The translations under genes and the position numbers were made by a program. From positions 1 to 64,000 of the forward strand of contig NZ_QAYC01000015.1 of the NCBI RefSeq assembly GCF_003053725.1: DNA of 64,000 nucleotides, in the 5' to 3' direction. Numbering within the stretch: the stretch's first letter is position 1; the number at the start of each line of letters is the position of its first letter. The stretch is from Rhodovulum kholense (GTDB lineage: Bacteria > Pseudomonadota > Alphaproteobacteria > Rhodobacterales > Rhodobacteraceae). Positions 1-64,000 of the stretch are shown here, piece by piece. Under the pieces are notes generated by a model. That model was given only the letters and a program-made list of their open reading frames with translations. It was not told where the DNA came from and did not search any database.

Positions 1-30
1 GCCCATTCCGTCATGGTCTTTCTGCGTCAT
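1..30 (-). CDS. 5' end of a protein gene cut by the window edge
   Basis: Read leftward, an ATG at 30 opens a frame MTQKDHDGMG that runs off the window. A purine-rich AGGAG sits about ten bases upstream (near 41-45), a good ribosome binding site. Only ten codons are visible, so no product can be named. It is listed because the Shine-Dalgarno and open frame make a real start likely. Confidence 0.45.
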   Translation of the reverse strand, partial: MTQKDHDGMG

Positions 31-359
31 CGTGCTTCGCTCTCCTGCCGCCTGTCCCGCCGGTTCGGGCGAGGCCCGTCCTGCCGACGACACGGCCAGC
101 CATTCGATATGTTGTGTTGCTATATAGCGAAGCGCAAAGCGGCAGGGTCAAGGGCGCTTTTGCGGCGTCCGGGGGCCTGTCAGGCCGTGGCGGCGGGTTT
201 GCTTGATTTTTGGGCATCCGGCCACCCGAGGCGCATACCGGCAGGGCCCGGCGGATGCGCTCCGCAGCAGTGGCGCTTCTCGCGGCCTTTCTCCTGTGAC
301 GGGGACGACCGCGCGGCTTCACCCAGCCGGGGGCCCTTGCGGCCGCCCCGGGGCTCAGG
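31..359. other. Non-coding gap with an imperfect inverted repeat
   Basis: No convincing gene is seen here; the overlapping open frames are arginine/proline-rich shadows. An AT-rich island at 103-131 carries arms TTCGATAT and ATATAGCGAA around GTTGTGTTG. It lies about 75 bases upstream of the leftward gene start at 30 and could be its promoter or operator. The rest looks like ordinary GC-rich spacer. Confidence 0.3.
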
Positions 360-1439
360 TCACATCAGGTGGCCGGATTTCTCGGCCTTGACGGCAAGAT
401 AGCGGGCATTCTCGGGCGTGTGACCGACCTTGAGGGGCACGCGTTCGGTGACCTCGATCCCGCGCGCGCGCATCATCTCGATCTTGGCCGGGTTGTTGGT
501 CATCAGGCGCACCGCCGAAAATCCCATCTCGCGCAGGATCGCCGCGCCGATCCGGAAATCGCGCTCGTCATCCTCGAAACCCAGCCGGTGATTGGCCTCG
601 ACCGTGTCGAAGCCCTGATCCTGCAGCGAATAGGCCCGCATCTTGTTGGCAAGCCCGATGCCGCGTCCTTCCTGATTGAGGTACAGAAGCACGCCCGCGC
701 CTTCTGAACCCATCTGCGCCAACGCCGTCCTGAGCTGTGCGCCGCAATCGCATTTGAGACTGCCCAGCAGATCGCCGGTGAAACAGGCCGAATGCAGCCG
801 GGCCAGAACCGGTTCGGTCCGGGGCGGGGTGCCGATTTCCACGGCGTAATGTTCCTCGCTGCCATCGGCCGGGCGGAAGACATGCAGCCGCCCCGCCTTC
901 GACACCTCGAGCGGCACCCGGGCCGAGACCACCTCGGCCAGCTCGGTGCCTTCGGCGCGGGCCAGCGCCGCCTCGCCGAGGGTCACGCGGGTCAGCCCCT
1001 CGGCTCCGGCCAGCGTGTCGGGCGCCGTCACCTCGACCGCCAGCACCGCAGGCAGCAGCCGGGCCGATTTCGCCAGGGCGATCGCCGCGCGATGGGGTTC
1101 GGCCTCGCCGCCCCGGGCCGAGGCGAAGGGGCCGAGCATCGGCTTGTCGAGATCGTCGGCCGGGTCGGCCACGGCGCGCACCCAGTCGGTGCCGACCCCG
1201 GCGGGCAGCAGCAGCCGGGCCAGATCGCCGTCATAGGGCCGCGCCTTGAGCGTTTCGGCCCGGCGCGCGGTGATCGCCAGAACCGGCCTGCCGCCGAGCG
1301 CGCGCAGCGCCTCCAGCCGATCGGGCGTCAGGGTCTCGGCCGCGACGACGACCAGCGGCCCGACCACGACCGGGACCCCCATCCTCAGATCGCCGCGGGC
1401 GCGGGCCAGTCGTTCGGTGCTGCCGGGGCCAAGACGCAT
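360..1439 (-). CDS. ribA: GTP cyclohydrolase II with an extra N-terminal domain
   Basis: Opens the imidazole ring of GTP, the first step of riboflavin synthesis, in the cytoplasm. The protein has 359 residues. The C-terminal half is classical RibA: the zinc cluster CFTGDLLGSLKCDCGAQL, then YLNQEGRGIGLANKMRAY, then the conserved GFDTVEANHRLGFEDD. The N-terminal half (about residues 1-150) lacks recognisable DHBP-synthase catalytic motifs and resembles the extra domain seen in other alphaproteobacterial RibA proteins. The start at 1439 was chosen because AAGGAAAGG lies just upstream; an open frame reaches 1601 but would run into the divergent regulator gene. No FMN riboswitch was seen in the gap to the divergent gene. 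Confidence 0.9.
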   Translation of the reverse strand: MRLGPGSTERLARARGDLRMGVPVVVGPLVVVAAETLTPDRLEALRALGGRPVLAITARRAETLKARPYDGDLARLLLPAGVGTDWVRAVADPADDLDKPMLGPFASARGGEAEPHRAAIALAKSARLLPAVLAVEVTAPDTLAGAEGLTRVTLGEAALARAEGTELAEVVSARVPLEVSKAGRLHVFRPADGSEEHYAVEIGTPPRTEPVLARLHSACFTGDLLGSLKCDCGAQLRTALAQMGSEGAGVLLYLNQEGRGIGLANKMRAYSLQDQGFDTVEANHRLGFEDDERDFRIGAAILREMGFSAVRLMTNNPAKIEMMRARGIEVTERVPLKVGHTPENARYLAVKAEKSGHLM

Positions 1440-1593
1440 GAGCCATTCCTTTCCTTCGGGCGGGTTAAGCCACAGTTCCGGGAGATTTGAAACAATTCCC
1501 TTCCCGGCCACACGCTTGCGTGAGAACCCTGTCGCAAATCTTGAGCCATCCGAAGGCGGCGACATCTGAGTCCAAGAGATTGCGGAGGACCCG

Positions 1594-2280
1594 ATGAGCA
1601 CTCTGAAAAAGATCCTTCTGGTGGACGACGAGACCGACCTGCGCGAGGCGCTGAGCGAGCAACTGGTGATGACCGAGGATTTCGACGTCTTCGAGGCCGG
1701 AAGCGGGGTCGAGGCGATGGAGAAGGCCCGCGCGGCGATCTACGATCTGGTGATCCTCGATGTGGGCCTGCCCGATACCGACGGGCGCGAATTGTGCCGC
1801 CTGATGCGCAAGCAGGGTGTCAAATGCCCGATCCTGATGCTGACCGGCCATGACACGGATGCCGACACCATTCTGGGGCTCGATTCGGGCGCGAACGACT
1901 ATGTGACCAAACCCTTCAAGTTTCCGGTGCTGCTGGCCCGCATCCGGGCGCAGCTGCGTCAGCATGAACAGTCCGAGGACGCGGTGTTCCAGCTGGGACC
2001 CTATACCTTCAAGCCCGCGATGAAGATGCTGATCACCGAAGACGACCGCAAGATCCGCCTGACCGAAAAGGAAACCAATATCCTGAAGTTCCTTTACCGC
2101 GCCTCGGAGGGCGTGGTGGCGCGCGATGTGCTGCTGCACGAGGTCTGGGGGTATAATGCCGGGGTGACGACGCATACGCTGGAAACCCATATCTACCGGC
2201 TGCGCCAGAAGATCGAGCCCGATCCGTCCAATGCCCGGTTGCTGGTGACCGAATCCGGCGGCTACCGCCTGGTTGCCTAA
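1594..2280 (+). CDS. cenR: OmpR/PhoB-family response regulator, CenR-like
   Basis: A 228-residue DNA-binding response regulator. The receiver domain is residues 1-120: acidic pair in ILLVDDETD, phospho-acceptor Asp in DLVILDVGLPDTDG, Thr in MLTGHD, Lys in VTKPFK. A winged-helix domain follows, with TEKETNILKFLYRA and THTLETHIYRLRQKIEPD, the usual recognition helix. The sequence closely matches what I remember of CenR, an essential cell-envelope regulator in Caulobacter and Rhodobacter; the ortholog assignment is from memory. No histidine kinase is adjacent, so it is an orphan here. It is divergent from ribA, and AGGA precedes the ATG. Confidence 0.8.
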   Translation: MSTLKKILLVDDETDLREALSEQLVMTEDFDVFEAGSGVEAMEKARAAIYDLVILDVGLPDTDGRELCRLMRKQGVKCPILMLTGHDTDADTILGLDSGANDYVTKPFKFPVLLARIRAQLRQHEQSEDAVFQLGPYTFKPAMKMLITEDDRKIRLTEKETNILKFLYRASEGVVARDVLLHEVWGYNAGVTTHTLETHIYRLRQKIEPDPSNARLLVTESGGYRLVA

Positions 2281-2377
2281 GGACCGGCCGGTCGGCGTGC
2301 CTGTCGGCGCCCTTTTCGCATCCGGAGCGGTGGCTTTTGGTCTTGTGGCCGCGCGCAGGTTGCGCAATTCTTCCGCC

Positions 2378-3142
2378 ATGTCGGGGCAATGGACCTGTTT
2401 TTTCGGCATTCTATGTGCCCTTCTCCAGATCGGTCCGGCCGCGGAGGCCGCGACCGACATTCCCGGCTACTGGTCCGTGCTTCCCGGCTGGCAGTCCTGG
2501 CAGGTGCCCAGCGCCTATCAGGTCGGGTTCGAGGGGTCTTCCGAACTGGCGGTCGCCTGCGGGCCCGAGGGGCAGCCGGTAATGGGGGTGCTGGCCGACG
2601 GGACAGACCTGCCCGACGGCGCGTTCGAACGCCCGGCCAAGATCGGCGAGCGGCATTTCCTGATCGCCTGGACCGGGCAGGCGGGCCTGGCGCTGGCCCG
2701 CCCCGATGCCGAGTTCCTGACCGCGATGCGCAGCGGCTCGACGCTGGTGTTGTACGACTATCAGGGCGCGCCGGTCGACTTCCGCCTGAGCGGCGCGGCC
2801 GAGGCGCTTGATTCCGCTCTGGCGGGCTGCCCGCCGCCGCATCCGGCGCGGCCGGATCCCGCGGCGATGCGGCGCGCGCTGGACGAGACCCTGCAGGCAC
2901 GGACCAACCGCGAATGCCGCGCGCTGGGCCGCGACGGCGCCGAGATCGGCTCCGGGGCGGTGCGCGAGCGGCTGTTGCCCGGATCCGACTATCCCGAGGT
3001 CTCGGTCGATTTCGGCTATGTCTCCTGCCGCGAGGGCCTGCGGCTCCATCGCGATTTCTGCACAGAGGCGGGCTGCGCCCATCAGCGCTATCTGCCCGGC
3101 GCCTCGGCCTATGTCCTGATCGAGAACGGCGACCCTGACTAG
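2378..3142 (+). CDS. Secreted protein of unknown function, possibly DUF4453-like
   Basis: A 254-residue protein with an N-terminal hydrophobic stretch (CFFGILCALLQIGPAAEA) that looks like a Sec signal peptide cleaved after AEA, so it is probably periplasmic. The mature part is rich in cysteine pairs (ECRALGRDG, YVSCREGLRL, FCTEAGC), suggesting disulfides. The layout recalls the Rhodobacterales DUF4453 family, but I cannot confirm this by eye. The frame is open from 2273, overlapping the regulator stop; 2378 was preferred because it starts right before the signal peptide, though its ribosome binding site is poor. The function is unknown. Confidence 0.6.
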   Translation: MSGQWTCFFGILCALLQIGPAAEAATDIPGYWSVLPGWQSWQVPSAYQVGFEGSSELAVACGPEGQPVMGVLADGTDLPDGAFERPAKIGERHFLIAWTGQAGLALARPDAEFLTAMRSGSTLVLYDYQGAPVDFRLSGAAEALDSALAGCPPPHPARPDPAAMRRALDETLQARTNRECRALGRDGAEIGSGAVRERLLPGSDYPEVSVDFGYVSCREGLRLHRDFCTEAGCAHQRYLPGASAYVLIENGDPD

Positions 3143-3234
3143 GCGCAGGCTTCGGCTTGAGCCCCGGGGCGGCGCCGTCTAGGGTCGCGTCCGGCGCGCC
3201 GCCGCGCAAAGCCCGTCCGGACAAGGAGACCCCG

Positions 3235-4023
3235 ATGCCCTTCACGCTTGCCACCTGGAATATCAATTCGGTGCGGCTGCGTGCCCCGCTGGTCGCCCGT
3301 CTGATGGAAGAGCAGGCGCCCGACATCCTTTGTCTGCAGGAATGCAAGTGTCCGGTCGATAAGCTGCCGCTCGAGGTCTTCGCGCCGCTGGGCTACACCC
3401 ATGTCGTGGCGCGCGGGCAGAAGGGCTATAACGGCGTCGCGATCCTGTCGAAGCTGCCGCTCGAGGATGCGGGCTCGGTCGATTTCGCCGGGCTCGGCCA
3501 GGCCCGCCATGTCGCGGCGCGGCTGGAAAACGGCGTGCTCCTGCACAACTTCTACGTCCCCGCCGGCGGCGATGTGCCCGACCGCGCGGTCAACGAGAAA
3601 TTCGGCCAGAAGCTCGACTTTCTCACCGAAATGCGGGACGCCTTCCGGACCAGCCGCCCGGAACGGTCGATCCTGGTCGGCGATCTCAACATCGCGCCGG
3701 GCGAAGACGATGTCTGGTCGCACAAGCAGCTTCTGAAGATCGTCAGCCACACGCCCGTAGAGGTCGATCATCTGGCCGCGGCGCAGGAGGCGGGCGGCTG
3801 GGTGGACGTGACCCGCGCCCATATCCCCGAGGGCAAGCTTTATTCCTGGTGGTCCTACCGGGCGCGCGACTGGGACGCGGCCGACAAGGGGCGGCGGCTT
3901 GACCATGTCTGGGCGACCCCCGATATCGCGGACGCGGCCGAGGACAGCCGCATCCTGCGCCCGGTGCGGGGCTGGGACCAGCCTTCGGATCACGTGCCGG
4001 TCCTTGCGCGGTTCGATCTCTAG
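3235..4023 (+). CDS. xthA: Exodeoxyribonuclease III
   Basis: A 262-residue AP endonuclease/3'-5' exonuclease of the ExoIII family, acting in base-excision repair. Family motifs in order: FTLATWNINSVRLR at the N-terminus, the metal-binding Glu in DILCLQECKC, LVGDLNIAP in the middle, and WDQPSDHVPVLARF at the C-terminus with the catalytic Asp-His. Length is normal for the family. The ATG at 3235 is preceded by AAGGAG, so it is preferred over an upstream in-frame ATG at 3157 with no site. It appears to be a single-gene unit between the secreted protein and the thioredoxin gene. Confidence 0.93.
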   Translation: MPFTLATWNINSVRLRAPLVARLMEEQAPDILCLQECKCPVDKLPLEVFAPLGYTHVVARGQKGYNGVAILSKLPLEDAGSVDFAGLGQARHVAARLENGVLLHNFYVPAGGDVPDRAVNEKFGQKLDFLTEMRDAFRTSRPERSILVGDLNIAPGEDDVWSHKQLLKIVSHTPVEVDHLAAAQEAGGWVDVTRAHIPEGKLYSWWSYRARDWDAADKGRRLDHVWATPDIADAAEDSRILRPVRGWDQPSDHVPVLARFDL

Positions 4024-4096
4024 GTCTTCGCCCTTGGGTTTTGCGGCGGACCGCCTCATATATTGCGAAACGCTCTGACGGACGGAGACGGAGACA

Positions 4097-5011
4097 ATGC
4101 TGGAACTGGGTGGCAAGGCTGCGGGGACGGACGGGGCACCGGAGGCCCTGATCAAGGACGTCACCGAGGCGACCTTCATGGCGGATGTGATCGACGCCTC
4201 GCATGAGGTGCCGGTGATCGTCGATTTCTGGGCGACCTGGTGCGGCCCCTGCAAGACGCTGGGGCCGATGCTGGAAAAGGCGGTGACCGAAGCCGGCGGC
4301 AAGGTGCGGATGGCCAAGGTCGATGTGGACCGCAACCAGACCATCGCGGCGCAGCTTCGCATCCAGTCGATCCCGACGGTCTATGCCTTCTATCAGGGCC
4401 AGCCGGTCGACGGCTTCCAGGGCGCTCTGCCCGGGTCCGAGGTGCAGGCTTTTGTCGACCGGGTGGCGGCGATCGCGGGCGATGGCGGGCTGGCCGAAGC
4501 GGTCGCCGCGGCCGAAGAGCTTCTGGCCGAAGGGGCCGCGGTCGAGGCCGCGCAGACCTTCGCCGCGATCCTCGGCGAGGACCCGAAGAACGCGCCCGCC
4601 TATTCCGGGCTCGCCCGCGCGCATCTGGCGCTGGGCGAGATCGACCAGGCCGAACAGTTCCTCGAGGCGGTGCAGCCCGAGATCGCCCGCGCGCCCGAGA
4701 TCGAAGCCGCACGCGCCCAGGTCGCGCTGGCGCGCCAGGCGGCCGAGGCCGGACCGGTGGTCGAGCTGCGCGCGGCGGTCGATCACGACCCCGACAACCA
4801 TCAGGCGCGGTTCGAACTGGCCAAGGCGCTGCATGCCGGCGGCGAGGTCGAGGCGGCGGTGGACGAGTTGCTAGAACTGTTCCGTCGCGACCGCGAGTGG
4901 AATGACGGTGCCGCGAAGGCCCAGCTTTTCACCATCTTCGAAGCGCTGAAGCCGCAGGATCCCATCGTCCTGAAAGGCCGCCGGAAACTGTCGTCGATGA
5001 TATTTGCCTGA
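4097..5011 (+). CDS. Thioredoxin-TPR protein (CnoX/YbbN-like)
   Basis: A 304-residue two-part protein. Residues about 20-125 are a thioredoxin fold with the redox motif WCGPCK in VIVDFWATWCGPCKTL. The remainder is alpha-helical with TPR-like repeats (AYSGLARAHLALGEIDQAEQFL, ARFELAKALHAGGEVEAAVDELL). The architecture is that of CnoX/YbbN, a holdase that protects proteins under oxidative or bleach stress and hands them to GroEL. E. coli CnoX lacks the second active-site Cys, whereas this one keeps both, as in many alphaproteobacteria. It is followed after three bases by the LON-domain gene, suggesting an operon with that gene and the Trm112 gene. Confidence 0.85.
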   Translation: MLELGGKAAGTDGAPEALIKDVTEATFMADVIDASHEVPVIVDFWATWCGPCKTLGPMLEKAVTEAGGKVRMAKVDVDRNQTIAAQLRIQSIPTVYAFYQGQPVDGFQGALPGSEVQAFVDRVAAIAGDGGLAEAVAAAEELLAEGAAVEAAQTFAAILGEDPKNAPAYSGLARAHLALGEIDQAEQFLEAVQPEIARAPEIEAARAQVALARQAAEAGPVVELRAAVDHDPDNHQARFELAKALHAGGEVEAAVDELLELFRRDREWNDGAAKAQLFTIFEALKPQDPIVLKGRRKLSSMIFA

Positions 5012-5014
5012 CGG

Positions 5015-5683
5015 ATGGCGCGGCCTAGCTTCTCGGGCATGTTCTCAGCGGTCGACCTGCCCGAAACCATTCCCGTTTTCCCGTTGCCTGGGGCGCTCTT
5101 GCTGCCTCGGGCGCGGCTCCCCCTGCATATTTTCGAGCCGCGCTATCTGGCGATGCTCGACGATACGCTGAAGACCTCGCATCGGCTGATCGGTATGGTG
5201 CAGCCGCGCGAGGTGCCCGGCTCGGACGAGCGGAAGCTGCATGCGATCGGCTGCGCCGGCCGCGTGACCGCCTTTTCCGAGACCGAGGACGGGCGCTACA
5301 TGCTGACCCTGTCGGGGATTTCGCGGTTCCGGATCACCCGCGATCAGGCCGGGTTCACGCCCTATATCCGGGCCGATGTCGCCTGGGACGGGTTCGGGCG
5401 CGATCTCGGCCCCGGAGAGGACGATCCGGGCTTCGACCGCGAGGCTTTTCTCAAGCTGCTCGGCCGGTTCTTCGCCAGCCGCGGGCTTTCGACCGACTGG
5501 GACAGCCTGCGCGAGGCCGAGGACGAGTTGCTGATCAGTTCGCTGTCGATGCTCTGTCCCTTCGCGCCCGAGGACAAGCAGGCACTGCTGGAGGCGCCGT
5601 CGCTTTCGACGCGGCGCGAGACCCTTGTGACTCTCATCGAATTTGCCTTACGAAGCGGCAACGACGAGGAGAAGATGCAATGA
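5015..5683 (+). CDS. LON substrate-binding-domain protein
   Basis: A 222-residue protein resembling the isolated N-terminal (substrate-binding) domain of Lon protease: [29 protein letters not shown] is the family signature, followed by beta-rich sequence and an acidic helical C-terminus. There is no AAA+ or Ser-Lys protease part. Such stand-alone proteins are common in alphaproteobacteria and uncharacterised; a role in protein quality control is only inferred from the fold and from the upstream CnoX-like gene. Its stop overlaps the next start in ATGA, so translation is coupled to the Trm112 gene. Confidence 0.85.
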
Positions 5684-5862
5684 ACGACATGACCCAAGCC
5701 GACCGGAAGATGCTTGAATCCCTGGTCTGCCCGGTGACCCACGGACCCCTGGCCTATGATGCGGACCGCCAGGAGCTGGTGTCGAAGTCGGCCGGACTGG
5801 CCTTTCCGATCCGCGGCGGGATTCCGATCATGCTGGTCGACGAGGCGCGGCGGCTCGACTGA
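5680..5862 (+). CDS. Trm112-family small protein
   Basis: A 60-residue protein matching the bacterial Trm112/YcaR family: [13 protein letters not shown] in the first half and [21 protein letters not shown] in the second. Eukaryotic Trm112 is a zinc-binding activator of methyltransferases; many bacterial members, including this one, keep only one Cys of the zinc site (C17), so zinc binding is doubtful. It starts at the ATGA overlap with the LON-domain gene and ends 54 bases from the convergent crtC, marking the left border of the photosynthesis cluster. Confidence 0.88.
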
Positions 5863-5916
5863 GCGGCCACGCCGGGTCTCGGCCTCGATTTTTCTGCGAA
5901 AAATCGCGCCCGGGAC

Positions 5917-6852
5917 CTATCGCGGGCTGGGCCATCCAGGCTTTCGCGGGACCTTGACCGCCAGCATCGGCTTGATCAGCGGGCTGGCGAAACGGTCCAG
6001 ATCGAGCGCCTCATGCACGCCCACCATCTCTTCGCCGAACACCTTCGTGCGGATCGCCGACCTGCAATAGAAGGGCGCATCCAGCATGTCGTGCACCTGC
6101 CGGGGCGTGTAGCCGGGATCGGCCCGCGTTTCGCGCCGGACCAGCCATTTCGACCTGGCAAACCGTGTGCGCGGCGGGGCCTCCACCACTTCTGCCCGGC
6201 CATCCGCGTCGAAATGCACGCCGACCGCCAGCTCCGAGCCGTCCCGGACCGAGGCGTCGTAGAAGCACCAGGCCCCGTTCGCCTTGGTCGGGAAGCGGCC
6301 CCAGGTCCAGTAGCTGAAATCGTCCTCGAGCGCCGCTGTGCCGAAATTCGCGTCGAAATAGCCGTGCCCGGTCCATTGCCAGCCCGGCTGGTTCAGGTCC
6401 ACCTCGATCTCGGAGGACGGCGCGAAGGGCCGCCAGACATGGCTGCCATCGGCCTTGAGCGGCAGTTCGACCCCGGTCACGGCCGAGGGTGTGACCGTCA
6501 CCCGACCCTTGAGCCGGCCCAGATGCGGCCAGGTCATCTCGTCGATGTCGAAGATGAGCTTGCCGCCGGCCCAGGTCAGCTTGGACGGCCCCACCTGGAA
6601 CGTGTTCTTCGTCTGGTGCAGGGCCGCGCGGCCCCGGTCGGTCATGGTCCAGCGCCCGCCCGGCCCGTAGGTCGCGACGTTGATGCAGCAATGGTTTTCC
6701 GGGCTTTTCCGGCCCGACCAGCGGTACCACGGCGAGAAGACCGAGCCGATGAACGAGATGATCGAGATCGACCGCTCGCCGTCATGGCTCAGGCCGTCGA
6801 CATACCACCACGCATAGCCGTTTGCGGGGACGTCGAGGGCGAAGCACGGTCC
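5917..6852 (-). CDS. crtC: Hydroxyneurosporene synthase (carotenoid 1,2-hydratase); start codon unclear
   Basis: Adds water across the C-1,2 double bond of neurosporene/lycopene-type carotenoids in the spheroidene/spirilloxanthin pathway. Motifs: FIGSVFSPWYRWSGRK, HCCINVATYGPGGRWTMTDRG, WQWTGHGYFDANFGTAALEDDFSYWTWGR, and a C-terminal LDAPFYCRSAIRT. The conserved frame extends upstream through GYAWWYVDGLSHDGE, which matches longer CrtC proteins, but contains no ATG, GTG or TTG between there and 7383. The first ATG inside the gene (WTMTDRG) would remove about 60 conserved residues. The 5' end given here is therefore approximate. The gene overlaps the 3' end of crtD by roughly 60 bases in the -1 frame. 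Confidence 0.85.
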   Translation of the reverse strand, partial: GPCFALDVPANGYAWWYVDGLSHDGERSISIISFIGSVFSPWYRWSGRKSPENHCCINVATYGPGGRWTMTDRGRAALHQTKNTFQVGPSKLTWAGGKLIFDIDEMTWPHLGRLKGRVTVTPSAVTGVELPLKADGSHVWRPFAPSSEIEVDLNQPGWQWTGHGYFDANFGTAALEDDFSYWTWGRFPTKANGAWCFYDASVRDGSELAVGVHFDADGRAEVVEAPPRTRFARSKWLVRRETRADPGYTPRQVHDMLDAPFYCRSAIRTKVFGEEMVGVHEALDLDRFASPLIKPMLAVKVPRKPGWPSPR

Positions 6853-8324
6853 GTCAAGATCGCCTCGGCCGCGTGCCGTCCGGAGAGGGTTGCCATCGGG
6901 ATGCCCGCGCCGGGATGCGTCCCTCCCCCCGCCAGATAGAGCCCCGCGACCCTGGTCCGCGCCGTCGGCCGCTTCAGCGCGGCCGTCAACCCGTGCGGGC
7001 TCCGCCCGTAAAGGGAACCGTCCGAGGCCGGAAACAGCTTCGCGAACTGGCGCGGCGTCGTCAGCGCCTGGACCCCCGGCCTCGGGTCGAAGGTCAGCCC
7101 GAAGCGGGCCAGTGTCTGGAAGGTGCGTGTCCGGCACGTCTCTTTCTCCTCGTCGGTCGGGTCCGTCCCGTCTGCCGCGGGCGGGCCGTTCATGATGATC
7201 TCGAACCGTTCGAGCCCCTCGGGGTTGCGGCCGGTGCCGCGGTCCTGGGCGCAGATGTAAAGCGTCGGGTCCTCGGGCATCTCGCCCCGGGCGATAGGAT
7301 CGAATTCGGCATGCGCGTCGTCGCAGAAGAAGACGTTGTGGTGAACCATCTCGGGGCCGTGCGGTTCCGCGGCATAGGACCACACATAGGCCGATAGGCT
7401 GCGCGGGCGGACCGCGTCGGGGGCCACGGTCTCGCGCAGGCCCTCGCCCAGCAGTCCGGCCGCGAGCGCCGCCGGATCGCCGTTGAAGACCACCACATCG
7501 GCCGGAAGGCGGGCGCCGCTGTCCAGATGCACCGCCGCCGCCGCGCCCTGCTGGATCTCGATCCGGGTGGCGCGGCTGCCGAAGGTGAAGCGCACGCCCT
7601 TGTCATGGGCCAGCTGTTCCAGCGCGCGGGCCAGACGGTGCATGCCGCCCTCGACCCGCCAGACGCCCTGTTCCTCGGCATGCCAGATCAGCGACAGCAG
7701 CGCGGGCGACTGGAACGGCGAGCCGCCGACATAGGTCGCGTAGCGCCCGAAGAGCTGGGCCAGCCGCCGGTCGGAAAACGCCTTGCCCAGCGCCTGTGCG
7801 AGGCTGCGCTGCGGCGCCATGTCGAGCGCCAGCCAGGGATGGGTCAGCACATGCCGGGTCAGCGCGCCTTGCGAGGGTTCGGCCGCACGCATCATCGGCG
7901 CGTCGAAGGCGTTGTAAAGCCGCTCGGACCGGCGGCAGAAGGCGCGGAACTCCTTTTCCGCCCGCGCACCGGCGAACCGGCCCACCGCATCGGCGCTTTG
8001 CTCGCGCGAGGCGAAAAGATCGAGCGTCGAGCCGTCGGGCCACCAGTGCCGCGCCAACACCTCTTCGCGGTGCAGCGTGACGTAGTCGGACAGCCGCGCG
8101 CCGACGCTGTCGAAGAGTTCCTCGAAGACCGGGCGCAGGGTCATCACCGTGGGGCCGGCGTCGACCGGACCCGCGTCGCTGGCGAAGGTGCGCATCTTGC
8201 CGCCAGGCACCGGCGCGCGGTCGACGACCTCGACCTCATACCCGCCATGGGCCAGCCGGATCGCGGCTGAAAGCCCGCCCATCCCCGCCCCGATCACGAC
8301 GACTTTTCCCGCAGATCCGGCCAT
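6789..8324 (-). CDS. crtD: Hydroxyneurosporene/methoxyneurosporene desaturase
   Basis: A 511-residue FAD-dependent C-3,4 desaturase of 1-hydroxy carotenoids. The N-terminus has the dinucleotide fold VVVIGAGMGGLSAAIRLAHGGYEVEVVDR; the C-terminus has the CrtI-family flavin signature GLYLAGGGTHPGAGIPMATLSGRHAAEAIL. Length fits the family. GAGGTGG precedes the ATG at 8324. It starts the leftward crtD-crtC unit and shares the control region 8325-8451, with two TGT-N12-ACA palindromes, with the divergent crtE. Confidence 0.95.
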   Translation of the reverse strand: MAGSAGKVVVIGAGMGGLSAAIRLAHGGYEVEVVDRAPVPGGKMRTFASDAGPVDAGPTVMTLRPVFEELFDSVGARLSDYVTLHREEVLARHWWPDGSTLDLFASREQSADAVGRFAGARAEKEFRAFCRRSERLYNAFDAPMMRAAEPSQGALTRHVLTHPWLALDMAPQRSLAQALGKAFSDRRLAQLFGRYATYVGGSPFQSPALLSLIWHAEEQGVWRVEGGMHRLARALEQLAHDKGVRFTFGSRATRIEIQQGAAAAVHLDSGARLPADVVVFNGDPAALAAGLLGEGLRETVAPDAVRPRSLSAYVWSYAAEPHGPEMVHHNVFFCDDAHAEFDPIARGEMPEDPTLYICAQDRGTGRNPEGLERFEIIMNGPPAADGTDPTDEEKETCRTRTFQTLARFGLTFDPRPGVQALTTPRQFAKLFPASDGSLYGRSPHGLTAALKRPTARTRVAGLYLAGGGTHPGAGIPMATLSGRHAAEAILTDRASPSTSPQTAMRGGMSTA

Positions 8325-8365
8325 TTTTGATCCACCTCAAGGAATGTTGACTCGGGACCATAGAC

Positions 8366-8383
8366 TGTCCACCCTGATTTACA
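8366..8383. promoter_or_regulatory. PpsR/CrtJ operator, crtE site 1
   Basis: TGTCCACCCTGATTTACA, an exact TGT-N12-ACA. It overlaps the probable crtE -10 element. PpsR/CrtJ is the aerobic repressor of photosynthesis genes in Rhodobacter. Confidence 0.75.
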
Positions 8384-8391
8384 ATCGTGAA

Positions 8392-8409
8392 TGTCTCGCC
8401 GTCCTGACA
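8392..8409. promoter_or_regulatory. PpsR/CrtJ operator, crtE site 2
   Basis: TGTCTCGCCGTCCTGACA, an exact TGT-N12-ACA, eight bases downstream of site 1. This is the same spacing as the pair before bchC, allowing cooperative binding of two dimers. Confidence 0.75.
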
Positions 8410-8451
8410 GCTGCGTGGAGGGGTGGCGGACCAAGCATTGGAGAGCCGTTC

Positions 8452-9321
8452 ATGGACATTTCGGCGCGAATCGAGGCTGCGATGCGGCAGGCGATTGCCG
8501 AGGGGCAGGCAGGGGCCGCGCCCGGCAAACTGGCATCGGCCTTCGAATATGCCCTGACGCCCGGCGGCGCCCGCATTCGTCCGACGATCTGCCTCAATGT
8601 GGCGCGCGCCTGCGGCGACGACCGCCCGGCGCTGGCCGATGCTGCCGCGATCTCGATCGAGCTGATCCATTGCGCGAGCCTCGTGCATGACGACATGCCC
8701 TGTTTCGACGATGCCGACATCCGTCGCGGCAAGCCGGCGCTGCACAAGGCCTATGGCCAGCCGCTGGCGCTTTTGACCGGCGACAGCCTGATCGTGGCGG
8801 GCTTCGAGGTGATCGCGCGCGCTGCCCACCACGACTGTGCCCGCGCGGTCGAACTGATCCGCATCCTCGGCCAGCGCACCGGCATGCCCTATGGCATCTG
8901 CGCGGGGCAGGGCTGGGAAAGCGAGGATCAGATCGATCTTTCCGCCTATCACCGGGCCAAGACCGGGGCGCTGTTCATCGCCGCGACCAGCATGGGCGCG
9001 GTGGCGGCAGGCCAGCCGGCCGAGCCCTGGGAAGAGCTGGGCGACCGCATCGGCGAGGCTTTCCAGGTGGCCGACGATCTGAAGGACGCGCTGCTCGATG
9101 CCGACGAGATGGGCAAGCCCGCCGGTCAGGACGAGGCCCATGGCCGCCCCAGCGCCGTGACCGAGCTGGGCGTCGAGGGCGCGGTGCAGCGGTTCCGGGA
9201 CATCCTTTCGGGCGCCATCGCCTCGATTCCCTCCTGTCCGGGCGAGGCCGATCTGGCGCAGATGGTGCGCCACATGGCCGAACGGCTGATCCCCGAACCC
9301 GCGCGTCTGCCCGCAGAATGA
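8452..9321 (+). CDS. crtE: Geranylgeranyl diphosphate synthase
   Basis: A 289-residue trans-prenyltransferase making C20 GGPP for carotenoids and for the bacteriochlorophyll tail. The first Asp-rich motif is [17 protein letters not shown] (about residue 82), the second is [13 protein letters not shown], and GGARIRP marks the N-terminal substrate site. Length is normal. The ATG at 8452 is preceded by GGAGAG; the frame is open from 8149, but that part overlaps crtD and the operators. The stop overlaps crtF in ATGA. Confidence 0.94.
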
Positions 9322-10463
9322 CCGACACCGTTTCGGGGACCGGACCCGCGCGGCCAAGCGGGTTCAGCTGGCGTCGCTGGCGCAATCGCAAGATCGCGCA
9401 CCGCGGTTTTCAGAGCTGGGCCAGCCGCTTTCCGTTGACACGGGGCCATGTCCGCCGCGAGGGCGAGCGGATGTTCGATCTGGTCTCGGGCTTCGTCTAC
9501 AGCCAGGTTCTGTGGGCCGTGGTCGAGCTTGATCTGCTGGAGGCCACCTGCGACGAAGCGCAAAGCCTTGCGGCGCTGGCCCATCGCGCGGCGATTCCGG
9601 TGGACCGGATGGAGGCGCTGATGCAGGCGGGCGCCGCGCTTGGGCTGTTCGACCGGGTGGCGCCCGGCTATCAGCTGTCGGCGCTGGGCGCCGCGCTGAT
9701 GGGCGCGCCGGGCGTGGTCGACATGATCCGCCATCACGACGTCTTCTATCGCGACATGCAGGACCCGCTTGCGGTGCTGCGCGGCGAGAAAGAGACCGAA
9801 CTGGCGCGATTCTGGCCCTATGTCTTCGGGGCCGGGGCTGCGGAAAACCCCGAAACCGCCCAGCGCTATTCGAAGCTCATGGCCGACAGCCAGGCGCTGG
9901 TCGCCGAAGAAACCCTGCGCGCGATCCGGTTCGACGGGGTCACCCGGCTGATGGATGTGGGCGGCGGCACCGGCGCCTTTCTGGCGGCGGTGGGGGCGGC
10001 CTGTCCCGATCTGAAGATGACGCTGTTCGACCTGCCCGCCGTGGTGCCGGCCGCCGAAGAGCGGTTCCGAGCGCTGGGCATGGCCGACCGCGTGACGGTG
10101 CGGGGCGGCAGCTTCCGCGACGATCCGCTGCCCGAGGGCGCCGACGCGGTGTCGCTGGTCCGGGTCTGCTACGACCATGCCGACGAGACGGTCATGGCGC
10201 TGATGCGCAAGATCCTCGACGCCCTTCCGCCGGGCGGCCGGTTGGTCGTTTCCGAGCCGATGGCGGGCGGCGCGCATCCCAATCGGTCGGGCGACGCATA
10301 TTTCGCATTCTACTGCATGGCGATGGGAACCGGCCGCGCGCGGTCCCCGGAGCGCCTGGCGGAAATGATGAAAGAGGCCGGATTCCAAGGGGTTGAGATG
10401 CCCCGGACCCACCGGTCCTATGTCACGTCGGTTGTGGTGGGCCGAAAGCCCGGGGCGACATAA
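9318..10463 (+). CDS. crtF: Hydroxyneurosporene O-methyltransferase
   Basis: A 381-residue SAM-dependent enzyme methylating the 1-hydroxyl of carotenoids (spheroidene and spirilloxanthin branches). The N-terminal half is the dimerisation/winged-helix part ([22 protein letters not shown]). The C-terminal half holds the SAM site [15 protein letters not shown], followed by FDLPAVV and, later, [13 protein letters not shown]. Its ATG overlaps the crtE stop (ATGA), so the two are translationally coupled. It ends 14 bases before the first bchC operator. Confidence 0.94.
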
Positions 10464-10477
10464 TGCTCGGCCCAAGC

Positions 10478-10495
10478 TGTCTAAAAAAGTTGACA
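10478..10495. promoter_or_regulatory. PpsR/CrtJ operator, bchC site 1, with -35 element
   Basis: TGTCTAAAAAAGTTGACA, an exact TGT-N12-ACA. Its right half contains a consensus -35 TTGACA (10490-10495); TAAACT at 10512-10517 is a plausible -10 with a 16-base spacer. Repressor and RNA polymerase would compete directly. Confidence 0.8.
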
Positions 10496-10503
10496 CTTGG
10501 GCC

Positions 10504-10521
10504 TGTCTAAATAAACTGACA
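10504..10521. promoter_or_regulatory. PpsR/CrtJ operator, bchC site 2, with -10 element
   Basis: TGTCTAAATAAACTGACA, an exact TGT-N12-ACA eight bases from site 1 and nearly identical to it. It covers the likely -10 of the bchC promoter. The tandem layout matches the well-studied CrtJ-controlled bchC promoter of R. capsulatus. Confidence 0.8.
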
Positions 10522-10583
10522 AGAGCCAATCACCAATGAGTGAGTCCCGCCCAAGCGGGCAAGCGTCAGGAAGGGAAATGTCC

Positions 10584-11531
10584 ATGGAGACGACGGCGGT
10601 CATCCTCCGGGGGCCCCGGGAAATCGGCCTCGGGAAACTCGGCCTGACGGCGCCCGGACCGAAGGACCTGGTGGTGGAGATTTCCCATTCCGGCATTTCC
10701 ACCGGCACCGAGAAGCTCTTCTATACCGGCAACATGCCCCCCTTTCCGGGGATGGGCTATCCGCTGGTCCCGGGCTACGAGGCCGCGGGCGAAGTGATCG
10801 AGGCCGGGTCCGAGACCAACTTCAAGGTGGGCGAACACATCTTCGTCCCCGGCGCCAACTGCTATGAAGGCGCGCGCGGCCTGTTCGGCGGCTCGGCCCG
10901 GCGGCTGGTCACCGATGCCAGCCGCGTGACCCGGATCGACCCCGGCCTCGGGCCGGAAGGCGCGTTGCTGGCGCTGGCCGCGACCGCGCGCCATGCGCTG
11001 GCCGGTGTCGACAAGAAGATGCCCGAACTGATCGTCGGCCATGGCGTCCTCGGCCGCCTGCTGGCGCGGCTGACCATCGCCGCCGGCGCCCCCGCGCCCA
11101 CCGTCTGGGAAATCAATCCCGACCGGCAGGGCGGTGCCATGGGTTACGAGGTGCTGCACCCCGATAACGACCCGCGCCGCGACTATCGCACGATCTACGA
11201 TGCCTCGGGCGTCGGCTCGCTGCTCGATATGCTGATCACCCGCATCGCCAAGGGCGGCGAGGTGGTTCTGGCCGGGTTCTATACCGACCCGATTTCCTTC
11301 GCCTTCCCGCCTGCCTTCATGAAGGAGGCCCGGCTGCGCATCGCCGCCGAATGGGAACGCGAGGACCTGATTGCAACGCGCCAGCTCGTGGAATCGGGCG
11401 CGTTGTCGCTGGGGGAACTGATTACCCACAGCGTCCCGGCGGAAAAGGCCGCAGAAGCCTACGAAACCGCCTTCAACGATCCTGCCTGTCTGAAAATGAT
11501 CCTGAACTGGGGAGCCGTTCATGACGCTTGA
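10584..11531 (+). CDS. bchC: 3-hydroxyethyl bacteriochlorophyllide a dehydrogenase
   Basis: A 315-residue oxidoreductase converting the 3-hydroxyethyl group to 3-acetyl in bacteriochlorophyllide a synthesis. Features: the family N-terminus [33 protein letters not shown], and a nucleotide-binding region around [15 protein letters not shown]; it belongs to the alcohol dehydrogenase-like fold. AGGAAGGG lies about nine bases before 10584; an ATG six bases earlier (10578) is an alternative. It opens the bchCXYZ-puf superoperon and overlaps bchX by 11 bases. Confidence 0.93.
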
Positions 11532-12522
11532 CGTCCCGAATATCAAAGACATCGACCAGCGCCTGCGTGACGAAGCCAACGAGCCGCTGGACGAAATCCC
11601 CGTCACCGAGCCGACCAAGAAGACGCAGATCATCGCGATCTACGGCAAGGGCGGCATCGGCAAGTCCTTCACGCTGGCGAACCTCTCGAACATGATGGCC
11701 GAAATGGGCAAGCGCGTCCTGTTGATCGGCTGCGACCCGAAATCGGACACCACGTCGCTGCTGTTCGGCGGCAAGGCCTGTCCGACCATCATCGAGACCT
11801 CGACCAAGAAGAAGCTCGCGGGCGAAGAGGTCGCCATCGGCGATGTCTGCTTCAAGCGCAACGGCGTCTTCGCGATGGAACTGGGCGGACCCGAGGTCGG
11901 TCGCGGCTGCGGCGGGCGGGGCATCATCCACGGCTTCGAGCTGCTGGAAAAGCTGGGCTTTCATGACTGGGATTTCGACTATGTGCTGCTCGACTTTCTG
12001 GGCGACGTGGTCTGCGGTGGCTTCGGCCTGCCGATCGCCCGCGACATGGCCCAGAAGGTGATTCTGGTCGGGTCGAACGACCTGCAATCGCTGTACGTCG
12101 CCAACAACGTCTGCTCGGCGGTGGAATATTTCCGCAAGCTCGGCGGCAACGTGGGCGTCGCGGGGCTGGTCATCAACAAGGATGACGGCACCGGCGAGGC
12201 GCAGGCCTTTGCCAAGGCGGTGGACATTCCGGTTCTGGCGGCGATCCCGCAGGACGAGGAGCTGCGCCGGAAATCGGCCAACTACCAGATCGTCGGCACC
12301 CATGACGGCCCCTGGGGCGAACTCTTCGCGGGGCTTGCCTCGGCCGTGGCCGAGGCGCCGCCGATCCGTCCGGCGCCGCTGACCAATGACGGTCTGCTGG
12401 GGCTGTTCGCGCCCGAGGATGTGGGCGCCGATTTCGAGCTACAACCGGCGACCGATGCCGACATGCGCGGCAAGAACGCCAAGCCCAAGAAATCTCTCGA
12501 AGTGGTCTATGACGATGTTTGA
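11521..12522 (+). CDS. bchX: Chlorophyllide a reductase iron protein subunit X
   Basis: A 333-residue nitrogenase Fe-protein homolog. It supplies electrons and ATP to the BchYZ core that reduces the C7-C8 bond of chlorophyllide a. The P-loop is [17 protein letters not shown]. The cysteines that would hold the inter-subunit 4Fe-4S cluster lie in GRGCGGRGI and [10 protein letters not shown]. Length is exactly as in Rhodobacter. Its last codons overlap the start of a 50-codon ORF that leads into bchY. Confidence 0.96.
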
Positions 12523-12667
12523 TCTCAACCAGATGTCCCGCTGGGACAACGTGCTTGAGGCCCTCTCGCATCACTACGAGGACCATGAACCCGCGGAAAT
12601 CGCAGAAGTCCAGGAGGCGCCGGCCGTCGAGGCGGCCGCGCCCTCGCGCGAACTGGAGGACGCATGA
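12515..12667 (+). CDS. 50-residue acidic protein coupled between bchX and bchY
   Basis: An ATG eight bases inside the end of bchX opens 50 codons that end in the ATGA overlap with bchY. The whole bchX-bchY gap is thus filled by one frame coupled on both sides. The N-terminal half ([20 protein letters not shown]) looks like an amphipathic helix with Trp and His-His; the C-terminal half is Glu/Ala/Pro-rich and probably disordered. There is no signal peptide, membrane segment or Cys. I do not recognise it. It may be a small accessory protein of chlorophyllide a reductase, or a translated spacer that carries ribosomes into bchY. Coding is inferred from the overlaps, not from homology. Confidence 0.6.
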   Translation: MFDLNQMSRWDNVLEALSHHYEDHEPAEIAEVQEAPAVEAAAPSRELEDA

Positions 12668-14244
12668 CCGAAGAGGTCAGATATGACGAGGCCCACACCG
12701 CAGAGGTGATCGAGGGCACGCCCCGGGAGCCCGGAAACGCTCCTGAAGGCGCCGACCCTCGTCTGGGCGACGGCATGGGGTGCCATGCCGGAGCGGCCGA
12801 GATGGAGAAGGCGGCCCGCGCGGCGGGCGCCTCGGACATCCTCGACCAATATGCAAAGGACTACCCGCAAGGCCCGCATGACCGGCCGCAAAGCATGTGC
12901 CCGGCCTTCGGCAGCCTCCGGGTGGGGCTTCGGATGCGCCGTGTGGCGACCGTGCTGTCGGGCTCGGCCTGCTGCGTCTACGGGCTGTCCTTCGTGTCCC
13001 ATTTCTACGGGGCGCGGCGGTCCATCGGCTATGTGCCGTTCAGCTCGGAGACGCTCGTCACCGGCAAGCTGTTCGAGGATATCCGCGACGCGGTGCATGA
13101 ACTGGCCGACCCCGACCGCTATGACGCGGTGGTGGTGACCAACCTTTGCGTGCCGACCGCCTCGGGCGTGCCGCTGCGGCTGCTGCCCGACGAGATCAAC
13201 GGCGTGCGAATCGTCGGCATCGACGTGCCGGGATTCGGCGTGCCGACCCATGCCGAGGCCAAGGACGTTCTAGCGGGCGCGATGCTGAACTACGCCCGCA
13301 AGGAAATCGAGGCCGGTCCCGTTGCTGCCCCCGAAGGCGGCGTCTCGGATCGTCCGACCGTGACCCTTCTGGGCGAGATGTTCCCGGCCGATCCCATCGT
13401 GATCGGGCAGATGCTCGACCCGCTGGGGCTGGCTTGTGGCCCGGTCGTCCCGGCCCGCGAATGGCGCGAGCTTTACGCCGCGCTCGACTGCGGCGCGGTG
13501 GCGGCGATCCATCCGTTCTATACTGCCGCCATGCGTGAATTCGACGCGGCAGGTCGCCCGATAGTTGGGTCGGCCCCGGTGGGACATGATGGCACAGCCG
13601 CCTGGCTGGCCAATATCGGCGACGCCTTCGGGCTGCCCGCCGACACGGTCGCCAAGGCCCAGAACATGTTCCTGCCCGCCATCCGTGGCGCGCTGGCCGG
13701 TGCCCCGGTCAAGGGCACGATCACGCTGTCGGGCTATGAGGGCTCGGAGCTGCTGGTGGCCCGTCTGCTGATCGAGTCTGGCGCGAATATTCCTTATGTC
13801 GGAACGGCTTGCCCCAAAACGAAGCAATCCGAAGCCGACCGGTACTGGCTCGAATCGAAGGGCGTCAAGGTCGTGTTCCGGGCCTCTCTGGAAGACGACA
13901 AGGCGGCGGTCGACGCGATCAAACCCGACCTGGCCGTCGGCACCACGCCCGTGGTGCAGCATGCCAAAGAGCTGGGCATTCCGTCGCTCTACTTCACGAA
14001 TCTCATCTCGGCCCGTCCGCTGATGGGTCCGGCGGGCGCGGGCAGCCTTGCGCAAGTGGTAAACGCGGCCATTGCGAACAAGGGACGCATGGCGTCGATG
14101 AAGGAATTCTTCGAAGGTGTCGGCGAGGGAGACACTGCGGGGGTGTGGGAAGGAGATCCGAATCTCCACCCAGAATTCCGCGCTCTCCATCAGAAGAAAC
14201 TGGACAAGAAACGTCGCGCCGAGAAGGCGCAGGAGATGATCTGA
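12664..14244 (+). CDS. bchY: Chlorophyllide a reductase subunit Y
   Basis: A 526-residue NifD-like catalytic subunit of the dark-operative chlorophyllide a reductase. Landmarks: [11 protein letters not shown] and [18 protein letters not shown] near the N-terminus, [11 protein letters not shown] (cluster Cys region), [12 protein letters not shown], and [13 protein letters not shown]. The first 40 or so residues are a Glu/Pro-rich extension before the conserved [17 protein letters not shown], making it a little longer than the Rhodobacter protein. The start at the ATGA overlap fits coupling to the 50-codon ORF. bchZ follows with a TGATG overlap. Confidence 0.95.
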
Positions 14245-15728
14245 TGCTGGTCTTGGATCACGACAGGGCAGGGGGGTACTGGGGCGCAGTCTATGCGTTC
14301 TGTGCCACCAAGGGCCTGCAAGTGGTGATCGACGGGCCGGTCGGCTGCGAGAATCTGCCGGTCACCTCCGTCCTTCACTATACCGACGCGCTCCCCCCGC
14401 ATGAGCTGCCCATCGTCGTCACCGGTCTGGGTGAGGAAGAGCTGGGCCGCGAGGGCACCGAGGGCGCGATGAAACGCGCCTGGGGCACGCTTGATCCCGC
14501 GCTTCCCGCGGTGGTCGTCACCGGGTCCATCGCCGAGATGATCGGCGGCGGCGTCACGCCCCAGGGCACCAATATCCAGCGCTTCCTGCCGCGCACCATC
14601 GACGAGGATCAATGGGAAGCGGCGGACCGGGCGATGACCTGGATCTTCACCGAATTCGGCATGACCAAGGGCCGGATGCCGCCCGAGAAGCCGCGCGAAG
14701 AAGGGGCCAAGCCCCGCGTGAACATCCTCGGGCCGATGTACGGCGTCTTCAACATGCCCTCGGACCTGGCCGAGATCCGGCGTCTGGTCGAAGGCATCGG
14801 TGCCGAGGTCAACATGGTGATGCCGCTGGGCGCCCATGTGGCCGAGATGCGCAACCTGGTGAATGCCGACGCCAACATCGTGATGTATCGCGAGTTCGGC
14901 CGGGGTCTCGCCGAGGTTCTGGGCAAGCCCTATCTGCAGGCGCCCATCGGAATCGATTCGACGACGAAGTTCCTGCGCAAGCTGGGCGAGATGCTGGGGC
15001 TCGACCCCGAGCCCTTCATCGCGCGCGAAAAGCACTCGACGATCAAGCCGGTCTGGGACCTGTGGCGGTCTGTCACGCAGGACTTCTTTGCGACGGCCAG
15101 CTTCGCCATCGTCGCGAACGAGACATATGCGCGCGGCGTCCGGCACTTCCTCGAGGCCGATCTGGGCCTGCCCTGCGCCTTTGCAGTGGCCCGCAAACGC
15201 GGCGCAAAGACCAACAATGCCGAGGTTCGCGCGCTGATGGGGCAGAAACGGCCGCTGGTCGTCTTCGGCTCGATCAACGAAAAGATCTATCTTGCCGAGC
15301 TGTCCGCCGGTCACGGCCCCAAGCCCGCCTTCATCCCCGCCGGGTTCCCCGGTGCGGCGATCCGGCGCGCGACGGGCACCCCCTTTATGGGGTACGCCGG
15401 TGCGACGTATCTGGTTCAGGAAGTGTGCAATTCCTTGTTCGACGCGCTCTTCCATATCCTTCCGCTCGGGACCGAGATGGACTCGGCCTCCGCAACGCCT
15501 ACCCGGCTTCGCCGCGACTTCCCCTGGGACCAGGATGCCCAGGCGCTGCTCGACCGTATCGTGGCCGAGCACCCGGTGCTGACCCGCATCTCTGCCGCGA
15601 AATCCCTGCGCGACGCCGCCGAGAAGGCCGCGCTTGAGCAAGGGGCCGAGCGCGTTGTTCTCGAGACCGTCGAGGCGCTTGCGCCCGCCGGCTTCGCCCG
15701 CCCTTCTTCGAAAGGAGAGTCGAAATGA
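14244..15728 (+). CDS. bchZ: Chlorophyllide a reductase subunit Z
   Basis: A 494-residue NifK-like partner of BchY. Motifs: [19 protein letters not shown] at the N-terminus, [14 protein letters not shown] with the cluster Cys, [19 protein letters not shown], and [29 protein letters not shown]-terminal light-independent reductase tail follows ([26 protein letters not shown]). The ATG at 14244 shares its A with the bchY stop. In R. capsulatus the main puf promoter lies within this gene's 3' region; I could not single one out here. The stop overlaps pufQ in ATGA. Confidence 0.95.
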
Positions 15729-15946
15729 CTGACCAGACTTCCGACGTCCACCTGGTACGTGCCCATCGCCCGCCGAAAGCGGAGTTCATGGTCTATTTCG
15801 CAATTATCTTCATCGCCGCGCTGCCGCTGGCCTTCATCGCCTCCTTCCTGGCGATGGTCCGGCAGGGCGACCTGAAGACCAAGGGGCCGATCGCCCGTGC
15901 CTGGAGCCAGGCGCGGATCATCACCCCCATGATTTTCTCTGCCTGA
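15725..15946 (+). CDS. pufQ: PufQ, bacteriochlorophyll/assembly protein of the puf operon
   Basis: A 73-residue protein with one membrane helix ([25 protein letters not shown]) between a charged N-terminus and a basic C-terminal tail. It matches PufQ in size, position and the C-terminal [24 protein letters not shown] type. In Rhodobacter it influences bacteriochlorophyll supply and complex assembly; the exact mechanism is unsettled. Translation is coupled to bchZ by ATGA overlap, tying pigment and apoprotein synthesis together. Confidence 0.9.
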
Positions 15947-15963
15947 AAAGGTGGAGTTCCGAA

Positions 15964-15990
15964 ATTCGCCCACCCCCCGGTTGGGCGAAT
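15964..15990 (+). other. RNA hairpin between pufQ and pufB
   Basis: Perfect 9-bp stem ATTCGCCCA / TGGGCGAAT with a nine-base loop. There is no T-tract, so it is probably an mRNA processing or stability element at the 5' side of the pufBA message rather than a terminator. Confidence 0.6.
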
Positions 15991-16068
15991 AGCTGGCAGG
16001 GATAAAACCTTGTCGGGACCCGGCCGCCGGGGTGCGCGGCATCAGTCTGACGATCCGGAGGAAAGTTA

Positions 16069-16215
16069 ATGGCTGAATCTGACGTGTCGTTCACCGGTCT
16101 GACCGACGAGCAGGCGCAAGAAATTCACGCTGTCTACATGAGCGGGCTTTGGCTGTTCTCGGCCGTCGCCGTTCTGGCTCACCTGGCAGTGTACATCTGG
16201 CGCCCGTGGCTCTGA
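16069..16215 (+). CDS. pufB: Light-harvesting 1 beta polypeptide
   Basis: A 48-residue LH1 beta chain. An acidic N-terminal part ([26 protein letters not shown]) precedes one membrane helix, with the bacteriochlorophyll-ligand His in AVLAHLAVY and the terminal WRPWL. GGAGGAAAG before the ATG is a very strong ribosome site, fitting the high demand for LH1. It is followed after 16 bases by pufA. Confidence 0.96.
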
Positions 16216-16231
16216 GAAGAGGACCTGAGAA

Positions 16232-16396
16232 ATGGCTAAATTCTACAAGATCTGGATGATCTTCGACCCCCGTCGCGTGCTCGTTGCGCAGGGCGTCTTC
16301 CTGTTCCTGCTGGCTGTGATGATTCACCTCGTCCTGCTCAGCACGGACTACTTCAACTGGCTGACCATCGCCGCCGAGAAAGCCGCCGGCGCGTAA
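16232..16396 (+). CDS. pufA: Light-harvesting 1 alpha polypeptide
   Basis: A 54-residue LH1 alpha chain: [21 protein letters not shown]-terminus, then one membrane helix with the pigment-ligand His in MIHLVLLST, and a short C-terminal tail. It pairs with PufB to form the LH1 ring around the reaction centre. It is followed by an 11-bp hairpin that should protect the pufBA segment and give it a higher steady-state level than pufLM. Confidence 0.96.
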
Positions 16397-16446
16397 GCGT
16401 CCTCGTGGCTTCCGGATGTGAGCAGTCGGAAGTGACACCAAACGCT

Positions 16447-16475
16447 GCGGGCGGGAGCCCCGATCTCCCGCCCGC
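16447..16475 (+). other. Intercistronic stabilising hairpin between pufA and pufL
   Basis: Perfect 11-bp stem GCGGGCGGGAG / CTCCCGCCCGC with a seven-base loop and no following T-run. In Rhodobacter the equivalent stem-loop blocks 3' exonucleases, so LH1 mRNA outlasts reaction-centre mRNA. Confidence 0.8.
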
Positions 16476-16541
16476 GGCAATCTCAAGAACAAGGACGGCT
16501 GAGGCCCGGACGGACACGGCCGCCATTTGCGGAGACAGACG

Positions 16542-17396
16542 ATGGCACTGCTCAGTTTTGAGAGAAAGTATCGCGTCCGTGGAGGGACGCTCATCGGTGG
16601 CGATCTGTTCGACTTTTGGGTGGGGCCTTTCTTTGTGGGCTTCTTCGGAGTGACGACGATCTTCTTCGCCACCCTCGGAACCGCCATGATCTTCTGGGGC
16701 GCCGCGCTTCAGGGGACATTCAACCCGCTGAAGATCCACATCGCGCCGCCGGATCTCAGCTACGGGCTCAGCATCGCGCCGCTCGCCGAGGGCGGGCTTT
16801 GGCAATTCATCACGCTCTGCGCTATCGGCGCGTTCGTGAGCTGGGCTCTTCGCGAAGTGGAGATCTGCCGCAAGCTCGGCATCGGCTACCACATTCCGAT
16901 CGCCTTCAGCGTGGCGATCTTCGCCTATGTGACGCTGCAAGTGTTCCGCCCGATGTTGATGGGCGCCTGGGGGCATGCGTTCCCCTATGGCATCTTCACC
17001 CATCTCGACTGGGTGTCGAACACCGGCTACCACTACCTGCACTTCCACTATAACCCGTTCCACATGCTGGGCGTGTCGCTGTTCTTCGCCACCTGTCTGG
17101 CGCTCGCGCTGCATGGTGGTCTGATCCTGTCGGCCTGCAACCCCGAAAAGGGTGAAGAGGCGAAAACGCCGGATCACGAAGACAGCTTCTTCCGTGACCT
17201 CATCGGCTATTCGATCGGGACGCTCGGGATCCACCGCGCCGGCTGGCTTCTGGCCATCAACGCGGTCTTCTTCTCGGCGGTCTGCATCATCATCTCCGGT
17301 CCGCTCTGGACCGAGGGCTGGCCCGAATGGTGGACCTGGTGGAGCAACCTGCCGATCTGGCCCGAAGCCATTCCGGCTGTCCAGGGGAGCATGTAA
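16542..17396 (+). CDS. pufL: Reaction centre L subunit
   Basis: A 284-residue integral membrane subunit with five membrane helices that carries special-pair bacteriochlorophyll, accessory pigments and quinone sites. N-terminus [30 protein letters not shown]; the helix-D region [20 protein letters not shown] contains the special-pair His; [12 protein letters not shown] holds the iron ligand region. The ATG at 16542 was preferred over one five codons earlier because it gives the canonical N-terminus; its ribosome site (GGAGAC) is weak, in line with lower expression than LH1. Confidence 0.97.
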
Positions 17397-17398
17397 CC

Positions 17399-18367
17399 AT
17401 GGCTGAATATCAGAACATTTTCACCCAGGTGCAGGTCCAGGGTCCCGGCGACTGGGGCATGGACAACGAGAACAACATGATGGAAGAGCGTGCCGCCGGT
17501 ATCGGCCACTTCTCCATCCTCGGTTGGCTCGGCAATGCGCAGCTCGGCCCGATCTATCTGGGCTATACCGGTGTGATCTCGGTGATCGCGGGCGCCTTCG
17601 CGTTCCTCATCATCGGGCTCAACATGCTGGCCCAGGTCGACTGGTCGCTGGTGCAGTTCCTGCGTCAGGGCTTCTGGCTGGCGCTTGAGCCGCCCTCGCC
17701 GGAATACGGCCTGCGCATTCCGCCGCTGAAGGAAGGCGGCTGGTACATGGTCGCCAGCTTCTTCCTGCTGATCTCGGTCTGGGCCTGGTGGGCACGGACC
17801 TACATGCTCGCCGTCGAGCACAAGATGGGCAAGCACATTGCCTGGGCGTTCCTGTCGGCGATCTGGCTGTTCATGGTGCTGGGCTTCTTCCGCCCGCTGC
17901 TGATGGGCTCCTGGTCGGAAATGGTGCCCTACGGCATCTTCCCGCACCTCGACTGGACCACCGCCTTCTCGATCCGGTACGGCAACCTCTACTACAACCC
18001 GTTCCACGCGCTCTCGATCGCGTTCCTCTACGGTTCGGCCCTGCTCTTCGCGATGCATGGCGGCACCATCCTCGCCGTGACCCGCTTCGGCGGCGACCGC
18101 GAGCTGGAGCAGATCTACGACCGCGGGACCGCGTCCGAGCGTGCCGCCCTGTTCTGGCGCTGGACCATGGGCTTCAACGCCACCATGGAAGGCATTCACC
18201 GCTGGGCGTGGTGGTTCGCCGTTCTGACCCCGCTGACCGGCGGGATCGGCATCCTGCTCACGGGCACTGTCGTCGACAACTGGTTCATCTGGGCCCAGGA
18301 GCACAACTTCGTCACGGAGTACACCCAGCCCTACGGCATTGACGCCTATGTCGGGCAAGGAGGCTGA
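17399..18367 (+). CDS. pufM: Reaction centre M subunit
   Basis: A 322-residue membrane subunit, partner of PufL. N-terminus [16 protein letters not shown]; the helix-D special-pair region [25 protein letters not shown] and the iron ligand Glu/His region in [27 protein letters not shown] are all present. The C-terminus ([17 protein letters not shown]) is longer than in R. sphaeroides. Such a tail is usual in species whose reaction centre carries a bound PufC cytochrome. It starts two bases after the pufL stop and ends two bases before pufC, leaving no room for pufX. Confidence 0.97.
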
Positions 18368-18369
18368 TC

Positions 18370-19437
18370 ATGCTTAAGTTCCCGAAATGGTTCTTCAAAT
18401 GGAGTGAGGAGAACCCGACCGACCTGATGGGTCCGGCGATCCTCGTGGGGACTGTGGGCGGTGCCGTGGCCGTGGCTGCGATCATCGTAGCCTTCGGCAA
18501 CCCGAATGCCACCATCGACCAGCAGACCGGCCCCCGCGGCATCGGCATGGCGGTGTCCAAGTTCGTCAAGGACAACCCGCAGTTCGATGTCTACGAGGCC
18601 GAATACCAGGTCTTCGACCGGGTCGAGGCGCCGGAAGGCACCCCGACCGCGGCCGAGGCCTACGGCGACAGCGTCATCGCCTTCGGCGACATGGACCAGG
18701 CCAACTTCGACCAGCTCACCAAGGCGATGAGCGCCTGGGTCGGCATGGATGTGGTGCTTTACGACAATGGCGAGGTCGATCAGACCACGCTGGCGATCAC
18801 CAAGAACTGCATCGAGGCGACCCAGTACCTCAACGACTCTTGGGACACGCACAACCTTGCCTCCGAAGGCAAGGGCGTGAACTGCTACACCTGCCACCGG
18901 GGTCAGCCGACCCCTCCCGGCTCGTGGATGAAGTCCGGCAATGTCAACAGCGCCATGGAAAGCTGGTCCGGTGTGCAGAACCGCCTGATGGTGGGTCGCA
19001 AGTATACCGACAGCCAGTTCACCTCGCTGCCGGTGGATGCGCTGGAAAAACTGCTGCTTGACGGCGAGACCATCAAGGTCACCGACACCGAAAGCCGCGT
19101 CGACCAGCAACCGGGCGACCCGACCTGGCAGAATGCCGAGCGCACTTACAGCCTGATGAACCATCAGGCCAACGCGCTGAACGTCGGCTGCGTGTACTGC
19201 CACAACACCCGGGCCTTCTACGACCCGACCCAGGTGACGCCGCAATGGTCGGTGACGACTCTGGCGCAGCAAATGTCGATCGACATGAACCAGACCTATT
19301 ACGAGCCCCGCTCGGAGATCCTGGGGCATGAATCGGCCAAGATCGACTGCATGACCTGCCACATGGGCGTCATCAGCCCGCTGAACGGCAAGAACATGGT
19401 CGCCGAATGGCCCGAGCTGGCCGCTCCGGCGGAATGA
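18370..19437 (+). CDS. pufC: Reaction-centre cytochrome subunit with three haems
   Basis: A 355-residue periplasmic electron donor to the photo-oxidised special pair. Three CXXCH sites are visible: C172-H176 (NCYTCHRG), C274-H278 (GCVYCHNT) and C327-H331 (DCMTCHMG). By spacing they correspond to haems 2, 3 and 4 of the tetrahaem family. The place of haem 1, after the conserved AMSAWV, reads MDVVLYDNGE and has no Cys or His. The N-terminus has a membrane helix (about residues 20-42) without a lipobox Cys, so it is probably an uncleaved anchor and not a lipoprotein. Both traits are known from Rhodovulum sulfidophilum. Confidence 0.96.
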   Translation: MLKFPKWFFKWSEENPTDLMGPAILVGTVGGAVAVAAIIVAFGNPNATIDQQTGPRGIGMAVSKFVKDNPQFDVYEAEYQVFDRVEAPEGTPTAAEAYGDSVIAFGDMDQANFDQLTKAMSAWVGMDVVLYDNGEVDQTTLAITKNCIEATQYLNDSWDTHNLASEGKGVNCYTCHRGQPTPPGSWMKSGNVNSAMESWSGVQNRLMVGRKYTDSQFTSLPVDALEKLLLDGETIKVTDTESRVDQQPGDPTWQNAERTYSLMNHQANALNVGCVYCHNTRAFYDPTQVTPQWSVTTLAQQMSIDMNQTYYEPRSEILGHESAKIDCMTCHMGVISPLNGKNMVAEWPELAAPAE

Positions 19438-19447
19438 TCTGACTTCG

Positions 19448-19475
19448 AAGGGGCGGCGCGCGAGAGCCGCCCCTT
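19448..19475 (+). terminator. Hairpin after pufC
   Basis: Perfect 10-bp stem AAGGGGCGGC / GCCGCCCCTT with an eight-base loop, starting 11 bases after the pufC stop. No T-tract follows, so it may act as an exonuclease barrier, with the main stop being the stronger terminator at 19556. Confidence 0.65.
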
Positions 19476-19555
19476 CCCCTCATCGGGTCCCTGGCGGGGC
19501 CCGGTATTCGGGGCCTCCACACCCCGGTTCCCTTCCTGTCAGACACAGGACACTG

Positions 19556-19592
19556 GCGCCGTGTGGGGAACAGACCACACGGCGCTTTTTTT
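19556..19592 (+). terminator. Strong intrinsic terminator between pufC and dxs
   Basis: Perfect 11-bp stem GCGCCGTGTGG / CCACACGGCGC, eight-base loop, then seven T residues. This is a textbook rho-independent terminator. It ends only 28 bases before the dxs start codon, so dxs must be read through, or transcribed from a promoter between 19476 and the terminator, or from within it. Confidence 0.9.
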
Positions 19593-19620
19593 CAAACTGG
19601 AAACGCGCGGGAGACGACCC

Positions 19621-21543
19621 ATGACAGTCAAGCCTCCGACCCCGATCCTGGACCGTGTCGCCGGTCCGGCCGACCTCAAGGGCATGAGCCAGACCGATCT
19701 GACGCTGCTGGCGCGGGACCTCCGCGAAGAGGTGATCTCGGTGGTCGCCCAGACCGGCGGGCATCTGGGCTCGTCGCTGGGGGTCGTCGAACTGACGGTC
19801 GCGCTTCATGCGGTCTTCAACACGCCTTTCGACAAGCTGGTCTGGGACGTCAGCCACCAGTGCTATCCGCACAAGATCCTGACCGGGCGCCGCGACCGCA
19901 TGCACACGCTGCGTCAGGGCGGCGGGCTGGCCGGGTTCTGCAAGCGCACGGAAAGCGAATACGATGCCTTCGGCGCGGGCCATTCCTCGACCTCGATCTC
20001 GGCGGCGCTCGGCTTTGCCGTCGGCCGCGACATGGGCCAGCCGACGGGCGACGCCATCGCGGTGATCGGCGACGGCTCGATCAGCGCGGGCATGGCCTAT
20101 GAGGCGCTGAACAACGCGGGCCATGAAAAGCGCCGCCTGTTCGTGATCCTGAACGACAACGAGATGTCCATCGCCCCGCCCGTGGGCGCGATGTCGAAAT
20201 ATCTCTCTGGGCTCTATCACGAGACGCCGCTGGGCAAGCTCAAGGACATGGCCGAGGATTTCGAGGCCGCCCTGCCCGGCCCGATCCGCGAGGGCGCCCG
20301 CCGCGCCCGCCAGCTGGTCACCGGCTTCCCGGGGGGCGGCACGCTCTTCGAAGAGCTGGGCTTCGACTATATCGGCCCGATCGACGGCCATGACATGGGC
20401 CAGTTGCTGACCGTGCTGCGCGCCGCCCGGGCGCGGGCCTCGGGGCCTGTGCTGATCCATGTCTGCACGGTCAAGGGCAAGGGCTACAAGCCGGCCGAAA
20501 GCTCGGCCGACCGCGGCCATGGCGTGGCGAAATTCGACGTGGCCTCGGGCGCGCAGAAGAAAAGCTCCAGCAACGCGCCCTCCTACACCAAGGTCTTCGG
20601 CCAGACCCTGACCGACGAAGCCGCGCGCGACGCCAAGATCGTCGGCGTCACCGCCGCGATGCCCTCGGGCACCGGGCTCGACATCCTGCAGGACCGCTTC
20701 CCGAAGCGGGTCTTCGATGTGGGCATTGCCGAACAGCACGCGGTGACCTTCGCGGGCGGCATGGCGGCTTCGGGGCTGAAGCCCTTCGTCGCGATCTATT
20801 CGACCTTCCTGCAGCGCGGCTATGACCAGATCGTCCATGACGTGGTGCTGCAGAAGCTGCCGGTCCGGTTCTGCGTCGACCGCGCGGGGCTGGTGGGCGC
20901 CGACGGCTCGACCCATGCGGGCGCCTTCGACGTGGCCTTCCTGTCGAACCTGCCGGGCATGGTGGTGATGGGCGCGGGCGACGAGGCCGAGCTTCGCCAC
21001 ATGGTCGCGACCGCCGCGGCCTATGACGAGGGCCCGATCTCGTTCCGCTATCCGCGCGGCGAAGGCATGGGCGTCGAGATGCCCGAGCGCGGGCAGATCC
21101 TCGAGATCGGCAAGGGACGTGTGGTGCGCGAAGGCAGCAAGGTCGCGCTTCTGTCCTTCGGGGCGCCACTGGTCGACTGCCTGACGGCGGCCGATGCGCT
21201 GGAGGCGCGGGGCGTTTCCGTCACCGTGGCCGATGCGCGGTTTGCCAAGCCCCTCGATACCGATCTGATCGCCCGGCTGGCGAAAGAGCACGAGGCGCTG
21301 ATCACCGTCGAGCATGGCGCCGAGGGCGGCTTCGGCGCGCTCGTCCTGCACTGGCTGGCCCGGACCGGGCGGCTGGATCGCGGGCTGGCGATCCGGACCA
21401 TGACGCTGCCCGATGCCTTCATCGAACAGGGCAGCCCGGCCGAGATGTATGCCGAGGCGCAGCTGACCGCGCAGGACATCGCCGCGACCGCGCTGCAAGC
21501 CCTGGGTGTCGCGCCCGGCCAGTTCGGCCAGGCCAGCGCCTGA
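19621..21543 (+). CDS. dxs: 1-deoxy-D-xylulose-5-phosphate synthase
   Basis: A 640-residue thiamine-diphosphate enzyme joining pyruvate and glyceraldehyde-3-phosphate, the entry step of the MEP isoprenoid pathway that feeds carotenoids and the phytyl tail. Motifs: [20 protein letters not shown], the thiamine-binding [18 protein letters not shown], and the transketolase central domain [18 protein letters not shown]. The ATG at 19621 is preceded by GGGAGACG. It is placed right behind the puf terminator, as in other Rhodobacter-type clusters. Many Rhodobacteraceae carry a second dxs elsewhere. Confidence 0.95.
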
Positions 21544-21560
21544 ACCATTATCTCTCCGCG

Positions 21561-21595
21561 AAGGGGCCTCGTCCGGGAAACCGGGCGGGGCCCTT
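21561..21595 (+). terminator. Hairpin after dxs
   Basis: Left arm AAGGGGCCTCGTCCGG and right arm CCGGGCGGGGCCCTT pair with a few G-T wobbles around a GAAA-type loop, 17 bases after the dxs stop. It faces the convergent DUF2783 gene and probably terminates both directions. Confidence 0.6.
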
Positions 21596-21622
21596 CCTCT
21601 CTCGGGAGCCCTGTTCCGGCCC

Positions 21623-21811
21623 TCAGCGGCCCCGGGCGAGGTCCAGCGCTTCGGTCAGGGTTTCGCGGTCGCCGACATGATTGGCGAGAATCAGGATCAG
21701 CCGCGCATTCAGCGCCTGGCTTTCGGCGTCGGACAGGCCCCTATGGGCGGCCAGAAGCTCGGCGAAGAACCCGTCATGGTCGGGCAGGTTCGGGTCGGTG
21801 ATCAGTTTCAT
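21623..21811 (-). CDS. DUF2783-family small protein
   Basis: A 62-residue protein (MKLITDPNLPDHDGFFAELLAAHRG...) matching the DUF2783 family, small proteins usually encoded next to aromatic-ring flavin monooxygenases. The sequence is helical, with LSDAESQALNARLILILANHVGD in the centre. Its ATG overlaps the stop of the upstream monooxygenase (ATGA), so the two are made together and it may be an accessory of that enzyme. No catalytic motif is visible. An in-frame ATG five codons earlier was rejected because it lies inside the monooxygenase gene. Confidence 0.75.
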   Translation of the reverse strand: MKLITDPNLPDHDGFFAELLAAHRGLSDAESQALNARLILILANHVGDRETLTEALDLARGR

Positions 21812-23361
21812 TCCCGTCCCTCCCACATCGCCCGGATGGCGGCCGAAACCGCCCGGGGCTCGGCCGTCACCCAGCGCGCGGCCACCACCAGATCGGGCCG
21901 GATCAGATACAGCGCCCGCTCGGCATCGCCCAGATAGCGGGCCCGAAGCGCGGGATCGGCCCGCACCGACAGCGTCGGAATTTGCAGCCCGTCAGGGGCC
22001 GTGCAGTTGATCGCCAGCAGCGTCGGCCCGGGGCCGATCTGGTCCAGCAGCCAGCCATTGCCGATCCGCGCCTCGGGCGCCGCGGCGCCGGGCCGGGCCT
22101 CGTCCGGCAGACGCGGGTCGTCGGGCGCACCGGTCGCATAGATGCAGGGTACGGCCAGGCGTCCGGCATTGACCCATTCGCGGGCAAAAGCGGTCTCGCG
22201 GGCCAGCGTCAGTACCTGGTCGCGAAACAGCCGCTCGACCCCCGGGGCGGGCGAGATGAAGCTCGCGGCCCGGGCGGAATCGCGCAGGTTCTCGTCGGCG
22301 GCCTGGACCCGTTCGCGGTTGTAGCTGTCCAGCAGCCGCTCGTCGGCCCGGCCTTCCAGCACGGCGGCCAGCTTCCACCCCAGGTTCTCGACATCCCGCA
22401 GCCCGCCATTGGCGCCCCGGGCCGAGAAGGGCGGTACCAGATGCGCGGCATCGCCCAGAAAGATCACGCGGCCATGCACGAACTCGGCCAGCCTGCGGCT
22501 TTGGAAGGTGTAGATCGACACCCATTCCAGATCGAAATCGGGGCCCACCACCGCCTGGATGCGCGGGATCACCCGTTCCGGCCGCGCCTCTTCCCCGGCA
22601 TTGGCCAGGCGCCCCAGCTGCAGGTCGATGCGGTAGACATTGTCGGCCTGGGGCATCAGCATCGCCGACTGGCCGGAATGGAACGAGGGGTCGAACCAGA
22701 ACCAGCGCTCGGCCGGGAAATCGGCCTCCATCTCGATATCGGCGACCAGAAAGCGTTCCTCGTAGAACTCGCCCTCGAAATCCAGATCCATCAGCGCGCG
22801 AGTCAGCGACCGGGCGCCGTCGCAGGCCAGCAGATAATCGGCCGAAAGCTTGTAGGGGCCGTCGGGCGTCTTGACCGACAGCTCGACCCCGGTTCCGTCC
22901 TGATCGACGCCGGTCAGCCGGTTGCGGAAGCGCAGGTCGATCAGCGGCTCGGCCAGCGCGCGCGCGATCAGGATGTCCTCGATATGGTATTGCTGCAGAT
23001 TGGCGAAGGGCGGGAAGCGGCCGGTGGTCGTCCCGGCCATGTCGAAGCTGAAGATCTCGTCGTCGCCGTGGCTGATTCGACCGATGCTCCAGGGTACGGC
23101 GCGGGCCATCACCTGATCGACGATCCCGAGCCGCGCGAAAAGCTGCAGGCTGCGCTCGGACCAGACGATGGCGCGCGAGCCGACCATGACCGAGGATTTG
23201 TCCTCAAGCACCACCGAGGCGATGCCGAGCCGCGCGAGATCCAGCGCCATCGCCAGCCCGACCGGCCCCGCGCCGACCACCACGACGCGGTGGCGCGGTT
23301 CGGGTCCGCTCAGCCCGGGCGGCGCGGAATAGGGAAGCGGCTTGTAGTCATAGGGCATCAC
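21808..23361 (-). CDS. FAD-dependent aromatic-ring monooxygenase (MhpA-like)
   Basis: A 517-residue class A flavoprotein hydroxylase. The Rossmann GXGXXG is VVVVGAGPVGLAMALDLARLG (about residue 26), the middle DG motif is LLACDGARS, and the GD motif is VIFLGDAAHLVPPFSARGANGGLRDVENL. It is close to the 3-(3-hydroxyphenyl)propionate hydroxylase branch, which hydroxylates phenolic acids with NADH and O2; the true substrate is unknown. No ring-cleavage gene is adjacent, only the DUF2783 partner. A 14-bp palindrome lies 42 bases upstream of its start. It is divergent from the thiolase gene. Confidence 0.85.
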   Translation of the reverse strand: MMPYDYKPLPYSAPPGLSGPEPRHRVVVVGAGPVGLAMALDLARLGIASVVLEDKSSVMVGSRAIVWSERSLQLFARLGIVDQVMARAVPWSIGRISHGDDEIFSFDMAGTTTGRFPPFANLQQYHIEDILIARALAEPLIDLRFRNRLTGVDQDGTGVELSVKTPDGPYKLSADYLLACDGARSLTRALMDLDFEGEFYEERFLVADIEMEADFPAERWFWFDPSFHSGQSAMLMPQADNVYRIDLQLGRLANAGEEARPERVIPRIQAVVGPDFDLEWVSIYTFQSRRLAEFVHGRVIFLGDAAHLVPPFSARGANGGLRDVENLGWKLAAVLEGRADERLLDSYNRERVQAADENLRDSARAASFISPAPGVERLFRDQVLTLARETAFAREWVNAGRLAVPCIYATGAPDDPRLPDEARPGAAAPEARIGNGWLLDQIGPGPTLLAINCTAPDGLQIPTLSVRADPALRARYLGDAERALYLIRPDLVVAARWVTAEPRAVSAAIRAMWEGRE

Positions 23362-23686
23362 GCATCCTCCACCGGCGGCCCGGGCAGGGACAGGCCCGGG
23401 ATGCCGACGCGTCGGCGGATTTGCCGGATCGGGAGGCGAAAGAAGGCAACGATTCCGGCGCGACCCTCAGGTCGCCGCGGACGGCCCCTCTCCTCATCGC
23501 AGTCTCCCACACCGGTTCTTGTTCTTATCCGCTGTTCGGGCGTTAACCTCTGCTACTCGACTGGTCACTGCAACCGGTTTTTTCACACTAGATTTACAGC
23601 CCCGCCGCGGTCAGGCTGGCACCGGGGCCGGGGCGCCGCAGGGCAGAGAGCCCGCCGCACCGGTGGATGAGGGGAGGAGGCCGACA
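23362..23686. promoter_or_regulatory. Divergent control region, monooxygenase/thiolase
   Basis: A 325-base gap without a gene. It holds a perfect 14-bp palindrome GCCGACGCGTCGGC (23403-23416) near the monooxygenase start and an 8-bp palindrome AACCGGTT (23572-23579) next to a T-tract in a relatively AT-rich stretch (23515-23600) that probably contains the promoters. No regulator gene is adjacent. Confidence 0.5.
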
Positions 23687-24862
23687 ATGACCGGAATTGT
23701 GATCCTGGGGGCCGCGCGGACCGCGATCGGCACCTTCGGGGGCAGCCTGGCGGGCGTGCCGCCGATTGCGCTGGGCGCGACGGTGGCGAAAGCCGCGCTG
23801 ACGCGCGCGAAGCTTCCGGCCGACCGGGTCGGGCATGTGGCCTTCGGGCATGTCATCAATACCGAGCCGCGCGACATGTATCTCAGCCGGGTCGCGGCGC
23901 TGGAAGCGGGCGTGCCCGACACGGTGCCCGCGATGAACGTCAACCGGCTGTGCGGGTCGGGGGCGCAGGCCATCGTGTCGGTGGTGCAGGCGCTGATGCT
24001 GAACGAGGCCGATTTCGGGCTGGCGGGCGGGGCCGAAAGCATGAGCCGCGCGCCCCATATCCTGCCGGATGCACGCTGGGGCCGGAAGATGGGCGACACG
24101 CCCGCAGCCGACATGATGCTTGGGGCGCTGACCTGCCCGTTCGGAACCGGCCACATGGGCGTGACCGCCGAGAATGTGGCCGAGGCCCATGGCGTGTCGC
24201 GGGCCGATCAGGACGCCTTCGCGATGCAGAGCCAGGAGCGTGCGGCCTGGGCCATCGCCGAGGGGCGGTTCGACGCCCAGATCGTGCCGGTCGAGGTCCA
24301 GAGGCGCCGCGAGACCGTCGCCTTCAAGGTCGACGAGCACCCCAAGGCCACGAGCCCCGAGGCGCTGGCGGCGCTCCGGCCCGCCTTCCGCAAGGACGGC
24401 AGCGTGACGGCGGGCAATGCGAGCGGCCTCAATGACGGGGCCGCGGCGCTGGTTCTGGCGCGCGAGGCGGCGGCCGAGGCGGCCGATCTGGTGCCGCTGG
24501 CCCGGGTCGTCGGCTATGCCCATGCCGGGGTGGCGCCCGAGGTGATGGGGATCGGGCCGGTGCCCGCAGTCGAGGCGCTGTGTGCGCGGACCGGTCTGGT
24601 GCCGGACGCGTTCGACGTGGTCGAAAGCAACGAGGCATTTGCCGCGCAGGCACTGGCGGTCAGCAGGATGCTGGGGCTCGACCCGGCGAAGGTGAACCCC
24701 AATGGCGGGGCCATCGCGCTGGGCCATCCGGTCGGGGCGACCGGCGCGATCCTGACGGTCAAGGCGATCTACGAGCTGGAGCGGACCGGGGCGCGGCGCG
24801 CACTGGTGACCATGTGCATCGGCGGCGGTCAGGGGATCGCGCTGGCGCTGGAACGGATCTGA
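23687..24862 (+). CDS. Acetyl-CoA acetyltransferase (thiolase)
   Basis: A 391-residue thiolase. The acyl-accepting Cys lies in MNVNRLCGSGAQAIVS, the catalytic His in NPNGGAIALGHPVGATGA, and the second Cys in VTMCIGGGQGIALALE. Length and sequence fit the biosynthetic/beta-ketothiolase (PhaA/BktB) class, which condenses two acetyl-CoA, for example for polyhydroxybutyrate, or cleaves acetoacetyl-CoA. No phaB or phaC is adjacent, so its pathway cannot be fixed. GGGAGGAGG precedes the ATG at 23687, ruling out the longer in-frame start at 23519. Confidence 0.92.
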   Translation: MTGIVILGAARTAIGTFGGSLAGVPPIALGATVAKAALTRAKLPADRVGHVAFGHVINTEPRDMYLSRVAALEAGVPDTVPAMNVNRLCGSGAQAIVSVVQALMLNEADFGLAGGAESMSRAPHILPDARWGRKMGDTPAADMMLGALTCPFGTGHMGVTAENVAEAHGVSRADQDAFAMQSQERAAWAIAEGRFDAQIVPVEVQRRRETVAFKVDEHPKATSPEALAALRPAFRKDGSVTAGNASGLNDGAAALVLAREAAAEAADLVPLARVVGYAHAGVAPEVMGIGPVPAVEALCARTGLVPDAFDVVESNEAFAAQALAVSRMLGLDPAKVNPNGGAIALGHPVGATGAILTVKAIYELERTGARRALVTMCIGGGQGIALALERI

Positions 24863-24871
24863 TCCGGCGGA

Positions 24872-24922
24872 GGCCCCTTCGGGGCCAGTCCTTCACTGGG
24901 GCGCGCCCCTGCCGGGCGCGCC
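24872..24922. terminator. Bidirectional terminator-like hairpins
   Basis: Two stems between convergent genes: GGCCCC/GGGGCC (24872-24886) and GGCGCGCCC/GGGCGCGCC (24900-24922), followed by TATTTTTGCC at 24931-24940. They probably end both the thiolase and pbpC transcripts. Confidence 0.6.
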
Positions 24923-24959
24923 GGTTCGGGTATTTTTGCCAAGAAGAAAACAGGGGGTG

Positions 24960-26993
24960 TCAGTCGGTCAGGTGCAGGCGGGCGCGGGCGGCGTGCCCGG
25001 CGGCGTCGACGGCCGAGAGCGTCACAAAGCCCGGCCCCGGCGCAGGCAGGGCGGCGGTCCGGTGCCGGAGGCCGGTGGCGAGGGGGCGGCCATCGGCCAG
25101 CAGGGTGAAGGGCGGCGTGCCGCCCTCGATCTTGACCGCAAGGGGCGCCCCGTCGAGCGCCAGATCGGCGCCGTCGGGCGGGAAGGCCAGGCGAAGCGGG
25201 TCGGTGCCGGGGCTCTCGCCCGGCCGGGCGAAGTGGCGGAGCGGCGCGGGCAGGGCACTGTTGGCCGCGATCAGCGTGCCGGGCGGGGGCGGGGGCAGCG
25301 CCTCGGGCGGCCCGAGTCGGGCAAAGGCGTCGAACAGCAGCGGTGCCGCGCGGTCGGCCCCGAAGGCGCCCGGTACCGGGGTGCCGTCGGGGCGGCCGAT
25401 CCAGACCGCCACCACATGGCGCCCGTCGAAGCCCACCGCCCAGGCGTCGCGATGGCCGTAGGAGGTGCCGGTCTTGAAGGCGATCCGGCCTTGCGGCGCG
25501 CTGGCGGGCGCGGGTACGCCGCGCAGGATGTCGGCGACCTGCCAGGCGGCCTCGGGGGTCACAACCGGCGGGCCGTCGGCGGCGGGCGCAGCGCCGATGC
25601 GCCAGTAAAGCGGCACCGGGCGCCCGCCCTCGGCGAGGGCGGCATAGAGCCGGGCCAGGTCCTCGAGCGTCAGGCCGAGCCCGCCCAGCGCGATGGCGAG
25701 CCCGGGCGGGCCGTCGGGCAGGCGCGGCGCGGCGCCCGCGCGGTTCAGCCGGGCCAGCAGCCGGGCCGGGCCGAGTGCCTCGGTCAGGGCCACGGCGGGG
25801 ATGTTGAGCGAGGCCTGAAGGGCGGCGCGGACCGGCAGGGTGCCACGGTAGCGGCCATCGAAATTCGACGGGCGGTAGGGTCCGAAGGCGGTCGGGCGAT
25901 CCTCGATCAGGGTTTCGGGATGGGCGAGCCCCTCGGCGAAGGCGAGGCCGTAGATCAGCGGTTTCAGCGTCGAGCCTGGCGAGCGCGTCGCCACCGCCAT
26001 GTCGACGAAGCCGTCCCGGGCGATGTCGGTGTAATCGGGGCTGCCGATCTCGGCCAGGATCTCGCCGGTCCGGTGGTCGGCCACGATCAGCGCGGCCGAG
26101 AGCCGGTCGCCCATCGGGCGGACGCTGCCCCGGACAAGCGTTTCCAGCCGCGCCTGCAGGCCCGCATCGAGGGTCAGGCGGTGGAGGCGCGTCCCTGGCT
26201 CGGCGGCGCGGGCGCGGTCGGCCAGATGGGGCGCAAGCTCGGGAAAAGGGCGGCGGGTCGTGGGCACGGGGACAAGGGCGGCGTGGGCGGCGGTTTCGGG
26301 GTCCAGAACGCCCGCCTCTGCCATGCGCGCCAGCACCCGGTCGCGGGCGGCCCGGGCGGCGTCAGCCGCGCGGTCGGGGCGGCGGGTTTCGGGCGATTGC
26401 GGCAGCGCCACCAGCAGCGCCGCCTCTGCCGGGCTCAGCCGTGCGGGCGGCTTGCCGAACCAGGCGAGGCTTCCGGCCGCGATGCCTTCGAGATTGCCGC
26501 CGAAGGGGGCGCGGGCGAGGTAAAGCGCGAGGATGCCGTCCTTGCCGATCCGCCGTTCCAGCGCCAGCGCCACCCGCATCTGGCGGAACTTGCCTGCCCA
26601 GCGTCCGGTGCCGCTGTCTTCCAGAAGCCGCGCGGTTTGCATCGACAGCGTCGAGCCTCCCGAGACGATCCGGCCCTGCGCCAGCGCCTGGCCCGCCGCG
26701 CGCGCCAGTGCCAGCGCATCGATGCCCGGATGGGACCGGAACCGGCGGTCCTCATAGGCGACGAGCATCCTGAGATAGAACGGGTCGACCCGGTCGGGAC
26801 TGGCCGCAAGCCGCCAGCGCCCGTCCTCGACGGTATAGGCGCGCAGCAGCGTGCCGTGCCGGTCCAGAACCTCGACCGAGGTTTCGGCGGCCAGCGGTGG
26901 CAGCACGGTCGCGTCGATCCAGGCGTCGACCGCATCGCGTGCGGCGGCGCCCAGAAACAGCACCGCCGCCAGCGCGGGCAGAAGCGCCCTCAT
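24960..26993 (-). CDS. pbpC: Penicillin-binding protein 1C
   Basis: A 677-residue bifunctional class A penicillin-binding protein of the 1C type, polymerising and cross-linking peptidoglycan from the inner membrane. It has an N-terminal membrane anchor (MRALLPALAAVLFLGAAA). The glycosyltransferase domain includes the catalytic Glu in VAYEDRRFRSHPGID and GGSTLSMQTARLLE. The transpeptidase domain has SXXK in SPGSTLKPLIYG and KTGTS. The C-terminal beta domain typical of PBP1C follows. Its start overlaps the stop of the alpha-2-macroglobulin gene (ATGA), the classic yfhM-pbpC pairing. Confidence 0.93.
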   Translation of the reverse strand: MRALLPALAAVLFLGAAARDAVDAWIDATVLPPLAAETSVEVLDRHGTLLRAYTVEDGRWRLAASPDRVDPFYLRMLVAYEDRRFRSHPGIDALALARAAGQALAQGRIVSGGSTLSMQTARLLEDSGTGRWAGKFRQMRVALALERRIGKDGILALYLARAPFGGNLEGIAAGSLAWFGKPPARLSPAEAALLVALPQSPETRRPDRAADAARAARDRVLARMAEAGVLDPETAAHAALVPVPTTRRPFPELAPHLADRARAAEPGTRLHRLTLDAGLQARLETLVRGSVRPMGDRLSAALIVADHRTGEILAEIGSPDYTDIARDGFVDMAVATRSPGSTLKPLIYGLAFAEGLAHPETLIEDRPTAFGPYRPSNFDGRYRGTLPVRAALQASLNIPAVALTEALGPARLLARLNRAGAAPRLPDGPPGLAIALGGLGLTLEDLARLYAALAEGGRPVPLYWRIGAAPAADGPPVVTPEAAWQVADILRGVPAPASAPQGRIAFKTGTSYGHRDAWAVGFDGRHVVAVWIGRPDGTPVPGAFGADRAAPLLFDAFARLGPPEALPPPPPGTLIAANSALPAPLRHFARPGESPGTDPLRLAFPPDGADLALDGAPLAVKIEGGTPPFTLLADGRPLATGLRHRTAALPAPGPGFVTLSAVDAAGHAARARLHLTD

Positions 26994-29900
26994 GGCGTGA
27001 CGCTGGCGCGACCCGCATCGGTCCAGGCGCGGCGGTCGGGGCGGTACATGTCCTCGACGCTGGCCGCAGGGGCGCGATAGGTTCCGGGCGCGGTGGCGCG
27101 CAGGATATAGGCCAGCCGGAACGGATCGGCCGACCCCCAGTCGATGGCGGCAAGAAACCGGTCCTGCCTTGCCTCGCTGTGTTGCACCTCGGCGGTGGTG
27201 CCAAGCCAGTCGAGCGCTCGGATGTCGCCCGCCCGAAGCAGGTTCGGGTTGTCGATCTCGAAGCCCGCCGGGATCGGGTCCGAGACCATCAGCCGGGCCT
27301 GATCGGCCGAGAAGGGCGTCACCTCCAGAACCGTCACGATCCGGGTGCCCTGCGGCACGGCGTCAAGCGTGACCGGATCGCCTTCCAGCGTGTAGTGCTG
27401 TCGCGAGATGGCATAGCCATTGCCGCCCGCGGGGTCCGGCACCTCGGGCACGCCGAAGCTGGTGACGGTCAGCGTCTCGGCGCGGCCGCTTGCATTGCCC
27501 AGCACCGCCGGGCCATCGCCGGGGGCCAGAAGCCGCACCAGCGGTCCGGTCAGGGGCGCGCCGTTCAGGGTGAAGCCCTCTGCCCCGGGGCGGTCGATCA
27601 ACTCGTGGGTGGCCAGCAGCATCCAGCTGGCCTCCTGGGTCGATAGCGGCCGGTCGGTCGCCGCCAGATAGCCGGTCAGCGCGTCGCGGTCGACGGCGGT
27701 GCTGCCGGCGGCGAGGGCCAGCGTCAGAAGCCCCGCCGCGTCGCGCAGGTCGGTGCCGTAATCGGTGCGCCAGATCGGGGGCTCGTCCCGGCCAATCCGC
27801 CCGGCCATCATCCGGGCGGCGCGGGCGAACATCAGATCGGCCCGCGTCGGGTCGCCATAGGCGGCCAGCGCCGCGCCAAGCTGTCCGGCGGCCAGCGGCG
27901 TCGCGAAGGCCTCGGCCCTGGTGTCGGCATAGTAGCGCAGATCGGCCATCGCGGCCTTGCCCTCGCGCGCCAGCACCATCAGCGCATAGGCGATATCCTC
28001 GCCGCCATCGTCGAAATCGGGCGCGTAATTGACCCGGTTCTGCAGGTTGTCGAGCGCCATTCCGAAAGCCCGGTCGGGCACCGTCACGCCCTGCGCGCGG
28101 GCGCGCGAGAGGAAATCGGTGACATAGGCGTCGAGCCAGAAATCGCCCTCGCCCGGGGCCCAGAGCCCGAACCCGCCCGAGGGCGACTGGTTGGCCAGCA
28201 CCTCGGTCACCGCCTGATCCAGCCGCTCGGCCAGCCGGTCGCGGGTGACAAGCCCCAGCGCCTCGGCCACCTGGTCGAGGTACAGCAGCGGCAGCGCCTT
28301 CGACGTCACCTGCTCGGTGCAGCCATAGGGATAGCGGTCGAGGCTGGCCAGCAGCCCCGCCGCATCGAGCCGCGCGATCGGGCCAAGCGCCAGCGTCGCG
28401 CGCCCGGTCCCGGGCAGCATGTCGGCGAACAAGGCGTCATCGGCGGTGAAGCTTTGCCCGTCGGCGAGGGTAAAGCGCGAGGTCCGCACGACCTCTGGGT
28501 CGGTGACCTCGACCGGCAGCGTCAGGGTCCGGCTCAGCACCTTGCCATCGGGCGTGGTCAGGGCGACCTCGACATGGTGAACCCCCGGCATGCCCGCATT
28601 GATCGGGATCGACAGCGCGGTCTTGCCGCCCTCGGCCAGCTCGACCGCCTCGGGGATCGCGGCCGGATCGAGTGTCACGCCCTCGGCCGTGACACTCAGC
28701 GGCATCCGCCCGGCAGGGCCTTCGGCATGGACAAGTTCCAGCAGCAGGCGGCTTTCGTCACCGGGCGCGAGGAAGCGCGGCAGGCTTGCCGTCACCACCA
28801 CCGGATCGCGGATCAGGATATCGGCCTCGGCCTGACCGACCCCGGTCGGCGACCAGGCGACCGCCATCAGCCGGAGCGTGCCGTTGAAGGCCGGGATGTC
28901 GAGCCGGGCACGGGCGATCCCGTCCGCGCCCACCGTCACCGGCCCCGAGAACAGCGCGACCAGTTCCTCGGTCGGGGGCGGCGCCTGCCGCCGCATCCCG
29001 GCCGTGCCGTCGCCGCCCGAGCGCACCGTGCCCATGGCGCCGTTCAGCCCGTCGATGAGCCGCCCGTAGACGTCGCGCAGTCCCATCCCGAGCTTTCGCT
29101 GCCCGAAATAGTGATTGTCCGGGTCGGGGCTGGCAAAGCCCGTGACATTCAGGATGCCCAGATCGACGGCGGCGATAGTGGCATATGCGGTTTCGCCCGG
29201 CGCGATGCCCTCGACCTTCAGCGCGATGTCGAGCGGCTGGCGCGGCTCGGCCTCGGCCGGGACCTCGAAGGCGGCGGCCAGACGGTGCGGGCCGGGGTCG
29301 ACCGCGGCATGGGCCAGACCCAGCGCCCGGGTCGGGTTATGGCCCGCAGGCAGGTCCATCGGCCGGATCAGGGTCGCGGCGACATAGGCGCCCGCACCCC
29401 AGTCGTCGGTCACGGGCAGCCGGACGACGTTCTCGCCCTCGGTCAGCTCGACCGGCACCATGTCGATCAGCCGGTTCGACATCACCGTCACCAGCCCCTT
29501 GCCCGCCTCGCGCGGCACGATCCTCAGCGTCGCGGTCTCGCCGGGGCGATAGGCGGGCTTGTCCAGGGACAGTTCCAGCATGTCGGGCGTGGTGCTGGCA
29601 TCGGCGGGCGCGTACCAGCCGGCATCGAAGGCCAGCGCGGCCTCGGCCCAGGCGCCCTCGCCGCGTTCGGCCACCAGCTCGTAGCGCCCCCAGCGCACCG
29701 GCACCGCGATAGAGGCGCGGCCATCCTCGGGCCGGGTCTCGCCTTCGGAGATGCGCTCGCGGGTGGTGATCGGCTCCCACCGCCAGTCGCCATCGACGCG
29801 GTACCACTGATAGCGGGTCTCGACCCGGTTCAGCGCCCAGTGCAGCACCGTGTCCTCGGGCTGGCCGTCGGCCCCGAGCGCGATCAGGTCGAACCCGGCC

Positions 29901-32446
29901 TCGGCGCCTTCGCGCAGGTCGCCGTCAAAGCGCGGCTTGATCCCGACCAGCGGGCCGGACGGCACGACAGGGCGGGTGAGGCTGCGTTCGACCGGGCGCC
30001 CCGAGCCTTCGGACAGGCGCAGGGTGATCCGGGCCTCGACCGGCTTGCCCTCGGTCCTGAGGGTGGGCAGCGACAGCCCGATCCGGGCCTGTCCGGCCGC
30101 ATCGGTGCGGCCCGCGCCTTCGATTGCTGCCATCGCGGGCGCGACCGAGGCATCGTAGCGGCCGAAGACAACGCCCGGATAGGCAGGCAGACCCGAGACG
30201 GCGGCCAGGCGCACCTCGCCCTCGATAGGCAGATCGGCGCCGGGTGCTCCGAAGAGATAGCGCGCCTCGACCGACAGCAGCGGCGGGGCGGCGGGGTCGA
30301 TGGCTGCCTCGGGCAGGCCCAGATCGAAGTCGATCCGTTCGGGCAGGAAGTCCTCGACCAGGATCTTGGACGAGGCCAGCGCAGGCGCCTCGGGGTCGGC
30401 ATAGAGATCGAGCGTCCAGGTGCCGCGCGGTGCGGTTCCGGCGATGTCCAGATCGAAGACATGGCCCCCCGCGATGCCGCCCTGCGACAGCTGGCGGGCA
30501 TGTTCCAGCCCGTCGGGGCGCGACAGGATCGCGGTCAGCGGCAGATCGGCGATGGCCTCGGCCCGGTCGTCGCGCGTCAGCGCGGTCGCATGCACGGTCT
30601 CGCCGGTGCGGTAGGCGCCACGATCGGTGGTCAGGAAGACGTCGATGGGCGGCGCGGGCTCGCGGCCCTCGACACCCCGGTCCGACAGGTCGAATTCTGG
30701 ATCGGTCAGCGACAGGAAGGCGATGTCGGCGGTCCCGTCTTCGGCGGTCAGCATGGCAGGCGCGGCGCCCGCGCGCCCGCGCGTGAGGCCCGGTTCGAAC
30801 CGCGCATAGCCTTGTTCGTCGGTGGTGGCACTGCCCAGCACCTCGTTGGCGCGGGACAGCAGCGAGACCTTGACCCCGGCCTTGGGCTCGGCACTGCCAA
30901 GCGCGCGCACGAAGACATGCAGCCCGTCGGTGCCGCTCATGCTGGCAAGCCCCAGATCGGACAGCACGAACCACTGGGTTGCGGCAGGCACGTCATAGGG
31001 GTCCTCGCCGGGGATCGCGGCCTTCAGCGCATAGATCCCGGCGGGCTGGCCTGCCAGCGCCTCGTCGAGCGGCAGCCGCGTGGTCACGTCGCGGTTGAGA
31101 TCGCGCCCTACCTCGGCCTGGCCCGACCAGACCTTTTCGGCCAGATCGGTCGAGACGGTCTCTTCCTCCCAGGGCGACAGCGGCTCGCCGAAATAGCCGT
31201 TCTGCACCGACCGCAGCAGGTTCCGGTCGGACATCCGGTAGAGCGTCAAATCGAGCCGGTCGGAATTGACGGTGACGACGGGCAGCGCGGTGCCGCCCGC
31301 CTTCGGCAGCACATAGGCGCGGCCCGGAAACCGGACCGAGGGGCTGCGGTCGCGCACATACTGGGTCAGCGTCACGGGTTTCGACAGCGTCTCGCCGCTT
31401 GCGGCGGGCAGACCGGTGCGGAAGGTCAGCCGGTAGGTTTCGCCATGGACCAGCCCCTCGACGCACAGCCGCCGGTCCTCGGCGGTGACGGCCAGGCCCG
31501 GGTCGGGCAATTGCACGAAGGGGGCGTAATCGGTCCGGGCCTTGACGAGATCCTCGGAGAATTCGGCGCAGATCCGGGGTCGGGCGGCATCGCTTTCGAC
31601 CACGGTCCCGGTGATCCGGAAGCCATACTTGCCGATGGCCTCGTCCAGCCGCGCGGACAGCTCGTCCCGGGGGGCGAGATCCTGCGCCAGGCGCAGCGCC
31701 GGGATCATGTCGCGGCCGCGGCCGAGATCCTCGAGCGCGCCAGCCATCACCTCGAGCGCGCGGGCCCGCACGGCCGGGGCGCCGCCGCGCAGATAGGCGT
31801 TGACCGCCGCCGACAGGGCGTCGCCCTGCGCCCGGCGCCGGGCGCCGCTGTCCTCGGGCGACAGCGCGGCCGAGGCGGCGGCATAGTCGGTCCAGGCGGC
31901 GGGCTCGTCGCTCAGCGCGACCGCGGCGCCCAGCAGGCGGCGCGCTTCGGTCGGGCGGTTCGCGGCGCGGGCAGAGGTCGCCGCGCGGCGCAGTTCCTCC
32001 AATGTGGCGCCATCGACCGGATGGTCCTGCGGCAGCTTCTCGGCCTGCGCGCGGGCCTCGGCCAGATCGCTGGCGCGCAGGAAGTCCAGCTCGGCCGCGC
32101 GGGCCGGGGCGGCGGCGAGAACCGCCGGGTCGGTCGTCACGATCCGGGCCGAGACGGCCCCGGAATAGGGCGTAGGCGCCTCGGCCCGGGACTTCGGGAA
32201 ACAGGCGCTGGAACGGGCGTTGAAGGTGAAGGCGGCGCAGCGTGCATCGCTCAGGCAGGCGCGCAGGCAGCCCGGCAAGCTGGTGTCGAGAAGGGTCCGA
32301 AGATCGCCGCCCGGAAAGTCCATGTCGCGCCACAGCACGGCGCGGCGGTCGGGCAGCGGGCTGCCCTCGGACTGGGCGGCCGCGCCGGTCGTGAGGGTTG
32401 CAAGGGCGGTGAGGGCAAGGGCCAGAAGGGCGGCTGAACGGGCCAT
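26990..32446 (-). CDS. Alpha-2-macroglobulin-like periplasmic protease trap with an N-terminal PAN-type domain
   Basis: A giant 1818-residue exported protein. A Sec signal peptide (LLALALTALATLTTGAAAQ) is followed by a small Cys-rich PAN/Apple-like domain (GCLRACLSDARCAAFTFNARSSACF). Next come the repeated macroglobulin beta domains and the thioester site YGCTEQ with C1376-Q1379, then an alpha/alpha-toroid region. Such proteins are thought to trap attacking proteases by covalent capture and, with PBP1C, guard and repair the wall. The start at 32446 follows GAGGAGG; the frame extends to 32539 without a better site. No lipobox is seen, so it is soluble periplasmic here, unlike E. coli YfhM. Confidence 0.92.
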   Translation of the reverse strand: MARSAALLALALTALATLTTGAAAQSEGSPLPDRRAVLWRDMDFPGGDLRTLLDTSLPGCLRACLSDARCAAFTFNARSSACFPKSRAEAPTPYSGAVSARIVTTDPAVLAAAPARAAELDFLRASDLAEARAQAEKLPQDHPVDGATLEELRRAATSARAANRPTEARRLLGAAVALSDEPAAWTDYAAASAALSPEDSGARRRAQGDALSAAVNAYLRGGAPAVRARALEVMAGALEDLGRGRDMIPALRLAQDLAPRDELSARLDEAIGKYGFRITGTVVESDAARPRICAEFSEDLVKARTDYAPFVQLPDPGLAVTAEDRRLCVEGLVHGETYRLTFRTGLPAASGETLSKPVTLTQYVRDRSPSVRFPGRAYVLPKAGGTALPVVTVNSDRLDLTLYRMSDRNLLRSVQNGYFGEPLSPWEEETVSTDLAEKVWSGQAEVGRDLNRDVTTRLPLDEALAGQPAGIYALKAAIPGEDPYDVPAATQWFVLSDLGLASMSGTDGLHVFVRALGSAEPKAGVKVSLLSRANEVLGSATTDEQGYARFEPGLTRGRAGAAPAMLTAEDGTADIAFLSLTDPEFDLSDRGVEGREPAPPIDVFLTTDRGAYRTGETVHATALTRDDRAEAIADLPLTAILSRPDGLEHARQLSQGGIAGGHVFDLDIAGTAPRGTWTLDLYADPEAPALASSKILVEDFLPERIDFDLGLPEAAIDPAAPPLLSVEARYLFGAPGADLPIEGEVRLAAVSGLPAYPGVVFGRYDASVAPAMAAIEGAGRTDAAGQARIGLSLPTLRTEGKPVEARITLRLSEGSGRPVERSLTRPVVPSGPLVGIKPRFDGDLREGAEAGFDLIALGADGQPEDTVLHWALNRVETRYQWYRVDGDWRWEPITTRERISEGETRPEDGRASIAVPVRWGRYELVAERGEGAWAEAALAFDAGWYAPADASTTPDMLELSLDKPAYRPGETATLRIVPREAGKGLVTVMSNRLIDMVPVELTEGENVVRLPVTDDWGAGAYVAATLIRPMDLPAGHNPTRALGLAHAAVDPGPHRLAAAFEVPAEAEPRQPLDIALKVEGIAPGETAYATIAAVDLGILNVTGFASPDPDNHYFGQRKLGMGLRDVYGRLIDGLNGAMGTVRSGGDGTAGMRRQAPPPTEELVALFSGPVTVGADGIARARLDIPAFNGTLRLMAVAWSPTGVGQAEADILIRDPVVVTASLPRFLAPGDESRLLLELVHAEGPAGRMPLSVTAEGVTLDPAAIPEAVELAEGGKTALSIPINAGMPGVHHVEVALTTPDGKVLSRTLTLPVEVTDPEVVRTSRFTLADGQSFTADDALFADMLPGTGRATLALGPIARLDAAGLLASLDRYPYGCTEQVTSKALPLLYLDQVAEALGLVTRDRLAERLDQAVTEVLANQSPSGGFGLWAPGEGDFWLDAYVTDFLSRARAQGVTVPDRAFGMALDNLQNRVNYAPDFDDGGEDIAYALMVLAREGKAAMADLRYYADTRAEAFATPLAAGQLGAALAAYGDPTRADLMFARAARMMAGRIGRDEPPIWRTDYGTDLRDAAGLLTLALAAGSTAVDRDALTGYLAATDRPLSTQEASWMLLATHELIDRPGAEGFTLNGAPLTGPLVRLLAPGDGPAVLGNASGRAETLTVTSFGVPEVPDPAGGNGYAISRQHYTLEGDPVTLDAVPQGTRIVTVLEVTPFSADQARLMVSDPIPAGFEIDNPNLLRAGDIRALDWLGTTAEVQHSEARQDRFLAAIDWGSADPFRLAYILRATAPGTYRAPAASVEDMYRPDRRAWTDAGRASVTP

Positions 32447-32583
32447 CAAGGCCTCCTCGTCAGGCTGAAATTGCCGGGATGCTGACACGTCACGCGCGTA
32501 TTTGGCAAGGATTCCCGGCCGCGTTAATCGGCTGTTCACCGTGACGCGCCCAATACCGGAGAAACGATTACCAGGGGTCCGGA

Positions 32584-35154
32584 ATGGATCTGCATGACAA
32601 GCTGGCCAAGGAACGGCGCGCCCGTCTGGCGGCAGAACGCCTGCTGGAACAGAAAAGCCGCGAGCTGTTCGAAGCGAACCGCCGTCTGGCGCTGCATGCC
32701 CGTGCCCTGTCGGAAGAGATCGTCCAGACCCGCCAGACCGCCGAGGAACTGCGCGGCCGCAACAACAAGGTCATGAACGAACTGGCCGAGGTCTCGAAGG
32801 CCTTCACCGTGGCCAAGCAGCGGCTTTGGGACTCGCTCGAAACCGTCAAGGACGGCTTTTCGCTGTTCGATGCCGACGACCGGCTGGTGATCGCCAACAA
32901 TGCCTTCTTCGAGCTGTTCGAGGGGCTCGAGGCGGTCGCGCCCGGCGCCCGCTATGACGAGATCATCCGGCTGGCGGTCGAGGAGGGGCTGTTCGACATC
33001 GGCGACGAACGCCCGCAGGAATTCGCCGAGGATCTGCTGTCGCGCTGGCATCTCGATCCGGTGCCCTCGCGGGTGGTCCGGCTCTGGACCGGCGAATACA
33101 TCAAGCTGATCGACCGCCGCACACCCTCGGGCGATATGGTCTGCCTCGGCATCAACATCACCGACATGATGCGGATGTGGGCCTCGGTCGAGGCGATCCC
33201 CGACGCCTTCGTGCTGTACGACTACGAAGACCGGCTGGTGATGTGCAACGACCGCTACCGCGAGTTCTATGCCGAAAGCGCCGAGGCCATGGTCCCGGGG
33301 GCCAGGTTCGAGGACGTTCTGCGTCACGGTCTGGCACATGGCCAGTATCCCGAGGCCCTGGGCCGCGAGGAAGAGTGGCTGACCGAACGGATGACCAACC
33401 ACCAGAAGCCCGGAGCCCCGGTCGAACAGCGGCTGGCCGACGGGCGCTGGCTGCGCATCCTCGAACAGCGCACCCCCGATGGCGGGATCGTCGGGCTTCG
33501 GGTCGATATCACCGAACAGAAGCGCCAGCAGGAGGCGCTGGATCAGGCCCGCGTCGCCGCCGAGGCCGCGAACCGCGCCAAGTCGGCCTTCCTCGCCAAC
33601 ATGAGCCACGAGCTGCGGACCCCGATGAACGGGGTGGTCGGGATGGCCGAACTGTTGTGCGAAACCGACATGTCCGAAGAACAGCGGCTTTACGCCCATA
33701 CCATCCGCGAGTCGGGCGAGGCGCTTCTGGGGCTTTTGAACGACGTGCTCGATTATTCCAAGATCGAGGCCGACAAGCTGACCCTGCATCCCGAACCCTT
33801 CGATCTGGAACGGATCATCCACGAGGTGGTGATGCTGCTGCAGGCTCCGGCCCGGGACAAGCAGCTCGACATGCTGATCGATTACGACATCTTCCTGCCC
33901 ACGCGCTTCGTGGGCGACGGGGTGCGGGTGCGGCAGATCCTCACCAACCTCGTCGGCAACGCGGTCAAGTTCACCGAGGAAGGCCATGTGCTGGTGCGTG
34001 TCGTTGGCATCGAGGACGCGCCTGGCAGCTACCAGATCCACCTGATCGTGGAGGATACCGGCATCGGCATATCTCCCGATCTGCAAGAGCATATCTTTGG
34101 CGAGTTCAACCAGGTCGACGACCAGGAGAACCGCAAGTTCGAGGGCACCGGGCTGGGTCTCGCCATCACCAAGCGGCTGGTGGGCATGATGGAGGGCGAG
34201 ATCTGGCTGGTCTCGGAAAAGGGCGAGGGGGCCTGTTTCGGCATCCGCCTGACGCTTCCGGTCTGCGAAGAGGCCGACGACCTGCCGGTCGCGCCCCCCA
34301 TCGGCGCGCGTCGGGTGCTGGTGGTCGACGATCAGGAGGTGAACCGCACCATCCTCGAACGCCAGCTGGCCCAGCTGGGGCTGGAGGTGGTTTCCCATAT
34401 CTGCGGCGAACTCGCGCTTCAGGACGCCCAGGGTTTCGATCTTGTCATAACCGATCACCGCATGCCCGGGATGGACGGCATGTCCTTCGCGCGGGCGCTG
34501 CGCGACGGCGGCTATGCGGGTCCGATCCTGATGCTGTCCTCGAACCCGATGCGGATGCGGGCGACCGACGACCCGCAGTCGAGCGGGATCGACATGGTGC
34601 TGCAAAAGCCGCTGCTGCGGCGCGCGCTTTTCGAGGCGGTGGCGAAGCTCGCGCCGCCCGGACCGGCCACCGCCGCCCCCGCCGCGCTGCCTGCGCCGGA
34701 CGCCTCGACCGGTGACCCGGCACCGGGCGGCGTCCTCCCGATGCGGGTGCTCGCGGCCGAGGACAACCGCACGAACCGGCTGGTTCTGGAAAAGATGCTG
34801 GGCGGGCTCGCGCTCGAGATCCGCTTTGCCAAGGACGGGAACGAGGCGGTCGACGCCTTCGCCGAGGCCCGCCCCGACCTAATCCTGATGGATATCTCGA
34901 TGCCGGGCTGCGACGGCAAGGAAGCCACGCGCCGGATCCGCGCGCTCGAGGCCGGAACCGGGGTCGCGCCGGTGCCGGTGATCGCGCTGACCGCCCATGC
35001 ACTCAGCGGCGATGTCCTCGAGATCCTCGAGGCCGGGCTTGACGGCTGCCTGACCAAGCCCTTGCGCAAGGCCGAGATCGTCGAGACGCTGGAGGCCTAC
35101 CGCCCCGACAACCGCCTGCCGATCCTGCCGGGGGCGGCGGCGGGGGAGGCGTGA
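32584..35154 (+). CDS. Hybrid sensor histidine kinase with two receiver domains
   Basis: An 856-residue cytoplasmic sensor kinase without membrane segments. Domains in order: a long N-terminal coiled coil (about 1-85), two PAS-like domains (SLETVKDGFSLFDADDRLVI and SVEAIPDAFVLYDYEDRLVM), and the HisKA with H342 in FLANMSHELRTPMNG. The ATPase has N-box LTNLVGNAVKFTEEG, VEDTGIGIS and GTGLGLAI. Two receivers follow, with D624 in DLVITDHRMPGMDG and D770 in DLILMDISMPGCDG; both keep the Lys of KPL. There is no phosphotransfer domain, so an external one is expected. The signal is unknown. It is divergent from the macroglobulin gene. Confidence 0.9.
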   Translation: MDLHDKLAKERRARLAAERLLEQKSRELFEANRRLALHARALSEEIVQTRQTAEELRGRNNKVMNELAEVSKAFTVAKQRLWDSLETVKDGFSLFDADDRLVIANNAFFELFEGLEAVAPGARYDEIIRLAVEEGLFDIGDERPQEFAEDLLSRWHLDPVPSRVVRLWTGEYIKLIDRRTPSGDMVCLGINITDMMRMWASVEAIPDAFVLYDYEDRLVMCNDRYREFYAESAEAMVPGARFEDVLRHGLAHGQYPEALGREEEWLTERMTNHQKPGAPVEQRLADGRWLRILEQRTPDGGIVGLRVDITEQKRQQEALDQARVAAEAANRAKSAFLANMSHELRTPMNGVVGMAELLCETDMSEEQRLYAHTIRESGEALLGLLNDVLDYSKIEADKLTLHPEPFDLERIIHEVVMLLQAPARDKQLDMLIDYDIFLPTRFVGDGVRVRQILTNLVGNAVKFTEEGHVLVRVVGIEDAPGSYQIHLIVEDTGIGISPDLQEHIFGEFNQVDDQENRKFEGTGLGLAITKRLVGMMEGEIWLVSEKGEGACFGIRLTLPVCEEADDLPVAPPIGARRVLVVDDQEVNRTILERQLAQLGLEVVSHICGELALQDAQGFDLVITDHRMPGMDGMSFARALRDGGYAGPILMLSSNPMRMRATDDPQSSGIDMVLQKPLLRRALFEAVAKLAPPGPATAAPAALPAPDASTGDPAPGGVLPMRVLAAEDNRTNRLVLEKMLGGLALEIRFAKDGNEAVDAFAEARPDLILMDISMPGCDGKEATRRIRALEAGTGVAPVPVIALTAHALSGDVLEILEAGLDGCLTKPLRKAEIVETLEAYRPDNRLPILPGAAAGEA

Positions 35155-35167
35155 GCCGGGCTTTCCG

Positions 35168-35944
35168 TCAGGAGTCGCCGTCCCGCAGGAAGACGAGCGT
35201 GCTGTCGTCGGACACCTCGGGCCGGAACCGGTAGCCGCCCGCGTCGAAATCCTTCAGGCCCTCGGGGTCGGTCAGGCGGCGTTCGACGATGAAGCGCGCC
35301 ATCGCGCCGCGCGCCTTCTTGGCGTAGAAGCTGACGATCTTCGGCCCCGAGGGGCGTTCCTCGAAAAAGACCGGCGTGACGACCTTGGGCTTTAGTGCGG
35401 TCCGGTCGGCAGCGGTGAAGTATTCCTTGCTTGCGCAGTTCACCAGAAAGTGCGTGCCCGCCGCCTCGGCCGCGCGGTTCAGCGCCTCGGCGACCCGGTC
35501 GCCCCAGAAATCGTACAGGCAGGCGCCCTTTTCGGTGGCCAGACGGCTGCCCATTTCCAGCCGGTGCGGCTGGATCGCATCGAGCGGTCGCAAAAGCCCG
35601 TAAAGCCCCGACAGGATGCGCAGATGGCCTTGGGCATAGCGCAGGTCATCGGGATCGAGCGATCCGGCATCGAGCCCGGCATAGGTGTCGCCGTCGAAAA
35701 GATGGACGGCAGGTTTCACCGCCTCGGGGGCGGGTTCGGCCTGAAAGCCCGCGAAGCGCGCGGCGTTCAGACAGGCGAGGTTGTCGCTGATATGCATGAG
35801 CCCGCGCAGGTCGTCGGGCGAAAGCCGCGCCGCCACCCCGGCCAGATGGGTGGCCTCGGCCTGAAACTCGGGCCGCGTCGTCGGGCCGACATCGGGACCG
35901 GGCTTCTCGTCAAGCCGTTTGGCGGGCGAAATCACCACAAGCAT
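35168..35944 (-). CDS. yaaA: Peroxide stress protein YaaA
   Basis: A 258-residue member of the UPF0246/YaaA family: MLVVISPAKRLD at the N-terminus, RPEFQAEATHLAGVAARLS, LSGLYGLLRPLDAIQPHRLEMG in the middle and FYAKKARGAMARFI near the end. In E. coli YaaA lowers free iron during peroxide stress and binds DNA. Length is normal. It lies 60 bases downstream of recQ on the same strand, so the two could be co-transcribed. Confidence 0.92.
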   Translation of the reverse strand: MLVVISPAKRLDEKPGPDVGPTTRPEFQAEATHLAGVAARLSPDDLRGLMHISDNLACLNAARFAGFQAEPAPEAVKPAVHLFDGDTYAGLDAGSLDPDDLRYAQGHLRILSGLYGLLRPLDAIQPHRLEMGSRLATEKGACLYDFWGDRVAEALNRAAEAAGTHFLVNCASKEYFTAADRTALKPKVVTPVFFEERPSGPKIVSFYAKKARGAMARFIVERRLTDPEGLKDFDAGGYRFRPEVSDDSTLVFLRDGDS

Positions 35945-36004
35945 GGGGAACCTCCTGCAACCTCGCGCAACTGATAGCAGCCCTGCGGCCGGGGTAAAGG
36001 CGCC

Positions 36005-38053
36005 TCAGCCCTCGGCCAGCACGTCGAGGAAGGCGGCCCCGAAGCGGTCGGCCCGGCGTTCGCCCAGAAGCCGGGTCAGCGTGCCCATGTCCGAGGGTCG
36101 GATCTCGGCCAGCTTGGCCACCTGCGAGGCAGAACAACTGAGCGGCTTTTCGCAGCCATCCTCGCCCCGGGCGAGCCTGTTCTGCGCGGCCATCAGCCGG
36201 TCGTAAAGCGAGGCCGCCCCGCCGCCCGCCAGCTTGCGCCGGGCGGGGTGGGGCATCTCGGCCTCGGCGCCGGTGACGACCTTCAGGAAGTCGGCGCCAT
36301 AGCGCTCGAGCTTGGTGGCCCCGACGCCCGAGACCCGCGCCATCGCGTCGAGGCTGGCGGGCCGGGTCTCGGCCATCTCGATCAGGGTGCGGTCGGTGAA
36401 GATGATATAGGCGGGCACGCCCGCAGCCTCGGCCAGCGCCCGGCGCTTGGCCTTCAGCGCCGACAGGAGCGGCGCGTCCTCCTCGCTGACCAGCATCCTG
36501 ACGGCGGGCCGGGCGGCGGCGGCAGCGATGGTGTCGCGGCGCAGCTCGATCGTCGCCTCGCCCTTCAGGATCGGGCGTGCCGGGTCCATCATCCGGAGCG
36601 CGCCGTGGCGTTCGGGATCGGGGCGGACCAGATCGCGGCCCATCATCTGGCGGAACACCGCCTGCCACCCGCGCTTGTCGAATTCGCGCCCGACGCCGTA
36701 GGTCGGCAGCTTGTCATGGCCGCGCTCGCGGATCTTGGCGGTGTCGGCCCCGGTGAGAATGTCGATCAGATGGCCGGTGCCGAAATATTCGCCCGTCCGC
36801 AGCATCGCCGACAGCGCCTTGCGCACCGCCTCGGTGGCGTCGAAGCGTTCCGGCGGGCTGTCGCACAGATCGCAATGCCCGCAAGGCGCAGCCTCTTCGC
36901 CGAAATAGCCCAGCAGCGTCTGGCGGCGGCAATCGAGCGCCTCGGCCAGCCCCAGCAGCGCGTTCAGCCGGGCATGATCGGCGGCGCGGCGTTCGGGCGG
37001 GGCCGGGCTTTCGTCGATCTGGGTCCGGCGCAGGCGGATGTCGTCGGGGCCATAAAGCGTCAGCGTCTCGGCCGGCGCCCCGTCGCGGCCCGCGCGGCCG
37101 ATTTCCTGGTAATAGGCCTCGATCGACTTGGGCAGGTCGGCATGGGCGACCCAGCGGATATCTGGCTTGTCGATGCCCATCCCGAAGGCGACGGTCGCGA
37201 CCACGATCAGCCCGTCCTCGGTCTGGAACCGCGCCTCGACCGCGCGGCGGTCCTGCGCCTCCATGCCCCCGTGATAGGAACAGGCGCTGTGGCCCGCCTG
37301 TTCCAAAGCGGCGGCAAGGCTTTCGGTCTTGGCCCGCGTCGCGCAATAGACGATGCCCGACTGGCCCTTGCGGGCAGCGGCATAGGCCAGGATCTGGCGG
37401 CGGGGCTGGTCCTTGGGGCTGAAGGCCAGCCGGATATTCGGCCGGTCGAAGCCCCTCAGGAAGGTCTCGGGCGCCTCGCCGTCGAACAGCCGGGTGACGA
37501 TCTCGGCCCGGGTCTCGGCATCGGCGGTGGCGGTGAAGGCCGCCAGCGGCACGTTCAGCGCCCGGCGCAGCTCGCCGATGCGCAGGTAGTCGGGGCGGAA
37601 ATCATGGCCCCACTGGCTGACGCAATGGGCCTCGTCGACCGCGATCAGCCCGACGCCGATCCGGCGCAGCATGTTGGCGGTGCCGCCCGAGGCCAGCCGC
37701 TCGGGCGCCATGTAGAGAAGTTTCAGCCGCCCGGCCTCGAGCGCGTCGAAGACCGCGCGGGTTTCCTCGTCGGTATTGCCCGAGGTCAGCGCGCCCGCAG
37801 GCACCCCCGCCTCGGTCAGCCCGCGCACCTGGTCGCGCATCAGCGCGATCAGGGGCGAGATTACCACCGTCACGCCGTCGCGCAGCAGCGCCGGAAGCTG
37901 AAAGCACAGCGACTTGCCGCCGCCCGTCGGCATGATCGCAAGGGTGTTGCGGCCCGAGGCCACGGCCTCGACGATGTCCTGCTGGCCGGGACGGAAGGCG
38001 TCGAAGCCGAAGATCGACTGCAAAAGGGCGTGGGGGCGGTCCATGGTTTCCAT
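36005..38053 (-). CDS. recQ: ATP-dependent DNA helicase RecQ
   Basis: A 682-residue 3'-5' helicase for recombination and replication-fork repair. Motif I MPTGGGKSLCFQLPALL, motif II AVDEAHCVSQWGHDFRPDY (the DEAH box with the aromatic-rich loop), motif VI YYQEIGRAGRDG, and a zinc-binding segment with CGHCDLCDSP. An RQC winged helix follows, and the C-terminus carries two HRDC-like regions (AEAAGVPAYIIFTDRTLIEMA, and the terminal SCSASQVAKLAEIRPSDMGTLTRLLGERRADRFG). It is longer than E. coli RecQ by about 70 residues because of the second C-terminal repeat. Confidence 0.94.
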   Translation of the reverse strand: METMDRPHALLQSIFGFDAFRPGQQDIVEAVASGRNTLAIMPTGGGKSLCFQLPALLRDGVTVVISPLIALMRDQVRGLTEAGVPAGALTSGNTDEETRAVFDALEAGRLKLLYMAPERLASGGTANMLRRIGVGLIAVDEAHCVSQWGHDFRPDYLRIGELRRALNVPLAAFTATADAETRAEIVTRLFDGEAPETFLRGFDRPNIRLAFSPKDQPRRQILAYAAARKGQSGIVYCATRAKTESLAAALEQAGHSACSYHGGMEAQDRRAVEARFQTEDGLIVVATVAFGMGIDKPDIRWVAHADLPKSIEAYYQEIGRAGRDGAPAETLTLYGPDDIRLRRTQIDESPAPPERRAADHARLNALLGLAEALDCRRQTLLGYFGEEAAPCGHCDLCDSPPERFDATEAVRKALSAMLRTGEYFGTGHLIDILTGADTAKIRERGHDKLPTYGVGREFDKRGWQAVFRQMMGRDLVRPDPERHGALRMMDPARPILKGEATIELRRDTIAAAAARPAVRMLVSEEDAPLLSALKAKRRALAEAAGVPAYIIFTDRTLIEMAETRPASLDAMARVSGVGATKLERYGADFLKVVTGAEAEMPHPARRKLAGGGAASLYDRLMAAQNRLARGEDGCEKPLSCSASQVAKLAEIRPSDMGTLTRLLGERRADRFGAAFLDVLAEG

Positions 38054-38170
38054 GGTATTTTAGGAAAACTGCTCGGTACCATGGACCATCCCATACTAAG
38101 ACGGGGTGAACAACCCTCGGGGCGCGGCGCCGCCGGTGCCCCGGTTCGCGCCCCGGATGGCCTCAGGCGA

Positions 38171-38458
38171 TCAGACGAAGGCCATCATGTTGTTGGCGAT
38201 GATGATCCGCAGCGCATAGATTGCGATCAGCACGATCAGCGGCGCCAGATCGAGCCCGCCGGTATTGGGCAGGATGCGGCGCACCGGCGAATAAAGCGGC
38301 TCGAGCAGCCGGTTCAGGCCCGACCAGATCTGGCGCACCAGCGGCTGGTAGACGTTGAGCACGTTGAAGCTGATCAGCCAGGACATGATGATCTGGACGA
38401 TGATGATGAACCAGACGATGTCGAGGATCAGCAGGAGGATCTGGAACAGAGACAGCAT
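38171..38458 (-). CDS. YggT-family membrane protein
   Basis: A 95-residue inner-membrane protein with two or three hydrophobic helices (LFQILLLILDIVWFIIIVQIIMSWLISF and LDLAPLIVLIAIYALRIIIANNMMAF) and the family motif NRLLEPLYSPVRRILPNTGGLDLAP. YggT proteins are linked to osmotic or cation tolerance and envelope integrity, but the mechanism is not established. The start at 38458 begins right at the first helix; an ATG ten codons earlier is less likely. Confidence 0.88.
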   Translation of the reverse strand: MLSLFQILLLILDIVWFIIIVQIIMSWLISFNVLNVYQPLVRQIWSGLNRLLEPLYSPVRRILPNTGGLDLAPLIVLIAIYALRIIIANNMMAFV

Positions 38459-38610
38459 GGGCAAGCCTTTCCTGGGGCGGTTGCCCAAGAGGTAGGCGGA
38501 CAGGCGCCCATGCGCAACGGGCTTTCCGTCACGCTTTCCGCCGCGAGTCCCTTGACCGCAGCCCCGTGCCGCGCGAGGCAGGGTTGCCTCATGCGCGACG
38601 GAGCCTGCCG

Positions 38611-39144
38611 ATGTATCCCTTCTTCCGCCTGTTCAAGGAACTCTACCTGCACCGCAATGCCGAGCCGCTGCCGCTGACCGGCATCCATGTCTCGCGCCAT
38701 GTCTGCTGGCCTTGGGATCTGGACATGTGGATGGAGCTGAACAACGGGCGCACGCTCACGTTGCTGGATCTGGGGCGGCTGCCGCTGGCGCAGCGGGTCG
38801 GACTGATCGGCGTGCTCAGGCGCGAACGCTGGTCGCTGACCATGGCCGGGGTGTCGGTGCGCTACCGCCGCCGGGTGCGGATGTTCGACGCCTTCGAGAT
38901 CCGCAGCCGCTGCGTCGGCTGGGACGAGAAGTTCCTTTATATCGAACAGGGCATGTGGCGAAACGGCGACTGCGCCAACCATGCGCTGTATCGCTCGGCG
39001 GTCACCGACCGGAACGGCATCGTGCCGACCGTGCGGCTGATGGCGGCGATGGGGCGCGAAATCGCCCCGCCGCCGCTGCCGGACTGGGTGCAGGCCTGGA
39101 TCGCGGCCGAAGCCGAACGTCCCTGGCCGCCCATGACCGACTGA
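38611..39144 (+). CDS. Acyl-CoA thioesterase-like protein (hot-dog fold)
   Basis: A 177-residue protein resembling the 4HBT/THEM6-type thioesterases: GIHVSRHVCWPWDLDMWMELNNGRTLTLLDLGR contains the conserved Asp/Asn region at the fold's active site, followed by SVRYRRRVRMFDAFEIRSRCVGWDEKFLYIEQ, the hot-dog beta sheet. It would hydrolyse an acyl-CoA or similar thioester; the substrate is unknown. The start at 38611 was chosen because it gives the family N-terminus; the ribosome site (GGAG) is modest. Confidence 0.78.
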   Translation: MYPFFRLFKELYLHRNAEPLPLTGIHVSRHVCWPWDLDMWMELNNGRTLTLLDLGRLPLAQRVGLIGVLRRERWSLTMAGVSVRYRRRVRMFDAFEIRSRCVGWDEKFLYIEQGMWRNGDCANHALYRSAVTDRNGIVPTVRLMAAMGREIAPPPLPDWVQAWIAAEAERPWPPMTD

Positions 39145-39238
39145 CCGGTTCCCGCCGCGGCCCCGCGAAGACCGATTGCGCCCGACGCGAAAACCCTGTC
39201 ATATGAGAGGGTTGTGGGATGGCGCGGGCGGGGGCGAG

Positions 39239-40618
39239 ATGGCGGCGATCGAGGACAGGGCAGCCTTAGACAGGGCGGCCCGGCGGCGGATCTGGGGCTG
39301 GTGGTTCTACGACTGGGCCAGCCAGCCTTACGCGACCCTGCTGCTGACCTTCATCTTCGCGCCTTACGTCAAGGACCTGCTGGGCGACGGGTCCGCCGCG
39401 CAGGCGGCCTGGGGCTACGGGGTCGGCGCGGCGGGTCTGATCGTCGCCCTGCTGGCCCCCTGTCTTGGCGCGGTCGCCGATCTGAACGGGCACCGGCTGC
39501 CCTGGATCGCGCTTTTTTCTGTCTTCTACGTGCTGGGCGCGGCCGGGCTCTGGTTCGCCGATCCGACAGGCTTCAGCCTGCCCATGATCCTGTGCTTCTT
39601 CGGGCTCGGGCTCATCGGAATGGAATTCTCGGCGATCTTCGTCAATGCGATGCTGCCCGATCTGGGGCCGCGCGACGAGCTGGGGCGGATCTCGGGGTCG
39701 GGCTGGGCCTTCGGCTATGTCGGCGGGCTGATCGCGCTGGTGGTCACGCTGGCCTTCTTCGCCGAGAACGAGGCTGGACGGACCCTGATCGGCCGCGTTC
39801 CCGCCTTCGGGCTCGATCCCGACACGCGCGAGGGCACCCGCTTCGTCGGGCCCTTCGTGGCGATCTGGTACGCGGTCTCGATGATTCCCTTCTTTCTCTG
39901 GGTGCGCCTGCCCCGCACCCCGCGCCGCGCAACCCTGCGTCAGGCGCTGGGCCAGGTCGGGCCCGAGTTGTCGGCGACGTTGCGCCGTCTGCCCCGGACG
40001 CCAAGCCTGTCGGCCTATCTGCTGTCCTCGATGTTCTACCGCGACGCGCTGAACGGGATGTATGTCTTCGGCGGGATCTACGCGGCGGGGGTGCTGGGCT
40101 GGTCGGTGGTGGATGTGGGCCTTTTCGGCATCCTTGCGGTGGTGACCGCGGCGCTGGTCGCCTGGCTGGGCGGCAAGGCCGACCGGCGTTTCGGGCCGAA
40201 ACCGGTGATTCTCGTCTGCCTCGTGACGCTGATCGGGGCGGCGGTGCTGGCGATCTCGATCTCGCGCACGACGGTGCTGTGGCTGCCGGTGGCGCCGGGC
40301 TCGACCCTGCCCGATCTGGCCTATTACCTGGTCGGCGCAGTGATCGGCGCGGCGGGCGGTGCGATGCAAAGCGCAAGCCGCACGATGATGGTGCGTCAGG
40401 CCAATCCGGAACGAATGACCGAAAGCTTCGGGCTTTACGCGCTGTCGGGCAAGGCCACCGCCTTTCTGGCGCCGATGTCGATCGGGATTGTGACCGATCT
40501 CACCGGCTCGCAGCCCGCGGGCATTATCCCCCTGGTTGTGCTTTTCCTGCTGGGGCTCGGTCTGCTAGGCTTCGTCCGGGCAGAGGGCGAACGGGCGGAT
40601 CGATGGCAAACACCCTGA
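39239..40618 (+). CDS. MFS transporter of the Atg22/UMF1 type
   Basis: A 459-residue membrane protein with about 12 helices. The N-terminal WGWWFYDWASQPYATLLLTFIFAPYV is the hallmark of the Atg22-like (UMF1) branch of the major facilitator superfamily. LPWIALFSVFYVLGAAG and GGAMQSASRTMMVRQANPERMTESFGLYALSGKATAFLAP are further family signatures. Yeast Atg22 exports amino acids from the vacuole; bacterial substrates are unknown. The start could be 39239 (used here) or an ATG 12 codons upstream; neither has a strong ribosome site. It overlaps mepA by 16 bases. Confidence 0.82.
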   Translation: MAAIEDRAALDRAARRRIWGWWFYDWASQPYATLLLTFIFAPYVKDLLGDGSAAQAAWGYGVGAAGLIVALLAPCLGAVADLNGHRLPWIALFSVFYVLGAAGLWFADPTGFSLPMILCFFGLGLIGMEFSAIFVNAMLPDLGPRDELGRISGSGWAFGYVGGLIALVVTLAFFAENEAGRTLIGRVPAFGLDPDTREGTRFVGPFVAIWYAVSMIPFFLWVRLPRTPRRATLRQALGQVGPELSATLRRLPRTPSLSAYLLSSMFYRDALNGMYVFGGIYAAGVLGWSVVDVGLFGILAVVTAALVAWLGGKADRRFGPKPVILVCLVTLIGAAVLAISISRTTVLWLPVAPGSTLPDLAYYLVGAVIGAAGGAMQSASRTMMVRQANPERMTESFGLYALSGKATAFLAPMSIGIVTDLTGSQPAGIIPLVVLFLLGLGLLGFVRAEGERADRWQTP

Positions 40619-41514
40619 GCGGAAAGATCCTGGCGCTGGCACTGGCGGTCGCGACCGCCCTGCCGGTCTCGGCGGCGCCGACGGCGGCTTCGCTGTTCGG
40701 GGCCGAAAAGCGGGCCTCGCGGCAGGCGCCCCAGCCCATCGGCACCTATGCCAGGGGCTGCGGCGCCGGGCTGGTGCAACTGCCGGAAACCGGCCCGACC
40801 TGGCAGGCGATGCGGCTGTCGCGCAACCGCAACTGGGGCCAGCCCGAGATGATCGCCTTCATCCAGCGGCTGGGCGCCCACGCCGCCGCCATCGGCTGGA
40901 AGGGCATCTATGTCGGCGATATCAGCCAGCCCCGGGGCGGCCCGATGACCAGCGGCCATGCCTCGCATCAGATCGGGCTCGACGCCGATATCTGGATGCT
41001 GCCGCCCAGGCGGCTGAACCTGACGCGGGCGGAACGGGAATCGCTTTCGTCGATTTCGGTGCGCTCGGCTGATCAGCGCCGGGTGAACGGCAATTATACC
41101 GCCGCCCATGCAGCACTTTTGCGCGCCGCGGCGATGGACCCGGCGGTCGACCGGATCTTCGTCACCGCCCCGGTCAAGATCGAGATGTGCAAACATGCGA
41201 CCCGGGCCGACCGCGCCTGGCTGCAGAAGATCCGCCCGCTTTACGGGCATAACACGCATTTTCACGTGCGTTTGAAATGTCCGCCCGGCGCGCGCAGTTG
41301 CGAGACCCAGCGGCCCACGGTAGCGGAACTGTCGAAGGGCGGGGATGGCTGCGACGAGACGCTGACATGGTGGGTGACCGACTATCTCGATCCGCCGAAA
41401 AAGGCGGCCCGGCCAGCGCAACCGGCCAAGCCCGAGCCGAGAAAGCGGGGCGCGCGCGAGTTCACCATGACCGACCTGCCCCGCGAATGCCGCGCCGTGC
41501 TGGCCTCGGACTGA
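40603..41514 (+). CDS. mepA: Penicillin-insensitive murein endopeptidase
   Basis: A 303-residue periplasmic LAS-family metallopeptidase cutting D-Ala-meso-DAP cross-links. It has a signal peptide (ILALALAVATALPVSAA). The zinc site is formed by His/Asp in GHASHQIGLDADIW and by His in YGHNTHFHVRLKCP. Paired cysteines (ARGCGAG, KIEMCKHA, KCPPGARSCE, GGDGCDE) suggest disulfides as in E. coli MepA. A Lys/Pro-rich linker near residue 265 precedes the C-terminus. It starts inside the end of the MFS gene and overlaps the next gene by 28 bases, so the three form an operon. Confidence 0.92.
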   Translation: MANTLSGKILALALAVATALPVSAAPTAASLFGAEKRASRQAPQPIGTYARGCGAGLVQLPETGPTWQAMRLSRNRNWGQPEMIAFIQRLGAHAAAIGWKGIYVGDISQPRGGPMTSGHASHQIGLDADIWMLPPRRLNLTRAERESLSSISVRSADQRRVNGNYTAAHAALLRAAAMDPAVDRIFVTAPVKIEMCKHATRADRAWLQKIRPLYGHNTHFHVRLKCPPGARSCETQRPTVAELSKGGDGCDETLTWWVTDYLDPPKKAARPAQPAKPEPRKRGAREFTMTDLPRECRAVLASD

Positions 41515-42404
41515 GCCTCGCCGCCGGTCTTCTGGTCTTGGGCGCGACGGCCCCGTCGCCGCGCGCGGCCCCCGGGACCCAGGTCGAGCTGGTGGCGGAA
41601 CTGGCGGTCGCCAAGACCGCCGCGACGCAGGGGCTGTCGGGGCTCGAGCTTTCGGCAGATGGCACGCACGGCCTTCTGGTCGCCGACCGGGGCTGGCGGC
41701 TGGATGTCACCATCGCCCGCAGGGACGAGACCCCCGTCGCACTGCGGGTCTCGCCGCCGCTGCGCCTGACCGGCCCGGACGGGCACCCGCTGGAGGGGCG
41801 GGCCGAGACCGATGCCGAGGCGCTGGCGCTGGCGTCCGACGGCACGCTTTTCGTGGCCTTCGAGGGCGATCACCGGATCCTGCGCTGGGCGCCGGGGGCG
41901 GTGCGGCCCGCGCCGATGGACCCGTCGCCCGACGCCGCCGCCTATCCCGAGAATGGCGGGATCGAGGCGCTGGCGCTGGGCCCGGACGGCGCGCTTTACG
42001 CCATTCCCGAACGCTGGGAGGTGGACGGGGCGATCCCGGTCTACCGCCATGACGGCCGGGGCTGGACCCTGGCCGCCAGCCTGACGCCGCAGGGGCGGTT
42101 TCACCCCTCGGGTGCCGATTTCGGCCCTGACGGGCGGCTTTATCTTCTGGAACGCGCCTTCGACGGGCCTTTCGGCTTTCGCAGCCGGGTCCGGCGCATC
42201 GCTCTGGGACCCGAAGGCGCGACCGAAGACAGCGTCTTGCTGGAAACCGGGTCGGGCCGGCACGGCAATCTGGAAGGCCTGGCGGTCTGGCGCGATGCGG
42301 CCGGGGCGATCCGGCTGAGCATGGTCAGCGACGACAACGGGCTGGCGATCCAGCGCAACCAGTTCGTCGAATACCGGGTTGTCAGCGGCGCGGCGGGGCT
42401 GTAG
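41487..42404 (+). CDS. Esterase-like activity of phytase family protein
   Basis: A 305-residue exported protein. A signal peptide (MPRRAGLGLSLAAGLLVLGATAPSPRAA) is followed by a beta-propeller-like chain with GLSGLELSADGTHGLLVADRGW, TDAEALALASDGTLFVAFEGDHRI, NGGIEALALGPDGALYAIPE and GNLEGLAVWRD, typical of the esterase-like phytase family. Enzymatic activity is not proven for most members. The start at 41487, inside the end of mepA, is supported by the signal peptide that follows directly. Confidence 0.82.
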   Translation: MPRRAGLGLSLAAGLLVLGATAPSPRAAPGTQVELVAELAVAKTAATQGLSGLELSADGTHGLLVADRGWRLDVTIARRDETPVALRVSPPLRLTGPDGHPLEGRAETDAEALALASDGTLFVAFEGDHRILRWAPGAVRPAPMDPSPDAAAYPENGGIEALALGPDGALYAIPERWEVDGAIPVYRHDGRGWTLAASLTPQGRFHPSGADFGPDGRLYLLERAFDGPFGFRSRVRRIALGPEGATEDSVLLETGSGRHGNLEGLAVWRDAAGAIRLSMVSDDNGLAIQRNQFVEYRVVSGAAGL

Positions 42405-42473
42405 ACAGCCGCGTCCGTCGGGCGTCCCGCGCGGACCAAGTCTCCGCGACCTTGCCAAAACGGAACTCGCTGC

Positions 42474-43094
42474 ATGACCCGTCTTCTTCCCGGCATCCTT
42501 GCCATGGCCGCCATTGTCGTGGCCTCGAATATCCTCGTCCAGGTCCTGTTCGGCCAATGGCTGACCCTGGGCGCCTTCACCTATCCGCTGGCCTTTCTCG
42601 TGACCGACGTGATGAACCGCGTCTATGGTGTGGCCGCGGCCCGCCGCGTGGTCCTGGCGGGCTTCGTGGTGGGGGTGATCTGCTCCTTCATAGGCACCCA
42701 GATCCAGGGCGAGTTCGGCCCGATCGTCACCCTGCGCATCGCGATGGGCTCGGGGCTGGCCTTCCTGTCGGCCCAACTGCTGGACGTGGCGGTCTTCGAC
42801 CGGCTGCGCGCGGGGCGCTGGTGGCGCGCGCCGCTTGCCTCGACGCTGGTGGGGTCGAGCGTCGACACCCTGATCTTCTTCAGCGTCGCGTTCTCCGGCA
42901 CGCTCGCCGTTCTCGAACCCGGCAACGACGTCTCCTGGGCGGGTGAAATGCTGCCGCTTCTGGGCGTCGGACCGCAGGTTCCGCTGTGGGTGTCGCTCGC
43001 GCTGGCGGACTGGAGTGTAAAACTTGCTCTCGCCTTGATCGCTCTCGTTCCATTCCGCCTCATTGTTGGGCGTCTGACCGCACAGCTAGCGTGA
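42474..43094 (+). CDS. Queuosine precursor transporter (YhhQ/QPTR family)
   Basis: A 206-residue inner-membrane protein with about six helices. Family signatures: TLGAFTYPLAFLVTDVMNRVYG near the N-terminus, GEFGPIVTLRIAMGSGLAFLSAQLLDVAVFDRLR and STLVGSSVDTLIFFSVAF. YhhQ-type proteins import preQ0/preQ1 for the tRNA modification queuosine. No preQ1 riboswitch could be recognised in the 69 bases upstream. A structured RNA region with a terminator follows. Confidence 0.88.
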   Translation: MTRLLPGILAMAAIVVASNILVQVLFGQWLTLGAFTYPLAFLVTDVMNRVYGVAAARRVVLAGFVVGVICSFIGTQIQGEFGPIVTLRIAMGSGLAFLSAQLLDVAVFDRLRAGRWWRAPLASTLVGSSVDTLIFFSVAFSGTLAVLEPGNDVSWAGEMLPLLGVGPQVPLWVSLALADWSVKLALALIALVPFRLIVGRLTAQLA

Positions 43095-43146
43095 ATTAAC
43101 TGGACATATACCAGATCTGTGGCAGGCTGAACTCAACGGCAACAGC

Positions 43147-43162
43147 AGAAAGGAGGTGGTCC
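43147..43162 (+). promoter_or_regulatory. Extended Shine-Dalgarno nearly complementary to the 16S 3' end
   Basis: AGAAAGGAGGTGGTCC differs by one base from the full reverse complement of the alphaproteobacterial 16S rRNA 3' end (AGAAAGGAGGTGATCC, from general knowledge). AGGAGG ends seven bases before a GTG codon. Such length far exceeds a normal ribosome site. Confidence 0.7.
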
Positions 43163-43163
43163 A

Positions 43164-43220
43164 GTGTCTAGAGTGATATTGGAGAAGGGTCTTGGAACAG
43201 TCAGGGGGGCCGTGGTCTGA
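43164..43220 (+). CDS. 18-codon mini-ORF with extreme ribosome binding site
   Basis: GTG-initiated frame MSRVILEKGLGTVRGAVV, ending in TGA. The coding claim rests on the almost perfect anti-16S sequence at ideal spacing, not on homology. The peptide is basic and mildly amphipathic, with no signal peptide. It may be a leader peptide or a functional microprotein. If it is a leader, ribosome occupancy here could decide the folding of the downstream stems and terminator, 190 bases ahead of the rescue factor gene arfB. Confidence 0.5.
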   Translation: MSRVILEKGLGTVRGAVV

Positions 43221-43289
43221 GGGCAATCCCTGGGACTGAAATCTTCTGATTGGGCCCACGCTCTAACCGGGCCATCTCCGTAGCTCTCG

Positions 43290-43320
43290 GGGCCGTTCGC
43301 AAGAACGGCCCTTTCCGTTT
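43290..43320 (+). terminator. Intrinsic terminator before arfB
   Basis: Perfect 9-bp stem GGGCCGTTC / GAACGGCCC closed by a GCAA tetraloop, then TTTCCGTTT. It ends the mini-ORF transcript and separates it from arfB, which starts at 43414. Confidence 0.8.
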
Positions 43321-43413
43321 CGCATCCTTGAAGCTTTGCCGCCTCGAATGACGGTGGGGCCGCCGGGCGAACCGGGCCCTTGCGTCCCGCCGTTGCCGCG
43401 ATAGGGTCCCACC

Positions 43414-43836
43414 ATGCTGCGCATCACCGATACCGTCGCCCTTGCGGACTGGGAACTGACCGAGGTCTTTTCCCGCTCGTCCGGACCCGGCGGGCAGAAC
43501 GTCAACAAGGTCTCGACCGCGGTCGATCTGCGCTTCGAGGCAGAGCGGTCACCGAACCTGCCGGGCCCGGTCAAGGCCCGGCTGAAGCGGCTGGCCGGGC
43601 GGCGCTGGACCCAGGATGGCGCGGTGCTGATCCGGGTCGAAGAGACCCGCAGTCAGGCCCGCAACCGCGAGATCGCCCGCGAGCGGCTGGCCGAGCTGAT
43701 CCGGAAGGCGCTGGAAAAGCCCAAGCGGCGGGTGCCGACCCGGCCCACGCTGGGCTCGCAACGGCGAAGGCTCGCGGCCAAGAAGGAACGCGGCGCGGTC
43801 AAGGCGCTGCGCGGTACCATTGCACCGGACGACTGA
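43414..43836 (+). CDS. arfB: Alternative ribosome-rescue factor B (peptidyl-tRNA hydrolase)
   Basis: A 140-residue release-factor-like protein. The catalytic GGQ motif lies in SRSSGPGGQNVNKVSTAVDLRF, and the C-terminal tail is rich in Arg and Lys (PKRRVPTRPTLGSQRRRLAAKKERGAVKALRG), the part that enters the empty mRNA channel of stalled ribosomes. It frees ribosomes on mRNAs lacking stop codons, backing up tmRNA. Length fits ArfB (YaeJ). It sits behind the mini-ORF/terminator region. Confidence 0.92.
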   Translation: MLRITDTVALADWELTEVFSRSSGPGGQNVNKVSTAVDLRFEAERSPNLPGPVKARLKRLAGRRWTQDGAVLIRVEETRSQARNREIARERLAELIRKALEKPKRRVPTRPTLGSQRRRLAAKKERGAVKALRGTIAPDD

Positions 43837-43866
43837 GCTACGTCCCGGCTGTGATGCGGCTTGGTC

Positions 43867-44154
43867 TCAGTCTACCGGATTGCACCGGTACCTCCTGGCC
43901 GGATTGGTCTCTGCCGCCCGGCTTGCGATTTCAGCGCACGCGGCGGCGTCGCCGGGGTCCGCGAATCCGAAAATGAGGGCAAGCTTCTCCCAGTGTCCGA
44001 ATACGTTCTGCATCTCCAGCCAGCACCCTCCGTCGGTCAGAGGATTGGTTCGGACAAATTCGATGAGCGCGCCGAGGTCGTCTTCGTAGTCGCCTGCCGA
44101 CGCAGGCAGTGCCTGAAGGAAGATCAGGGCTATAAGTCCAGCGTGAATTCTCAT
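43867..44154 (-). CDS. Small secreted protein of unknown function
   Basis: A 95-residue protein with a signal peptide (MRIHAGLIALIFLQALPASAG, cleavage after ASA) and a mature part of about 75 residues containing three Cys (GGCWLEMQ, AACAEIA, YRCNPVD). GAGGAGG sits well before the ATG. The sequence is visibly less GC-rich than the flanking genes (stretches such as GAATACGTTCTGC), hinting at recent acquisition or relaxed codon use. No domain is recognised; periplasmic location is inferred. It is convergent with arfB. Confidence 0.65.
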   Translation of the reverse strand: MRIHAGLIALIFLQALPASAGDYEDDLGALIEFVRTNPLTDGGCWLEMQNVFGHWEKLALIFGFADPGDAAACAEIASRAAETNPARRYRCNPVD

Positions 44155-44234
44155 TCTTGGCCTCCTCTTCCTATGCCTTTCTAGCCGGATTCGGATGGCT
44201 TATGCCGGTGTTGGTATTGGACGGTCCGAGGGAG

Positions 44235-45110
44235 TTAGGAAACGAACTCGTCCCGGGCGTAGCCCTGCAGGTATAGCAGCGCGGTCAGGTCGCCGTGATT
44301 GACCCGAAGCTCGCATTGGGCCGCGACCGAGGGCTTGGCATGCAGCGCGACGCCCGCGCCCGCAAGCCCCAGCATGCCCAGATCGTTCGCCCCGTCGCCG
44401 ACGGCCAGCGCATCCTCCAGCCCGATCCCAAGCCGGGCCGTGACCTCGCGCAGCGCCTCTACCTTGGCCTCGCGCCCCAGAATCGGCTCGGCCACGGTGC
44501 CGGTCAGGTGCCCGTCCTCGATCAGCAGTGTGTTGGCGCGGTACTCGTCGAAACCGAGCGCGGCTCCGACCTTCGAAGCGAAATTGGTGAAGCCGCCCGA
44601 AACCAGCAGCGCATGGGCGCCGTTGGCCTTCATTGTCGCGACCAGCGTCCGGCCGCCCGGCATGAAGGTGATCCGCTCGGCCAGCACCTTGTCGATGACG
44701 CTGGCATCGAGCCCCTTCAGCAGCCCGACCCGTTCGCGCAGCGCGCCGTGGAAATCCAGCTCGCCATTCATCGCCCGCGCGGTGATCTCGGCGACCCGCG
44801 GCCCGACGCCCGCCTCGGCGGCCAGTTCGTCGATGCATTCCTGCTGGATCATGGTCGAATCCATGTCGGCGATCAGCAGCCGCTTGCGGCGGCCCTCGGC
44901 GGGCTGGGCCACAAGATCGATCCCCAGCCCCTGCAGACCGTCCCAGACCTCGCGGAAATTGTCGGGCAGTGCCGCCACGGCAAATTCGGCGGCGATGCCG
45001 GGGGCCAGCCAGATCGCCTCGCCGCCGCCCCAGGCATCCCGAAGCGATTCGACGGTGCTGCGCTCGAGGGACGCGCGCGCGGGGTTGGTCAGAAGCGTGA
45101 CGACAGGCAT
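44235..45110 (-). CDS. serB: Phosphoserine phosphatase
   Basis: A 291-residue HAD-superfamily enzyme for the last step of serine synthesis. Motif I is LLIADMDSTMIQQECIDELA, motif II ALLVSGGFTNFAS, motif III Lys in REAKVEALRE, and motif IV AVGDGANDLGMLGLAGAGVALHAKPSV. The N-terminal 75 residues form the small extra domain usual for this class. The start at 45110 gives the family N-terminus MPVVTLLTNP; its ribosome site is weak. No other ser gene is nearby. Confidence 0.93.
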   Translation of the reverse strand: MPVVTLLTNPARASLERSTVESLRDAWGGGEAIWLAPGIAAEFAVAALPDNFREVWDGLQGLGIDLVAQPAEGRRKRLLIADMDSTMIQQECIDELAAEAGVGPRVAEITARAMNGELDFHGALRERVGLLKGLDASVIDKVLAERITFMPGGRTLVATMKANGAHALLVSGGFTNFASKVGAALGFDEYRANTLLIEDGHLTGTVAEPILGREAKVEALREVTARLGIGLEDALAVGDGANDLGMLGLAGAGVALHAKPSVAAQCELRVNHGDLTALLYLQGYARDEFVS

Positions 45111-45246
45111 GGGGCAGGTTCCGATCGGCTGCTGGGCGCCGCAAAAGCGCGGTCGCGGGCCGGAATAGCCCAGCTCCGGGTCGTGCGCCAGAGCGGCGGG
45201 GGCGCACCCGGCATCGCCGCCCTGCCGCAAGACCCGGGGGCGCGGA

Positions 45247-45897
45247 TCAGGTTGCGAGGAACTTCAGCCCCTGGGTCACGTCGGTCCGCACGGCCAGCCG
45301 CAGCGCCGGTTCGTCCCCGACCCGAAGCGCCGCGAGGATCATCCGGTGATGCTGCGGCGGTTCGGTCCGGCCGAGCCGCCCGTAGAACGACCGCATCGTC
45401 GGGCCAAGCTGCAGCCAGACCGTCTCGGCGATGGCCAGCATCGCGGGGGCCTGGGCGCGCAGGTAAAGCGCGCGGTGGAATTCGAGGTTCTTCTGGATAT
45501 AGGCGACCGCATCGCCCCGCGCGACGACCTCGCCGATTTCGGCATTGATCTTCTGCATCCGCTCGATCAGCGCGAAATGCGCGCGGGGCAGGGCGCGGCT
45601 GGCCAGTTCGGGTTCCAGCAACCCGCGCAGCGAGGCCAGTTCCTCCAGCCGCTCGTTCGACAGCTCGGGCGTCGAGACCCGCCCCGACGAGGACAGGGTC
45701 AGCGCGCCCTCGGCCACGAGCCGCCGCACCGCCTCGCGGGCAGGGGTCATCGACACGCCAAAGCTCTTGCCGATTCCCCTCAGCGTCAGGGGCGCGCCGG
45801 GGGCCAGTTCGCCATGCATGATCTGGGTCCGGAGCGTGCGGTAAAGACGCTCATGGGCCGCAGAGACGGTCTCGCCGGGGCGGGTCTGGATCAGCAT
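45247..45897 (-). CDS. GntR-family transcriptional regulator (FadR/FCD subfamily)
   Basis: A 216-residue regulator. The N-terminal winged helix covers about residues 12-80: LYRTLRTQIMHGELAPGAPLTLRGIGKSFGVSMTPAREAVRRLVAEGAL. The C-terminal FCD domain includes LASLRGLLEPELA and the metal-site His in EFHRALY. FCD regulators sense small carboxylic acids. The effector and targets are unknown; the nearest catabolic locus is the liv/acyl-CoA operon starting about 1.3 kb away on the same strand, but a link is only a guess. Confidence 0.9.
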   Translation of the reverse strand: MLIQTRPGETVSAAHERLYRTLRTQIMHGELAPGAPLTLRGIGKSFGVSMTPAREAVRRLVAEGALTLSSSGRVSTPELSNERLEELASLRGLLEPELASRALPRAHFALIERMQKINAEIGEVVARGDAVAYIQKNLEFHRALYLRAQAPAMLAIAETVWLQLGPTMRSFYGRLGRTEPPQHHRMILAALRVGDEPALRLAVRTDVTQGLKFLAT

Positions 45898-45930
45898 GGG
45901 GGCGATAGTGCTGCCGCGCGGGGTCGGGCG

Positions 45931-46623
45931 TCAATCGCCGAAACGCACCCGGTGAAGCGCCGCGCCATTGGCCCGGAGCCAGGCGCGGGGCGCTTCATAG
46001 CCCGGCATCAGCCGCGCGACCACGGCCCAGAAGGCGGGCGAGTGGTTCATCTCGACCAGGTGCGCCACCTCATGGGCCGCGACATAGTCCAGCACCTTGG
46101 GCGGGGCCATGATCAGCCGCCAGGCGAACATCAGATCGCCCCGCGAGGAACAGGACCCCCAGCGCGAGCGGGCGTCGCGAAGCGTGAGCCGCCGGTAGGA
46201 CAGGCCCAGCGCGGCGGTATAGCCGTCGGCCGCCGCCGCCAGACGCGCCCGCGCCCGGGTCTTCAGGAAGGCCTGAACACGGGCGGGCACCTCGGACGCG
46301 GGGCCGGGCACCGCCAGCGCGCCATCCTGCAGCCGGGGCGCCCTGCCGGTGCCGGGCACCAGCGGCAGCGCGCGGCCCTCGTAGGGCACGCTGCCGCCCG
46401 CGCGCACCACCTGATCCTCGGGCCGCGCCGACAGGTGCCGGCGGATCCAGGCCTCTTTCTCTCGGACGAAGGCCAGCCCGTCGGCTTCGGGGGCGCGCTG
46501 GGGCAGGGTCAGCGTCACCCGGCCGTCAAGCTGCGAGACGCGCAGGGAATAGCGCCGCGCCCGCGCCGAACGGCGCAGCGTGACCTCAAGCGGCGGATCG
46601 CCGGGAATGCGGGTGATGCTCAT
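45931..46623 (-). CDS. SprT/DUF45-type zinc metallopeptidase (M48 family)
   Basis: A 230-residue cytoplasmic protein of the YgjP/DUF45 group. The zinc site HEVAH lies in DYVAAHEVAHLVEMNHSPAFWAVVARLMPGYE; SRWGSCSSRGDLMFAWRLIMAP is the conserved segment before it. Relatives have no well-established function. GAGG precedes the chosen start at 46623; an ATG nine codons earlier is possible. It is divergent from the TIGR02300 gene. Confidence 0.85.
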   Translation of the reverse strand: MSITRIPGDPPLEVTLRRSARARRYSLRVSQLDGRVTLTLPQRAPEADGLAFVREKEAWIRRHLSARPEDQVVRAGGSVPYEGRALPLVPGTGRAPRLQDGALAVPGPASEVPARVQAFLKTRARARLAAAADGYTAALGLSYRRLTLRDARSRWGSCSSRGDLMFAWRLIMAPPKVLDYVAAHEVAHLVEMNHSPAFWAVVARLMPGYEAPRAWLRANGAALHRVRFGD

Positions 46624-46736
46624 CTCTGCCTCGTCTTTTCCTGCGAGCATATCAGCCGAAAAGGGCTTTGACACGTGGGGGGACTTATGGCACGTGGCTG
46701 CAACCGCAAAGCCGTGACCCCTGTGAGAGGATGCCC

Positions 46737-47072
46737 ATGCCCAAGGAAGAATGGGGCGTTAAGCGCGTTTGCCCGCACTGCTCTACCCGATTTTACGATC
46801 TTCAGCGCGACCCGATGACCTGCCCCTCCTGCGGTCACAGCTTTTCTGCGGAAAGCCTGACCGCCGGCAAGCACCGCACGCTGATCGCCGAGAAAGCCGC
46901 GCCCGCCAAGGCGCGCGACGAAGACATCGACGGCGATGACGATATCATCGACGATGAGGACGACAGCACCGATGTCGATCTGGGCGACGATGTGCTCGAG
47001 GATGACGACGACGACAACGTCTCGCTCGACGATATCGCCGACATGTCCTCCGAGGACGACGACGAGACCTGA
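46737..47072 (+). CDS. TIGR02300-family protein with zinc-ribbon and acidic tail
   Basis: A 111-residue protein: MPKEEWGVKRVCPHCSTRFYDLQRDPMTCPSCGHSF carries the FYDLN-type motif with two CXXC pairs, probably one zinc ribbon. The C-terminal 60 residues are extremely Asp/Glu-rich and disordered. The family is restricted to alphaproteobacteria and has no known function. The ATG at 46737 is seven bases from AGAGG; an ATG two codons earlier is also possible. It is followed by a hairpin at 47079. Confidence 0.88.
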   Translation: MPKEEWGVKRVCPHCSTRFYDLQRDPMTCPSCGHSFSAESLTAGKHRTLIAEKAAPAKARDEDIDGDDDIIDDEDDSTDVDLGDDVLEDDDDDNVSLDDIADMSSEDDDET

Positions 47073-47078
47073 TCCTTC

Positions 47079-47110
47079 GGCCGGGCGGCCCTGCGGGGCC
47101 CCGCCCGGCC
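47079..47110 (+). terminator. Hairpin after the TIGR02300 gene
   Basis: Perfect 10-bp stem GGCCGGGCGG / CCGCCCGGCC with a 12-base loop that can itself pair (CCC/GGG), seven bases after the stop codon. There is no T-run. It faces the convergent ligase gene. Confidence 0.6.
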
Positions 47111-47238
47111 CGCCGGAACGGGCAGGGGCCGCTGGCCGGGCGATGGAACCGCCCGGCAGGCATTGCCTGCACCGGACCGTTCCGTCCCCGAAATCCTTGC
47201 GCCGCCGGACCTGAGGGGCCTCCCGAGGCGCCGGGCGG

Positions 47239-48462
47239 TCAGTCGTATTTCCGGGTATCCTCGATCACCAGCCCGTCATTGGGCAGGCTGCCGGGCGCGA
47301 CCAGCTCGATCTCGGCCTTCAGCTTGAGCACCTCGCTGACCGAAGACGCATAGGGCGCGGGGTCGGTCGCCTCGGTCTCGAGCCGCACCGTCATCGTGTC
47401 CTTCTCGCCCGCGCGGCCCGCCACGACCCGCGCCTTCGCGACCTCTGGATGGCGCGCGACCAGATCGGCGACCTGCTCGGGGCGGACGAACATGCCCTTG
47501 ATCTTGGTCGTCTGGTCGGCCCGGCCCATCCAGCCCTTGATGCGCATGTTGGTGCGGCCGCAGGGCGAGAGGCCCTGCAGCACCGCCGACAGATCGCCGG
47601 TCGCGAACCGCACCAGCGGATAGTCGGGGTTCAGCGCGGTCACCACGACCTCGCCCACCTCGCCCTCGGGCACCGGATCGCCGGTGCCGGGGCGCACGAT
47701 CTCGACGATCACGCCCTCGTCGACGATCATCCCCTCCATCGCCGGGCTTTCATAGGCGACGTTGCCCAGATCGGCCGTCGCATAGCATTGCAGGCAGGCG
47801 ATGCCGCGATCCGCATATTCCTGGCGCAGCGACGGGAACAGCGCCCCGCCCGACACGACGGCGCGCTGGATGCGCGAGAGGTCCATCCCCAGTTCGTCGG
47901 CGCGGTCCAGCAGGACCTTCAGGAAATCGGGCGTCCCGGCATAGGCGGTCACGCCCACGTCATGGGCGGCGCGCACCTGCAGATCGGTCTGGCCGGTCCC
48001 GGCGGGCAGGACCGCCGCGCCGACCGCCCGCGCGCCGTTCTCGAACATCATCCCGGCGGGGGTCAGATGATAGCCAAAGCAGTTCTGGACGATGTCGCCC
48101 TCGCCGATCCCGGCGGCATAGAGGAAGCGCCCCAGCCGCCACCAGTTGGTGCTGACACAGCCCGGTTCGTAGATCGGGCCCGGCGACTGGAAGATATGGT
48201 CGAACTGATGCTGGCCCCAGGCGGTGTAGCCGCCCAAGGGGGCCTCGGCCGATTGCGCGGCCACCAGATCGGACTTGCGCAGGACCGGCAGGGCCGCCAG
48301 CGCCTCGCGCGAGGTCACGGTCAGGGGGTTCACCTCGGCCAGCGCCTCGGCATAGCCGGGAAGCGCGCGCGCGGCCGCGATCAGCGCCGGCAGGCATTCG
48401 GCCAGAGAGACGGCCCGCTCGTCCGCCGAACGGGTTTCGAGATCGTCGAAATAGACGGACAT
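47239..48462 (-). CDS. PaaK-like phenylacetate-CoA ligase family protein
   Basis: A 407-residue member of the adenylate-forming PaaK family, likely activating an aromatic or related acid as its CoA ester. Features: HQFDHIFQSPGPIYEPG, the nucleotide-binding-like VSGGALFPSLRQEYADRG, YPLVRFATGDLSAVLQG and the C-terminal hinge MGRADQTTKIKGMFVRPEQVADLVARHP. GAAGGAG precedes the ATG at 48462. It is the last gene of the leftward liv operon, suggesting that the imported compound is converted to a CoA ester. True substrate specificity cannot be read from sequence. Confidence 0.85.
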   Translation of the reverse strand: MSVYFDDLETRSADERAVSLAECLPALIAAARALPGYAEALAEVNPLTVTSREALAALPVLRKSDLVAAQSAEAPLGGYTAWGQHQFDHIFQSPGPIYEPGCVSTNWWRLGRFLYAAGIGEGDIVQNCFGYHLTPAGMMFENGARAVGAAVLPAGTGQTDLQVRAAHDVGVTAYAGTPDFLKVLLDRADELGMDLSRIQRAVVSGGALFPSLRQEYADRGIACLQCYATADLGNVAYESPAMEGMIVDEGVIVEIVRPGTGDPVPEGEVGEVVVTALNPDYPLVRFATGDLSAVLQGLSPCGRTNMRIKGWMGRADQTTKIKGMFVRPEQVADLVARHPEVAKARVVAGRAGEKDTMTVRLETEATDPAPYASSVSEVLKLKAEIELVAPGSLPNDGLVIEDTRKYD

Positions 48463-48526
48463 GGGCACTCCTTCGGTCACTCTTTCCGGTCTGCACGGGC
48501 AGGGTGGCCCAGCCCGACGGCTGCCG

Positions 48527-49351
48527 TCAACTCAACCAACGCTTGCGGCGACGATAAGACCGCACGTCACGAAAGCTCTTGCGGCCCTGGTCGGACATGC
48601 CGAGATAGAATTCCTTGACGTCCGGGTTCTCGCGCAGATCGGCGGCCGGGCCGTCCATCACGATCCGGCCCGATTCCAGGATATAGCCGTAATGGGCATA
48701 GCGAAGCGCCACATTGGTGTTCTGCTCGGCCAGCAGGAAGGTGACGCCCTCGTTTTCGTTGACCGATTTCACGATCTCGAAGATCTGTTCGACCAGCTGC
48801 GGCGCCAGCCCCATCGAGGGCTCGTCCAGCAGGATCATCTGCGGCCGGCTCATCAGCGCGCGGCCGATGGCCACCATCTGCTGCTCGCCGCCCGAGGTAT
48901 AGCCCGCCTGGGACTTCCGCCGCTCCTTCAGGCGCGGGAAATAGCCATAGACCATCTCCAGATCGGCCTGGATCGCGGCGCGGCCGTCGGTGCGGGTGTA
49001 GGCGCCGGTCAGAAGGTTTTCCTCGACGGTCAGATGCTCGAAGCAGTGCCGCCCCTCCATCACCTGGATCACGCCCGCCTTGACCAGATCGGCGGGGTTC
49101 AGGTCCTGCACGCGGGTGCCGCGATAGAGGATCGAGCCCTTGGTGACCTCGCCGCGTTCCGACCGCAGAAGGTTCGAGATGGCCTTCAGCGTCGTGGTCT
49201 TGCCCGCGCCGTTGCCACCCAGAAGGGCGGTGATGCCGCCCTGCGGCACCGACAGCGACACGCCCTTCAGCACCAGGATGACGTGGTTGTAGATCACCTC
49301 GATATTGTTGACCTCAAGCAGGGTCTCGCCCTGCGGCGCGGCATCGAACAT
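48527..49351 (-). CDS. livF: Branched-chain-type ABC transporter ATP-binding protein LivF
   Basis: A 274-residue ATPase. Walker A is LLGGNGAGKTTTLKAI, the signature is TSGGEQQMVAIGRALM, and Walker B is MILLDEPSMGLAP. The sequence YGYFPRLKERRKSQAGY is typical of LivF. The C-terminus has a basic 20-residue tail (KSFRDVRSYRRRKRW) beyond the normal end. It works with LivG, LivH and LivM in the inner membrane. Confidence 0.92.
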   Translation of the reverse strand: MFDAAPQGETLLEVNNIEVIYNHVILVLKGVSLSVPQGGITALLGGNGAGKTTTLKAISNLLRSERGEVTKGSILYRGTRVQDLNPADLVKAGVIQVMEGRHCFEHLTVEENLLTGAYTRTDGRAAIQADLEMVYGYFPRLKERRKSQAGYTSGGEQQMVAIGRALMSRPQMILLDEPSMGLAPQLVEQIFEIVKSVNENEGVTFLLAEQNTNVALRYAHYGYILESGRIVMDGPAADLRENPDVKEFYLGMSDQGRKSFRDVRSYRRRKRWLS

Positions 49352-49373
49352 CGGCGTTTTCCTTGTGGGCGAA

Positions 49374-49400
49374 GCCCCCGGCCGGGTCGCGGCCGGGGGC
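49374..49400 (-). other. Intercistronic hairpin between livK and livF
   Basis: Perfect 10-bp stem GCCCCCGGCC / GGCCGGGGGC with a seven-base loop, placed just after the binding-protein stop. There is no T-run in either direction; it probably protects the upstream binding-protein mRNA, giving an excess of that protein over the ATPase. Confidence 0.65.
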
Positions 49401-49409
49401 GGACTGGTG

Positions 49410-50690
49410 TCAGTCGCAGCGCGGCGCGATGCCGTTCTCGGCCGCGAAGGCCGCGGAATCGGCCTCGATGAGCGGCGCGATCACCTCGGCATCGGGGGCG
49501 ATGAAATCGGTCAGCGGCACCCATTTCCTGTCGCCCGCGTTCCACTGCTGGACGATGGCCATGCCCGACCCGCCGTGATCGGCGCAGCTCACGGTGAATT
49601 CCGGGCCGATCCCGGGCATGCCCAGCGCCTCCATCTTGGCGGCGGTCATCTCCAGATGTTCCATCCCGTCGCGCATCATCGCCGCGTCGATCTGGGCGGT
49701 GCCGGTCATCTCTTGCGCGGTTTTCGCCGCCTCGACCGCCAGCATCGCCGCATACATGCCGCGGGTGTACAGCACCGAGCCCACATTGGACCCGTCGCCC
49801 GCCGCCAGCCCCTTGTCGACGACATGGGTGCGGATATCGGCGAAGACCGGGTAATCGACCACCCGGTTCATGTTCAGCGCCTTGTAGCCGTCGGCGGCCA
49901 TGCCCGCGGGGGTCACGTCATGTTCGGCCCCGGCCCACCAGTTGCCGATGAAATGGTCCATCGGAAAGTTGATGTTGGCGGCCTCCTGGATCGCGACCTG
50001 GTTCATCACCCCCCAACCCCACATCACCACGAAATCGGGCCGCTCGCGCCGGATCTGCAGCCATTGCGACTTCTGCTCCTGGCCGGGGCTGTCGACCGGG
50101 ATCAGCGTCAGCTTGAAGCCGTGCTTCTTCGACAACGCCTCCAGCGTCGGGATCGGCTCCTTGCCATAGGCCGAGTTGTGATACAGCAGCGTGATCTTCT
50201 TGCCCTCGAGGCTGCCGCCGTTCTCGTCCATCAGGTACTTGATGACGACCGAGGCCCCGTCCCAGTAGTTGGCGGGATAGTTGAACACCCATTCGAAGAC
50301 CTTGCCATTGGCGGCCGAGGTGCGGCCATAGCCCATGGTGTGCAGCGGGATGTGATCGGCCTCGACCTTCGGGATCAGCTGATAGGTGATGCCCGTGGAC
50401 AGCGGCTGGTAGATCAGCGCGCCGTCGCCCTTGGTGGCCTCGTAGCACTCGACCCCCTTCTCGGTGTTGTAGGCGGTCTCGCATTCGGGCACCCGGGCCT
50501 TGACCCCGCCGATGCCGCCGTCGCGTTCGTTCATCAGGGTGAAGTAGTCCTGATAGCCGTCCGAGAAGGGAATGCCGCCCGCCGCGAAGGGGCCGGTACG
50601 GTAGCTGAGATCGGGAAATACCAGATCGGCCGCAGCCGGGCCCGCGGCCAGCAGGACACCCAGTGCAAGCGGGGCCAGTCGTGTCGTCAT
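49410..50690 (-). CDS. Periplasmic substrate-binding protein of the LivJ/LivK type
   Basis: A 426-residue exported ligand-binding protein with a signal peptide (LAPLALGVLLAAGPAAA). The mature chain has the type I periplasmic fold with KKITLLYHNSAYGKEPIPTLEALSKKHGFKL and a C-terminal CADHGGSGMAIVQQW. It is larger than E. coli LivJ. The closest relatives usually sit in operons for aromatic or aliphatic acids rather than leucine, in line with the two acyl-activating enzymes here. The ligand is unknown. Confidence 0.88.
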   Translation of the reverse strand: MTTRLAPLALGVLLAAGPAAADLVFPDLSYRTGPFAAGGIPFSDGYQDYFTLMNERDGGIGGVKARVPECETAYNTEKGVECYEATKGDGALIYQPLSTGITYQLIPKVEADHIPLHTMGYGRTSAANGKVFEWVFNYPANYWDGASVVIKYLMDENGGSLEGKKITLLYHNSAYGKEPIPTLEALSKKHGFKLTLIPVDSPGQEQKSQWLQIRRERPDFVVMWGWGVMNQVAIQEAANINFPMDHFIGNWWAGAEHDVTPAGMAADGYKALNMNRVVDYPVFADIRTHVVDKGLAAGDGSNVGSVLYTRGMYAAMLAVEAAKTAQEMTGTAQIDAAMMRDGMEHLEMTAAKMEALGMPGIGPEFTVSCADHGGSGMAIVQQWNAGDRKWVPLTDFIAPDAEVIAPLIEADSAAFAAENGIAPRCD

Positions 50691-50754
50691 GTCGTCGTTC
50701 CTCCCTTGGAAATGCGTGCCGGGTTGGCCCGGTCGGTCGCGCGTGTCGTGCCCG

Positions 50755-51831
50755 TCAATGCGGGAATGGCCAGAGCCTCAGCTTTTCCTTTCCGATCCGC
50801 CAGAGCTGGGCCAGCCCATGCGGCTCGGCGATCAGAAAGCCGATGATCAGCGCCCCCACGATCATCAGCTGGACATGGGCGGTCAGGTCGGTGGGCCATC
50901 CCAGCGTGCCCACCAGCAGGTTCTTCAGCAGGACCGGCAGCAGCACCAGGAAGGCCGCGCCCGCGAAGCTGCCGAAGATCGAGCCGAGCCCGCCGATGAT
51001 GATCATGAAGAGGATGAGAAAGCTCTTCTGGATACCGAAGGCCTCGCCCACCTCGACCGCGCCCAGATAGACCGCGAAGAACAGCGCGCCGGCGATGCCG
51101 ATATAGAAGGACGAGACCGCGAAGGCCGTCAGCTTGGCTTTCAGCGGGTTCACCCCGATGATCTCGGCAGCGATGTCCATGTCGCGGATCGCCATCCAGG
51201 ACCGCCCGACCGTGCCCCGCGTCAGGTTGCGCGCGGCCCAGGCCAGCACGACGGCGAAGACGAGGCAGATCAGGTATTGCGCCCAGGCCTCGACGCCCGG
51301 GCCGGTGACCGGCAGGCCGAAGACCGTCCGCGCGGGCGCCGAGATCTGGCCCGAGGCGGAATAATTGTAGAACCACGGCACCTTGTTGAAGAGCCAGACC
51401 AGGAAGAACTGCGCGGCCAGCGTCGCGACCGCCAGATAGAAGCCCTTGATCCGCAGCGAGGGCAGGCCGAACAGCACTCCGACCGCGGCCGTCACCAGCC
51501 CGCCGCCGAGGATGCAGAAGACGATGTTGAGGTCGGGAAAGGCGGTCATCAGCTTGTAGCAGGCATAGGCCCCCACCGCCATGAACCCGCCGGTGCCAAG
51601 CGACAGCTGCCCGCAATAGCCCACAAGGATGTTCAGCCCGATGGCGGCGATGGCATAGATCAGGAAGGGCACGAAGATCGCGCTGGCCCAGTAATCGTCG
51701 ATCACGAACGGCACGACCGCGAAGGCCACCGCCAGCACCGCGTAATAGCGGTAGCGGTCGAAGCCTATGGGAAAGGTCTGGCTGTCGTCCCGGTAGGACG
51801 TCTTGAAATCGCCGGCCTCGCGGTAGAACAT
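50755..51831 (-). CDS. livM: Branched-chain-type ABC transporter permease LivM
   Basis: A 358-residue membrane permease with about nine helices. The conserved loop GLPSLRIKGFYLAVATLAAQ and the cytoplasmic coupling region WMAIRDMDIAAEIIGVNPLKAKLTAFAVSSFYIGIAGAL are LivM hallmarks. The ATG follows directly on the stop of the VOC gene (TGA-ATG), so translation is coupled. It has a charged N-terminal extension of about 20 residues. Confidence 0.92.
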   Translation of the reverse strand: MFYREAGDFKTSYRDDSQTFPIGFDRYRYYAVLAVAFAVVPFVIDDYWASAIFVPFLIYAIAAIGLNILVGYCGQLSLGTGGFMAVGAYACYKLMTAFPDLNIVFCILGGGLVTAAVGVLFGLPSLRIKGFYLAVATLAAQFFLVWLFNKVPWFYNYSASGQISAPARTVFGLPVTGPGVEAWAQYLICLVFAVVLAWAARNLTRGTVGRSWMAIRDMDIAAEIIGVNPLKAKLTAFAVSSFYIGIAGALFFAVYLGAVEVGEAFGIQKSFLILFMIIIGGLGSIFGSFAGAAFLVLLPVLLKNLLVGTLGWPTDLTAHVQLMIVGALIIGFLIAEPHGLAQLWRIGKEKLRLWPFPH

Positions 51832-52203
51832 TCAGTCGACCTCCCTGGCATCTTTTGGAAAATCCCCTTCGGGCGGCACCAGACAGAAGCGGTGCCCGGT
51901 CGGCGCCTGCATCACTATCCAGTCCTTGATCCGCGCGACCTCGACCGCGCCGAGGCGGGTCAGACGGGCGCAGTCTGCCTCGATATCGTCGGTCTCGATG
52001 TCGAGATGCACCCGGGGGTCATGGCCGACTGCCTGCAGGATCACCTGCGGCGCGGCGGGCGGGCCACTGAGCTGGGCATAGCGCCCGTCCTCGACGAGCG
52101 CACCCTCGCGCCCCAGCGCCGCCGACCAGAAGGCTAGCGCCGGACCCAGATCGTCGGTCTGGCAATCGATGCAAAGGCCGCCGATCCGGGTCCGGTGAGT
52201 CAC
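51832..52203 (-). CDS. VOC/glyoxalase-superfamily small protein
   Basis: A 123-residue protein of the vicinal oxygen chelate fold: GGLCIDCQTDDLGPALAFWSAALGRE at the N-terminus and VHLDIETDDIEADCARLTRLGAVEVARIKDWIVMQAPTGHRFCLVPP at the C-terminus, the usual beta-alpha repeats. Some metal-ligand positions (His, Glu) are present, but activity cannot be assigned. It starts with GTG at 52203, overlapping the stop of the small membrane-protein gene (GTGA), and abuts livM. Its place inside a transporter operon is unusual; it may act on the imported compound or its CoA ester. Confidence 0.75.
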   Translation of the reverse strand: MTHRTRIGGLCIDCQTDDLGPALAFWSAALGREGALVEDGRYAQLSGPPAAPQVILQAVGHDPRVHLDIETDDIEADCARLTRLGAVEVARIKDWIVMQAPTGHRFCLVPPEGDFPKDAREVD

Positions 52204-52433
52204 AGCGGCCTCCGCACCCGGGCGACGCCCGTGGGCATCGTCCTGATGACCGGCCGCTTGCCGCGGACCAGCCGCACCCAGCACAACATGCCGGCCACGA
52301 AGCCCGCGAAGGACAGCAGGCCGTAGATCACCGACATCCATTCGGCGTCGTTCGACGAGGCCACGGCAAGATAGGCGAACGCATAGAAGAACCCCCAACC
52401 GATCACACAGGCAATGGCATAGAGCTTTTGCAT
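52200..52433 (-). CDS. Small membrane protein within the liv operon
   Basis: A 77-residue protein with two hydrophobic helices (LYAIACVIGWGFFYAFAYLAVAS and MSVIYGLLSFAGFVAGMLCWVRLV) and a basic C-terminal tail (RGKRPVIRTMPTGVARVRR). Its start lies just behind the livH stop and its stop overlaps the VOC gene, so it belongs to the operon. No family is recognised. It could be a small subunit stabilising the transporter. Confidence 0.65.
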   Translation of the reverse strand: MQKLYAIACVIGWGFFYAFAYLAVASSNDAEWMSVIYGLLSFAGFVAGMLCWVRLVRGKRPVIRTMPTGVARVRRPL

Positions 52434-52434
52434 G

Positions 52435-53427
52435 TCAGACCCTTTCGATGATCCTCTCTCCGAACAGGCCCTGCGGCCTGAACACAAGAAAGACTAGCGC
52501 CAGCACATAGGCGAACCAGTTCTCGGTCGCGCCGCCGATCATCGGGCCGACCGTGAATTCGAACAGCTTCTCGCCGACCCCGATGATGAGCCCCCCGACG
52601 ATGGCGCCCGGGATTGAGGTGAAACCGCCCAGCATCAGGACCGGCAGCGCCTTCAGCGCGATCAGCGACAGGCTGAACTGAACCCCCGACTTTGCGCCCC
52701 ACATGATGCCCGCGACCAGCGCGACGATACCGGCGATGGACCAGACCAGCACCCAGATGAACCTGAGCGAGATGCCGACCGACAGCGCCGCCTGATGGTC
52801 GTCGGCCACCGCCCGCAGCGCGCGGCCCTGCTTGGAATATTGCGAGAACAGGGTCAGCGAGATCACCAGAACCGCCGCGACCAGCGTCGCCACGATATCG
52901 AGCCTGTCGATGAAGAAGCCGTAGAAATTCTCGCCGCCCCAGCCCGCGGTGGCCTGTTCAAGCCAGGCGCTGCCGCCCTGGGGCAACCCAACATCCAGCG
53001 TCTTGATGTCGGCGCCCCACATGATGTCGCCGAAGCCCTCAAGAAAATAGGCCAGCCCGATGGTCGCCATGAACAGGATGATCGGCGCCTGGTTGACCAG
53101 ATGCTTGAGGATCAGCCGCTCGATGGCGATGGCCAGCAGCACCATCACACCGATCGTCAGAACGATGGCCACTACCGCCGGAAGCTGCCAGCCGAAATAG
53201 TGCAGATCGGTGCCGAAGGCCGCGTTGATCAGATGGGCGAAGGGCACTTGCCCCTCCTGCAGCCCCACGAGCGTCAGCGCCGCGAACAGCGCCAGCACCC
53301 CTTGCGCGTAGTTGAAGATGCCCGAGGCCTTGAAGATCAGCACGAAGCCCAGCGCCACCAGCGCGTAAAGCACCCCTGCCATCAGCCCGTTGATCATCAC
53401 CTCGACGGCGTAAAGCAGATCAGTCAT
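52435..53427 (-). CDS. livH: Branched-chain-type ABC transporter permease LivH
   Basis: A 330-residue inner-membrane permease with about eight to nine helices. N-terminus MINGLMAGVLYALVALGFVLIFKASGIFNYAQG is the LivH hallmark; the coupling loop YSKQGRALRAVADDHQAALSVGI and LPVLMLGGFTSIPGAIVGGLIIGVGEKL are conserved. An insertion of about 40 residues in the middle (WGADIKTLDVGLPQGGSAWLEQATAGWGGENFYG) is a periplasmic loop longer than in E. coli. It overlaps livG by eight bases. Confidence 0.92.
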   Translation of the reverse strand: MTDLLYAVEVMINGLMAGVLYALVALGFVLIFKASGIFNYAQGVLALFAALTLVGLQEGQVPFAHLINAAFGTDLHYFGWQLPAVVAIVLTIGVMVLLAIAIERLILKHLVNQAPIILFMATIGLAYFLEGFGDIMWGADIKTLDVGLPQGGSAWLEQATAGWGGENFYGFFIDRLDIVATLVAAVLVISLTLFSQYSKQGRALRAVADDHQAALSVGISLRFIWVLVWSIAGIVALVAGIMWGAKSGVQFSLSLIALKALPVLMLGGFTSIPGAIVGGLIIGVGEKLFEFTVGPMIGGATENWFAYVLALVFLVFRPQGLFGERIIERV

Positions 53428-54253
53428 GGGCCACTCCCAGATAGGCGTCGATCACGTCCTTGCTGGCGCGCACCTCCTCGGGCGGGCCGTCGCCGATCTT
53501 GCGGCCGTAATCCATCACCACCACCCGGTCGGACAGGTCCATGACCACGCCCATGTCATGCTCGATCAGGACGATGGTGGTGCCGAATTCGTCGTTCACA
53601 TCGAGGATGAAGCGGGACATGTCCTCCTTCTCCTCGACATTCATCCCGGCCATCGGCTCGTCCAGCAGCAGAAGCCGAGGCTCGGCCGCCAGGGCCCGGC
53701 CCAGCTCCACCCGCTTCTGCAACCCGTAGGGCAGACGGCCCACGGGCGTCTTGCGGATATGTTGGATCTCGAGGAAATCGATGATCTTCTCGACCGCGGC
53801 GCGGTGGTCGCTTTCCTCGCGCTCGGCCGGACCCCACCACAGCGCCTGGGACAGCAGCGAGGATTTCATCCGGGTGATCCGGCCGGTCATGATGTTGTCG
53901 AGCGTCGACATGCCGGAAAACAGCGCGATGTTCTGGAAGGTCCGGGCGATGCCCTGCCGCGCGACCTTGTAGGGCCGCATCGCGGGACGGCGCGCGCCCT
54001 CGAACCACACCTCGCCCTCGGAGGGCCGGTAGAAGCCCGAAATCACGTTCAGCATCGAGGATTTGCCCGCGCCGTTCGGGCCGATGATGGCGCGGATCTC
54101 GCCCTCGCGGATGTCGAACGAGATGTCCTTGATCGCGACCACGCCCCCGAACCGGAGCGTGATGTTTCTCAGCTCCATCAGCACCGGGCCGATGGTGCGG
54201 CCATCCTCGGTGACATGGCTCTCGGTGGGGGGGGCAGAGCTCATACGGTTCAT
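53420..54253 (-). CDS. livG: Branched-chain-type ABC transporter ATP-binding protein LivG
   Basis: A 277-residue ATPase partner of LivF. Walker A AIIGPNGAGKSSMLNVISG, signature LPYGLQKRVELGRALA (a Q/Y variant of LSGGQ), Walker B RLLLLDEPMAGMN. RQGIARTFQNIALF is the LivG hallmark. It has about 25 extra N-terminal residues. The start at 54253 shares ATGA with the preceding small membrane-protein gene; an ATG three codons later is also possible. Confidence 0.92.
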   Translation of the reverse strand: MNRMSSAPPTESHVTEDGRTIGPVLMELRNITLRFGGVVAIKDISFDIREGEIRAIIGPNGAGKSSMLNVISGFYRPSEGEVWFEGARRPAMRPYKVARQGIARTFQNIALFSGMSTLDNIMTGRITRMKSSLLSQALWWGPAEREESDHRAAVEKIIDFLEIQHIRKTPVGRLPYGLQKRVELGRALAAEPRLLLLDEPMAGMNVEEKEDMSRFILDVNDEFGTTIVLIEHDMGVVMDLSDRVVVMDYGRKIGDGPPEEVRASKDVIDAYLGVAHD

Positions 54254-54603
54254 ACCGCCGCCAGAACCTTCGTCAGCGCCATGCGCAGACCGGACCCCAG
54301 TACCGTCGCCGCGCCATAGACGACGATCATGGTGACGAGGTTCGCCAGCCCGTAGCGCAGCGCATGCGACAGCGGCGCGAGGCGGTTGCCTTCGGGCATG
54401 GCCGGTTCCTGCGGCACCCGGATCTGGGCAAAGACCGCCAGCGCCAGCGAAAACACCGCGGCCAGCGCCCAGAAGCCCGCGCCGAACGCCACCATCGCGG
54501 TCAGCACGGCGAAGCTGGCCCAAAGCACGTCCTTCTGCGCCCGTCCGAACGGGATCTGCCAGTCGAGCGACGGCATCGGGATCGTGGGTCGGTTCTCGGT
54601 CAT
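54250..54603 (-). CDS. Uncharacterised membrane protein in the liv operon
   Basis: A 117-residue protein with a soluble N-terminus (PSLDWQIPFGRAQKDVLW) and about three hydrophobic segments (FAVLTAMVAFGAGFWALAAVFSLALAVFA; ANLVTMIVVYGAATVLGSG). It overlaps the acyl-CoA synthetase stop and the livG start in ATGA-type junctions. I do not recognise the family. Together with the 77-residue membrane protein further down, it makes two unassigned membrane proteins in the same transporter operon. Confidence 0.65.
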   Translation of the reverse strand: MTENRPTIPMPSLDWQIPFGRAQKDVLWASFAVLTAMVAFGAGFWALAAVFSLALAVFAQIRVPQEPAMPEGNRLAPLSHALRYGLANLVTMIVVYGAATVLGSGLRMALTKVLAAV

Positions 54604-56765
54604 TCCGCGGCTACCTTCCTCGGGAATTCTGCCGGGAAGCTGCGCGCATCCCGGATCTTGAGCGTGGCCCGGATGCGCCCCTTGCGCCCGTCCTCGTAGG
54701 TCACCTCGGTTTCGGTGTATTTCTCGGCCGAGCCGTCATAAAGCGCGGCCACCAGATCGGCGTATTTCTCTTCGATGATGCGGCGGCGCACCTTGCGGGT
54801 GCGGGTCAGCTCGCCATCGTCGGCGTCCAGTTCCTTGTGCAGAACCAGAAAGCGGCGGACCTGACAGCCCGACAGCATCTCGTCCTCGGCCAACGAGCGG
54901 TTGACCTCCTCGACATGGGACTTGATCGTTTCCAGCACGCGGGGATGGCCCGCGAGTTCCTGATAGGACGCATAGGCGATGTTGTTGCGCTCGGCCCAGT
55001 TGCCGACGGCGGTAAGGTCGATATTGATGAAGGCGGTGCAGATCTCGCGCCCGGCGCCGAACACTACCGCCTCGAGGATGTCGGGGAAGAACTTCAGCTT
55101 GTTCTCGACATATTTCGGCGCGAACAGCGCGCCATCGGCCATCCGGCCCACATCCTTGGCGCGGTCGATGATCCTCAGATGCCCGCTGGCTTCTTCGAAG
55201 AAACCCGCATCCCCCGTGGCGACCCAGCCTTCGGCATCCTTGGTCGAGGCGGTGCTTTCGGGGTTCTTGTAATATTCGACGAAGGTGCCGGGGCTGCGAT
55301 AGAAGACCTCGCCGGTCTCGCCGATCTTCACCTCGACGCCCGGGCTCGGCACGCCCACGGTGTCGGACCGGACCTGCCCGTCGGGCTGCTGGGTGATGAA
55401 GACCGAGGCCTCGGTCTGGCCGTACAGCTGTTTGAGGTTGATGCCGAGCGAGCGGTAGAAGTCGAAAATCTCGGGGCCGATGGCCTCGCCCGCGGTATAG
55501 GCCACCCGGATGCGCGACAGGCCCAGCGTGTTCTTGAGCGGGCCGTAGATCAGAACCTCGCCGGTGCGGTAGTCGAAATAATCGCGCAGCGGCTTGGGAT
55601 AGAGATTCAGCAAAGGCCCCCGCGCCCGGTAATGCTTGCGTGCCTCCAGCGGGTGGCGCAGCCGCACGAAGAAGCCGCGCACCGCGTTCTCGGCCAGCGT
55701 CTCGATCGCGAAGCCGATGCCCATCGCATAGCGGTAGACCCAGCGCACCCGGCGCCTGAGCGTCGGTCGCGACTGCTTGCGGCGATAGCGTGGCATCCCG
55801 AAGCGTTCGCCGGTGCCCTTGGCGAAGTCCATGAAATGCCTGAACAGCGCGTGCTTCAGATCGCCCGCATCCTCCATCCGGATCATCACGCTGGTCAGCA
55901 TGGTCTCGAAGATCCGGGGCGGCGCGAAGAAATAGGTGGGCCCGATCTCGCGCAGGTCGGTCATCATCGTGTCGGGGCTTTCGGGGCAGTTGACGCAGAA
56001 GCCCGCCACCATCGCCTGACCGATGGAAAAGATGAAATCGCCGACCCAGGCCATCGGCAGATAGGCCAGCACCTCTTCGTCCTGACCCAGATGGTCGAAG
56101 GCGACCGAGGCCTTCGCGGTCTCGATGATGTTGCGGTTCGACAGCACCACGCCCTTGGGCTTGCCGGTGGTGCCCGAGGTGTAAAGCATGACGCAGGTCG
56201 TGTCCCAGGTCTGCTCGGCGATGCGCGCGTCAAGCTCGGGTTCCAGCCGGCGATGCGCCGCGCGGCCCTCCTCGCCGATATCGTGCAGCCAGTTCAGATG
56301 GCTGTGGTCGTATTTCCGCATGCCGCGCTTGTCGTTGTACAGCACATGCTCGACGCCGGGGGCGCGGTCGCGGATCTCGATGACCTTGTCGACCTGTTCC
56401 TGATCGCCGCAGACGACGAAGCGGGCGCCGCAATGCTCCAGCACATAGGCCATCTCTTCGGCCACCGCGTCCTGATACAGCGGCACCGGCACCGCGCCGC
56501 ACATCTGGGCGGCCACCATCGCCCAGTAATGCGCGGGCCGGTTGCGGCCGATCACGGCGACATGGTCGCCCCGCGCCATCCCCAGAGCCAGAAAGCCCAG
56601 CGCCATGGCGCGGATCTCGTCCGCCGCCTCGGCCCAGGTCCAGGCCTGCCAGATCCCGAATTCCTTCTCGCGATAGGCCGGGCGGTCGCCGTAAAGCGCG
56701 ACGTTGCGCGCCAGCAGCGCCGGAATCGAGCAGGGATCGTGCGCAGACGCGCCAGGTGCCGCCAA
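54600..56765 (-). CDS. Long-chain-type acyl-CoA synthetase (AMP-binding)
   Basis: A 721-residue adenylate-forming enzyme of the FadD/ACSL class, activating a carboxylic acid to its CoA ester with ATP. The AMP-binding motif is TCVMLYTSGTTGKPKGVVLSN; later YGQTEASVFITQQPDG and GWVATGDAGFFEEASGHLRIIDRAKDVGRM with the conserved TGD and hinge Asp. It begins with TTG at 56765, preceded by GGGGGAGG about eight bases away. It is the first gene of the leftward liv operon, so import and activation are made together. Confidence 0.9.
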   Translation of the reverse strand: MAAPGASAHDPCSIPALLARNVALYGDRPAYREKEFGIWQAWTWAEAADEIRAMALGFLALGMARGDHVAVIGRNRPAHYWAMVAAQMCGAVPVPLYQDAVAEEMAYVLEHCGARFVVCGDQEQVDKVIEIRDRAPGVEHVLYNDKRGMRKYDHSHLNWLHDIGEEGRAAHRRLEPELDARIAEQTWDTTCVMLYTSGTTGKPKGVVLSNRNIIETAKASVAFDHLGQDEEVLAYLPMAWVGDFIFSIGQAMVAGFCVNCPESPDTMMTDLREIGPTYFFAPPRIFETMLTSVMIRMEDAGDLKHALFRHFMDFAKGTGERFGMPRYRRKQSRPTLRRRVRWVYRYAMGIGFAIETLAENAVRGFFVRLRHPLEARKHYRARGPLLNLYPKPLRDYFDYRTGEVLIYGPLKNTLGLSRIRVAYTAGEAIGPEIFDFYRSLGINLKQLYGQTEASVFITQQPDGQVRSDTVGVPSPGVEVKIGETGEVFYRSPGTFVEYYKNPESTASTKDAEGWVATGDAGFFEEASGHLRIIDRAKDVGRMADGALFAPKYVENKLKFFPDILEAVVFGAGREICTAFINIDLTAVGNWAERNNIAYASYQELAGHPRVLETIKSHVEEVNRSLAEDEMLSGCQVRRFLVLHKELDADDGELTRTRKVRRRIIEEKYADLVAALYDGSAEKYTETEVTYEDGRKGRIRATLKIRDARSFPAEFPRKVAAE

Positions 56766-57126
56766 AAGTCGTCCTCCCCCCTTCGCCAGACCCCGGACCT
56801 GCCCGCGTTGCCCGCGGGTCTGTCCGGGTCCGGCCTGCGCGCCCCGACCGAGCGGGCCGCAGCGACGAGGCCGGATGGTCCGACCGCATCGACTGCGTTC
56901 CTGCGCATGGTTTCCTCATCGCGCCCGGACATAAGGCCCCGTTGGGCCCCCCTCCACATCCGGGCGTTGAGGGCAGATTTGCCCAAGCCCAAACGCTGGT
57001 CAAGCGAAAGGTTAGATAATTGCGCGAGGCGGGTAGGGTGGGAAATTTTGCGTTCCGCAACGGGAGGATGAGCCGCCCGGGCAGGGGCGATGCGCCAGTG
57101 CAGAAAACGCTGTGCCGGGCCGGTGC
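56766..57126. other. Gene-free leader of the acyl-CoA/liv operon
   Basis: A 361-base gap without a credible gene. On the - strand TTGACC (57003-56998) and AAATCT (56980-56975) are separated by 17 bases and could be the operon promoter, leaving a leader of about 200 bases. An AT-rich patch lies at 57008-57050. No known riboswitch is recognised in the leader. Confidence 0.4.
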
Positions 57127-57459
57127 CTAGCGGTCGAAGAAATCCTCTTCGACATCGGCCGGGCTGATCCCGATGGCTTCAAGCCCGGCTTCGAGATAGT
57201 CGGCAAAGAGCGGCATGTTCACGAGATAGTCCTCGGTCGGCGAGGTCGCCTCGGCCTTGGCGGTCTCGATCGCCTCTTCCAGCTCGTCCGCGTCGAAGGT
57301 TTCGCGGCCGATCCAGGTCAGCGCCACGAGGCTTGCCTTTTCGTCCTCGTTCATTGCCGCGATGAAGCCGCGCAGCTCGGCCTCGCCCTGGCGTTTCTCG
57401 CGGGCCTGAAAGATCACCTGCACCACCTTGCTGGGGCTGATTTCCAAGAGCTCTTCCAT
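57127..57459 (-). CDS. DUF3775-family protein
   Basis: A 110-residue cytoplasmic protein: MEELLEISPSKVVQVIFQAREKRQGEAELRGFIAAMNEDEKASLVALTWIGRETFDADELEEAIETA. This is the DUF3775 pattern, strongly acidic toward the C-terminus (ADVEEDFFDR). The function is unknown. GGAGGAG lies upstream of the ATG at 57459. It follows the SDR gene of the sigma-E-linked operon by about 70 bases and may be its last gene. Confidence 0.8.
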   Translation of the reverse strand: MEELLEISPSKVVQVIFQAREKRQGEAELRGFIAAMNEDEKASLVALTWIGRETFDADELEEAIETAKAEATSPTEDYLVNMPLFADYLEAGLEAIGISPADVEEDFFDR

Positions 57460-57527
57460 GGGTCGTCTTCTCCTCCGGCACGGGCGCACAGTGTCGCCCG
57501 TGCCCGTCGCGGAGGCAAGGGCAAGCG

Positions 57528-58271
57528 TCAGCCCTTGCGCGCAAAAAGCGGGAAATAAATCCAGTCGGGAAGCAGCTGCGTCAGCCGCAGAATCCACGAG
57601 AAGAGCGTCGGGAAGCTGCGCGACATCGCGTCCGACATCATCAGCTCGACATATTCATGCGCGGCCTCTTCGGGCGTCATGATGAACGGCATCTTGAAGT
57701 CGTTCTTGTCGGTCAGCCGGGTCTTGACGAAGCCCGGGCTCGCGATCTGGACCTTGACGCCGGTGCCGCGCAGATCGGCCTGCAGGCTTTCGCCCAAGGA
57801 CATCAGCCCGGCCTTGGAGGCGCCATAGCCGATGGCCCCCGGCAGGCCGCGATAGCCCGCAAGGCTGCCGGTCAGCACGATATGGCCGCGGTCGCGCGCG
57901 ACGAACCAGGGCACGACATGGCCCAGAACCCGCGCGGCGCCCATCAGGTTGACGTCGAACATGGTCTCGACCTGATCGGCGTTCCAGTCCTTGGCCGTCA
58001 TCGGCCAGTAGGTGCCCGAGACATAGACCACGCCGTCGATTTCGCCGACCGCTTCGACGGCCGCCTTGACCGATGCGGCGTCGGTCACGTCCACCGGGAC
58101 CACATCGGCCTTGCGTGGCAGCGATGCGGCCAGCTCTTCCAGCCGGTCCGTGCTGCGGGCGCTCAGCACGAGGTTGACCCCGAGCGCCCCCAGCCGTTCC
58201 GCCAGAGCGCGGCCGATGCCCTCGCTCGCCCCGATGATCCAGTAGCGTTTTCCGATCCAGTCCGTCGTCAC
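57528..58271 (-). CDS. Short-chain dehydrogenase/reductase
   Basis: A 247-residue SDR. The nucleotide-binding motif is YWIIGASEGIGRALAERLG, NAG-equivalent VSGTYW, active-site Ser in VLTGSLAGYRG and YGASK. A long hydrophobic C-terminus (FSWILRLTQLLPDWIYFPLF) suggests membrane attachment, so a lipid substrate is plausible. It begins with GTG in a GTGA overlap with the DUF3833 gene. The position matches the last gene of the R. sphaeroides RSP_1087-1091 cluster near rpoE-chrR. Confidence 0.88.
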   Translation of the reverse strand: MTTDWIGKRYWIIGASEGIGRALAERLGALGVNLVLSARSTDRLEELAASLPRKADVVPVDVTDAASVKAAVEAVGEIDGVVYVSGTYWPMTAKDWNADQVETMFDVNLMGAARVLGHVVPWFVARDRGHIVLTGSLAGYRGLPGAIGYGASKAGLMSLGESLQADLRGTGVKVQIASPGFVKTRLTDKNDFKMPFIMTPEEAAHEYVELMMSDAMSRSFPTLFSWILRLTQLLPDWIYFPLFARKG

Positions 58272-58822
58272 GCGGCCTCCTTCGGGCGCATCGTCGCCAC
58301 CAGTTCGGCGACCAAAAAGCCGAACTTGCGGAACTGGCTGCGATTAACGATCGCCCCGTTTTCCATCAGATACATCCAGTCGGTCACCGCCAGCACATGC
58401 CCGCCCGAATCCTCGGGCAGCCGGATGCGGTAGCGGAGGTGTACCCCCGATCCCCTCTGCATGCCATGCCCGGAGCCGACAAGATCCGGAGCATCGGCCG
58501 TAATCGACCCATCGTTTTCAAGGCGGAAGGTCCATCTGCGACTTTGGGTAGCACCGCTGTCATAACGGAATTCCTCGGCCATCGTTCCGGTATTGCCCTG
58601 CCATCGGGCCAGAAAATCCCCGGTAAAGCGCGACACCACGCGGCCGGTCGGGCCGTAGATCACGCCTTCGCAAAGAATGGGGCCGTCAAGATGGCGGCGC
58701 AGATCGAAGGCGGGTCCCTTGCCGTCGTAATCCGCGGGGGTCTGCGCGGCAAAGCCCAGATAGCGCGTCTTGAGCGCGACAAGGGCCAGCGCCACCGCCA
58801 GCCCCAGGACGAATGCGATCAT
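58268..58822 (-). CDS. DUF3833-family protein
   Basis: A 184-residue protein with an N-terminal hydrophobic helix (MIAFVLGLAVALALVALKTRYLGF) that anchors or exports it, followed by DLRRHLDGPILCEGVIYGPTGRVVSRFTGDFLARWQGNTGTMAEEFRYDSGATQSRRW, the DUF3833 pattern. It resembles a lipocalin-like or lipid-associated beta fold, but the function is unproven. It is coupled to the MFS gene upstream (ATGA at 58819-58822) and to the SDR gene downstream. Confidence 0.85.
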   Translation of the reverse strand: MIAFVLGLAVALALVALKTRYLGFAAQTPADYDGKGPAFDLRRHLDGPILCEGVIYGPTGRVVSRFTGDFLARWQGNTGTMAEEFRYDSGATQSRRWTFRLENDGSITADAPDLVGSGHGMQRGSGVHLRYRIRLPEDSGGHVLAVTDWMYLMENGAIVNRSQFRKFGFLVAELVATMRPKEAA

Positions 58823-60054
58823 CCGATCGTCTCCCTGTTGAGCGGGGTCGCGACCAGAAGCGCGACCGCCACGAGTTTGAGGGCACAGGGCAGGGCCGCG
58901 TAAAGCAGGCTCAGCACCACCAGCGCCCGCGCCGGAGAGGTGGCCTCTCCGGGCTGGAACCCCGCCCCCTGCAGAAGCGGCAGCAGCGCCACCGCCGCAA
59001 GGGCGAGGGTGAATTTCGACACGAAGGACCAGAGCCCGAAGGCCTGCCCGGCATTGGGCGCGATCCGTGCCATCCGGGCGGCGAAGATCGCAGGCAGAAG
59101 CGTCATGTCGGCGCCGAGCGCCGCGCCCGAGGCGACGCAGATCGCGGCGAAGGGCAGGGCGTCGCCCGCTCCCAGCAGCGTCGCGAAGCCGAAGGCCAGG
59201 ATCGACAGGACCATGCCCGCCAGAAGCGCGGGTTTCTCGCCGAACCGCCGTGCCGCCCGTCCCCAGCCGGGCGCAGAGGCCGCGGCCGAGAGGAAGAACA
59301 GCACCAGCAGCGGCCCCTCCCATCCCGGCAGGCCAAGACGGCTTTCGACGAAGAACAGGAACAGCGTCGAGGTCACGGCAACGGGCGTGGCGTTGATCAG
59401 CGCCAGAATCAGAAGCCGTCGCGCGACCGGATCGGCCAGAACCTCGCTCCAGCCCGATTGCCCTTGGGCTGCGGGCAGCGACCAGTCGCGTGCCATCGCC
59501 ACTGCCGCCACCGCCGCCAGCACCGCGAAGCCCGCGGCAAAGGCTGCGAAGGGCGCGTCGGTCACCCCCATCAGCAGGGTCGGGGCGACGGCGGCGGCCG
59601 AGACGCCCAGAAGCCCGCCGGTCTCGCGCCAGGCGGCAAGCCGCACATGCCCGCCCGGACCCATGCCGCCCGCCCGGGCCACGCCTTGGGCGTAGAAGGT
59701 GATGGTCAGGAAGCTGAAGGCGCTGAACAGCCCGGTCAGGGTCAGCGCGAACCACAGAAGCGGGGCGACCGGGGGCGTCACCGCGAATAGCCCCGCCATC
59801 GAGGCCACCAGAAGCGCCACCGCCGCCGCTACTGCAAGGGACCGCCAGCGGTGCAGCCGCTCCGACAGCCAGCCCAGCGCCGGGTCCTGCACCACGTCGA
59901 GCAGCCTGAGCCCGAACAGTACGCTGCCCAGCGCGGCAAGGCTCACCCCGTACTGGTCGACATAGAATTTCGGCGCGTGGATATAGATCGGCAGCCCCGC
60001 CGCGGTCAGCATCGCGGCAAAGACCGCATAGCCCGGCAGGGGGGCTGCCCGCAT
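58819..60054 (-). CDS. MFS transporter (sugar:cation symporter-like)
   Basis: A 411-residue membrane protein with about 12 helices. GLPIYIHAPKFYVDQYGVSLAALGSVLFGLRLLDVVQDPALGWLSERLHRWR is the characteristic N-terminal region of the glycoside-pentoside-hexuronide (MelB-like) branch. No sugar genes are nearby; in the equivalent R. sphaeroides cluster such a protein accompanies lipid-modifying enzymes, so a lipid or fatty-acid substrate is conceivable. It overlaps the neighbours on both sides. Confidence 0.85.
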   Translation of the reverse strand: MRAAPLPGYAVFAAMLTAAGLPIYIHAPKFYVDQYGVSLAALGSVLFGLRLLDVVQDPALGWLSERLHRWRSLAVAAAVALLVASMAGLFAVTPPVAPLLWFALTLTGLFSAFSFLTITFYAQGVARAGGMGPGGHVRLAAWRETGGLLGVSAAAVAPTLLMGVTDAPFAAFAAGFAVLAAVAAVAMARDWSLPAAQGQSGWSEVLADPVARRLLILALINATPVAVTSTLFLFFVESRLGLPGWEGPLLVLFFLSAAASAPGWGRAARRFGEKPALLAGMVLSILAFGFATLLGAGDALPFAAICVASGAALGADMTLLPAIFAARMARIAPNAGQAFGLWSFVSKFTLALAAVALLPLLQGAGFQPGEATSPARALVVLSLLYAALPCALKLVAVALLVATPLNRETIG

Positions 60055-60818
60055 CAGGTCAGCTCTTCGGACGGCGGTTTGGGCCTGGTCCGGTATTTCG
60101 CGCCCTTCAACGCCAGCCGCAGCGCATGCCAGTAGATCAGCACGATCACCCGGCGCGATCCGAAGGGCCGGCGCAGCGCGCTTTTGAGGATGGCCCAGGT
60201 GCTGAGCGGCCGACGCGGCCCGGTCAGGGTGGCGTAAAGCCCTTCCTCGCCCCCGGCGGCGAAGTCGATCCAGATCCCGACCTTGTCGGGCCGGATGTCA
60301 AAGCGGAACCGGTAGCCGCCCGAAATCGGCTGGAACGGCGAGACATGGAAGATCTTGGTCGCGGTCAGGATGTCGGTGGGTTCGATCGGGCGCTGGTCGG
60401 GATGGCAGCACAGATAGCAATGCCGGTCGCCGAAGGTGTTGTTCACCTCGGCGATCACCGCGCGCAGCTGGTCTTCGGTGTCATGGCAGAGCCAGAAGCT
60501 GACCGGGTTGAATTCGTGGCCCAGGACGCGCGGCAGGGTCATCAGCTCGATCTTGCCGCGGATCGCGAAAAGATCGCGCGCCTTCAGCACCTCGCGCACC
60601 CAGGCGGCGCCCCGGCCCTGGCCCTTGGGCCCGCCGTGATCGGTGTCGAGCACCGCCATCGACTTGCCGGGCTCGCGCCCGAACCAGCGCGGCGCCTTCA
60701 GGTCCTGGGCCTCGGCGTCGAAAAGCACGTAATCGACCGTATGGGTCAGCTTGTGCCCGACCTGACCGCGCCGTTCGTGAAAGGTCTTGCCCCGGATATG
60801 CTCTACAACCGCCGTCAT
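60054..60818 (-). CDS. DUF1365-family protein
   Basis: A 254-residue protein: KTFHERRGQVGHKLTHTVDYVLFDAEAQ at the N-terminus, LPRVLGHEFNPVSFWLCHDTEDQLRAVIAEVNNTFGDRHCYLC and KIFHVSPFQPISGGYRFRFDIRPDK follow, the DUF1365 signature. The ortholog next to R. sphaeroides rpoE-chrR has been linked to furan-fatty-acid formation (from memory; gene name not certain). Its start overlaps the upstream flavin oxidoreductase stop in ATGA, so the two probably work together. Confidence 0.88.
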   Translation of the reverse strand: MTAVVEHIRGKTFHERRGQVGHKLTHTVDYVLFDAEAQDLKAPRWFGREPGKSMAVLDTDHGGPKGQGRGAAWVREVLKARDLFAIRGKIELMTLPRVLGHEFNPVSFWLCHDTEDQLRAVIAEVNNTFGDRHCYLCCHPDQRPIEPTDILTATKIFHVSPFQPISGGYRFRFDIRPDKVGIWIDFAAGGEEGLYATLTGPRRPLSTWAILKSALRRPFGSRRVIVLIYWHALRLALKGAKYRTRPKPPSEELT

Positions 60819-62110
60819 GCCGCCACCGCCTCGGGCCGCCCGCGCAGAAGGGCCTCTGCCACCTCGATGCCGCTCGCGAGCCCGTCTTCGTGAAACCCGT
60901 TCCGCATCCAGGCGCCGCAGAACCAGGTGCGGTTGGTCCCGTTCATCCGCCGCACGGTCTGCTGCGCCTCGAGCGCCCCCCGGTCATAGACCGGATGGCG
61001 GAAGGTGACCGTGTCATAAATCAAGTCGTCCCGGATCGGCCGCCGGCTGTTCAGCGTGACGAACAGCGGATCGTCCTCGGGGATCGGTTGCAGCGAGTTC
61101 ATCCAGTAGGTCAGGTCGATCCGCTCGGTCCGGGCGCCGGTTTCTTCGGCGTAATTCCAGCTTGACCAGACCGCGCGGCGTTTGGGCATCACCGAGGGAT
61201 CGGCATGCAGCACCGCCTCGTTCGGCTGATACCGCACGGCCCCCAGCGCCGCGCGCTCTTCGGGCGTGGCATCGGACAAAAGCGCCAGGCTGTCATCGGA
61301 ATGGGTCGCGAAGACGACCTCGTCGAACCGCTCCCACGCGCCGCCCTGGGCGCGGATCTCGACGCCCTCGGCATCGCGGCGCACCGCCGCGACCGGCGCG
61401 GCCTTGCGGATCTCGACGCCCTGGTCGGCCAGCGCGGCCTCGAGCCTGCGCACATATTCGACCGACCCGCCCGCGACCGTGTACCACTGATGCTGGCCCG
61501 AGGTGCTGAGCAGCGCATGATTGTCGAAGAAGTTGATCAGGGCCTGCGCCGGGAAATCGAGGATGCCCTTGCTCGGCGTCGACCAGATCGCGCCCGAAAG
61601 GGGCAGAAGATAGCGGTCGCGGAACCAGTCGCCGGTGCCGAGCGCGGCAAGGAAATCGCCCAGGGAAACCGACGGGTCGCGGGCCTCGTCCTTTGCCCGG
61701 GCATTGAAGCGGGTGACATCGCGCAGCATGCCCCAGAAGCGCGGGTTCAGCGCGTTCGCGGGCTGGGCAAAGACCGCGCGCAGGTTTCTCAGGCCGTATT
61801 CGAAGGTCCCGCCATCGAAGGAGGCGCCAAAGCTCATGTCGGATTTCGCCACCGGCACGCCGAGCTTTTCGAACAGCCGCACCATATGCGGGTAGTTCAC
61901 CCGGTTGAACACGATAAAGCCGGTATCCACGGGCCGGTCGCCCTTTCGGCCCGCCAGAACCGTGCGGGCATGGCCGCCCAGCCGCCCCTCGGCCTCGAAC
62001 AGCGTCACCCGGGCGCTTTCGGCCAGCAGATGCGCCGCGCCAAGCCCCGAGATGCCGCCCCCGATCACGGCGATGCGCCGACGATGCCCCGCCGCGGTGT
62101 CGATTGCCAT
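60815..62110 (-). CDS. FAD-dependent oxidoreductase (amine-oxidase-like, lipid-modifying)
   Basis: A 431-residue flavoprotein. The FAD fold is RIAVIGGGISGLGAAHLLAESARVTLFEAEGRLGGHARTV; the C-terminus has the flavin signature NRTWFCGAWMRNGFHEDGLASGIEVAEALL. These proteins are often encoded next to DUF1365 and cyclopropane-fatty-acid-synthase-like genes, and the R. sphaeroides counterpart (RSP_1091) is reported to act in furan fatty-acid synthesis. GAGGAG precedes the ATG at 62110. It is divergent from rpoE and opens the five-gene operon. Confidence 0.88.
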   Translation of the reverse strand: MAIDTAAGHRRRIAVIGGGISGLGAAHLLAESARVTLFEAEGRLGGHARTVLAGRKGDRPVDTGFIVFNRVNYPHMVRLFEKLGVPVAKSDMSFGASFDGGTFEYGLRNLRAVFAQPANALNPRFWGMLRDVTRFNARAKDEARDPSVSLGDFLAALGTGDWFRDRYLLPLSGAIWSTPSKGILDFPAQALINFFDNHALLSTSGQHQWYTVAGGSVEYVRRLEAALADQGVEIRKAAPVAAVRRDAEGVEIRAQGGAWERFDEVVFATHSDDSLALLSDATPEERAALGAVRYQPNEAVLHADPSVMPKRRAVWSSWNYAEETGARTERIDLTYWMNSLQPIPEDDPLFVTLNSRRPIRDDLIYDTVTFRHPVYDRGALEAQQTVRRMNGTNRTWFCGAWMRNGFHEDGLASGIEVAEALLRGRPEAVAA

Positions 62111-62242
62111 TCCGGTCTGCTCCTCTTTGCCCCGTGCTCGGATATGGGCTTTCGGGGGCGTCTGTCCAGAACTTGGGCGCCTATGTCCCGCACCGTTTCG
62201 TCCCGTTCCTTCGGCAGGCTGGCGTTTTTTTCGGCATCGCGG

Positions 62243-62271
62243 TGATCCGGTCCGGCCTCTGCCGCGTATCA
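62243..62271 (+). promoter_or_regulatory. Sigma-E-type promoter of rpoE-chrR
   Basis: TGATCC (62243-62248), then exactly 18 bases, then TATCA (62267-62271). The sigma-E promoter of R. sphaeroides is TGATCC-N18-TA-rich, so autoregulation of rpoE is likely. The 5' leader would be about 100 bases. Confidence 0.65.
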
Positions 62272-62381
62272 GGACCATGATGCACGGCTTGCAGGCCAGC
62301 CAGTTTGGGGATGAAGCCAGGAGGGCACCGCCCTATCTTGGAAGAAATGAACCATTTCTGCGCAGGACCGAGGCTGACGTC

Positions 62382-62930
62382 GTGAATGAAAGACAGGCGA
62401 CCGACACCAGATGGGTGACATGCGTGACGCGCATCCGGGACGAGCGGGACCAGACCGCTTTCGCCCGGCTGTTCGCGCATTTCGCCCCCCGGGTGAAGGC
62501 GTTCTTGATGAAATCCGGGGCCGATGCGGCCCTGGCGGAAGAATGTGCGCAGGAGGTGATGGCGACGGTCTGGCGCAAGGCGCATCTGTTCGATCCGGAG
62601 CGGGCCAGCGTGGCGACATGGATCTTCACCATCGCCCGCAACCGGCGGATCGACGCGCTGCGCAAGCAGCGGCATCCCGAGCCCGAGGATCTGACCTGGG
62701 GCCCGGAACACGAGCCCGACCAGGCCGAGACACTGGCACTGCAACAGGAGAGCGAACAGCTCGGGCGCGCCCTTCAGGCGTTGCCCGAGGCCCAGAGGGT
62801 GCTGATCGAACGGGCCTATTTCGGCGAGCTCTCGCATCGCGAGATCGCAGCCGAGACCGGCCTGCCGCTTGGCACGATCAAATCGAGGATACGGCTGGCG
62901 CTGGAACGCTTGCGCCAGGAGATGACATGA
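62382..62930 (+). CDS. rpoE: ECF sigma factor RpoE, singlet-oxygen response
   Basis: A 182-residue group IV sigma factor. Region 2: TAFARLFAHFAPRVKAFLMKSGADAALAEECAQEVMATVWRKAHLFDPERASVATWIFTIARNRRIDALRKQRH. Region 4: RVLIERAYFGELSHREIAAETGLPLGTIKSRIRLALERLRQ. It is very close to R. sphaeroides sigma-E (ECF11), which is released from ChrR by singlet oxygen. The start is GTG at 62382, eight bases after GAGG; this gives the usual length and N-terminus. chrR follows after 16 bases. Confidence 0.94.
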   Translation: MNERQATDTRWVTCVTRIRDERDQTAFARLFAHFAPRVKAFLMKSGADAALAEECAQEVMATVWRKAHLFDPERASVATWIFTIARNRRIDALRKQRHPEPEDLTWGPEHEPDQAETLALQQESEQLGRALQALPEAQRVLIERAYFGELSHREIAAETGLPLGTIKSRIRLALERLRQEMT

Positions 62931-62946
62931 GGATGCGACCGGACCC

Positions 62947-63603
62947 ATGACGACGCCCATCATCCACCACCTGACCGACGATCTTCTGATGGCCCATGCC
63001 TCGGGCAGCCTGCCCGAAGCCTTCGGGCTGGTCGTCGCGACCCATGTGTCGCTGTGCGACGAGTGTCGGGCCCGGCTGGCCGGATACGAGGCGGTGGGCG
63101 GCGCGGTGCTTGAAGACGCGGACCCGGGCGTTGCCATGGCCGAGGACAGCCTGGCCGCGACGCTCCGGCTGATTGCCGACATGCCCGAGGAGGCGCGCAT
63201 CGCGGCGCCCGAACCGGCCGCCCCCGTCTTCCCGATGCCACTGCGCGACTATGTCGGCGGCGATGCGGATACGGTGCAATGGCGCGCGCTGGGCGGCGGG
63301 GTGCGGCAGGCGGTTCTGCCCACGGCCCGGGACGCGACCGTGCGGCTGCTGTATATCCCCGCAGGCATGGCGATGCCCGATCACGGCCATGGCGGGATGG
63401 AACTGACGCTGGTGCTGCAGGGCGCCTTCGAGGATGCGGGCGGCCGCTATGGGCGCGGCGATGTCGAGGTTGCGGGCGAAGACCTCGACCACACCCCCGT
63501 CGCGGCGCCGGGTCCCGACTGCATCTGTCTGGCTGCGACCGACGCGCCGCTGAAATTCCACGGCCTGCTGCCGCGTCTGGCGCAGCCTTTCATCGGGATC
63601 TGA
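62947..63603 (+). CDS. chrR: ChrR, zinc-dependent anti-sigma-E factor
   Basis: A 218-residue two-domain anti-sigma factor. The N-terminal domain carries the zinc site formed by an early His (IHHLTDD) and H-x3-C-x2-C in THVSLCDEC. The C-terminal cupin carries ligands in PDHGHGGMELTLVLQG (two His and Glu) and a last His in DLDHTPV. In R. sphaeroides the first domain binds sigma-E and the cupin is needed for the singlet-oxygen response. It is co-transcribed with rpoE. Confidence 0.95.
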   Translation: MTTPIIHHLTDDLLMAHASGSLPEAFGLVVATHVSLCDECRARLAGYEAVGGAVLEDADPGVAMAEDSLAATLRLIADMPEEARIAAPEPAAPVFPMPLRDYVGGDADTVQWRALGGGVRQAVLPTARDATVRLLYIPAGMAMPDHGHGGMELTLVLQGAFEDAGGRYGRGDVEVAGEDLDHTPVAAPGPDCICLAATDAPLKFHGLLPRLAQPFIGI

Positions 63604-63612
63604 GCCGCCGCC

Positions 63613-64000
63613 CTATTCGGCGGGCCGGGGCAGGGGCGGCATCATCTCGTCCTGATCGGCCCCCAGTTCCTCGAAATCGAGATTGTCGAGCTTGGCCGCG
63701 CGTTTGCCCGCGCGCTCGGCGGCGACGCCGATGCCTTCCAGATCGGCGCGGGCCTGACCGAAATGGGTGGTCAGCCGGTCAACCCGTTCCGCCACCAGTT
63801 CGACATCGCGATGCAACTGGCGCAGTGTGCGCCGGATGGCGCCGGCCTGATCGCGCATCCGCGCATCCTTGAGGATCGCCCGCATCGTGTTCAGCGTCGC
63901 CATGCAGGTGGTGGGCGACACGATCCAGACCCGCGCCTCGAAGCTTTCGCGCACCAGATCGGGGAAATTGGCGTGCAGTTCCGCATAGACCGCCTCGGAG
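63613..64000 (-). CDS. rmuC: DNA recombination protein RmuC, 3' part
   Basis: The C-terminal 128 residues of RmuC; the frame continues beyond the right edge. The visible part includes SEAVYAELHANFPDLVRESFEARVWIVSPTTCMATLNTMRAILKDARMR, the conserved catalytic-fold end of the RmuC family, then a coiled-coil region (RRTLRQLHRDVELVAERVDRLTTHFGQARADLEG). RmuC is a putative nuclease that limits recombination at inverted repeats. It is convergent with chrR, only nine bases apart. Confidence 0.88.
   Translation of the reverse strand, partial: SEAVYAELHANFPDLVRESFEARVWIVSPTTCMATLNTMRAILKDARMRDQAGAIRRTLRQLHRDVELVAERVDRLTTHFGQARADLEGIGVAAERAGKRAAKLDNLDFEELGADQDEMMPPLPRPAE

Follow-up and report, generated by a model that had tools for sequence, protein, structure and literature searches.

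A probable free-standing small RNA gene, divergently related to the Caulobacter small RNA CC2171, between yhhQ and arfB of Rhodovulum kholense

The gap between yhhQ and arfB in Rhodovulum kholense holds an over-long ribosome-binding site, a short reading frame and a terminator, and it raises the question of whether these parts serve arfB or constitute a gene of their own. In the window, by which we mean the whole 64,000-nucleotide stretch of DNA that was analysed, yhhQ (the label used here for a queuosine-precursor transporter gene; 42474-43094; TIGR00697, 94 bits against a cut-off of 51) is followed by arfB (start at 43414; ArfB equivalog, 181 bits against a cut-off of 100), and the element lies between them at about 43135-43315 on the plus strand. 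The original prediction, made from the letters alone, had described a near-complete complement of the 16S rRNA 3' end, an 18-codon ORF opening with GTG, structured RNA and a GCAA-loop terminator ahead of arfB, and this layout was borne out. Of the three readings that it had offered, the stand-alone small mRNA is well supported, by an own promoter, a terminator and a selected start and stop, and an arfB attenuator that senses the status of the ribosomes is not supported; the third was a ribosome-binding decoy. Comparison with related loci favours a small RNA gene that stands by itself, between a promoter and a terminator of its own; the RNA looks like one operated by the binding of ribosomes, not like a control device for arfB. 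That this gene is independent, terminated and translated, and of the same kind as CC2171, we regard as on balance probable.

The most conspicuous part of the element is its extended Shine-Dalgarno (SD) sequence, AGAAAGGAGGTGGTCC (43147-43162, plus strand), which is the complement of GGATCACCTCCTTTCT save for a single position. This 16S 3' end was recovered from 3 of the 41 relatives searched, of which one belongs to the same family. The originally reported match of 15 in 16 bases was correct in its letters, including the single mismatch, an A-to-G change at which pairing is kept as G-U. The computed duplex comprises 19 pairs, extends to the last base of the 16S RNA and has an energy of -35.1 kcal/mol, versus -9.9 to -11.2 kcal/mol for three ordinary SD strings invented for comparison. 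At up to one mismatch, the element is the only match to the 16S 3'-end complement in its own draft genome. The 18-mer AAAGGAGGTGRTCCAGTG was matched once each in 134 of 198 family genomes (one genome per genus), and its backwards control had no match in these 198 genomes; across the whole genome collection, about 15 chance matches of the 18-mer are expected. Among 20 loci picked without the motif, the core GGAGGTG was present in every one, and the RTCC half that follows it often varied.

Behind this site, the GTG at 43164 opens a run of 18 codons that ends in TGA at 43218-43220 (MSRVILEKGLGTVRGAVV; 43164-43220, plus strand), and the variation among relatives indicates that this mini-ORF is genuine, with its start, frame and stop under selection. 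Two sets of loci were compared: 71 loci selected by the motif, and hence by GTG, in which 65 ORFs had 18 codons, and 20 further loci selected by an RNA model only. In the latter, the start was GTG in 17, TTG in 2 and ATG in 1, the spacing between SD and start was 3 to 5 (altered in three), and the ORF had 18 codons in 18 loci and 22 codons in 2. When the two sets were pooled, 83 of the 91 sequences had exactly 18 codons, and codon 19 was TGA in 39, TAG in 29, TAA in 15, TGG in none and another codon in 8 (Fisher test on the four TRR forms, P = 1.6e-11, a value that serves only as a guide since the sequences are related). No in-frame stop was found in codons 2 to 18 of the 91 sequences, versus 8.8 expected from column shuffles. 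A start was likewise present further afield: the best 30 loci of a class-wide Rfam search all carried NTG at the same position (21 GTG and 9 ATG), followed by ORFs of 20 to 26 codons.

A selected ORF may mean that the peptide is the function, in which case the element would be a plain small mRNA for a lineage-specific micropeptide (18 amino acids here, MSHCHxPR... in other orders) and the structure would merely limit its expression. The selected start, frame and stop fit this explanation, as do the likeness of the peptides within lineages (MSRxxLERGVGT here, MSHCH...TW..AS in other orders) and the in-frame length differences among the peptides of the other orders. Purifying selection on the peptide was looked for by pN/pS, a weak test for a short ORF inside a structured RNA, and gave no sign: the values were 0.82 for Rhodobacteraceae and 0.90 for the others, and the shifted frames of the Rhodobacteraceae set gave 0.65 and 0.77, such that the true frame was not the lower. 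A frame test that compared BLOSUM scores with permutations did not discriminate (z = 10.3, 9.7 and 5.6 for frames 0, 1 and 2). Moreover, the peptide changes between lineages though the SD, start and terminator stay, and codons 13 to 18 are scarcely conserved. We therefore consider the micropeptide explanation unlikely. Since the reading frame is kept and the peptide is without visible selection, it is translation itself, not the peptide, that seems to be selected and that may act as the signal.

Several codons shortly after the start are rare ones that recur: codon 3 is AGA in 67 and codon 12 is ACA in 65 of the 71 loci, codon 5 is ATA or GTA in 47, and codon 2 is TCT or TCA in 42. The frequencies of AGA and ATA (0.42 per 1000), ACA (1.09) and TCT (1.51) were measured on 40 genes of the window that were predicted by a composition rule. 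Constraint on the RNA sequence, not codon rarity, may explain this recurrence.

The structure into which the ORF is built was examined by folding and by covariation. The fold energy of 43140-43325 was -84.3 kcal/mol, versus -66.3 ± 4.8 kcal/mol for shuffled sequences (z = -3.8; none of 200 shuffles was as good). In the consensus fold, helix P1 pairs the SD core GGAGGTGG (43152-43159) with an internal anti-SD strand, CCATCTCC (43272-43279), which lies 5' of the terminator and resembles the 16S tail. Hairpin P2 (TCCAGTGTC with GATATTGGA; 43160-43183) contains the start codon; it is followed by P3, by P4 (43198-43208 with 43242-43252), by P5 (43213-43223 with 43228-43238), with the stop codon in its 5' strand, and by the intrinsic terminator with its GCAA loop and a T-rich stretch after it (43289-43312), all on the plus strand.

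Covariance modelling of the stems, as the original prediction had proposed, showed that the fold covaries, chiefly in P4, P5 and the terminator. In the model-fitted alignment of 71 loci, 88.6% of the cells were paired and 35 of 53 pairs had two-sided changes; these amounted to 348 cells, versus 115.7 in shuffled alignments and at most 113 with slid partners. The plain MAFFT alignment of 51 loci gave two-sided changes in 31 of 54 pairs and 138 such cells, versus 61.0 shuffled and at most 97 with slid partners. Run by itself on the plain alignment, RNAalifold recovered P1, P2, P3 and some pairs of the terminator, 25 pairs in all, of which 9 had two-sided changes, and it missed P4 and P5. Two-sided changes were seen in all 5 pairs of helix 5 and in 4 of the 5 pairs of helix 4 (both P4), as well as in all 10 pairs of helix 6 (P5), the cells of P5 being paired at 78% in the fitted and 58% in the plain alignment. 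By location, 256 of the 348 two-sided cells fell in P4 and P5, 73 in the terminator and 19 in P1 to P3; for the helices that are key to any switching, the evidence thus comes from folding and from one-sided changes that keep the pairs. In P2, 96% of the helix 2 cells were paired and only 4 cells had two-sided changes. The 3' strand of P1 varied mostly between bases that keep G-C, G-U, U-A or U-G pairs, and its outermost and innermost pairs were broken in 51 and 36 of the 71 rows. One-sided variation of this type in P1 and P2 is expected if one strand must also match the 16S RNA or code for peptide.

Taken together, the comparisons indicate an RNA with its own promoter motif and terminator, a short frame that is kept without measurable selection on the peptide, and a conserved fold in which the SD and the start codon lie in helices and the SD faces a 16S-tail-like strand close to the 3' end. 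From this arrangement we infer a function, its switching, sensing and output included. In the closed form, the SD would be bound by the internal 16S mimic; in the open form, it would pair with the 16S tail in a 30S subunit, and this subunit would then translate the mini-ORF through the structure as far as the stop codon in P5. The computed pairing with the 16S tail (-35.1 kcal/mol) is stronger than that with the internal partner alone (-26.7 kcal/mol), and the RNA would therefore open with the number of free, initiation-competent 30S subunits; the whole closed fold, at the energy given above, is more stable than either single pairing. The modelling thus suggests a two-state RNA opened by 30S binding. 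The readout would probably occur in trans and tune initiation on other mRNAs by either of two routes, through RNA stretches exposed in the open form or through 30S subunits that are simply held. This output step is the weakest part of the proposal. When the start region was blocked in the folding, the anti-SD strand re-paired with the GGAGA of codons 7 and 8 and the terminator stayed, suggesting that the anti-SD strand may not become free.

In the decoy reading, the over-long SD would trap 30S subunits in slow growth, perhaps as a check of the finished 16S tail, and the mini-ORF would merely free them. A complement of 19 pairs up to the last 16S base, far past an ordinary SD, speaks for such a sponge, as do the rare codons shortly after the start (AGA, ATA, ACA and TCT). 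However, with one gene copy per genome very high expression would be needed, the strand that hides the site is conserved, and the frame and the stop should matter little to a decoy. We do not think it likely that the element acts in this way, and a translated small RNA that opens upon 30S binding remains our preferred reading.

What, then, is the element related to? When positions 40000-46000 of the window were searched with Rfam at E values of up to 1, the sole match was RF01867, the Caulobacter sRNA CC2171, which covered 43140-43311 with E = 3.2e-6 to 4.6e-5 and scored 36.3 bits, short of the gathering cut-off of 75 bits. It was also the one RF01867 match in the genome, where none exceeded the cut-off. 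The alignment runs over the full length of the model (1-159 of 159) with the parts in the same order, its middle being aligned with low confidence. The helix of CAUUGUC with GACAAUG that characterizes CC2171 has neither of its strings at that place in the window, where the alignment marks nonstandard pairs and the window folds otherwise. On this evidence from sequence alignment, the element is a divergent relative of CC2171.

The kind is widespread. The covariance model R1, built from 51 of the 71 loci, matched in 177 of 198 family genomes (one per genus), some with a second or third match; class-wide, RF01867 matched in 85 of 385 genomes at E values of up to 0.001 and exceeded the cut-off in 13 of 385. 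None of the five same-family matches of the class search reached 75 bits, and the cut-off thus excludes the Rhodobacteraceae branch. At least 118 stretches were named in a scan that included Bosea, Methylobacterium, Bradyrhizobium, Ancylobacter, Brevundimonas, Phenylobacterium, Devosia and Falsiroseomonas, and a search for plasmid copies of the element gave no match. In a set of Bradyrhizobium/Rhodopseudomonas type (L124, L142, L148, L156, L157, L173, L177, L186, L188, L198, L211 and L212), a near-invariant KRCHLAGIAR ORF, mostly of 14 codons, was observed; in the predicted folds of L211, L212 and L148, its codons TGTCACCTC pair with the SD, which places the anti-SD within the ORF.

CC2171 itself appears as a table entry in PMC5596092 and in the Rfam update table of PMC11701678, and PMC4117421 cites Landt et al. 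(2008) as its source; no functional study of CC2171 or RF01867 was found in the literature searched, most subscription journals lying outside its scope. In PMC4117421, Schrader et al. report that most noncoding RNAs of Caulobacter derive from intergenic regions found by ribosome profiling to be untranslated and that two previously predicted ones are translated. It could be argued from the nearest Rfam family, which is listed as an sRNA, and from the typical size and terminator that the element is an ordinary trans-acting sRNA with base-pairing targets, its ORF being a by-product. We consider this improbable, given the selected stop codon and the lack of in-frame stops in codons 2 to 18. In a relative of a family filed as a small noncoding RNA, a start and a stop codon are thus maintained after an anti-16S site that is nearly complete, and if it is a ribosome-gauging RNA found class-wide, the sensing of free ribosomes would be directly testable in Rhodobacter and Caulobacter.

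The independence of the element from its neighbours is indicated by its ends. A joint promoter motif, TTGA-N2-N12..15-TGNCANNNT, lies upstream in 46 of the 71 loci and the -10 motif TGNCANNNT in 55 of 71, versus 0 of 71 for both in a control stretch. The window itself is outside the 46 and carries TGGACA as a -35-like box (43101-43106) and TGGCAGGCT as an extended -10-like box (43120-43128, both plus strand), from which we infer a transcription start near 43135. The motif is also present in L005, L031 and L046, where 1.5 to 2 kb upstream shows no yhhQ, and it is absent from L013 and L018. Of the 143 loci in the range L072 to L219, many of which are Rhodobacteraceae with another -10, only 9 had TTGA-N18..21-TANNNT in the 80 nt upstream. 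A terminator 3' of the element was found in all 71 loci, 70 by script and one by eye. Upstream, yhhQ was detected in 64 of 71 loci; among the seven misses, L047 covers only 191 nt there.

The original prediction had also proposed a search for the element and its neighbours in other genomes. This upheld the link to arfB in the family, where arfB was detected downstream in 61 of 71 loci, but not beyond it. In the remaining 10, arfB was undetected in 487 nt downstream (L045) or in 1.5 to 2 kb (the other nine), and the class-wide loci L072 to L101 had no arfB match, about 1.5 kb on either side being covered in most. In 26 chosen loci outside the family, the neighbouring genes, called by a simple ORF caller, vary by lineage, with an RNase R-like gene beside Bosea-like loci and a YaiI/DUF188-like gene beside Ancylobacter-like loci (both named by eye).

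The terminator-arfB gap was 11 to 246 nt in 59 of 61 loci and less than 40 nt in 24 of 61, values that are approximate where the first aligned arfB residue is not at the ATG. An SD-like string occurred in the last 25 nt before the arfB start in only 4 of 58 loci, TANNNT occurred within 22 nt of the ATG in 16 of 58 (3 of 58 in a control stretch), and in the window TTGCGT-16 nt-TAGGGT (43380-43407, plus strand) ends 6 nt before the ATG; arfB is therefore probably transcribed separately, as a leaderless mRNA, from a promoter directly after the terminator. Other arfB genes of the family show a similar leaderless tendency. That RNA polymerase reads through the terminator into arfB or stops there according to whether the mini-ORF is translated, as the linkage within the family and the short gaps might suggest, was rejected as the main reading and is very improbable, since arfB probably has its own -10 and no leader, the computed folds contained no antiterminator and kept the terminator in every blocked state, and the element is retained without arfB and beside other genes outside the family.

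Similar loci also occur beyond the class. The 18-mer was found in 18 nonalphaproteobacterial loci, whose ORFs had 9 to 21 codons in 15 and 24, 25 and 44 codons in the others, in records labelled Phycisphaerales, Planctomycetaceae, Myxococcales, Nitrospirae, Gemmatimonadota, Actinomycetota and others, bin labels that can err. Given the chance matches expected, single loci of this kind may be chance; the groups of like loci L151/L169, L128/L182, L175/L217 and L187/L209/L170 are less easily so. In L140 (Geminicoccaceae, which we take to belong to the class Alphaproteobacteria), an ORF of 57 codons follows the 18-mer and a search for a terminator found none, and the 18-mer is thus not a marker of the element alone. 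A loose terminator script succeeded in 16 of these 19 loci, a result that says little since it also matched 30 of 73 random places in them. Scores of R1 were unconvincing as proof of homology to other phyla (E = 0.0015 for L127; 0.04 to 0.24 for L117, L120, L111, L208 and L178) and did not support a common origin of the class RNA and the nonalphaproteobacterial groups.

Some of these loci were inspected individually. Thirteen (L151, L169, L187, L209, L170, L128, L182, L117, L118, L120, L193, L127 and L129) have the full anti-16S stretch and a short ORF, with GAGGTGG in 7 and a TAG stop in 6 of those 7; by eye, most have a hairpin with a T-run downstream, and none of the 13 matched an Rfam family at its cut-off. 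Two gammaproteobacterial loci (L175 and L217; SAR92, Cellvibrionales) carry AAAGGAGGTGATCCAGTG, a TCCAGTG...CACTGGGA hairpin and a terminator-like hairpin, and that of L175 adjoins tRNA genes. In a bin labelled Acidobacteria, L111:2623-2818 (minus strand) matched Ms_IGR-5 (RF02471) over the cut-off (47.7 against 45 bits), and this locus carries AAGGAGGTGGTCC and a layout similar to that of the element. It can be envisioned that a single functional kind of RNA, a "ribosome-tail mirror" that gauges free 30S subunits, exists bacteria-wide and unites CC2171 and Ms_IGR-5 with unnamed RNAs of Phycisphaerae, Myxococcota, Nitrospirota, Gemmatimonadota and others, an idea that we regard as doubtful. 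Such RNAs would pair with the whole 16S 3' end, hide that site by an internal copy of the 16S tail and have their mini-ORF translated for its own sake, in parallel to 6S RNA, which gauges RNA polymerase.

Of the known systems, CC2171 is closest, sharing with the element the 5' CAACA, the GAAAGGAGGUGRUCCAGUGUCU block, a length of about 170 nt and the terminator, but it has other middle helices and a different peptide, and in CC2171-type relatives the CATTGTC of the ORF pairs with GACAATG 5' of the terminator, unlike in the element. The actinobacterial sRNA Ms_IGR-5 shares AAGGAGGUGGUCC, after which come a hairpin that closes on GGAC, a stretch of CACC and the terminator; as to homology with the element, R1 gave only E = 0.067 for the Ms_IGR-5 locus L111, and RF02471 had no match in positions 40000-46000 of the window at E values of up to 1. 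As in dual-function and translated small RNAs, a selected short ORF lies on a terminated transcript, here as judged by comparison only. Anti-SD sRNAs of alphaproteobacteria are nicknamed "cuckoo" RNAs. Those of this type (RS0680a / SmelA075) are likewise built on SD/anti-SD complementarity but, according to PMC3927594, present anti-SD loops, whereas in the element the SD leads and the anti-SD is the internal partner. The dual-function attenuator RNA rnTrpL/peTrpL of Sinorhizobium also has a short ORF, of 14 codons, but is described in PMC10117765 as a leaderless trp attenuator RNA, whereas the element carries a promoter motif of its own and is followed by no fixed gene. Finally, in the extended SD-anti-SD sites of Staphylococcus, pairing past the core likewise steers initiation; there, according to PMC13009471, it is a feature of many mRNAs, whereas here about 16 to 19 nt are concentrated in one conserved small RNA.
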